Shown here piece by piece: positions 1 to 25,731 of a DNA stretch of 25,731 bases. The number at the start of each line of letters is the position of its first letter. Position 1 is the stretch's first letter. The notes under the pieces were generated by a model that was not told the DNA's origin, made no database searches, and worked only from the letters and a program-made list of their open reading frames with translations. This DNA comes from a virus, in IMG/VR virus record IMGVR_UViG_3300008106_000021, positions 1-25,731 of that record. One strand, given 5' to 3'. Made by a program: the position numbers and the translations under genes.

Positions 1-764
1 CCACTTGGAAGAAAGGAGTAGCAGATTTCACTGTAACTCCGCCTCCTCCTACCCCATTACCAACACCGCCCACGGGCACAAGTTCTCCTAGTCCAGACCC
101 TAACCCGGGATCGCCTAACCCTAGTAGTCCATCCTCACCTACAGCGCCTAGCCCAAGTCCTAGTGACAGTGTCCCACCTCCTACTGCTGGTGGATGTACC
201 CCTATCCAAAACTGTACTTGGCACACCGTGACTAGCGCTCAATCAGCACAGGTAGATATGAACCTCAATGGGGGAACCAACCTATGTCCTGCGGGAACCA
301 TAGCTAGAGGGGTGGTCGATTTTGAGACTGCTGGCTCGTTTGTCCTTTGTTGCACTCCTGCTACATTCCCACCTAACAATCTAGGGTGTTCTTCTCTTAA
401 CAGGTATTCATGCAGTGGAGGTGTCTGCGTAATTGATGCTTTCGGCTCATACAGTTCGCAAGCACAATGTGAAGCGGCGCTTGTCCGCACTATTACTCTT
501 TCTGCAAACTTTTGGAATCCCATTTGTGGATGTGCTAATTGTTCCCCAGAAACTTACACTTTTACTTTAAGCCCTTCAGCTGTTGCTCCATTTACCCCAG
601 TCTATACATATTTAGATGGAATTTGCGGAGGACGATATACGGTGATCGTAGTCGATTCGCTTGGCAATAGAGTAGATCAGGGGGTAACTTGCTTTGATGG
701 AGTAAGTTGTTCTATGATTGGTCAAGGCGCTGTTAGTATATCTGTTTCTTCTTCCTGTCCGTAG
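1..764 (+). CDS. Partial Pro-rich, Cys-rich fibre or adhesin-like protein (C-terminal part)
   Basis: The reading frame is open from the left edge (first full codon at position 3) to a TAG stop, so the true start is outside the window. Roughly the first 60 codons are a Pro/Ser/Thr linker (runs such as PPPPTPLPTPP and PSPSPSD). The remainder holds about 16 cysteines, in motifs such as CSGGVCV, CGCANC and a CC pair, which suggests disulfide-linked or metal-bound small beta modules. A flexible linker before a compact Cys-rich end, just ahead of small virion proteins, fits a receptor-binding or decoration protein on the particle surface. A GTG at 228 is in frame but lies inside the protein and is not a credible start. 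I do not recognise the family, so the virion role is inferred from neighbours and composition. Confidence 0.7.
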   Translation, partial: TWKKGVADFTVTPPPPTPLPTPPTGTSSPSPDPNPGSPNPSSPSSPTAPSPSPSDSVPPPTAGGCTPIQNCTWHTVTSAQSAQVDMNLNGGTNLCPAGTIARGVVDFETAGSFVLCCTPATFPPNNLGCSSLNRYSCSGGVCVIDAFGSYSSQAQCEAALVRTITLSANFWNPICGCANCSPETYTFTLSPSAVAPFTPVYTYLDGICGGRYTVIVVDSLGNRVDQGVTCFDGVSCSMIGQGAVSISVSSSCP

Positions 765-838
765 CTTGTAAGACTTAAAGCCATGCGTACAAAGAGTCCT
801 AGTCTTCGATTCAGTGTTCTACTTGTAAGGTATTTGCA

Positions 839-1630
839 ATGACCTATCGTACTAACGACTATTCCCTTGGCTCTAAGGTTGTCCTTAGCCCAGACCAACA
901 ACAGACCATATCTAACCAGTACAAGCGTTACATGAAAGCGCTTGAGTATACTAGTGACTCTGTTAAGTTTGAGAAGCCTGACCCTGATAGTGGGCTAACT
1001 CTAGATGCTAGATTCATTAGACCCGACTCTCAACAATTTACTGCCAATGCCGAATCCTTTGACTATCGAGTAACCGCTAGAGTAATTGATAGCTCAACGG
1101 TAGCCCTACAATCAACTACCTATGCTGTTAAGGTCGAAGGGCGTACTGTTAAGTCACTAGGGCGATACTTTTATACGATACCGAATAATCAACCACTAAC
1201 ACCAGAACAACTACTAGAAGCGCAAGGCAAAGGTATAGATGGACAATATACTGTCCTAAATGACCAAGGGCAATCCATAGCGCTAGTCACCACAGTAGGT
1301 GAGATTGTACCGATAGGCACACCAGAGACAGTAACTCAGTCTATAGCTACTGGTAGGGCGCTAGGCTATAGATGCACTTGCCCTGACTACCTAGGACAAC
1401 AAGCCGACCTTCTCCCCACACTCTTAGGTGAACAACAAAAGGTATTTGGTGTACTAGGCTCTAGGGGTATATGCAAACACGTGATGTCTGTAAGGCTAAT
1501 CAGAGGTGATGTAGTATCAGTGCCACAAGCACCTCCAACTCTAGAACCTGAGTCCAATAGAAAGGTCAATTGGACAGGTGTTAAGGAAGTGTCTAATCGT
1601 GGTGGCAAGGGTAGAGTTAAATGGGTTTAA
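839..1630 (+). CDS. SWIM-type zinc-finger protein
   Basis: A 263-aa protein with a SWIM-like CxC...CxH pattern near its C-terminal third: CTCPDY, then about 30 residues, then GICKHVMSV. SWIM fingers usually bind DNA or mediate protein contacts. The first 160 residues are soluble and beta-rich and match nothing I know. The C-terminus is basic (GGKGRVKWV). An AAGG lies a short distance upstream of the ATG and may serve as the ribosome binding site. It stands between the partial fibre gene and the small virion genes, so it could be a minor virion or DNA-associated protein. A second SWIM-like protein is encoded at 16849-17412. The motif is clear, the function is not. Confidence 0.7.
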   Translation: MTYRTNDYSLGSKVVLSPDQQQTISNQYKRYMKALEYTSDSVKFEKPDPDSGLTLDARFIRPDSQQFTANAESFDYRVTARVIDSSTVALQSTTYAVKVEGRTVKSLGRYFYTIPNNQPLTPEQLLEAQGKGIDGQYTVLNDQGQSIALVTTVGEIVPIGTPETVTQSIATGRALGYRCTCPDYLGQQADLLPTLLGEQQKVFGVLGSRGICKHVMSVRLIRGDVVSVPQAPPTLEPESNRKVNWTGVKEVSNRGGKGRVKWV

Positions 1631-1663
1631 TCCCACTTCTCCTTACCATCCAACTTAGACTCA

Positions 1664-1750
1664 TCAATTATAGAAGTCCCATAAACCTCTAGCGTACCAG
1701 CCCGCAACTACGAAACTACCAGCCATAACAATCCAAACGAATAAGGTCAT
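1664..1750 (-). CDS. Tiny single-span membrane peptide (28 aa)
   Basis: A 28-codon frame starting MTLFVWIVMAGSFVVAG and ending WDFYN, followed by tandem TGA TGA stops. Residues 3-19 form one hydrophobic segment. The ATG overlaps the stop of the upstream 34-aa gene (ATGA), and AGGTG precedes it at a suitable distance, so the pair is probably translationally coupled. Both run against the surrounding + strand genes. Tiny membrane peptides like this in phages can be holin-like, superinfection-exclusion or membrane-modulating factors. Nothing here separates these options, and a chance frame cannot be excluded. Confidence 0.45.
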   Translation of the reverse strand: MTLFVWIVMAGSFVVAGWYARGLWDFYN

Positions 1751-1851
1751 AGTTCACCTACTAGAATAAGAATAAACATTCCTAAGCAAATTAGGAAACC
1801 TAATGCTGTATATCCAATGATAACTAGCTTTAGGATTAAGTCGATATCCAT
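1747..1851 (-). CDS. Tiny single-span membrane peptide (34 aa)
   Basis: A 34-codon frame starting MDIDLILKLVIIGY. Almost the whole peptide from residue 5 to 31 is hydrophobic (Leu, Ile, Val, Phe, Gly), consistent with one transmembrane helix with short charged ends. A strong GAGG ribosome binding site sits about seven bases before the ATG. Its TGA overlaps the ATG of the next 28-aa membrane peptide. One copy of the GCGTAGCG element lies just upstream (about 1877), as it does for many - strand genes in this window. The RBS and the coupled overlap together make this a believable gene, with unknown function. Confidence 0.5.
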   Translation of the reverse strand: MDIDLILKLVIIGYTALGFLICLGMFILILVGEL

Positions 1852-1937
1852 ATCATCCTCACATATTTCTACCCCATAGCGTAGCGTGATAGTATATTGG
1901 AATTACAACTATTGCCCTAAACTTATGAGCTTTACTG

Positions 1938-2201
1938 GTGGACAACGCGCCCTCTCTAATACCAATCCTAACTTTTCCCTTAATTGCTACCAACGTAACC
2001 AATGACCAAACGGCTACAGTATCGGGCGCTTCTCTAGGAGACTTTGTACTAGCAACTCCTACTACTGCCTTAGTAGCTGGTTTAGAGTTAACTGCTTTTG
2101 TAAGCGCTGCTAACACTGTAACTGTTCGTATTGGTAATGCAACTGCTGCTGGTATTACCCCAGGTGCTTTAGTATTCAATATCTTAGTTCTAAAGCCATA
2201 G
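1938..2201 (+). CDS. Small beta-rich virion protein
   Basis: An 87-aa frame with a GTG start. It contains the pattern TVSGASLGDFVLATP ... LTAFVSAANTVTVRI, which I recognise as typical of small phage structural or decoration proteins (alternating beta strands, Gly/Ala/Thr/Val rich, almost no charge). It is the first of four closely spaced + strand genes that probably form one structural transcript. The start is uncertain. An ATG at 1925 in another frame reads MSFTGGQRALS and runs to a stop near 2000, so the original protein may have begun there with a later frame change. The stop TAG is seven bases before the next ATG. Confidence 0.6.
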   Translation: MDNAPSLIPILTFPLIATNVTNDQTATVSGASLGDFVLATPTTALVAGLELTAFVSAANTVTVRIGNATAAGITPGALVFNILVLKP

Positions 2202-2208
2202 GTGAATC

Positions 2209-2568
2209 ATGAGCGATATTGTAGGCTCTAATGGGCAAAGATATCTCCTAGTAACAAATGTAAACCCAAGCACTGGGCAAGTAGTCCCTGGTGGTGCTGC
2301 TCCCCAAGCCACGTCTGCCCCTACCACATCAGTAGCTAGTAGTGCGACATCAGTAACTTTGCTAGCCTTGAATACATCTCGTAAATGGGCATCCTTTAGA
2401 AATGACAGCACATCGGTTGCGTACATAGCTAAGAGTGGTACTGCAACTACCTCATCTGTGTATCTACTACAACCACAAGGCTATCTCTACTTTGATGATT
2501 ACACTGGAGTTGTTAGTGCTATATGGGCTAGTGCTAATGGCTTTATGAGAATAGAGGAAGGTACATAA
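2209..2568 (+). CDS. Small phage structural protein
   Basis: A 119-aa protein. Its middle has the pattern SVTLLALNTSRKWASFRNDS, then an aromatic-rich YLYFDDYTG and IWASANGFMRIEE. This matches a widespread class of short phage proteins found next to tail or baseplate genes and thought to be virion components. AGGTG upstream of the ATG gives a ribosome binding site. The TAA stop shares one base with the next ATG (TAATG), which argues for coupled translation with the following tail-fibre-like gene. There are no membrane segments and no enzyme motif. Confidence 0.65.
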   Translation: MSDIVGSNGQRYLLVTNVNPSTGQVVPGGAAPQATSAPTTSVASSATSVTLLALNTSRKWASFRNDSTSVAYIAKSGTATTSSVYLLQPQGYLYFDDYTGVVSAIWASANGFMRIEEGT

Positions 2569-2948
2569 TGGCAACACTTCTAGAGAATCGTGTATCAGCC
2601 GTTCAACTAGATGGTGGGCAATCTGGATCTGCCCCTGCTTATGCTTGTCGAGCTTGGGTAAATTTCAACGGTGGTGGTACTGTTACAATCCGAGGAAGTG
2701 GCAATGTAAGCAGCATTACTGATAATGGTTTAGGTGATTACACAGTAAATTTCACTACAGCAATGCCTAATGTAAATTACGCGGCTGTCATTACTCCTGC
2801 CAAGCGTACAGGAAATCCTGCTCAAGGGGCACTTCTCGGGTATTCAACAGCCGATCCTACTACTACTGCTTTAAGGTTTAATTGCCTTGCTTTTGATGCT
2901 TTAACAAATGTTGATATGGATTTTGTAAACGTCGCTATCTTTGGTTAA
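2568..2948 (+). CDS. Tail-fibre C-terminal-like protein
   Basis: A 126-aa protein. The pattern CRAWVNFNGGGTVTIRGSGNVSS, followed by DNGLGDYTVNFTTAMPN and NYAAVITP, is the recurring end domain of many phage tail fibre proteins. Those domains form receptor-facing beta structures. Here the domain is almost the entire protein, so it is either a separate tip subunit or a degraded or split fibre. GAGGAAGG lies ahead of the ATG inside the end of the preceding gene. The next gene starts two bases after the stop. Confidence 0.7.
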   Translation: MATLLENRVSAVQLDGGQSGSAPAYACRAWVNFNGGGTVTIRGSGNVSSITDNGLGDYTVNFTTAMPNVNYAAVITPAKRTGNPAQGALLGYSTADPTTTALRFNCLAFDALTNVDMDFVNVAIFG

Positions 2949-2950
2949 CC

Positions 2951-3409
2951 ATGTCTCAAGTAATTGTTTTTGAAAATGAAGATGGTGGTGCATCAATTCT
3001 TATCCCTATTCCCGACTGCGGACTTTCTATTGAAGAAGTCGCCGCAAAGGATGTCCCTGATGGAAAAGAATATTTAATTATTGATGATTCCGAATTACCA
3101 GATAGGCAATATCGCAATCAATGGAGAATTAGCAATGGCGCTGTAATTGTGGACAACACCATAATCAATGAAACGCCTAAGCCTATCAGAGAAATTGATG
3201 CTCGTAGGCTTAGGCTTGCATTACTAGAGTTAGGGCTGCTAGATACGGTTGAGTTAGCATTATCTAATCTCCCAAAGGCAGCCCAGATAGATTGGGAGTA
3301 CGCAACAATTATTAGAGAAGATTATCCTTTAGTAGTTAGCTTGTCTGGGGCTTTGGGTTTGGATGTTACACAAGTCTTTGACAAAGCCCAAAGTATAGGT
3401 AGTGTGTAG
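2951..3409 (+). CDS. Tail-fibre-associated / tail assembly-like protein
   Basis: A 152-aa acidic protein opening with VIVFENEDGGASILIP, then CGLSIEEVAAKDVPDGKEYLIIDDSELP. This N-terminal module is common in short phage proteins encoded right after tail fibres and often annotated as tail-fibre assembly or hypothetical. A helical C-terminal half follows (ARRLRLALLELGLLDTVE ...). It is the last gene of the rightward structural run. Its final 81 bases overlap the 3' end of the leftward TOPRIM primase gene, so the two operons converge tail to tail with no terminator space between them. Confidence 0.65.
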   Translation: MSQVIVFENEDGGASILIPIPDCGLSIEEVAAKDVPDGKEYLIIDDSELPDRQYRNQWRISNGAVIVDNTIINETPKPIREIDARRLRLALLELGLLDTVELALSNLPKAAQIDWEYATIIREDYPLVVSLSGALGLDVTQVFDKAQSIGSV

Positions 3410-4234
3410 CATCAACAACTCATAGCTATCCCATCCTTCCTGCCAATAGACCAACTCTCTAAGGTCAAGTACCATAGACCAAAGACCAACTTCACGACAA
3501 GCCTCTAGCCACTTATCTCTCTTACGCTCACCCGCAAGGTCAGTATCAGGAATAAGTAAAGGATAGAGGCTTTTGTCTTTGAACTGTTGTGCATATCTCT
3601 TAAGGTCTGTGGAAGTCCAACATGAACCTTGAGGGCAAGTAGCTGCTATGCCATGTAACCACCATGCTTGTACTGACTTCTCGCCCTCTGGAACTACAAC
3701 TAGATTACCCTCGTCCAAAGGGATCTTGTTCCATAAATACATATCCCAAGGCTCATTACCTTTGCCTATTCGCCCATTGGAGTACTGCCTAAAAGTCTTA
3801 TCTCTAACTAACTCACCATCATCCGATACTTGCATAGACTCTATGCGCTCTGTGTATTGAGTGGGGCTATAGTTATATCTCATCACTCTCTTGCGACCAT
3901 CCCACCTAAAGCTAGGCGCTCTAGGCTCTACTGGGATAAAGCTCAAATGTTGTGGTGGTATTACAGGTGGGTATTCTTTAGGTTTAGATGCTTTCCACTT
4001 ATTAAGAGATACGGTGTTAGAGTTGTAAGTTCTAACACCCATAGCCTCTCGTATCTCATGGCATTGACAGCCAGCCCAACATTGGTAAGCTCCTGCAGTA
4101 AAGGTAGGGCTAGTATGCTTCTTAACTGTTAAAGTATCGTTATCACATACAGGGCATAGATAACGATACTCACTTGGAGACTCTTTGACTAACCTATGAG
4201 TAAGTAAGTCAATGTGGTCAAGCATATTAAACAT
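3329..4234 (-). CDS. Zinc-ribbon/TOPRIM DNA primase-like protein
   Basis: A 301-aa protein. The N-terminus has a zinc-binding pattern, CPVC at about residue 25 and CWAGC about 25 residues later, as in phage primases that recognise single-stranded template. The centre has TOPRIM signatures: VVVPEGEKS with the acidic residue, and later LLIPDTDLAGERKR with the DxD metal-binding motif. Such proteins make RNA primers or support priming at the phage fork. No helicase domain follows, so a separate helicase would be needed. The ATG at 4232-4234 is chosen because GAGGAAG precedes it. The start overlaps the end of the HTH gene by eight bases, implying co-translation. A different, AEP-type primase is encoded at 22831. 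Confidence 0.8.
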   Translation of the reverse strand: MFNMLDHIDLLTHRLVKESPSEYRYLCPVCDNDTLTVKKHTSPTFTAGAYQCWAGCQCHEIREAMGVRTYNSNTVSLNKWKASKPKEYPPVIPPQHLSFIPVEPRAPSFRWDGRKRVMRYNYSPTQYTERIESMQVSDDGELVRDKTFRQYSNGRIGKGNEPWDMYLWNKIPLDEGNLVVVPEGEKSVQAWWLHGIAATCPQGSCWTSTDLKRYAQQFKDKSLYPLLIPDTDLAGERKRDKWLEACREVGLWSMVLDLRELVYWQEGWDSYELLMLHTTYTLGFVKDLCNIQTQSPRQANY

Positions 4235-4466
4235 CAATCTTCCTCACTACTGGTTCCTTTTTCCAAGTAACAGTAATTTGAATATCAAGGTTTAATGCTT
4301 CCGCTATCTGTTCAATATCTTCTAAGCCAATGCCTCTTTTTGCGTCTTCTATTAAAGAAATTCTAGAATGACCGCATCCTAGCTTACGAGCTAAATCAGA
4401 TTGAGTCATTCCAGCTTCTATCCTCAACTCCCTAATCAGTTGAGCTACTTGTGTTCTTAAGTTCAT
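4227..4466 (-). CDS. Helix-turn-helix (XRE-family) transcriptional regulator
   Basis: A 79-aa protein with a classic HTH_3 layout at residues 10-60: LRIEAGMTQSDLARKLGCGHSRISLIEDAKRG. Proteins of this size usually act as dimeric repressors or as antitoxin-like regulators. No toxin partner is visible next to it, and the downstream partner is the TOPRIM primase. The upstream region 4467-4545 holds a GCGTAGC element and AT-rich sequence suited to a promoter. It could control this leftward operon or the palindromic operator at 22552-22583, but nothing in the sequence links it to a specific site. Confidence 0.85.
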   Translation of the reverse strand: MNLRTQVAQLIRELRIEAGMTQSDLARKLGCGHSRISLIEDAKRGIGLEDIEQIAEALNLDIQITVTWKKEPVVRKIDV

Positions 4467-4545
4467 GCGTGCAATTAAAATAATGTGTTATCTAATTGCG
4501 TAGCATTATTTAGAACTCTGTATTAGGTTCTACAAATCCATTAGT

Positions 4546-4806
4546 TCAAAGAATTGAGTAATTTGATTGATTTAATAATGGCAATTCCTCTATCTCAGTC
4601 TGCTCAACTCCAAACACGTCTTCTATTGCTTCATTAACTACAGCACACCATACTTTATAAGGGTGATTGACGCGCTGACCAAAGGGATAGACTTTGTTTA
4701 ACTCTCTTCTAAGTTCAGAGCGATTCATTAGTCCATCCCTGCAAAATTGCCTGTGTTGAGCAAGAACTGGAATGATTACTTCTAAAGCCTTGTCTTTCCA
4801 AGTCAC
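4546..4806 (-). CDS. Conserved phage-type hypothetical protein
   Basis: An 86-aa protein starting MTWKDKALEVIIPVLAQH, with the central pattern LRRELNKVYPFGQRVNHPYKVWCAVV. The 'YPFG.R..HPYKVW' pattern looks like a recurrent short protein family of phages and plasmids, but I know of no assigned function. The ATG directly abuts the stop of the MazG-like gene, sharing one base, so the two are probably coupled. The stop is TGA. Its role is unknown. Confidence 0.6.
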   Translation of the reverse strand: MTWKDKALEVIIPVLAQHRQFCRDGLMNRSELRRELNKVYPFGQRVNHPYKVWCAVVNEAIEDVFGVEQTEIEELPLLNQSNYSIL

Positions 4807-5138
4807 TAGTCCTCTCCTAGTATGTCATCATCCTCAACCCTATTAATACTCCTCTCAGCACTAAACTTGTCGGGATATCTAGCTTTGAGCTTGTCAATAT
4901 TAGCAATGGCAATGTCTTCTAGAGATAGGTTAAGCCCAGTAGCAATAGCACTGATATACCAAAGCACATCACCTAGTTCCTTGTATAGTTTATGGGGTTC
5001 TAGCGGATGTCCATGTGCTATGTGTTTTTTGTACAGTTCCATCACTTCGCCAGCTTCACCACCTAACCCTAGAAAGTGTGCAGTTAGATTACCGCCATCA
5101 GTGCGAAATGCTTGTTCTTGATATTCTTTAAAGTTCAT
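4806..5138 (-). CDS. MazG-like nucleotide pyrophosphohydrolase
   Basis: A 110-aa all-alpha NTP pyrophosphohydrolase. The metal-binding signature GLGGEAGEVMELYKK near residue 30 is followed by KELGDVLWYISAIA about 35 residues later, the two acidic helices that form the MazG active site. Such enzymes hydrolyse NTPs or dNTPs to monophosphates and pyrophosphate. In cyanophages they are thought to adjust nucleotide or (p)ppGpp pools. A longer frame exists upstream, but the start MNFKEYQEQAF is preferred because GAGGAAG lies just before it and because the longer version would be read over the 5' neighbour. It overlaps that neighbour by 11 bases. Confidence 0.85.
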   Translation of the reverse strand: MNFKEYQEQAFRTDGGNLTAHFLGLGGEAGEVMELYKKHIAHGHPLEPHKLYKELGDVLWYISAIATGLNLSLEDIAIANIDKLKARYPDKFSAERSINRVEDDDILGED

Positions 5139-5442
5139 TCGCTTCCTCAACCACTTGCAAGTCTTTTTTGTCAAACAGAATTTCTTGTCTTCCGCCTCTT
5201 GCCATAGTGCCATCTTTTCTGGCTTTAATGATAGTGTGGTCAATGCGCCCGTCACGGCCAATCTGTCTGTCAAATACATGACATAACTGACCCGTAAATT
5301 GGCAAGAATAACCATCATTTCTTTGAAGAGGAATGACAGGAGTTCCTATAGGCAGTCCATTGGTGTTAATGTAGTAAGTCCTTAAATCTCTTAACTTCAT
5401 TTCAAGGTCTTCTTTCAATCTTTTGTACTCATCGTATTCCAT
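5128..5442 (-). CDS. Hypothetical protein
   Basis: A 104-aa protein starting MEYDEYKRLKEDLEMKLRDL, with a charged N-terminal helix that may form a coiled coil. A beta-rich middle containing two cysteines (YSCQFTGQLCHVF) follows, then a basic stretch (IIKARKDGTMARGGRQ). It is probably soluble. The ATG at 5440-5442 is chosen over an upstream in-frame TTG because GAGG sits at the right spacing. The 3' end overlaps the MazG-like gene, whose ribosome binding site lies in its last codons. I do not recognise the family. Confidence 0.6.
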   Translation of the reverse strand: MEYDEYKRLKEDLEMKLRDLRTYYINTNGLPIGTPVIPLQRNDGYSCQFTGQLCHVFDRQIGRDGRIDHTIIKARKDGTMARGGRQEILFDKKDLQVVEEANEL

Positions 5443-5493
5443 TCTCAATCCTCTATATACTATCCATCCCCGTAGGAGATAGATAGTTGCGGG

Positions 5494-6225
5494 TTAGAGT
5501 CCTAGCGCCCTAGCCACACCATCATAAGCCTTGATTTGGTAATCAACTCCTTTGTGGAGTTTAAATACTTCTGTGCAAGCCATCAACATACGCCATGTTC
5601 TGCTAGTAGACTTAAACTCTGAGTAGCTAGGCTCATAGAACTCTTTCCAGATAAGGGGGATGTCTGTGGGAGCAATGACGTTAGATAGAACAAGGTCTAC
5701 TAATAACTCCTTTGCAGCCCTGTCACTAAGCCCAGTCTCTTTAGCTACAGACAGCCCTTCAAATAGAGTTTTGCGATTAGGTAGTTGTTGAACTTTAACT
5801 AACTCAGAAAACTCCCTACTCAACTCATCTATATTCTCAGCACTGGTATGTTTCCTAGACACAACACCACCATTCTCATAAGACGCAAGCACCTTATTAG
5901 AACAGACTAGTATCTTAGTTCCTACACACAATCCAGCACTCATAGACTTATCGTATGAGTTGCGTCCACCGATACACAATGGCATATCGTTGATCTTAGC
6001 ATCAGTCTCCAACCACATGAACATTCTATCTCTCTTAGGAGTAAGCCCAAAGGAGTTAGATACTATACCAATGCCAAGCTCTGTAAGGACAGTAGCAGCA
6101 TTCATGTAGAATCCAATATGAGGCAATGGATAGTAAGTAGATGTGCGTCCTACTTGTGGTAGGAACTCATCATTAGTTAGCTTTGATGCATCTAGTACAT
6201 CACATCCTTTAAATATCTTTGGCAT
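5494..6225 (-). CDS. DUF932-like phage/plasmid protein
   Basis: A 243-aa protein. It has the DUF932-type core: LGIGIVSNSFGLTPKRDRMFMWL, then the conserved RNSYDKSMSAGLCVGTKILVCSNKV, followed by a long helical C-terminal region. The family is widespread in phages and plasmids. It is often encoded near replication or recombination genes, and its biochemical role is not settled. The start MPKIFKGCDV is chosen over an upstream TTG/ATG extension because a GAAGAAG stretch precedes it. It overlaps the upstream 149-aa gene by 17 bases. The hairpin variant with CCCCGTAGG lies between its upstream neighbour's operon and the gene at 5128. Confidence 0.75.
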   Translation of the reverse strand: MPKIFKGCDVLDASKLTNDEFLPQVGRTSTYYPLPHIGFYMNAATVLTELGIGIVSNSFGLTPKRDRMFMWLETDAKINDMPLCIGGRNSYDKSMSAGLCVGTKILVCSNKVLASYENGGVVSRKHTSAENIDELSREFSELVKVQQLPNRKTLFEGLSVAKETGLSDRAAKELLVDLVLSNVIAPTDIPLIWKEFYEPSYSEFKSTSRTWRMLMACTEVFKLHKGVDYQIKAYDGVARALGL

Positions 6226-6658
6226 TATTCTTCTTCTCAAATAGTTTATATGTCTCAGCAAAGATAGCTGGCATTAACACAGTATTAATGTGGTTAGCAT
6301 AGTCAGCATCTTTGATTAGCTCTCGACATGGGTTAGTGGTGTAGTTACTACTACCTCTAGTTAGCACATCAGATGCGTCTCTAAGATGGTAGAAAGTTCT
6401 TACTAGCTCACAGAATGTCCATAAGTCATTGTCATTGGTAATAGCAAAAGTCTTAAAGTGGGCTTTAATACCATCATGCATATTAGTATCTCTGAATAGA
6501 GAGTCTAAGTGGTAATGGCAATGATGGTTACCAATCCATCCCCAACTCCAATACCAGCTACAAGACCAGTTTGGCGGTGTTAAGTATATGCGTTTTCCTT
6601 CAATAGAAGTCCCTAGAAATACTCTAGGGTATTTAATGTTGTCCATAGCCTTACTCAT
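6209..6658 (-). CDS. Conserved hypothetical protein with WSCSWYWSWGWIGNHHCHYH motif
   Basis: A 149-aa protein with a very unusual aromatic/His/Cys block, NWSCSWYWSWGW followed by NHHCHYH, at residues 30-51. The Cys and His residues could bind a metal. The remainder is helical with no recognised domain. I have seen the 'CSWYW.(W/F)G..G...CHYH' style pattern in small phage and plasmid proteins, but no function comes with it. Two starts are possible, at 6658 and at an internal ATG at 6646 that has AAGG very close upstream. The gene is coupled to the DUF932-like gene downstream. Confidence 0.6.
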   Translation of the reverse strand: MSKAMDNIKYPRVFLGTSIEGKRIYLTPPNWSCSWYWSWGWIGNHHCHYHLDSLFRDTNMHDGIKAHFKTFAITNDNDLWTFCELVRTFYHLRDASDVLTRGSSNYTTNPCRELIKDADYANHINTVLMPAIFAETYKLFEKKNNAKDI

Positions 6659-6669
6659 AGTTTTATCTA

Positions 6670-7005
6670 TCAGCGTAGCGTCTTAGGCTCTGCAATGGAA
6701 CGAGCCACTTCCTTCAACACGCACACAACTTCACCCCTAGCCATAACACCACCAGCTTTTCGGAAAGCGGTACTCATTTGCTTAGAGTTAATTAGAGGTA
6801 CTAGGTCAACCCAACCACTGATGTTATTGAGCAGAGCATCATTCTTAAGTGATTGCTTCAGTTCCTTTGTGACAGAACTAAACTTAGTCCCTAGCCACTC
6901 ACTGACTAACTTCTCTAGTTCTTCATAGTTATAGTGATGAGCTATGCGGGCATAGTAAGTTTTGTAGTCAATCAGTTTGCTTAAATAATCTTGTCTATCG
7001 GTCAT
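6670..7005 (-). CDS. Hypothetical protein
   Basis: A 111-aa protein, mostly helical, starting MTDRQDYLSKLIDYKTYYAR. The second half contains WLGTKFSSVTKELKQSL and GGVMARGEVVCVLKEVARSI. A longer frame upstream is rejected because AAGGATAAC precedes this ATG and the extension crosses a GCGTAGCG hairpin. The last codons and TGA stop are built from another GCGTAGCG copy, so this repeat family reaches into coding sequence. No family is recognised. Confidence 0.55.
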   Translation of the reverse strand: MTDRQDYLSKLIDYKTYYARIAHHYNYEELEKLVSEWLGTKFSSVTKELKQSLKNDALLNNISGWVDLVPLINSKQMSTAFRKAGGVMARGEVVCVLKEVARSIAEPKTLR

Positions 7006-7026
7006 TGTTATCCTTATGTATACTGT

Positions 7027-7058
7027 TACCCTATAGCGTAGCGTCTTTAGATAGGGTA
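7027..7058 (-). repeat. GCGTAGCG-loop hairpin between genes
   Basis: An 8-bp perfect stem (TACCCTAT paired with ATAGGGTA) encloses a 16-base loop containing the GCGTAGCG core. It overlaps the end of the 93-aa gene and sits just upstream of the 111-aa gene. It is one of about twenty copies of the core in this window, nearly all in the same orientation and next to leftward genes. Confidence 0.7.
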
Positions 7059-7312
7059 TAGGAGTTGAGTAACAGGTCATCTATATCTAGTACACAACCT
7101 AGCGCTATATCCCATATCACGTACTTCCAGTAGGGTTCTCTATACTTATCAAGAATATCCCACTCCATACCAATGACTTGTACTAAGTCACCATCACTAT
7201 CCTTGAGCAAGTCACCTATACCAAACTTAGGCTTGTCCATTACTAAAGGTGCTGCGTTGTCTCTACGATAGCTAGCCTCAAGTGCATCATACTCAACTAC
7301 TTGTTCTGACAT
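7031..7312 (-). CDS. Hypothetical small beta-barrel-like protein
   Basis: A 93-aa protein. After a polar N-terminus, residues 28-75 read KPKFGIGDLLKDSDGDLVQVIGMEWD and YWKYVIWDI. This beta-strand spacing is reminiscent of SH3-like small barrels used for protein or nucleic-acid contacts. That structural guess is weak. It is the first gene of the leftward run beyond the + strand island at 7353, and its last codons lie in a hairpin repeat. Confidence 0.55.
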   Translation of the reverse strand: MSEQVVEYDALEASYRRDNAAPLVMDKPKFGIGDLLKDSDGDLVQVIGMEWDILDKYREPYWKYVIWDIALGCVLDIDDLLLNSYTLSKDATL

Positions 7313-7352
7313 AGTATACTTAACCTATTATTGTTATCCCGTAGCGTAGTGT

Positions 7353-8171
7353 ATGTCTAGTCGTATTGCATTAATGGTTAAAGGTTTGCCGCCTATAGGT
7401 ATAGATGAAGCTATAGAGAGGTTTGGCAAGTATTATCCCGAACCTAGGTTTGGCGTATGGCATGAAAGCCCTTCATTTACAGGAAGAGTAGAAAACAATT
7501 CTGTGATGTTTACCGATAGTCAAGGAAGCTTAAAAGGTGGGGGAGGGCTTAATGCGCAAGTAATGGCTGACCTAAGGAAATTGCAGTCAGATTTTAATAA
7601 CTACACTTCTCAGTACCCAAATATATATACAAATAGTCCAACCTCAGAATCAAGAGCAAAACTATATAGAAGAATTGGGTTTAAAGATGTGCCAAATGGT
7701 GGGCAAGCAATTGACAGAAGAATTATACTGCCTGAAGACTTGCCGTATGTCCAAGCATTAGACGGATTACTTCAAACCAGTGGAGTGAACAAAGCTTTAG
7801 GGAATATCAATCCTAGGCAAATAGAAAATATAACTGGGAGGTATGATTTAGAGTCTTGGGTAAACGGGAGAAGATTTTCATCAAGCGAAACTCCTAGAGA
7901 AAGAGAATTGCGTATTATTGATGAAGAAGTCAAGCAGGGGCAGAAACTAGAAGCAGCAAGGTTAGGGATGAATTATCCTGACTACCTCACCATGAGGTCA
8001 AGACAAGCAGAAGAAAGCATGAGGCAAAGGATGGCTGAAAGGATGAGTAGAGCTAGGCAAAGAACTCCTGAATCTTTTGCTCCAGAACCTAGCCCATTTG
8101 CATTCACAGCTAACATCCCTGCCCCATCAAGACCCTCAGCAATGGATGATTATGATGACATTCCTTTCTAG
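7353..8171 (+). CDS. Protein with SSB-like C-terminal tip (MDDYDDIPF)
   Basis: A 272-aa protein of unknown fold with a notable end. The last residues, SAMDDYDDIPF, closely match the acidic tip of bacterial single-stranded DNA-binding protein (DDDIPF in E. coli SSB). That tip recruits many replication and repair enzymes. Before it is a Pro-rich disordered linker (PEPSPFAFTANIPAPSRPS), which is also SSB-like. The N-terminal part shows no OB-fold. Around residues 110-125, RAKLYRRIGFKDVP resembles the last helix and strand of GNAT acetyltransferases, but the acetyl-CoA loop is not clear. A basic coiled-coil-like helix covers residues 190-240. There is no good ribosome binding site. It pairs with the Dps gene 33 bases downstream. 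Confidence 0.65.
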   Translation: MSSRIALMVKGLPPIGIDEAIERFGKYYPEPRFGVWHESPSFTGRVENNSVMFTDSQGSLKGGGGLNAQVMADLRKLQSDFNNYTSQYPNIYTNSPTSESRAKLYRRIGFKDVPNGGQAIDRRIILPEDLPYVQALDGLLQTSGVNKALGNINPRQIENITGRYDLESWVNGRRFSSSETPRERELRIIDEEVKQGQKLEAARLGMNYPDYLTMRSRQAEESMRQRMAERMSRARQRTPESFAPEPSPFAFTANIPAPSRPSAMDDYDDIPF

Positions 8172-8203
8172 CTATAATACATTTAACTAATACTACCGCC
8201 ACA

Positions 8204-8707
8204 ATGTCAGCACTACCCCTAGCTCAACAACTATCAACCCTACTAGCTAACACCTTTGTCTTTAGTCAACAACTACACGGCTTTCACTGGACGTATACTG
8301 GTGCTGGTTTCATCTACCTACACCCATTCCTAGGCGAGGACTATGAGAGTGTCAATGCTTCAGTAGATACCTACGCAGAAGAAATACTAACCCTCAACTA
8401 TGAACCACCAACTAGACTATGCGACTACCTAGCCCTATCCACATCTATCAAGGAACTACCCAAGGTAGATGATGGTGAGAAAATGTTACACATAGCCTAC
8501 AGTGGACACAATATCTTAGGTGAACTAATCAAGGGCGTATTCCCTATAGCAGAAGAGTGTGGTGCTAATGACATTGCCAACTACTTAGCTGAACGTCAGA
8601 ACTACCACTATAAGAAAGCGTACTTCTATCGTGCTGAGCTAGGCATTAAGATTCCTTCAGTGTTTGAGGCATCTAAGCCTAGATTGCAGACTAGCCCCCA
8701 GTCCTAG
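8204..8707 (+). CDS. Dps-family ferritin-like protein
   Basis: A 167-aa protein of the Dps/miniferritin family, which oxidises and stores iron and protects DNA from hydrogen peroxide. The ferroxidase residues are present with exact family spacing: His28 (in LHGFHW), His40 (in LHPF), Asp55 and Glu59 (VDTYAEE). The N-terminal helix LAQQLSTLLANTFVFSQQLHGFHW is typical. No strong ribosome binding site is visible, and the 33-base gap to the upstream gene suggests a shared transcript on the + strand amid leftward genes. In a phage this could guard the genome or the infected cell against oxidative damage. The 3' end overlaps a convergent gene by 17 bases. Confidence 0.85.
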   Translation: MSALPLAQQLSTLLANTFVFSQQLHGFHWTYTGAGFIYLHPFLGEDYESVNASVDTYAEEILTLNYEPPTRLCDYLALSTSIKELPKVDDGEKMLHIAYSGHNILGELIKGVFPIAEECGANDIANYLAERQNYHYKKAYFYRAELGIKIPSVFEASKPRLQTSPQS

Positions 8708-9074
8708 CAGTGCTATAACCTAGTAGGTCAGTAGGGATATTCTCATCAAGTAATATCCACTTAAAGATAATCCACTGGTCATAAGCACCATTGATACGAC
8801 ACTTATAGATAGGGTACTTAGAACTTTCATCTCTGCGTGGTGGCGGATTGTTCCAGTCCCTAGTTGCAGGATTAGACTCAGAACCGTAAGGGAAAGGTAT
8901 AGGTTCATTTAAGTTACCCCATATCTCCTCACTACCATCCCACACTTCTAGTACTTCTAGTAATGTGTTTTGGATTAAAGGATGGGGTAACACTTCACCT
9001 ATATACCTAGGGTATCTTTTGATGTCAGACTGAACTGTTACATCGGGGATGAATTGCGTGCGGGTTTGACCCAT
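8691..9074 (-). CDS. Hypothetical protein
   Basis: A 127-aa protein rich in Trp, Pro and acidic residues (LEVWDGSEEIWGNLNEPIPFPYGSE, then DWNNPPPRRDES) with YDQWIIFKWILLDE near the end. It is probably soluble, with no motif I can name. Its ATG shares a base with the stop of the upstream gene (TAATG), indicating translational coupling since no clear ribosome binding site is present. It converges on the Dps gene and overlaps it by 17 bases. Confidence 0.55.
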   Translation of the reverse strand: MGQTRTQFIPDVTVQSDIKRYPRYIGEVLPHPLIQNTLLEVLEVWDGSEEIWGNLNEPIPFPYGSESNPATRDWNNPPPRRDESSKYPIYKCRINGAYDQWIIFKWILLDENIPTDLLGYSTARTGG

Positions 9075-9301
9075 TAGTTGTTACTGATTTGTATAGCTAT
9101 CTGCACGATTGTAATCTCTGGGTATAACCTTTGAGCATTATTAGCAGCAATTGCACTAGCCCAACAAGCTTGATGTAAGGAATGAGCATTACCTTTGTCT
9201 ATGCAATGTATAGAGCCATCCTCAATCCTAGCCTCTATCATCCAGCTATACTTTTGGCTCTCAGACTTCAAGCCTTTGTCACTACTCATTGTTGCCATCA
9301 T
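9074..9301 (-). CDS. Hypothetical protein
   Basis: A 75-aa protein. A beta-hairpin-like start (YSWMIEARIEDGSIHCIDKG) is followed by a helix with HQACWASAIAANNAQRLYPE and a final strand. Two adjacent ATG codons open the frame, and AGGGATAGG lies just upstream. The start overlaps the stop of the truncated duplicate at 9298-9393 by ATGA, so translation here may depend on ribosomes finishing that remnant or its ancestor. Family not recognised. Confidence 0.55.
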   Translation of the reverse strand: MMATMSSDKGLKSESQKYSWMIEARIEDGSIHCIDKGNAHSLHQACWASAIAANNAQRLYPEITIVQIAIQISNN

Positions 9302-9393
9302 CCTATCCCTACTTCAAGTAAATGTCCTATCAAGTCCAACTTATCTGCATACATATCAAGGTCTACATCAACACAACACCAATGTTCACCGCG
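9298..9393 (-). pseudogene. Truncated duplicate of the 89-aa gene's C-terminus
   Basis: A stretch of 31 codons reads RGEHWCCVDVDLDMYADKLD then LIGHLLEVGIG and a stop. It aligns codon by codon with the end of the intact gene at 9598-9867 (RSEHWACIDIDLSVYADKLD then MVSHLLEVGSNE). An in-frame TGA lies directly before the homologous part, and no in-frame start is present, so the copy lacks the first two thirds of the gene. It lies on the far side of the ribbon-helix-helix gene, as a partial tandem duplication would leave it. Its stop still overlaps the next start. Confidence 0.75.
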
Positions 9394-9401
9394 TCAGCGA
9401 G

Positions 9402-9605
9402 TCATCTAAATAGTATCTGTGTTGTCTGCCCATCTTTATACTTAACAACTACAGTAGCGCCTCCTGCAATAGCTTCTTGTACAAAGTGTTCTACCTTAAT
9501 AGCTTTATTTATAACTTCATTCTGAGTTATTCCCATATTTTCAGCCATTTTCTTAAGCATAGCCTCTGCTTGATTATCAAGGCTAATCGACATTCTTTTA
9601 CTCAT
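9402..9605 (-). CDS. Ribbon-helix-helix (CopG/Arc-like) DNA-binding protein
   Basis: A 67-aa protein. The N-terminus has the ribbon-helix-helix pattern: a strand KRMSISLDN, a helix QAEAMLKKMAENMG, then ITQNEVINKAIKVEHFV. These proteins dimerise and bind operators through the paired strand, acting as repressors or antitoxins. The C-terminal tail (GGATVVVKYKDGQTTQILFR) is beta-rich. The start MSKRMSISL is chosen because GGAAG precedes it. The longer frame begins inside the upstream gene. It overlaps the 89-aa gene by eight bases, so it is likely co-translated. It is flanked by the intact gene and its truncated copy. Confidence 0.75.
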   Translation of the reverse strand: MSKRMSISLDNQAEAMLKKMAENMGITQNEVINKAIKVEHFVQEAIAGGATVVVKYKDGQTTQILFR

Positions 9606-9867
9606 TACTTCCAACCTCTAATAAATGACTTACCATATCTAACTTATCTGCATACACAGACAAATCTATATCAATACAAGCCCAGTGTTCGCTTCGCGGT
9701 GCTACATGAATACCACCATCCATTAGTCTATAAAGGTATGCCCAATAGCCTATGATTTGATACACAACACAAGGCGAATCGTACTGTTTGACCATGCGTG
9801 CTAATCCATCACTACCCTTAGTGGCAGTCTTAGCTGGTTTGAATAGTACGATATCACCCTTAGTCAT
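9598..9867 (-). CDS. Hypothetical protein, parent of the truncated duplicate
   Basis: An 89-aa protein starting MTKGDIVLFKPAKTATKGSDG, a strand-loop-strand opening like small KOW/SH3-type barrels. It continues with CVVYQIIGYWAYLYRLMDGGIHV and ends SEHWACIDIDLSVYADKLDMVSHLLEVG. The C-terminal part exists a second time as a remnant at 9298-9393. The start shares a base with the preceding stop (TAATG). No family is recognised, and the barrel idea is only a structural guess. Confidence 0.55.
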   Translation of the reverse strand: MTKGDIVLFKPAKTATKGSDGLARMVKQYDSPCVVYQIIGYWAYLYRLMDGGIHVAPRSEHWACIDIDLSVYADKLDMVSHLLEVGSNE

Positions 9868-10076
9868 TATGGTTTAGCGAGAGAGTAGTTGCCTAGCGGG
9901 TCTGCGCGCAGGTTAATTAGCCCTGTTACATCAACACCTCTAATAGAGTCCATTGTATAGCATTCATCTTTACTTACTCCATACAAAGCCATTAACTTCT
10001 CTGCTGTTATCCAATGAAGTTGACCATCATTAATGCTTGTCACATACCCTGGTCTTAGAATGTATTTCTTCTTCAT
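9867..10076 (-). CDS. Conserved phage-type hypothetical protein
   Basis: A 69-aa protein with RPGYVTSINDGQLHWITAEKLMALYGVSKDEC, a pattern common in very small phage proteins of unknown role. Its predicted layout is strand-strand-helix. The start is one base after the end of the nuclease gene, and AAGATG-like purines precede it. Together with the next two genes it forms a tight chain of TAATG and ATGA-type junctions downstream of the nuclease. Confidence 0.6.
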   Translation of the reverse strand: MKKKYILRPGYVTSINDGQLHWITAEKLMALYGVSKDECYTMDSIRGVDVTGLINLRADPLGNYSLAKP

Positions 10077-10077
10077 C

Positions 10078-11001
10078 TTAAACTCCTAGTTGTGGATACA
10101 TCTCATAGAACTTAGCTACCTTCTCTAGCCACATCCGATTAAACCAATCCTTCTCCATACCAGCGATAGGTAAAGTTTGAATACCTTTAGTTGTGACTAC
10201 CAAAACAATGTACTGTTCAACATAGATACCTAAAGACTCTTGTAGAGCAAAGTCATAAGCACTCTCTTGCATCCCTGCTCTACGGAACTTCATGTTAGCT
10301 CCATAGTTCTCTCTCCATCCTTCGGGTGGTACAAACTCAATACCTTGAGCACGACACTCGGCTAGCCTAGCATTGAACGCCTTCCAATCAGGGCTAACCT
10401 TTGAATAGTTCTTGTCAGAAGTCTTGAGAGAGATAAGGGATAGTTTAGTTTCACCTTTAGCATTGGTGTAATTCCCCACAAAGTCAGGGACACCAGCATA
10501 GCGATAAGTCTTAGATGAAATGAACTCTTGCTCCCTAGCAATCTTAATGTCAGGTTGGTAGAACTGACGCTCACTCCTAGGAATGTCCACACAATCCAAT
10601 AGCCCTTGACTCCACATCACATCAGTAATCTGAGCTAGGATAGACTTACCCGTAGCCTTCATAGGTTTAAGGATCGCATCCATGAATGGCTTTACATCCT
10701 CTGGTAATCCCCATGTGGTGGGAAGCACGCGATACTCTGGGTCTAAGGCAAAGTACTTAGATAGGCGCTCATCTATTAATGAACCTCTGTCCTTTGGCTC
10801 TGTCTTACCCTTATTCTCTGGGTCAGCTAGCCACTTCTCAGACCAGTTCTCTAGCCTTGTCTGTGCTGCTCTAGACTCAGTTCCACTTAGGATAGTAGTA
10901 ACGCTAGGCGCATTGAATCCCCACTTAGTAGGGTAAAATCTAGCACTGTTGGTAAGCTTAGGTTTAGTCTCAGCTTTCTTCTTAGGCTTAGTTGTAGCCA
11001 T
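10078..11001 (-). CDS. PD-(D/E)XK-type nuclease-like protein (phage exonuclease family)
   Basis: A 307-aa protein. The basic N-terminus (TKPKKKAETKPK) is followed by a RecB/Cas4-style nuclease core. RGSLIDERL lies near residue 75, the catalytic-strand motif YRYAGVPDFVG near 167-176, and then LSLISLKTS near 188-195. In active relatives the last motif is usually (D/E)xK. Here the residue is Ser (Ser191-Leu-Lys193), so activity is uncertain. A helix with ESAYDFALQES, as in the QxxxY region, follows. Such enzymes resect DNA ends for phage recombination or replication. The gene heads a leftward operon with its own promoter and nested leader hairpin at 11000-11054. Confidence 0.7.
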   Translation of the reverse strand: MATTKPKKKAETKPKLTNSARFYPTKWGFNAPSVTTILSGTESRAAQTRLENWSEKWLADPENKGKTEPKDRGSLIDERLSKYFALDPEYRVLPTTWGLPEDVKPFMDAILKPMKATGKSILAQITDVMWSQGLLDCVDIPRSERQFYQPDIKIAREQEFISSKTYRYAGVPDFVGNYTNAKGETKLSLISLKTSDKNYSKVSPDWKAFNARLAECRAQGIEFVPPEGWRENYGANMKFRRAGMQESAYDFALQESLGIYVEQYIVLVVTTKGIQTLPIAGMEKDWFNRMWLEKVAKFYEMYPQLGV

Positions 11002-11054
11002 AATCTATTCAGTTCTCTCTACTCCGAAGAGTCATTAGTAATGAATAGATTATA
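11000..11054 (-). promoter_or_regulatory. Promoter and nested leader hairpin of the nuclease operon
   Basis: On the - strand, a perfect -10 hexamer TATAAT sits at 11049-11054 and transcription should begin about 7-10 bases later. A 12-bp perfect inverted repeat (11000-11011 with 11042-11053) spans from the -10 to the start codon. Inside it, ACTC-TTCG-GAGT forms a small hairpin with a UUCG tetraloop closed by C-G, which is exceptionally stable in RNA. The purine-rich GGAG that could serve as ribosome binding site lies in that inner stem, so folding may hide it. Confidence 0.6.
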
Positions 11055-11596
11055 GCATAGAATGGACAGTGGGAATATAAGCAAACCACTTATTAAGTTA
11101 GGTTATTAACCCGTTGTCAGTGCAAAGTATTAGCTATTCCTTTGCTTCCCACTTTAATTACTTCCCTGTAATGAATGGATGATTGATTGCTAGCTAGATA
11201 CCCCACTTAGCTCCTAGTCAGGGACGACTTGCACTCCCCCATCTCTATTACACTGCCTTTGGATACCCACAGCATTGTGCAATATAGCAACAAATCATCT
11301 ACACAGGATAGCCATGTCCTACCTCTATCGGCTATTGGGATTTAAAGTTGCAACTTTAAAGTTCTAACGGATAGGCTTAGCATGAACGAACCCACTTCTT
11401 AGGTATTGATTATTCCCTAAGTATCCTGTGTTAATACCCTCCCTTATGTAGACGCCATTTTAATCTGCACACTGCATTCCTTATGGCAGCTTCATGTTAT
11501 GGCTTTACCCTGAAAGCAAGGTTCTATTAAGGTTATAACGGGCATTCTTACCGAGGCGTTGGTGGATAAGGGTATGATGTTTTCTAGCATTTTGTT
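11055..11596. other. Non-coding stretch with scattered inverted repeats
   Basis: I find no gene with a credible start here on either strand. Visible features are a 20-bp perfect palindrome at 11341-11360 and a 9-bp inverted repeat beginning at 11561. A T-arm-like segment at about 11220-11245 was considered and rejected as a tRNA. The stretch may hold untranslated leader, small RNAs or replication or packaging signals. Nothing more specific can be supported. Confidence 0.5.
11341..11360. repeat. 20-bp perfect palindrome
   Basis: TTTAAAGTTG followed directly by its reverse complement CAACTTTAAA, with no spacer. The symmetry stops exactly at the 20-base limit. A spacer-less palindrome of this size suits a dimeric protein site. 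No gene starts within 300 bases, so a classical operator role is not obvious. Confidence 0.8.
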
Positions 11597-11625
11597 GTTT
11601 CAATCCCTAATAGGGGTTATCCACC
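11561..11625. repeat. 9-bp inverted repeat enclosing a CRISPR-repeat half
   Basis: GGTGGATAA (11561-11569) pairs with TTATCCACC (11617-11625). The enclosed 47 bases include the partial CRISPR-like unit starting at 11597. The arrangement could fold as one RNA stem that presents the repeat half in its loop. Confidence 0.5.
11597..11616 (-). repeat. Partial CRISPR-repeat-like unit (3' half)
   Basis: On the - strand this reads CCCCTATTAGGGATTGAAAC. That is the typical 3' half of cyanobacterial CRISPR repeats, with the CCCTA...TAGGG stem and the ATTGAAAC end that forms the 5' handle of crRNAs. The 5' half is missing. It lies 45 bases from the full-length unit at 11642, close to one repeat-plus-short-spacer period. 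No Cas gene is in the window. Confidence 0.6.
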
Positions 11626-11641
11626 TAGACCTTATAGATGA

Positions 11642-11679
11642 GTTTCAATCCCTAAAAGGGTTTTAGAGGCTTTGAATCC
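11642..11679 (-). repeat. Full-length CRISPR-repeat-like unit, copy A
   Basis: A 38-base unit. On the - strand it starts GGATTCAAAGCC, continues with CCCTTTTAGGG as the stem, and ends ATTGAAAC. The length, the stem and the 3' end match cyanobacterial CRISPR repeats as I know them. An identical 38-base copy lies at 14893-14930, more than 3 kb away. It begins five bases beyond the 3' end of the tRNA-like gene and is flanked by a 12-base direct repeat (CTTATAGATGAG) at 11631-11642 and 11679-11690. This is a solitary or mini-array unit, not a normal array. Confidence 0.75.
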
Positions 11680-11683
11680 TTAT

Positions 11684-11809
11684 AGATGAGACAGGATTTG
11701 AACCTGTAAGGAACACTCTGATAGCTGGCAATACAGCCATAGCAGAGGACGGGGTTAATTCCACATATTAAGTTCCAGCCTATGCGTTTACCAATTCCGC
11801 CACTCATCT
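11684..11809 (-). tRNA. tRNA-Leu-like gene with an expanded centre
   Basis: On the - strand a 7-bp acceptor stem closes the locus (AGATGAG with CTCATCT). A Leu-type D-arm (GCGGAATTGGTAAACGC) and a T-arm with a perfect 5-bp stem and canonical loop (ACAGG TTCAAAT CCTGT) are present, followed by discriminator A and no encoded CCA. The span is 126 bases, about 40 longer than a normal tRNA-Leu, and the middle does not give one clean anticodon arm. Options include a TTAAT/ATTAA stem with loop ATGTGGA, or CATAG/CTATG around a longer insert, plus a CTCTG/CAGAG variable-arm-like hairpin. It may contain an intron, be a degraded tRNA, or be a tRNA-like RNA. The anticodon is not assigned. Confidence 0.55.
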
Positions 11810-11867
11810 TACCGCTAATATATTTCTCGGCCCATAGCTTGCCGTAGTTGTCTTTACAGTTCAACAT

Positions 11868-12279
11868 CTGTTGCCATGTTTAGGATGTGGATAGCGCCAC
11901 TTGCAGTTTAAAGAGCTTAGCAACAACTCTCCATACCTTCCTGTTTAAAGTCTGTTCGGATGCATGGTTCGATAGACTAATCAAGAGGCAAGGTTAGACA
12001 TAGACTAACACTACTAAGCAAAGGTCATGACTCCTCTACACTTTCGCCGCTAAATCCAGAGCTTGCTTGCTGTATGCGCTTGGATGAACAACTGCTAAAT
12101 CCAAGTGTGACAGTAGAACGGAGCAGTTCCTCGTACAGTGCTGATATGCACCTACTCTTGATAGTGGTTGAGGTTATCTAACACTATCCCCTAGCGTAGA
12201 TGCTAGAGGTAGTGGTCAGGACAATGTGCCGCATCGTCCCCCAGTAGCGTAGCGTCCTTGAGGATAGAGTACTAGATGG
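11868..12279. other. Non-coding stretch with hairpins
   Basis: No convincing gene is seen. CTTGGAT and ATCCAAG around 12080-12107 form a 7-bp hairpin. The phrase GCTAAATCCA occurs twice (near 12049 and 12093), and ATAGACTAA occurs twice (near 11971 and 12001). Two GCGTAG elements, about 12193 and 12246, lie at the downstream end near the stop of the winged-helix gene. This could be a leader, a small RNA gene or the remains of further tRNA-like genes. Confidence 0.45.
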
Positions 12280-12855
12280 TTAGAAAGATTCAGGCTTTTC
12301 TTTCCCATTAAGAATATCGATAGCACCAAGTACTTCAACTAGAGCTTTAGAGAGTTTCCCTTGAGCTTTGAGTTCTTTAATGCTAGGAGCTTTGCCACCA
12401 AGGATTTCAATCTGAACTTTGCGAAGTACATCAACACAACCTTCGATAAGGTCTGTCATGTCAAAGCGCTTGTCACGCTCTAAATTAGCAGGAGTAAATA
12501 GGCTTAGCTGACTAGCTACTTTACTAGCAGCAAACTGATAGTCTTCAAACTTAGTCAATTCGGCTGGTGGGTTTTCCATAGTTGCTAATGCGCTAGTAAT
12601 ATCAAAGTCAGGGGACTCTTGTACTTTAGATGCTTGGTCGGAATTAGTCATCATGTAACTAGAGCCTTCACCTTGCTTACCCTTAATAGTCTGTATCTCC
12701 CAGCCATCTTTACGAAGCACAGAAATAAAGTGTGATGCTCTATTGGTATGAGCAAATTTCTCAATCTCTTTCTCATGATGTTGACCACCAGTTGAGAGGA
12801 GAGACAATACCAATAGAGCAATAGGGGATGTAGGGGGCGCAATGAATTGTGTCAT
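12280..12855 (-). CDS. Winged-helix domain protein
   Basis: A 191-aa protein. Residues 8-70 look like a winged helix-turn-helix: PIALLVLSLLSTGGQHHEKEIE, then NRASHFISVLRKDGWEIQT with KGKQGEGSSYMM as the wing. This arrangement recurs in phage proteins that regulate transcription or load onto DNA. The C-terminal half is helical and charged (ERDKRFDMTDLIEGCVDVLRK ... LSKALVEVLGAIDILNG) and may mediate oligomerisation. A GCGTAGCG hairpin lies just upstream (12875-12905). No clear ribosome binding site is seen before the ATG. DNA binding is inferred from the domain pattern only. Confidence 0.6.
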   Translation of the reverse strand: MTQFIAPPTSPIALLVLSLLSTGGQHHEKEIEKFAHTNRASHFISVLRKDGWEIQTIKGKQGEGSSYMMTNSDQASKVQESPDFDITSALATMENPPAELTKFEDYQFAASKVASQLSLFTPANLERDKRFDMTDLIEGCVDVLRKVQIEILGGKAPSIKELKAQGKLSKALVEVLGAIDILNGKEKPESF

Positions 12856-12904
12856 ACGTTTAGCTATTAGATAGTTTTAGTTCTATCTAATAGCGTAGCG
12901 CTAT

Positions 12905-13600
12905 CTAATCTTGCTCAGTGTCATCATCTTCATCATCTTCATCATCTTCATCAATATCATCTAACTCAGAGTCAGATAACTCATAGGTAGCATCATTGAA
13001 GCCAATGGTAGCTGAGACTTCGACAGGGGCAATGTTAGTAAGCAAGGGTCTATCACGCATTGACTCAGTGACTCTAGCTACATCATTAGCAATAGATGCT
13101 GAGACTTCGTCAGCAGTAACTACTCGTTGAGCAGCGCGTAAAGTATTTGCCTGCTCTACTTCAACATCCATGCCAGCAACCTTCACCGTATCACCACAAC
13201 CACCACCACAAGGAGTAGGCGCTGTGATTTGGGTAAATGCACCACGGGCTACATCAAGGATCATGGATAGTTGCTGTGTTGTGAGAGCGCTAAAGTCAAT
13301 GGATAGAACTTCATTAACTAGGAATAGCTTAGTCTCAGCGTCTAGTACCATAGCCTTAGTTACTGATGTGTAGGGGTATAGATAACCTTCATTCCCACGG
13401 GTAATCTCTCTACCTGTGGTAGGGTTAAAACGCTTACCATTGTCTAGGATAAAGGACTTGTCATCACTCACCATTACCTTAGTAGTCTGTAAACCGTGAA
13501 GGTATTGATTACCATGAGTGTGAGAGTCTGCATAATAAACTACAGCACCAGCGTGGACTTCGGAAGGATGTAGTGGGTCAGTTTCAAATAGATTTGTCAT
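12905..13600 (-). CDS. Hypothetical protein with strongly acidic C-terminal tail
   Basis: A 231-aa protein. The N-terminal 100 residues are beta-rich (AGAVVYYADSHTHGNQYLHG ... GYLYPYTSVTKAMVL). A Cys/Gly motif PTPCGGGCGD lies near residue 130 and could bind metal. The last 20 residues are almost all Asp/Glu (DIDEDDEDDEDDDTEQD), encoded by a 9-base microsatellite. Acidic tails of this kind occur on phage DNA-mimic, chaperone and SSB-type proteins. The start overlaps the stop of the small lipoprotein gene (ATGA). Function is unknown. Confidence 0.6.
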   Translation of the reverse strand: MTNLFETDPLHPSEVHAGAVVYYADSHTHGNQYLHGLQTTKVMVSDDKSFILDNGKRFNPTTGREITRGNEGYLYPYTSVTKAMVLDAETKLFLVNEVLSIDFSALTTQQLSMILDVARGAFTQITAPTPCGGGCGDTVKVAGMDVEVEQANTLRAAQRVVTADEVSASIANDVARVTESMRDRPLLTNIAPVEVSATIGFNDATYELSDSELDDIDEDDEDDEDDDTEQD

Positions 13601-13722
13601 TTAGATTCACGTGGTTGAGGCTTAGTTGGACAGTCTGGATAGCCGGGAACACAAGAATCATCCTTTGCGTCACAGCTAGCCAACAGCACAACTATGACGC
13701 AAAGGATGCTAAGTATTCTCAT
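13597..13722 (-). CDS. Small Pro-rich lipoprotein (41 aa), possible o-spanin
   Basis: A 41-codon frame. MRILSILCVIVVLLASC is a textbook lipoprotein signal: charged N-terminus, hydrophobic core, and lipobox LASC with Cys17 as the lipidation site. The mature part is only 25 residues, with two further cysteines and several prolines (CVPGYPDCPTKPQPRESK). That size and composition resemble Rz1-like outer-membrane spanins or entry-exclusion lipoproteins. No Rz-like partner overlaps it. The stop overlaps the start of the acidic-tail gene (ATGA). The 13724-13755 region upstream has a GCGTAGC element and a weak GAGA ribosome binding site. Confidence 0.6.
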   Translation of the reverse strand: MRILSILCVIVVLLASCDAKDDSCVPGYPDCPTKPQPRESK

Positions 13723-13885
13723 GGTCTCGGATTAGTTGTTTATCTAATCGCGTAGCATTAATTGAGTGTTGAGAGGTAAATCCTTACTCCAAGTGGTTAG
13801 CTTAGGTAGATTATTTATAGCTCCCGTTTGACTACCACACTAAACTGTTAGCGCATGGTGTTGACGGATTGCGAACCTCATTATC

Positions 13886-14617
13886 CTAAACGTCTACAGT
13901 AGTATCAAAGTCAGCGCCATCATCTACAGCAGCAGATAGCATTACGGGTGCATTACCCTTAAGTGCATGGTACTGAGAGATAGCAGCAGCATCAATAGTT
14001 GCATTACCACTAATGGGAACTAGACTACCATCGTAAGCTTGTTCACCAATCTTAGATACAACATCCCTGCCTTCGCCTTCAATCCAAGCTGCTACCTTCT
14101 TCATGTATTCCTTAGTAGCCTTGTCAACCTTAGCGTCATCAACAATAGCAAACTCTAAAGTGTCAATACCCTTACGAGTTTTTGTTTCGTACTTAGCTGG
14201 CTTGAATGTGGTGACAACTTCATAGAGAGCTTTACCAGAGTTCTGAACTACTGCCATGTGCTTCTCAAAGTTCTGTTGAGCCTTTGTGACAAGGTACGTT
14301 GCGATGAGGTTACCAACTGGGAGAAACTCATGCTTGTTCTTAGCAGTGGGAAGGACAATCCAATACAATACCCAAATCTTCTCAGTGATGGGAGTTACTT
14401 CTTTGGTCTGTTCATCTTCTCTAGTACGAAGTTCACCATAGAAGTGAGAGAGTCCTACGACAGCCGCATCAGGCATGATAGGATTCTCGTTCTCATCACG
14501 AATAAATCCATCAGCTTGAAAAGCAAAACATCTTTCCTTATTGTTATAACGCGAAGGAAATGGTGGTACTGATACCTTAATGTCACCAGTGCTGGGCTTG
14601 GTAAATACAATGGTCAT
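13886..14617 (-). CDS. Hypothetical early protein, possibly nucleic-acid-binding
   Basis: A 243-aa protein. Residues 1-75 are beta-rich (GDIKVSVPPFPSRYNNKERCFAF ... AAVVGLSHFYGEL), then PITEKIWVLYWIVLPTAKNKHEFLP and a long helical part. It ends with an acidic tail (DDGADFDTTVDV). Size, acidic tail and location among replication genes would fit an ssDNA-binding or recombination-accessory protein, but no motif proves it. An 8-bp inverted repeat (TGTTATAC at 14653-14660 with GTATAACA at 14685-14692) precedes it and contains possible -10 elements, suggesting a regulated promoter. Confidence 0.55.
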   Translation of the reverse strand: MTIVFTKPSTGDIKVSVPPFPSRYNNKERCFAFQADGFIRDENENPIMPDAAVVGLSHFYGELRTREDEQTKEVTPITEKIWVLYWIVLPTAKNKHEFLPVGNLIATYLVTKAQQNFEKHMAVVQNSGKALYEVVTTFKPAKYETKTRKGIDTLEFAIVDDAKVDKATKEYMKKVAAWIEGEGRDVVSKIGEQAYDGSLVPISGNATIDAAAISQYHALKGNAPVMLSAAVDDGADFDTTVDV

Positions 14618-14652
14618 ACTGTTACTGTTAAGTTAGTTGAACTGGAAACTGA

Positions 14653-14692
14653 TGTTATACACCAGACTCATTGGCGTTGCTATTGTATAACA
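14653..14692 (-). promoter_or_regulatory. Inverted repeat in the putative promoter of the 243-aa gene
   Basis: TGTTATAC and GTATAACA form an 8-bp inverted repeat with a 24-base gap, 36 bases ahead of the start codon. Both arms contain TATAC/TATAAC, which on the - strand resemble -10 hexamers. This would suit a dimeric repressor site over the promoter. No start point can be confirmed from sequence. Confidence 0.4.
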
Positions 14693-14713
14693 CCACAATG
14701 GCTTATAAGCATC

Positions 14714-14797
14714 CCTTTGCGTAGCACAAGCGCCATAGCACGGTCTGTCGCCGCGAGCTAGCTCAGACTCTGGTGATAACTGCGAGGTACGCAAAGG
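14714..14797. ncRNA. Candidate structured RNA element
   Basis: Three nested stems fold the 84-base segment into one long hairpin: a perfect 10-bp outer stem (CCTTTGCGTA with TACGCAAAGG), a middle stem (CGCCA at 14731 with TGGTG at 14771), and an inner stem (GTCTG at 14743 with CAGAC at 14764). The loop contains the 10-base palindrome GAGCTAGCTC. It contains no gene and is GC-richer than its surroundings. Strand is not decided, since both folded forms are equivalent. It could be a small RNA, a cruciform or a protein-binding site. Confidence 0.5.
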
Positions 14798-14892
14798 ACG
14801 CACGGCTTAACGTTAAGCATTCCCTAGCGTAGCGCTTTGGGAGATGATGTTACGAGAAAGGGAGAACTCTAATCTGTCCTCTGCTGAATTGA

Positions 14893-14930
14893 GTTTCAAT
14901 CCCTAAAAGGGTTTTAGAGGCTTTGAATCC
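14893..14930 (-). repeat. Full-length CRISPR-repeat-like unit, copy B
   Basis: The 38 bases are identical to copy A at 11642-11679, and identity extends four bases further on one side (TGAG). On the - strand it ends AGGGATTGAAAC and is followed by TCAATTCAGCAGAGGAC, which would be the guide position if it were processed as a crRNA. No second repeat follows within a spacer length, so it is a solitary unit. Confidence 0.75.
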
Positions 14931-15219
14931 CTATCCCCTAACGTAGTAGCCATGACTCTTATCGAACTACTGTTAAGTAGATGCGCTTGTGGGGCATTGA
15001 CGGCACACTCGTTATGAGGACTATACATTAGAGGATAAGGATGTGGTGTGAGACGGAGAGCAAAGGAGTAGGCTGACTAAGTTGTCCTCATAGAGGCTTA
15101 CCCAACCTTTCAACCCTTTGCGAAGAAACTAGGAGTTGAGTAAGGCAATCCTATCTTCTTCCCCTAGTAGCGTAGCGTCCTTGAGGGGAGAGCGCTAGAA
15201 GGTTAGCCTTTAGGCAGAG
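14931..15219. other. Non-coding stretch with long-range stem
   Basis: There is no credible gene. A 9-bp perfect inverted repeat, TATGAGGAC (15013-15021) with GTCCTCATA (15084-15092), encloses about 60 bases and could form an RNA domain. A GCGTAGCG hairpin closes the stretch at 15160-15189 just before the end of the next leftward gene. Confidence 0.45.
15160..15189 (-). repeat. GCGTAGCG-loop hairpin
   Basis: TCCCCT pairs with AGGGGA around an 18-base loop with AGTAGCGTAGCG. It lies 30 bases downstream of the stop of the 61-aa leftward gene. The same loop sequence, including the following TCCTTGAGG, recurs at about 12243-12262. Confidence 0.65.
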
Positions 15220-15405
15220 TCATTCTATAACAGTAGTCACAAGTTCTTGGGTAACGATTCTGTATTGTACGATAGGATCTCTTTTCTTTAAAGAAGCCAG
15301 TTGGTCTCTGGCAAACTCTAATGATAGATGCTCACTTTCGTGACTCCATGAGTCGCCCCAATGTTCACCTCTGTTCTTAGGATTACCTTGAATAATGTAT
15401 TTCAT
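15220..15405 (-). CDS. Conserved phage-type hypothetical protein (61 aa)
   Basis: A 61-aa protein with a strand, then WGDSWSHESEHLSLEFARDQLASLKKRDPIVQYRIV. The layout (a short helix with LARDQLASLKKRDP and a closing strand YRIVT) is common in small phage proteins of unknown role. AAAGG precedes the ATG at suitable spacing. The gene starts four bases after the stop of the Gp157-like gene, so they are surely co-transcribed. Confidence 0.6.
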   Translation of the reverse strand: MKYIIQGNPKNRGEHWGDSWSHESEHLSLEFARDQLASLKKRDPIVQYRIVTQELVTTVIE

Positions 15406-15408
15406 GGC

Positions 15409-16002
15409 TTAACCTTTGGGTAAAGACTTTGGATTCTGTGAGCGCCTAACTCTTATGTGTTTGCCTTGAGTAAAGTTAAAGTACTTGTGCACTTCTGGTT
15501 TATCTTGGTTAGCTTTGACGTATGCACTGTCATAGGAATATTCCACTATCACCTTCTTCTTAAAGATGTGTGGATACTCTGCACATAGACGCTCCATTTC
15601 TTCAGAGTCAGAAATATCAAATAGTGGTTGAGCTTTAACAGGATTGTTCTGAATACACAATGACTCAGCACTACCTTCTAATCGGTTAGGGATTTCGCCA
15701 ACTTCATAGAGTTCAAGGATGGACTCATTAACGAAGGACAAAGCACCAGCCATTTGAGTAGAGAACTCTCGATAGGCTTCTGCTCGCTCATTGTAGAATA
15801 CGCTATTTGCTTCTAGCTTGTTTCTTAACTCAATGAGTAAGTCTACTCCTGCTTGGTTTTGTTCAAGGATAGAATGTATTTGATTAAGGAGTTGAGATTG
15901 GTCTGTATCTTCATCGCTTAGCAACTCTACCAACTCATCGGCTTGATGAATGGTAGAGCGTACTAGGGCTAGTTCATGGATGTATTGTGGCATTACCGTC
16001 AT
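15409..16002 (-). CDS. Gp157-like coiled-coil phage protein
   Basis: A 197-aa protein. The first 110 residues are a long charged helical region (HQADELVELLSDEDTDQSQLLNQIHSILEQN ... LEANSVFYNERAEAYREFSTQM), followed by LYEVGEIPNRLEGSAESLCIQNNP and a beta-rich C-terminal domain. This order, coiled coil and then a '.LPNR..G...L..QNNP' strand, resembles the siphophage Gp157 family. Members of that family are found near replication or recombination genes, and one was linked to phage resistance. Alternative starts at codon 1 or codon 4 are both possible. The family assignment is tentative. Confidence 0.6.
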   Translation of the reverse strand: MTVMPQYIHELALVRSTIHQADELVELLSDEDTDQSQLLNQIHSILEQNQAGVDLLIELRNKLEANSVFYNERAEAYREFSTQMAGALSFVNESILELYEVGEIPNRLEGSAESLCIQNNPVKAQPLFDISDSEEMERLCAEYPHIFKKKVIVEYSYDSAYVKANQDKPEVHKYFNFTQGKHIRVRRSQNPKSLPKG

Positions 16003-16165
16003 CTTTAAAGTTATCCCACCCCGTAGGGACTAGGTACGGATTGCTCCATACCTAATTACAGCACGTCTCTGCTAGGACATCATCACGGTCATAACAAGCC
16101 TTGCGTCCGAGTGCCACACGAGTCTAGGAATCGTTCGGACTAAAGATGACATCGGCTTGATTTAA
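16003..16165. other. Short intergenic region with hairpins
   Basis: Two structures stand out: the CCCCGTAGGG variant of the dispersed hairpin at 16012-16030, and a 6-bp stem (GTCCGA at about 16107 with TCGGAC at about 16135). No gene is present. It may form the leader of the Gp157-like operon. Confidence 0.4.
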
Positions 16166-16432
16166 TTAACCTACACCTGATAACAGGGCTTCAACTGGGA
16201 TGTTTGGTAGCTCTACAGTGGACTTAGTGATAGCACTGAACTGAGTGCTTAGGTCTTGAACCTTCTCAATAGGGCTATCATGCATTGGGAGCTTAAATAC
16301 AATGCATAGGTTCTCTGCATAATCAACAGCATTCTTAGCAGCATCAGTTTGATAGTATTCACCAGAGTAAAATACTTTTGTCCCGTGATGGGGATGCTCT
16401 ACTAGGTAGCAGTACTTTTGTTCTTCAGTCAT
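16166..16432 (-). CDS. Hypothetical protein
   Basis: An 88-aa protein. YCYLVEHPHHGTKVFYSGEYYQTDAAKNAVDYAENLC makes up the first half, and a helical tail with ELPNIPVEALLSGVG follows. It is soluble, with no recognised motif. It stands alone between a hairpin repeat upstream (16451-16482) and the structured gap at 16003-16165. Function is unknown. Confidence 0.5.
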   Translation of the reverse strand: MTEEQKYCYLVEHPHHGTKVFYSGEYYQTDAAKNAVDYAENLCIVFKLPMHDSPIEKVQDLSTQFSAITKSTVELPNIPVEALLSGVG

Positions 16433-16450
16433 TACTTTAATCTCATAAGT

Positions 16451-16482
16451 TCTATCCCCTAGCGTAGCGCTTTGAGGATAGA
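16451..16482 (-). repeat. GCGTAGCG-loop hairpin
   Basis: TCTATCC (16451-16457) pairs perfectly with GGATAGA (16476-16482) around an 18-base loop with CTAGCGTAGCGC. It lies between the stop of the 119-aa gene and the start of the 88-aa gene. Confidence 0.7.
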
Positions 16483-16492
16483 TACTTGAAGG

Positions 16493-16852
16493 TTAGGGTG
16501 AGTTGATAGCGCGTAGGTTAATGGCATCTACAGCCAATGCTATAGCCCTGTGGTAGATAGGTTCTAGATAGTCCTTACCTTCCATGATTCCTTGCTTGAG
16601 ATAGCAAATCATGTCTACTATCTCTTCAATAGCATCAGTCTCGCAATCACGACCATTGAAAGCCTGTAGATAAGTACCGTACTCTGCTAGTCCAATCTTC
16701 TTCCTATCATCAATCTCCTTAGCTAGAAGATGATTACCAGTTGTGTAGGTAATTAGGTCAATGATTACCAAGTCATGGATAGGTGTGGTAGTTCTTTTAA
16801 TAGGCGCTGGTTGCGGTGTATAGCCTGTATCAATAGCTTCAGTTGGTTTCAT
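16493..16852 (-). CDS. MazG-like all-alpha NTP pyrophosphohydrolase homolog
   Basis: A 119-aa protein. After a disordered N-terminus (PQPAPIKRTTTP) comes DRKKIGLAEYGTYLQAFNGRDCETDAIEEIVDMICYLKQ. The 'YGT.LQ.FNGRD' loop followed by acidic helices (DAIEEIVDMICYL) is the pattern of phage MazG-like/dUTPase-like all-alpha NTP-PPases, which trim nucleotide pools. It is the second such enzyme here, and the two share no obvious close sequence. The ATG overlaps the TGA of the SWIM gene (ATGA), and GAGGAAAG lies just upstream, so the pair is translated together. Confidence 0.7.
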   Translation of the reverse strand: MKPTEAIDTGYTPQPAPIKRTTTPIHDLVIIDLITYTTGNHLLAKEIDDRKKIGLAEYGTYLQAFNGRDCETDAIEEIVDMICYLKQGIMEGKDYLEPIYHRAIALAVDAINLRAINSP

Positions 16853-17412
16853 CTTCTCTTTCCTCTACTTGTTGTTTGTAGTACTTCCAATCCATTCTGA
16901 TTTTTCCTAATAAAGTTCCAGCCAGCAGCAATGGACTTTACTTTATTAGTAGCAAAGTCTCTGATGTCAAAGGTCTTATCCTTTAACTCAGTAACAGTTC
17001 TATTATCTCGCGTAGCCCATACCTTAACCTTATCGCCGTCTAATTCCCATAGGATAGAGTGCGCTGGCTTACGTGGTAGTTGATTAGATAGACCTATGGC
17101 TAACATCATTTGATGTTTGCATATGGGACTGTACTCAATACCTTCATTGAGTAACCATTCACTAAGGGATACTTGCTCAGTCCAACTACCGCAAGTGCAT
17201 GAGGTTTGACAAGTGATGTACTCCTTAGCTATGGATTGACAAAGGTATATGTTCTTAGCATGAGTCTCAGTGAATTGATACTGTTGCTGCCAACCCATGG
17301 GTAAGCGAGTACGAAACTCTATGTGTGCTGAGAGTAAAGCACCCAAGGTCATTACACCCCCTGCTCGTTTAACATTGGTAGGTGTAGTCAGTAGAGGGTG
17401 TAGTTCAGTCAT
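16849..17412 (-). CDS. SWIM-type zinc-finger protein (second copy type)
   Basis: A 187-aa protein with CTCGSW, about 20 residues, then PICKHQMMLAIGLS: the CxCx(n)CxH SWIM signature, here with an additional upstream ITCQTS. It probably binds DNA or a protein partner. N-terminal residues 1-55 contain GWQQQYQFTETHAKNIYLC. The C-terminus is basic (RKNQNGLEVLQTTSRGKRR). The ATG at 17410-17412 is preferred over an upstream GTG because it overlaps the stop of the 39-aa gene by one base (TGATG). It is related to the + strand SWIM gene at 839-1630 only by the motif. Confidence 0.7.
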   Translation of the reverse strand: MTELHPLLTTPTNVKRAGGVMTLGALLSAHIEFRTRLPMGWQQQYQFTETHAKNIYLCQSIAKEYITCQTSCTCGSWTEQVSLSEWLLNEGIEYSPICKHQMMLAIGLSNQLPRKPAHSILWELDGDKVKVWATRDNRTVTELKDKTFDIRDFATNKVKSIAAGWNFIRKNQNGLEVLQTTSRGKRR

Positions 17413-17531
17413 CACTTCCACTCCCTACGGCTATCATATACAGTCAATGCAATCACAGCTAACCCTAGTGGTGGATTAAAGGGAATTAGGATTACTCCTA
17501 CGGTTAACGCAATTTTGTGTCCTTGTGTCAT
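17412..17531 (-). CDS. Small membrane peptide (39 aa)
   Basis: A 39-codon frame, MTQGHKIALTVGVILIPF, then NPPLGLAVIALTVYDSRREWK. Two short hydrophobic segments separated by a Pro-Pro turn could make a hairpin in the membrane. The C-terminus is charged. AAGGAAG lies upstream. The stop shares a base with the ATG of the SWIM gene. This coupling and the hydrophobic pattern support a real gene. Its role is not known. Confidence 0.55.
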   Translation of the reverse strand: MTQGHKIALTVGVILIPFNPPLGLAVIALTVYDSRREWK

Positions 17532-17560
17532 TACTTTAATACTTCCTTATTCCATTAATA

Positions 17561-17588
17561 TCTATCCCCTAGCGTAGCTAGAGATAGA
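17561..17588 (-). repeat. GCGTAGC hairpin
   Basis: TCTATC (17561-17566) pairs with GATAGA (17583-17588), and inside it CTAGC pairs with GCTAG around GTA. It lies upstream of the 39-aa membrane gene. Confidence 0.65.
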
Positions 17589-17676
17589 CTTGTTTCCAGT
17601 ATTCGGACTCAAAGGGATGCCTGCGGCGCTGGACTCACTTCACAGAACTCGCTAGTAAAGACGCTACGCTATTGGG

Positions 17677-17746
17677 AAAAAAAGGGAGCTATCCTCACAG
17701 AACACTCCCATAAAGTCACTACGTTATGGAGTGGGCTTTAGATAGC
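17677..17746 (-). terminator. Intrinsic terminator after the SSB-like gene
   Basis: On the - strand a GC-rich hairpin is followed by seven Ts. Two foldings are possible: GGGAG with CTCCC directly before the T run, or a larger stem built from TTATGGAGTG with CACTCCCATAA and GCTATC with GATAGC. It lies 16-85 bases beyond the stop of the SSB-like gene. The choice of folding could be regulatory, but termination of the leftward transcript is the simplest reading. Confidence 0.6.
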
Positions 17747-17761
17747 CACACCCCTATAACA

Positions 17762-18517
17762 TTAGAACACTTCGTTATCAGCGCCAAAGACCTTGACCTT
17801 AACTGGCTCACTACGAACACCAGTCTGAGCTAAGATGCCCTGAAGAAAGTCGTGAGCGCCACCAACAAACACTGTTGTATAGATCTTGCCTTTAGAGCCA
17901 CTAATACTTAGAGAGCCAGTAGCAAAGATGTGTTGCCCTGCTAAGTAAGGGAATAAGCTAGAAGACTTGCCCTTGCCATTCTCATCAGCATTAGCACTGA
18001 TGTTGAAGAACACGCTCTCTGACTGAGTGTAGCTACCATCTTCTAACTTTTTAGAGCCAGTCTTTTCAACTGCAAACTTCATGCGATGTACGCTTTGACC
18101 ATTGCGGTTAGGCTTAGAAGCATAGACCTCAAACAAAGGAGTACCATCTTTCTTAGTAGCTGGTAGAGCTTTACCAAAGAGAGTTACCTTGTTAAAATGT
18201 TTGTGCGCTGTGTGCTGATAGACATTGTGTGCGCGAATCTTGATGTATGGATGATAGACATTGTAATCACCCTTGATATCACCCATTTCTAGGTCGCCAT
18301 CAATATCGAACAACTGTCCTTCCTGAGCTTGAGAGATGACTACTGTACTACCAGCATCACTCTGTGGAATCCACACGCTGATAGGAAATAGCTTGTCAAT
18401 CTGTTCACTGCCAGTCCATTCGGCAAAGCGATGATAGAATGTTGCCTCAGTTCCATTGCTATTAGTAGTAGCAGAACCAAACTGAAGTGTGATGATGATA
18501 TTGCGATAGCCTTGCAT
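17762..18517 (-). CDS. Single-stranded DNA-binding-like protein (OB fold)
   Basis: A 251-aa protein. The second half has the strand order of SSB OB folds: AHKHFNKVTLFGKALP, VHRMKFAVEKTG, SVFFNISANADENGKG, SLFPYLAGQHIFATGSLSI and GKIYTTVFVGGAHDFL, the last two being the typical 'KG..V.V.G.L....G..Y..V..' of SSB. The N-terminal half adds beta structure (NIIITLQFGSATT ... VWIPQSDAGSTVV). It would coat ssDNA at the fork or during recombination. The end, GADNEVF, is only loosely like an SSB tip. The clearer tip is on the 7353 protein. AAGGATTAAAGCT precedes the ATG. A terminator follows it. Confidence 0.65.
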   Translation of the reverse strand: MQGYRNIIITLQFGSATTNSNGTEATFYHRFAEWTGSEQIDKLFPISVWIPQSDAGSTVVISQAQEGQLFDIDGDLEMGDIKGDYNVYHPYIKIRAHNVYQHTAHKHFNKVTLFGKALPATKKDGTPLFEVYASKPNRNGQSVHRMKFAVEKTGSKKLEDGSYTQSESVFFNISANADENGKGKSSSLFPYLAGQHIFATGSLSISGSKGKIYTTVFVGGAHDFLQGILAQTGVRSEPVKVKVFGADNEVF

Positions 18518-18638
18518 AGCTTTAATCCTTAGTATTTAATAAACTATCCCACCCCGTAGGATGAGATAGGACTAGAGATGCCTAACAGGACTTTCACACT
18601 CTAATCACTCCCTAGCGTAGCGCTAGAGAAGTTGATTG

Positions 18639-19022
18639 TTAGCCAACCGCTAATGCAAGGCAGCCACAAGGTTTGATAGTGTCATTGGTATAGACGGTAT
18701 CAGTTACTGTGGCAAGTTTAGAAGTATCTCCTCCTAAACTTTGGACTGCACTACGATAGAGGTTAGAAACAATATATAAGTCAAAGCCTTCGGGCAATGG
18801 GTCAACGCTGACAAATTGTACTGCGCCTACCACTGGTACTTCAAAAGCAGCTTCAGGGGTTGGCGCATTAGCGGTCTTCGCATTGACAGGTGTACCTGAA
18901 GCTACCACAAATGTAGGAGCAGAACCTTCATTAAGGATGTATTTGCGTTGGGATGAATCAAACGCAACATCTTCTTTTGAGTAGAAGTTGATTTGGTGTG
19001 GGGTAGCGTTGTAAATAGACAT
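18639..19022 (-). CDS. Conserved phage-type hypothetical protein
   Basis: A 127-aa protein starting MSIYNATPHQINFYSKEDV, an opening I recognise from many small phage and plasmid proteins ('YN.TPH.IN.'). It has no known function. Hydrophobic strand-rich segments follow (VPVVGAVQFVSVDPLPEGFDLYIVSNLYRSAVQ), then a C-terminal CGCLAL. The start is set here rather than five codons upstream because AAGGAACAAT precedes it. It lies between two dispersed repeats, at about 18612 and 19054. Confidence 0.65.
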   Translation of the reverse strand: MSIYNATPHQINFYSKEDVAFDSSQRKYILNEGSAPTFVVASGTPVNAKTANAPTPEAAFEVPVVGAVQFVSVDPLPEGFDLYIVSNLYRSAVQSLGGDTSKLATVTDTVYTNDTIKPCGCLALAVG

Positions 19023-19084
19023 ATTGTTCCTTTGCAATTTAATAAACTATCCACCAGCGTAGCGCTAGCAGATTAGTCTTAACA

Positions 19085-19270
19085 CTAGAAGTCACCTATA
19101 TAGCCTTTGTCAGCAGCTAAGGTATAGTCACGATATTGTTGCTCATAGTATTGGTCTAAACCCTCAGACTCACCATCATCATTGATTAGTTCTGGTTGAG
19201 TGAATCGTTCTGCTACTGCTAGAAAATAGAACACTAAAAGAAATGTAATAGCTAAATTCATTGCGTTCAT
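19085..19270 (-). CDS. Small N-terminally anchored membrane protein (61 aa)
   Basis: A 61-aa protein: MNAMNLAITFLLVFYFLAVAERF gives one hydrophobic N-terminal segment (residues 5-20), followed by a very acidic cytoplasmic or periplasmic tail (NDDGESEGLDQYYEQQYRDY). The start MNAMN is chosen because GGAG stands nine bases before it. A longer frame would run through a hairpin repeat. Its role is unknown. Small phage membrane proteins of this build often modulate host membranes or lysis. Confidence 0.6.
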   Translation of the reverse strand: MNAMNLAITFLLVFYFLAVAERFTQPELINDDGESEGLDQYYEQQYRDYTLAADKGYIGDF

Positions 19271-19286
19271 GGTAGTTCTCCATAGT

Positions 19287-19317
19287 TCTATCCAATAGCG
19301 TAGCGCTACGGGATAGA
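19287..19317 (-). repeat. GCGTAGCG-loop hairpin
   Basis: TCTATCC (19287-19293) pairs with GGATAGA (19311-19317) around a 17-base loop AATAGCGTAGCGCTACG. It lies between the 61-aa and 53-aa leftward genes. It has the same stem and loop logic as 16451-16482, with changed flanks. Confidence 0.7.
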
Positions 19318-19325
19318 TATGATAC

Positions 19326-19487
19326 TCAAGAGTCAGACTTAGCATCTTTCTCTCTCCACTTAGCTAGTCTTCTTAAATTGATAATCTCTTCACACTCATC
19401 TAGTTCTAGTTGATGTGGATTGACAAAGAAGTCTAGGGTAAGCTGTTTGATATTACGCTTACCTCTCATTGGATTAATTGCGACCAT
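19326..19487 (-). CDS. Small basic hypothetical protein (53 aa)
   Basis: A 53-codon frame. MVAINPMRGKRNIKQLTLDF is followed by VNPHQLELDECEEIINLRRL and AKWREKDAKSDS. It is helical and highly charged and probably soluble. GGAAAA precedes the ATG by a suitable distance. No family is recognised. A CDS this short could be spurious, but the ribosome binding site, the tight spacing with neighbours and the sensible composition favour a gene. Confidence 0.55.
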   Translation of the reverse strand: MVAINPMRGKRNIKQLTLDFFVNPHQLELDECEEIINLRRLAKWREKDAKSDS

Positions 19488-19524
19488 AGGGTTTTCCAAA
19501 CTCTATCTAATCGCGTAGCTTACC

Positions 19525-19695
19525 TTAGTCTGTGAAGATAGCTTTAGCCCTAAGATAAGCCTCCCCTTTGGTAGAACAAAAGCCATGATAACAACCTTTA
19601 ACAAGGAAGCACCATAACCCTATATCCCCTTTTTCCAAGGTAGAACTAGCTTCAACCATCTCAGGTGTTATTTGGAAGACAGTGGGGATTGTCAT
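19525..19695 (-). CDS. Small protein, paralog A of a tandem pair (56 aa)
   Basis: A 56-codon frame reading MTIPTVFQITPEMVEASSTL, then EKGDIGLWCFLVKGCYHGFC and STKGEAYLRAKAIFTD. It aligns with the next gene upstream: both contain DIGLW, three or four strand residues, a G..(Y/H)GF.(S)TK block and a helix ending in A. The two are tandem paralogs of a mini beta-beta-alpha domain. The ATG overlaps the TGA of paralog B (ATGA). Confidence 0.6.
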   Translation of the reverse strand: MTIPTVFQITPEMVEASSTLEKGDIGLWCFLVKGCYHGFCSTKGEAYLRAKAIFTD

Positions 19696-19868
19696 AATGC
19701 CCCTACCGCCAATTCAGCTTTATCCCTAGCGCCCTCTTTGGTAATAGAAAACCCATAGGCTCTACCATCAATGATGTACACCCACAGTCCAATATCTCTA
19801 GGCGAGACATTTGAGTAGCGATGAATGTGGTGGGATGTGATTTGTTCTATTGTGTATCTACTGTTCAT
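19692..19868 (-). CDS. Small protein, paralog B of a tandem pair (58 aa)
   Basis: A 58-codon frame reading MNSRYTIEQITSHHIHRYSN, then VSPRDIGLWVYIIDGRAYGF and SITKEGARDKAELAVGAL. It shares the DIGLW ... YGFSITK ... A layout with paralog A directly downstream. It overlaps the TGA of the 121-aa gene by ATGA on its 5' side and paralog A on its 3' side, so three genes are chained by four-base overlaps. Function is unknown. A repeated interaction module is likely. Confidence 0.6.
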   Translation of the reverse strand: MNSRYTIEQITSHHIHRYSNVSPRDIGLWVYIIDGRAYGFSITKEGARDKAELAVGAL

Positions 19869-20230
19869 TGTCTTCTTCCTCCTTCATACTCTTGTAAATT
19901 GCCATGTTCAATAAGGTGAGCGACAAGGGACTCAAGGCGGCTCAAACTGTTGTAACTCCAGAATAGCTCTGTAGCGTCATTATTTTCTAAGCCTAGGATT
20001 TCTCTAGCATGAGATGGCGTGTTCCAATCTGAGTAATAGGGGGAGAAGAACTCAGGCTCGTCTCTTAGAATGTCTTCGTGCGTATCAATAGGTAACCCTC
20101 TATCTATCAACTCAGCAAAACCAGCAAAGCAATGCGATGTACCACAATGCCATCGTGATTGTTTCCAGTGTTGCGGGTTAGCCTTGATAGCATCCAAGGT
20201 CTTTTGTAATAGTTCTACATTAACTGTCAT
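19865..20230 (-). CDS. Conserved hypothetical protein with WHCGTSHCFAG motif
   Basis: A 121-aa protein. Near residue 20 it has HWKQSRWHCGTSHCFAGFAELI. A 'W.QS.WHCGT.HCFAG.A' pattern with paired Cys and His is found in many small phage, plasmid and actinobacterial proteins. The Cys/His pair suggests metal or cofactor binding. The remainder is helical (AREILGLENNDATELFWSYNSLSRLESLVAHLIEH). No function is assigned in my knowledge. It heads the chain of overlapping micro-genes running down to 19525. Confidence 0.65.
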   Translation of the reverse strand: MTVNVELLQKTLDAIKANPQHWKQSRWHCGTSHCFAGFAELIDRGLPIDTHEDILRDEPEFFSPYYSDWNTPSHAREILGLENNDATELFWSYNSLSRLESLVAHLIEHGNLQEYEGGRRQ

Positions 20231-20268
20231 GTTAACTCCAAAGTAAAGTTATCCTATAGCGTAGCGTC

Positions 20269-22551
20269 TTAGTAATTACCTGAGAAACCAAAGAGTGATG
20301 CTATGTCATAGTCTCTGCGGTTATCTAAAGCTTCTTGTTGAATAGCTTCTCTCCATGCTTGTACTGCATTAGGTTTAACACTAATAGCTTTCCTTTGCAT
20401 CTCAATAGGCATAGTAGGTTGAGACGCAATCCTAGATACTTTTATCTCATCATCAATAGCTTCTGTAAATTTGTTGTTGATAGGCGTTTCATTAGAATCA
20501 CGAATGCCCCCAATAGTTCTGCTGCCTTGTTGATAGCCGCTTAGCACGTCCTCACCCCATAGCTTAGGCTTAACCATATACTCAACACCCATTAGCTCTT
20601 GTGCTGCTCTAAGTTCTGCTATCCTATCTTGTGCTTTAGCTGCTTCAACCTCAGCCATACGCCTTTCTTTTTGCAATGGGGCAACAATAGGTCTAATAGT
20701 TTCACGAGCTTCAACCCAATCTATAATAGCTTCAGGACTAGCTGTTATGGATTGATCGCCTTTCTTTGCTCCTTTAGCTATCCTATTTAAAGAAGGTACA
20801 TACGCAATCTTTTGTTCAATATCAAAGACCTTACGGTTAGCTAAAGCTTGATCAGATAAAGCATTCTCTAGCTGTGCTGGTGCTTCATTGACAGCTTTGA
20901 CTAGTCTAGATACTTCACCATCTAATCCTTTATCTTCATACACAAATGGATCTGAGTAGTATTCTCTCCAAGGTGTCTTCCCTTGCGTAACTCCGTAGGT
21001 ATTGTTCTTAGCAACACGAATAGGGCCAACAAAGTCTTTGCTCTGGTCTAGGTAGTATTGAGGTGTACTAGCAGACTTGAATGGTTCAACATTCTGCTTA
21101 AGATGTAAAAGGTAATTAGGGTCAGCAAGAATACGGTCTGACATACTATCGGACATTCTTCTAACAGGAGTAACAGCAGTTATCTCTTTAGTCTGACTAG
21201 GCTCAACATAGGTATTGATTGCTTGTCTTCCTGTAGGAATTTCTACTTCTGTCCCCCATAGATTCTTTGTAGTTACACCATCTTCTAGAGAGTAGCTAAC
21301 CTTCTCTGGGATATTAAGAGTTGATGTATCTTGCCGCCCTACGCCAAGTACTTCAAAGCCAAGTCTCTTGGATTTACGATACTCTTCAGCAGTAGGTCTA
21401 TAGCCAATGATGCTACCAATCTCATCTGTTAATGCCTTGGTTTCATCAATAACTGTTACCCCTGTAGCCCAATTACCTTTGACTGGCTGAAGAGTATACT
21501 TAGCCCTGTCTTCATCAGGGATATCTCTCTTAACACCATAGTAGTTAGCTGGCAATTCACTGTAATAGATAGGAGTATTGTTAATATCCCTAGTCATTCT
21601 AGTAGGGGGAATTGATTCTGGGGTGGCAGGGATATTCCTATCTCTCTGAGAATAATAGTTTGGAGGTAGTGCTGAAGCCATTGCTCTAACAGGTACTTGA
21701 TTAACACTAGCAGGGTCACGCAATATAAAACTTCTATCCTCAAGGTCAGCCAATCCCATATCAAGTAGGTTCTTCTGCTCTGCATTGATGCGTTCACCTG
21801 ACCTTGTGTAGATGCCCGTGCCTAGGTCAATAAATCTAGGACGCTTAAGTTCATCTGCTGGTTTATAAGCATTATGACCTCTCATGCCCTCAATGTTATC
21901 CCAAGGTATATTTTCAGGACTACCACTAGGAATGCCAATGTTAGGGTCTAGCCCATCTGCTTGCATGAGGATAGGTCTGTTCCCCTGAGAGTTGGCAGTC
22001 CTTCTAGGTTCAGCTTTTTTATAAGCCTCAAGAATAGCTTCAACCCCTTCAGTGCCATCTACAGCTATTTCGCTGTAGCTTGTAGGTTGGCTAAAGAATT
22101 TAGCTTTGCGAGTTAAGGCGTTAGCAAGTACAGGCTTGCCACTGCGCTGTAGATTACCAGCAGCCCTATTAGTTATCTGTGCAAGTAGATTCACATCAGA
22201 TACTTCACCCTCTAACCTAAAAGGATTTGTAGCTATCCTTAAACCAGTCCGTTCTAATGGAATACCTAATTGTTCTGATGCAGTCCTAATAGCAGCAATG
22301 TTATCTGGTCTACGAAGGTATGGGTCTGTGTCAGTAGGCGGGTATATCTCACCCAACACCTTAGTTCTAACTACATCCTTACTAGGTTGCTGATAGACCT
22401 TCCTTAGTAACTCATTTGTAGGATGGTCGCCTTCACCTATCCGCAAGAACTGTGGTTGCTCACCTATAGTCCTTAGAGTAGGGTCAACCAATCTAGCTGG
22501 TAGTCCAGTGGGTATAGAGTTGCGATAGGTGTTAAGGAAGTAACGATACAT
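20269..22551 (-). CDS. Large orphan protein (760 aa)
   Basis: This is the largest gene in the window and I do not recognise it. It is hydrophilic with no membrane segment. Two near-repeats occur: LPPNYYSQRDRNIP (295-308) and LPANYYGVKRDIP (333-345), and LWGTEVEIP (431-439) and LWGEDVLSG (664-672). Residues 545-650 are helical and likely coiled coil (LENALSDQALANRKVFDIEQ ... ERRMAEVEAAKAQDRIAELRAAQELM). Many Pro/Tyr-rich stretches suggest an extended, multi-domain scaffold such as an internal virion or large adaptor protein. The start codon touches a 10-bp inverted repeat and has a promoter only about ten bases upstream, so the mRNA is probably nearly leaderless. Confidence 0.6.
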   Translation of the reverse strand: MYRYFLNTYRNSIPTGLPARLVDPTLRTIGEQPQFLRIGEGDHPTNELLRKVYQQPSKDVVRTKVLGEIYPPTDTDPYLRRPDNIAAIRTASEQLGIPLERTGLRIATNPFRLEGEVSDVNLLAQITNRAAGNLQRSGKPVLANALTRKAKFFSQPTSYSEIAVDGTEGVEAILEAYKKAEPRRTANSQGNRPILMQADGLDPNIGIPSGSPENIPWDNIEGMRGHNAYKPADELKRPRFIDLGTGIYTRSGERINAEQKNLLDMGLADLEDRSFILRDPASVNQVPVRAMASALPPNYYSQRDRNIPATPESIPPTRMTRDINNTPIYYSELPANYYGVKRDIPDEDRAKYTLQPVKGNWATGVTVIDETKALTDEIGSIIGYRPTAEEYRKSKRLGFEVLGVGRQDTSTLNIPEKVSYSLEDGVTTKNLWGTEVEIPTGRQAINTYVEPSQTKEITAVTPVRRMSDSMSDRILADPNYLLHLKQNVEPFKSASTPQYYLDQSKDFVGPIRVAKNNTYGVTQGKTPWREYYSDPFVYEDKGLDGEVSRLVKAVNEAPAQLENALSDQALANRKVFDIEQKIAYVPSLNRIAKGAKKGDQSITASPEAIIDWVEARETIRPIVAPLQKERRMAEVEAAKAQDRIAELRAAQELMGVEYMVKPKLWGEDVLSGYQQGSRTIGGIRDSNETPINNKFTEAIDDEIKVSRIASQPTMPIEMQRKAISVKPNAVQAWREAIQQEALDNRRDYDIASLFGFSGNY

Positions 22552-22594
22552 AGGATTAGGTCGTTGTTAATAAACCTAATCCTATCACGGTCAA
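22552..22594 (-). promoter_or_regulatory. Operator-like palindrome over a promoter, near-leaderless start
   Basis: On the - strand TTGACC (22589-22594) and TATTAA (22567-22572), spaced 16 bases, form a sigma70-type promoter. A perfect 10-bp inverted repeat, AGGATTAGGT (22552-22561) with ACCTAATCCT (22574-22583), covers the spacer and the start region, with the -10 inside its 12-base gap. Bound repressor dimers would block the polymerase. Transcription should start about ten bases before the ATG at 22551, leaving little room for a ribosome binding site. Confidence 0.6.
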
Positions 22595-22650
22595 TCAGCC
22601 CACTTAAAAGTTAAGTATTCTCCATTAACCTGAGAGCGTAGCGTCTGTGC

Positions 22651-22656
22651 TACACT
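22651..22656 (+). promoter_or_regulatory. Possible -10 element for the primase genes
   Basis: TACACT, preceded by CTGTGC, lies 30 bases upstream of the small + strand gene's ATG. A weak -35-like TTAACC is 20 bases farther upstream (22624-22629), too far for an ideal promoter. A GCGTAGCG element sits between them. Confidence 0.3.
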
Positions 22657-22685
22657 GGTGCAACAGTATTGTAACAGAGGTAGAT

Positions 22686-22838
22686 ATGAGCAAGGGAAAT
22701 CCTGCTATACGAATCCCAGAGCCACTTGTGCCTGTAGTGCGTTTGATTATTGATAAGTACAATGCCGAGGTTAAGACTACACAAGGCAAAGTAGCTGAAG
22801 ATTTAATGTCTAGAGTCGAGGCTATGGACAATGGATAA
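22686..22838 (+). CDS. Small hypothetical protein upstream of the primase (50 aa)
   Basis: A 50-aa protein, MSKGNPAIRIPEPLVPVVRL, then IIDKYNAEVKTTQGKVAEDL and MSRVEAMDNG. The start is picked for the GAGG-containing ribosome binding site. The IRIPEPLVPVVRLII segment looks like the strand and first helix of short DNA-binding proteins (RHH-like) in cyanobacterial elements. That is weak evidence. The last codons overlap the primase start by eight bases, so a regulatory or co-translation partner of the primase is plausible. Confidence 0.6.
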   Translation: MSKGNPAIRIPEPLVPVVRLIIDKYNAEVKTTQGKVAEDLMSRVEAMDNG

Positions 22839-23604
22839 AACTACTGTACAAGATGCGTTAACTCACTTGAGTGCGTTGGGTTTTGTTGAAGGGGATACGG
22901 TGCTTCTTAATTGCCTACCTATAGATGGTGGCAAAGGCAAGACATCTAGAAAGCTATCTTTTGTGTATCCTGATGTTGATTACCTAGGGATTAGTCAGCA
23001 AGAGGCTAAGCAACTCAATATATTTTATTGTCCTAACCGCGCTTATAAGGACAAAGATGTTACCCAAAGCTATGCCCTGTTCTATGAGCATGATGACATT
23101 TCTAAGGAAGAGTCTATGTCTATGTGGCAAAAGTATGGACTGCCAGAACCTACCATCCAAGTAGACACGGGTGGTAAATCTGTTCATTCCTACTATGTCC
23201 TATCTAAACCTGTAGACCCTGAACAATGGGTATTAGTTCAGACAATGCTAGTTAATGTACTTAAAGCTGATACAAAACTAGTTAACCCTGCTCGGCTAAT
23301 GAGGCTAGCTGGTGGTGTCCACCCTAAGACGGGCTATGTATCTACCATTGCTAAACACACTGGCTATACCTACACACTAGACGAAATTGCTAAGCCGCTA
23401 GAACGGCACTACCAACCTATTACTCCTACAACTAAAACTAAGCCGTCTAAGGTCAAAACAACTAAGTCTGAGAGTGAGTTGTTAGATGAAGTTAGGTCAG
23501 CATTAATGGCTATTAACTCACCTCAGTACCTTGACGATGAGGATGGGTGGCACAAGGTGGGAATGGCTCTTAAAGCTACATCTGAATCACTCTTTGATGA
23601 TTGA
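22831..23604 (+). CDS. AEP-type primase, N-terminal part of an interrupted primase-helicase
   Basis: A 257-codon frame ending in TGA. Primase-polymerase (AEP/RepB-like) motifs are present: an acidic motif in ALFYEHDD (about 83-89), GGKSVHSYYVL (about 114-124) with the S-x-H signature, and NPARLMRLAGGVHP (about 152-165). A basic linker follows, then DDEDGWHKVGMALKATSESLFDD, the first half of a PriCT domain. The frame then hits TGA, but the same frame continues open for 120 codons and completes PriCT (WSEQSPKS ... FRWAYDCGW). The helicase follows. The gene therefore looks like one 694-codon gene broken by a single stop. Confidence 0.8.
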   Translation: MDKTTVQDALTHLSALGFVEGDTVLLNCLPIDGGKGKTSRKLSFVYPDVDYLGISQQEAKQLNIFYCPNRAYKDKDVTQSYALFYEHDDISKEESMSMWQKYGLPEPTIQVDTGGKSVHSYYVLSKPVDPEQWVLVQTMLVNVLKADTKLVNPARLMRLAGGVHPKTGYVSTIAKHTGYTYTLDEIAKPLERHYQPITPTTKTKPSKVKTTKSESELLDEVRSALMAINSPQYLDDEDGWHKVGMALKATSESLFDD

Positions 23605-24915
23605 TGGTCTGAGCAGTCACCTAAGTCTATTAGATGTAACTTTGCCTATAGATGGTCACAATGGCAAGGTGAAGGCTATCAAGGTGGCTATACCTACAAA
23701 TCTATCTTTAGATGGGCTTATGACTGTGGCTGGCGCTCTACTAATGCTAAGTATCTACCTAGCTCTAGTGGTACATGGGATCATCTAGACAACGATCCTA
23801 CTGAAGTTATTGACAACCCATTTAGCAATGCTGTCAACGCCTTAACTGAATGGGCTAAAGGCTCTATCAGATACAACAAGCTTCTCAATAGGCATGAGTT
23901 CAAAGGTGAGAAAAAGACTATTAACCAAATCATTGCCAAGGTTAGAACTCAGACTAATATTTCTATGCCTAGATGGGATGCACCTTTAATTGTTGACCAT
24001 GTAGCCCTAGAGAATAGTTACAATCCTATTATTGAATACCTGCAGTCTTGCAAGGTTAAACAAGGGATTTCCCACACTAATATTGCTAGTAAATACTGGG
24101 GTGGGACTGAGCAAGAGGACGAGTATTTCTCTTTGTTTCTGAAGGCAGCAGTGCTTAGGCAAATCAATGAAGAAGAGTTTACTGACTTCCCCTTTTGCCT
24201 AGTATTAATTGGCAACTCAGGCTGTGGCAAGACTGCTACATTTAGTGCATTCTTCAAGTCTTGGATATACTCTATGTCTAGCTTCCACAGTGGAGTCGAG
24301 TCTGCACTTACTAAGAGCTGGCTATGTTTTTGGGATGAAATGGTTCTAGTTCTCAAGGCAGAAAACAGGGACAAAATCAACGAGTTCATTACTAAACCAT
24401 GCGTTAATTACAATGTAATGTATGTATCGAGAGATGAACAAAAACCTACCCCATTTGTTATAGGTGGTACTACCACAGACTATCAGTTTCTTTCTGATAC
24501 CTATTCACAGCGTAGATGGATGGTCTGCAAGATTCCAACTGGCACTAGAGTTAACATTCCTCAGCTAAGAATTGATGTTGATGCTATTTGGGCAAGCGCT
24601 TATCAAGAAGCATTAACCAACCCATCTCTAGGTTCTTTCGATAGACTAATTGCTACCACCACTAGGGATAATCAGCAGTACATTTGCCAGTCTGATTACT
24701 TTGAAGTGGTAAGAAATGCTGTTGAGACGTTCATGCATACTACGGGCTATGACTTTGTGTTCATCCCTGCTCTTAATGCTCAGATATGGCAAGGAAAAGC
24801 CATACCAAAAGGTTTCACGGCTGAAGTCAAGGCAATTCTGACTAACATGGGTTATTCTTCAAAGCCATGTAAATTAGCTGTTTATCGCGACAGACGTATA
24901 TGGAGTAAGGATTAG
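23605..24915 (+). CDS. Primase-helicase C-terminal part (PriCT end plus VirE-type SF3-like ATPase)
   Basis: In the same frame as the upstream primase, after its TGA. No start codon follows the TGA directly, and the first ATG is at 23965 with no ribosome binding site. Residues counted from that ATG: Walker A GNSGCGKT (83-90), Walker B-like LCFWDEM (120-126), GGTTTDYQFL (168-176) and SQRRWMVCKI (181-190), the order found in VirE-like/primase-associated helicases of phages and plasmids. It would unwind DNA ahead of the primase domain. Whether it is made by readthrough, by internal initiation or not at all is open. An origin-like repeat cluster follows the stop. Confidence 0.7.
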   Translation, partial: WSEQSPKSIRCNFAYRWSQWQGEGYQGGYTYKSIFRWAYDCGWRSTNAKYLPSSSGTWDHLDNDPTEVIDNPFSNAVNALTEWAKGSIRYNKLLNRHEFKGEKKTINQIIAKVRTQTNISMPRWDAPLIVDHVALENSYNPIIEYLQSCKVKQGISHTNIASKYWGGTEQEDEYFSLFLKAAVLRQINEEEFTDFPFCLVLIGNSGCGKTATFSAFFKSWIYSMSSFHSGVESALTKSWLCFWDEMVLVLKAENRDKINEFITKPCVNYNVMYVSRDEQKPTPFVIGGTTTDYQFLSDTYSQRRWMVCKIPTGTRVNIPQLRIDVDAIWASAYQEALTNPSLGSFDRLIATTTRDNQQYICQSDYFEVVRNAVETFMHTTGYDFVFIPALNAQIWQGKAIPKGFTAEVKAILTNMGYSSKPCKLAVYRDRRIWSKD

Positions 24916-24921
24916 AGCAAA

Positions 24922-25132
24922 ATGGGTCGTTGGGTCGTTATATATTCTTTATTCTTTATATAAAAAGGGTCAAAACACAAAGTGAAACGAAAGCATATTT
25001 CACCCCTATCCTAAAAGGGTATAGACCCCCGACCCATCCGACCCAATCACCCTTAAACCCAAGCTCTGTGGTGGATAGACATGGGTCGTTTCTCTTAAAA
25101 CAAAACGACCCATGTCCCATAAAACGACCCAT
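24922..25132. other. Candidate replication origin: GGGTCGT iteron-like cluster
   Basis: Seven copies of the core ATGGGTCGT or its complement occur: + at 24922, 24931 and 25081, - at 25030, 25039, 25105 and 25124 (the 24931 and 25039 copies differ at the end). A 26-base A/T-rich tract at 24940-24965 lies beside the first two copies. The copies at 25081 and 25105 are arms of a 14-bp perfect inverted repeat (25078-25091 with 25103-25116). Repeats of this kind beside a replication primase-helicase gene, with an AT-rich unwinding tract, are typical of phage and plasmid origins. A repressor operator array is the alternative. Confidence 0.65.
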
Positions 25133-25465
25133 TTAAGGAAGTAGCTTTTTCAAAGACTCGTAGCTGTCATGGATGGAATTAGCATCTACGACAACTGTAA
25201 AGTCAGTCCCCAAGCCTTCTCCAAGGTTTAAGACTAGCTTAGTAGGCCATTCGGCAAAGTCGATGGTAAATCTAGCTTGGCGAGATAAGACCAACAGAAA
25301 AGAGCCTTCTGACTCTGGACTATCGGCTGTACCCCATTCAGAAAAGCCTCTTGCTACCAAATAGCCAATCATTACGCGAACTTGTAGCCTTTGTTTCCAA
25401 GTTAAATTGCTTGTGTTAATCCAGTCGTAGTAGTAATCTGGTGCATCTGGCTCTTGGTCATTCAT
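25133..25465 (-). CDS. Hypothetical acidic protein
   Basis: A 110-aa protein starting MNDQEPDAPDYYYDWINTSN, with a helix TWKQRLQVRVMIGYLVARGF and a beta-rich end (GSFLLVLSRQARFTIDFAEW, then KLVLNLGEGLGTDFTVVVD). It is soluble and matches no family known to me. GAGGGAAG precedes the ATG. Its 3' end abuts the last GGGTCGT copy, so the origin-like cluster is between convergent genes. Confidence 0.55.
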   Translation of the reverse strand: MNDQEPDAPDYYYDWINTSNLTWKQRLQVRVMIGYLVARGFSEWGTADSPESEGSFLLVLSRQARFTIDFAEWPTKLVLNLGEGLGTDFTVVVDANSIHDSYESLKKLLP

Positions 25466-25590
25466 AAACTTCCCTCATTCTTTACTCCCCTTAGCGTAGC
25501 GTCCTGTAGAGAAGCCGCCCAAAATCCTCTTAACATTTACAAACCCCCGTAGGGTAGTAACATAAGTGTATCGTTAAGCCCCACACACCA

Positions 25591-25731
25591 ATGAGCCGTC
25601 CACACTTACGCCGCCACTATGAACTCTTGTCTTTCCTACTCAACGCCGTACTACCCATCTTCATCGTGGTGGTACTCTTCCAACAACACATCGAAATGAG
25701 CCACCAAACCCAACAAATTGAAGACTTAAGG
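25591..25731 (+). CDS. Start of a membrane-anchored coiled-coil-like protein (partial)
   Basis: The frame begins MSRPHLRRHYELLSFLLNAV, continues LPIFIVVVLF as one transmembrane helix, then QQHIEMSHQTQQIEDLR, a glutamine-rich helical start of a periplasmic coiled coil. It runs off the right edge. The build (short basic N-terminus, one span, coiled coil) matches inner-membrane spanins or similar cell-envelope phage proteins. A Pro-rich small lipoprotein that could be a partner is encoded at 13597-13722, but the distance makes that link speculative. Confidence 0.5.
   Translation, partial: MSRPHLRRHYELLSFLLNAVLPIFIVVVLFQQHIEMSHQTQQIEDLR

Follow-up and report, generated by a model that had tools for sequence, protein, structure and literature searches.

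The Rep protein of SaPIs is established to recognise iterons directly downstream of its own gene through its C-terminal domain (PMC7581432), and in PICI origins an AT-rich region lies between two sets of iterons (PMC6092414). Short repeats located just downstream of the operon encoding Cch2 of SCCmec, a VapE/D5-type helicase, are bound in vitro, again through the C-terminal domain of the protein (PMC7581432). The alpha protein of phage P4 is a primase-helicase with a C-terminal winged helix that binds the origin repeats, and ORF904 of pRN1 combines an AEP domain, an SF3 helicase and a C-terminal winged helix with a 3' origin that includes a hairpin (PMC4234260). The PrimPol of S-2L has the domain order AEP-PriCT_2-VirE helicase (PMC8065100). 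It was stated in 2018 that an origin layout of the PICI kind is common to no known bacterial replicon besides PICIs.

The locus described here was found in virus record IMGVR_UViG_3300008106_000021, of which the whole stretch of 25,731 nucleotides (25.7 kb) was analysed and is called the window. The same phage is present at ~99.9% identity in records of 17.4 kb (G001) and 36.2 kb (G002), and two further records (G393 and G394) extend it on the other side. The latter two were considered as records without the primase and rejected, as their contigs end before that gene. The window contains tail-fibre-type genes, an exonuclease match, a MazG-like gene and a ferritin/Dps-like gene, the last (8204-8707, + strand) being an unusual passenger gene with weak Dps-type matches (PF00210, E 4e-13). 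Two 80-bp stretches in adjacent small genes (9308-9387 and 9611-9690) are 74% alike, the likely result of a gene duplication. Satellites lack a full structural gene set of their own; the presence of tail-fibre-type genes and of overlapping records of 36-45 kb sets this element apart from them, and it is a phage, not a PICI.

The window also carries GCGTAGCG-type repeats, which are associated with filamentous cyanobacteria. Two long stretches without convincing genes (11002-12279 and 14618-15219) have a 50-bp repeat (86%) in common, with GCGTAGCG-type repeats, and contain three CRISPR DR5-like repeats on the - strand (11597-11618, 11642-11677 and 14893-14928). The starts of the first two are 45 bp apart, resembling a one-spacer mini-array, and the second and third lie inside a 45-bp stretch that is 98% identical between sites 3,251 bp apart. 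The Rfam CRISPR-DR5 match scored 31 bits, below the threshold of 40, and no cas genes were noticed. Among cyanophages, N-1 is known to carry a DR5 array (PMC4916379). The DR5-like 28-mer had no occurrence in 386 cyanobacterial genomes and was found in seven viral-contig stretches, all from the present phage. Adjoining a CRISPR-like repeat is a 127-base tRNA match (11683-11809, - strand; 40 bits, Rfam) that was not reported by ARAGORN and resembles a tRNA-Leu whose anticodon or variable region is oversized.

The gene directly 5' of the repeat cluster encodes a primase-helicase, referred to below as the initiator. The acidic AEP motif is present (FYEHDD in P0002), the domain order is that of S-2L PrimPol, and the AEP domain is closest to that of the same enzyme (6zp9, E 2.4e-20); the protein also matched 7pds (E 1.1e-9). 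The helicase is of the VapE/D5 AAA+ type (PF05272, E 5e-26; profile match to 7pds, E 5e-116). A structure model of the helicase and C-terminus built on 63 sequences reached a pLDDT of 93.8, and its top PDB match, over its length, was 7pds, the structure of PriRep1 with dsDNA (E 5.6e-19, TM 0.75). A model from two sequences (pLDDT 33.6) was discarded. In the retained model, residues ~626-696, the last 70 residues, adopt the order helix-helix-helix-hairpin, which is the secondary-structure order of a winged helix. This C-terminal winged helix is the predicted DNA-binding domain, and its modelled fold matches PriRep1.

The reading frame of the initiator gene is interrupted in the window record only, by an in-frame TGA at 23602-23604. 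Two other assemblies of the phage have six more bases at this site and an open frame of 696 aa, and the 696-aa protein is intact in L003; the window copy would thus be a broken variant or the product of an assembly error. Recoding of the stop codon (TGA read as tryptophan) was considered and rejected on account of the 6-base gap difference and the open frame in the two other assemblies. No close relative of the initiator was found in 386 cyanobacterial genomes, and hence no host-derived copy. Searches with PF00476, PF00136 and PF07733 for polymerases of families A, B and C gave no match in four phage records, which may be incomplete, a result compatible with synthesis of the DNA by the PrimPol or by a host enzyme.

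The preliminary description of this locus had reported seven related copies of GGGTCGT in both orientations, directly 3' of the primase-helicase and between convergent genes, and had proposed a new origin acting as the cis partner of that protein. The number and orientation of the copies were confirmed, the heptamer TGGGTCG being exact in all seven (three on the + and four on the - strand) between 24923 and 25131, a segment of ~210 bp (Table 1). GGGTCGT as the word of the cluster holds for five copies, while the other two read GGGTCGG. The placement was also as described, with the stop codon of the + strand primase-helicase gene at 24915 and an ORF on the - strand at 25133-25465. GGGTCGT occurs five times in the window, always inside the cluster, against an expectation of 0.70, and 0 of 100 shuffles reached five. 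In the 36-kb record of the same phage, 5/5 occurrences of GGGTCGT and 7/8 of GGGTCG fall inside the cluster, and the top heptamer count per 211 bp was 7 in the phage versus 3-4 in 100 shuffled 36-kb genomes. A DNA-level search of phage and plasmid collections with the region downstream of the primase-helicase gave no matches.

Table 1. Features of the initiator gene and of the segment 3' of it (positions in the window).
Feature	Position	Strand	Evidence or remark
50-aa ORF overlapping primase start	22686..22838	+	kept in L041; L094 exchange breakpoint near or inside
Primase-helicase: PrimPol-type AEP, PriCT_2, VapE/D5 AAA+ helicase, predicted C-terminal winged helix	22831..24915	+	PF08707, PF05272
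Iteron copy 1, TGGGTCG	24923..24929	+	exact word count
Iteron copy 2, TGGGTCG	24931..24937	+	exact word count
AT-rich tract, 27/30 A+T, candidate unwinding element	24937..24966		similar AT-rich stretch, same place, in L041
GATAGGG element (CCCTATC on +)	25004..25010	-	[TG]ATAGGG enriched in VapE-helicase origins
Iteron copy 3	25030..25036	-	exact word count
Iteron copy 4	25039..25045	-	exact word count
Perfect inverted repeat, 14 bp, loop 11, one iteron per arm	25078..25116		arms 100% complementary
Iteron copy 5, left arm of inverted repeat	25082..25088	+	exact word count
Iteron copy 6, right arm of inverted repeat	25106..25112	-	exact word count
Iteron copy 7	25125..25131	-	exact word count

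The order of the elements in the window is + + / AT tract / - - / + / - -. Both the AT-rich tract, located between copies 1-2 and copies 3-4, and the perfect 14-bp inverted repeat were present as first described. The arms of the latter (25078-25091 and 25103-25116) are an extended pair of iterons, and the repeat folds with a predicted -21.1 kcal/mol as RNA. The hairpin may take part in strand selection, as suggested in the preliminary description. Cumulative GC skew, put forward earlier as a check, revealed no clear switch; the skew was weak, largely followed gene strand and is uninformative as evidence for an origin.

The cluster was retained in close relatives that carry the primase. In L003 and L004 the region is identical to that of the window, and a single divergent relative with a full initiator and downstream region was found, L041 (IMGVR_UViG_3300049846_001767), the initiator of which is 47% identical to that of the window over its length. 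Directly 3' of the initiator stop codon L041 has seven exact copies of another word, ATGCGTA, in the order + / AT tract / - - / + / - - -, and its second + copy with the next - copy forms a perfect inverted repeat of 14 bp, placed as in the window. In register, the two words share 5/7 letters (ATGGGTC and ATGCGTA). The AAA+ domains of the two initiators are 64% identical and the winged helices 27%, a contrast that would be expected of a DNA-binding domain changing along with its word. The gene after the cluster in L041 runs in the same direction as the initiator, so converging genes do not belong to the system.

A further relative, L094 (IMGVR_UViG_3300046777_001758), matches the window at 93-98% identity from 15921 onwards and at 98-100% from 22300 to ~22750, a point inside the small ORF that precedes the primase. 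Beyond ~22750 its initiator shares 73% identity with that of L041 and 42% with that of the window, so that in the L094 region 6540-8069 a different primase-helicase stands beside near-identical upstream DNA. The comparison identifies L094 as a sister phage in which the initiator gene was recently exchanged. The L094 contig stops within the helicase, short of the origin; the prediction is that the origin was exchanged with the initiator and that iterons of the ATGCGTA type will be found there. The last scan yielded no further member showing an origin paired with an exchanged initiator. It is tentatively proposed, at somewhat less than an even chance, that the PrimPol-VapE initiator and the iteron origin 3' of it constitute a portable, mutually specific cassette and that relatives, each with its own word, swap the pair by recombination.

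The generality of the layout was examined in 74 non-redundant (70%) VapE-type helicase loci, most of which came from two additional scans of viral contigs. For each locus the most frequent heptamer, with both strands included, was counted in the 300 bp 3' of the stop codon, with 396 other gene ends of the same loci as controls. At least five copies of one heptamer were present at 41/74 VapE loci versus 3/396 control gene ends (Fisher 7e-35), and the position controls gave 0/71 upstream of the gene, 3/57 inside the gene and 1/69 at 600-900 bp downstream. Copies occurred on both strands at 39 of the 41 positive loci and flanked the AT-richest 30-mer at 28 of them. Iteron-armed inverted repeats with arms of at least 10 bp were found at 19/74 VapE loci versus 13/283. 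The words differ between lineages (GGTTGGA, AGGTAGG, AGGAACA, GTTAACA, GTGAACA, AACGTCA, CCTGTCA and others), and loci with more similar C-terminal domains tended to have more similar words (Mantel rho 0.31, 0/2000 permutations), a value uncorrected for shared ancestry. The word GTGAACA of L087 resembles what we take to be the iteron of phage P4. Fewer than four copies were counted at 25/74 loci, and the same heptamer test detected no cluster 3' of the gene at the cyanobacterial plasmid VapE/AEP loci L012-L017; the layout is either not universal or too degenerate for the test at some loci. The motif [TG]ATAGGG was near the AT tract at 17/74 VapE loci versus 17/396 control gene ends and is possibly a priming or melting signal. 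As a general origin element it was rejected, the 9/14 seen in the first loci having fallen to 17/74 in the larger set, where it is enriched but not general. Overall, the counts argue that an iteron layout 3' of the helicase gene is common in phages with VapE-type helicases. To our knowledge, most phages with VapE/D5-type helicases have unmapped origins. Some Streptococcus thermophilus phage origins lie near the primase-helicase genes of those phages, and for this reason the claim to novelty is kept modest.

Based on position, architecture, the change of motif between relatives, recurrence across the family and structural kinship with the SaPI initiator, we infer that the ~210-bp segment is very probably the replication origin of the phage, the iterons being recognised by the primase-helicase encoded directly upstream. 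The proposal of a cis-acting partner for that protein is thereby supported. The origin is new for the phage itself, whereas origins of its type, with iterons on the 3' side of a VapE-type initiator, have precedents in SaPIs and PICIs. The best reading is an origin of the SaPI/PICI iteron type that belongs to a full-size cyanophage and is read directly by the helicase, here equipped with a PrimPol. Shared with SaPIs and PICIs are a self-recognising VapE-type helicase with a C-terminal DNA-binding domain (here predicted), an origin directly 3' of the gene, two sets of iterons flanking an AT-rich region, and PriRep1 (7pds) as the best structural match. The present locus differs in belonging to a full-size phage, in having an AEP PrimPol, akin to the S-2L enzyme, fused to the initiator, in its word and in the prominent hairpin of inverted iterons. 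SCCmec Cch2 is similar in its type of helicase and in putative origin repeats just downstream, but has a separate polymerase complex as primase and only three iterons, while the primase of P4 alpha is of the Toprim type and not AEP. S-2L, the nearest cultured relative by AEP domain, has in addition to the same domain order a non-coding gap 3' of the gene; this 360-bp gap contains eight GGCAC (p = 0.09 in an unbiased best-word test), and S-2L differs by PurZ and a 2-aminoadenine genome.

The comparison with pRN1 raises the possibility of an origin in which the hairpin is essential and the repeats only supply its stems, a variant of, and compatible with, the best explanation. Essential to the plasmid is a stem-loop that lies in the 166 bp 3' of the AEP-helicase gene, and use of such a stem-loop has been proposed for a phage with AEP-PriCT_2-SF3-winged helix (PMC4234260); the hairpin is moreover kept in L041. 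However, pRN1 has a large stem-loop without iterons and a helical domain unlike PriCT_2, whereas here the hairpin contains only two of the seven copies, the AT tract has one set on each side, and most of the surveyed loci gave no inverted repeat with 10-bp arms. An origin of strictly this kind is considered unlikely, and the window would appear to combine iterons with a pRN1-like 3' hairpin.

It is highly improbable that the segment is a bidirectional transcription terminator in which the repeats are a by-product of the stem sequences. The flanking ORFs of the window do converge on a strong, perfect hairpin, and a termination hairpin had been suggested at the outset. Nevertheless, the T tract expected after the GC-rich hairpin of an intrinsic terminator is absent on both strands, a terminator scan of the segment found none, and L041 keeps the layout although its next gene does not converge. 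These results, together with the identity of the repeat as an extended iteron pair, disfavour a plain terminator role, which also leaves unexplained the seven copies, mostly outside the hairpin, and the link to VapE genes relative to the control gene ends. Still less credible is an operator cluster controlling expression rather than replication through a regulator such as the product of the 50-aa ORF. Short words repeated in both orientations are typical of regulator sites too, and the small ORF runs into the beginning of the primase gene; yet this ORF gave no match in a family search, the cluster lies on the 3' side of the genes, upstream of the primase there is no copy, the single other GGGTCG in 36 kb is distant, and the family-wide enrichment is downstream of the gene. 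Least likely is a packaging (cos/pac) or recombination site adjoining the replication gene by chance since, although such sites in phages can have short repeats and the region borders another gene block, the cluster accompanies the VapE helicase in phages of many lineages, and changes in the helicase C-terminus go together with changes in the word.

For the iteron origin recognised by its own helicase, homology and co-variation suggest that the C-terminal winged helix would bind the TGGGTCG copies in both orientations. The AAA+ domains may then assemble as rings, probably two opposed since copies face each other across the AT tract, and ATP-driven distortion would melt the AT tract, the inverted-iteron hairpin or both. 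By analogy with the S-2L enzyme, the fused PrimPol would prime, and perhaps polymerise, on the exposed strands.

The survey provides a rule by which an origin and its recognition word can be predicted: immediately 3' of the helicase gene, an AT tract should be surrounded by copies, in both orientations, of a word particular to the lineage. The rule makes the origins of dozens of phage lineages testable, and the recognition code of the winged helix could be studied with these naturally occurring pairs of initiator domains and differing words. If the initiator and origin do form an exchangeable cassette, the relatives would hold orthogonal origins, at each of which one protein recognises, melts, unwinds, primes and perhaps polymerises.
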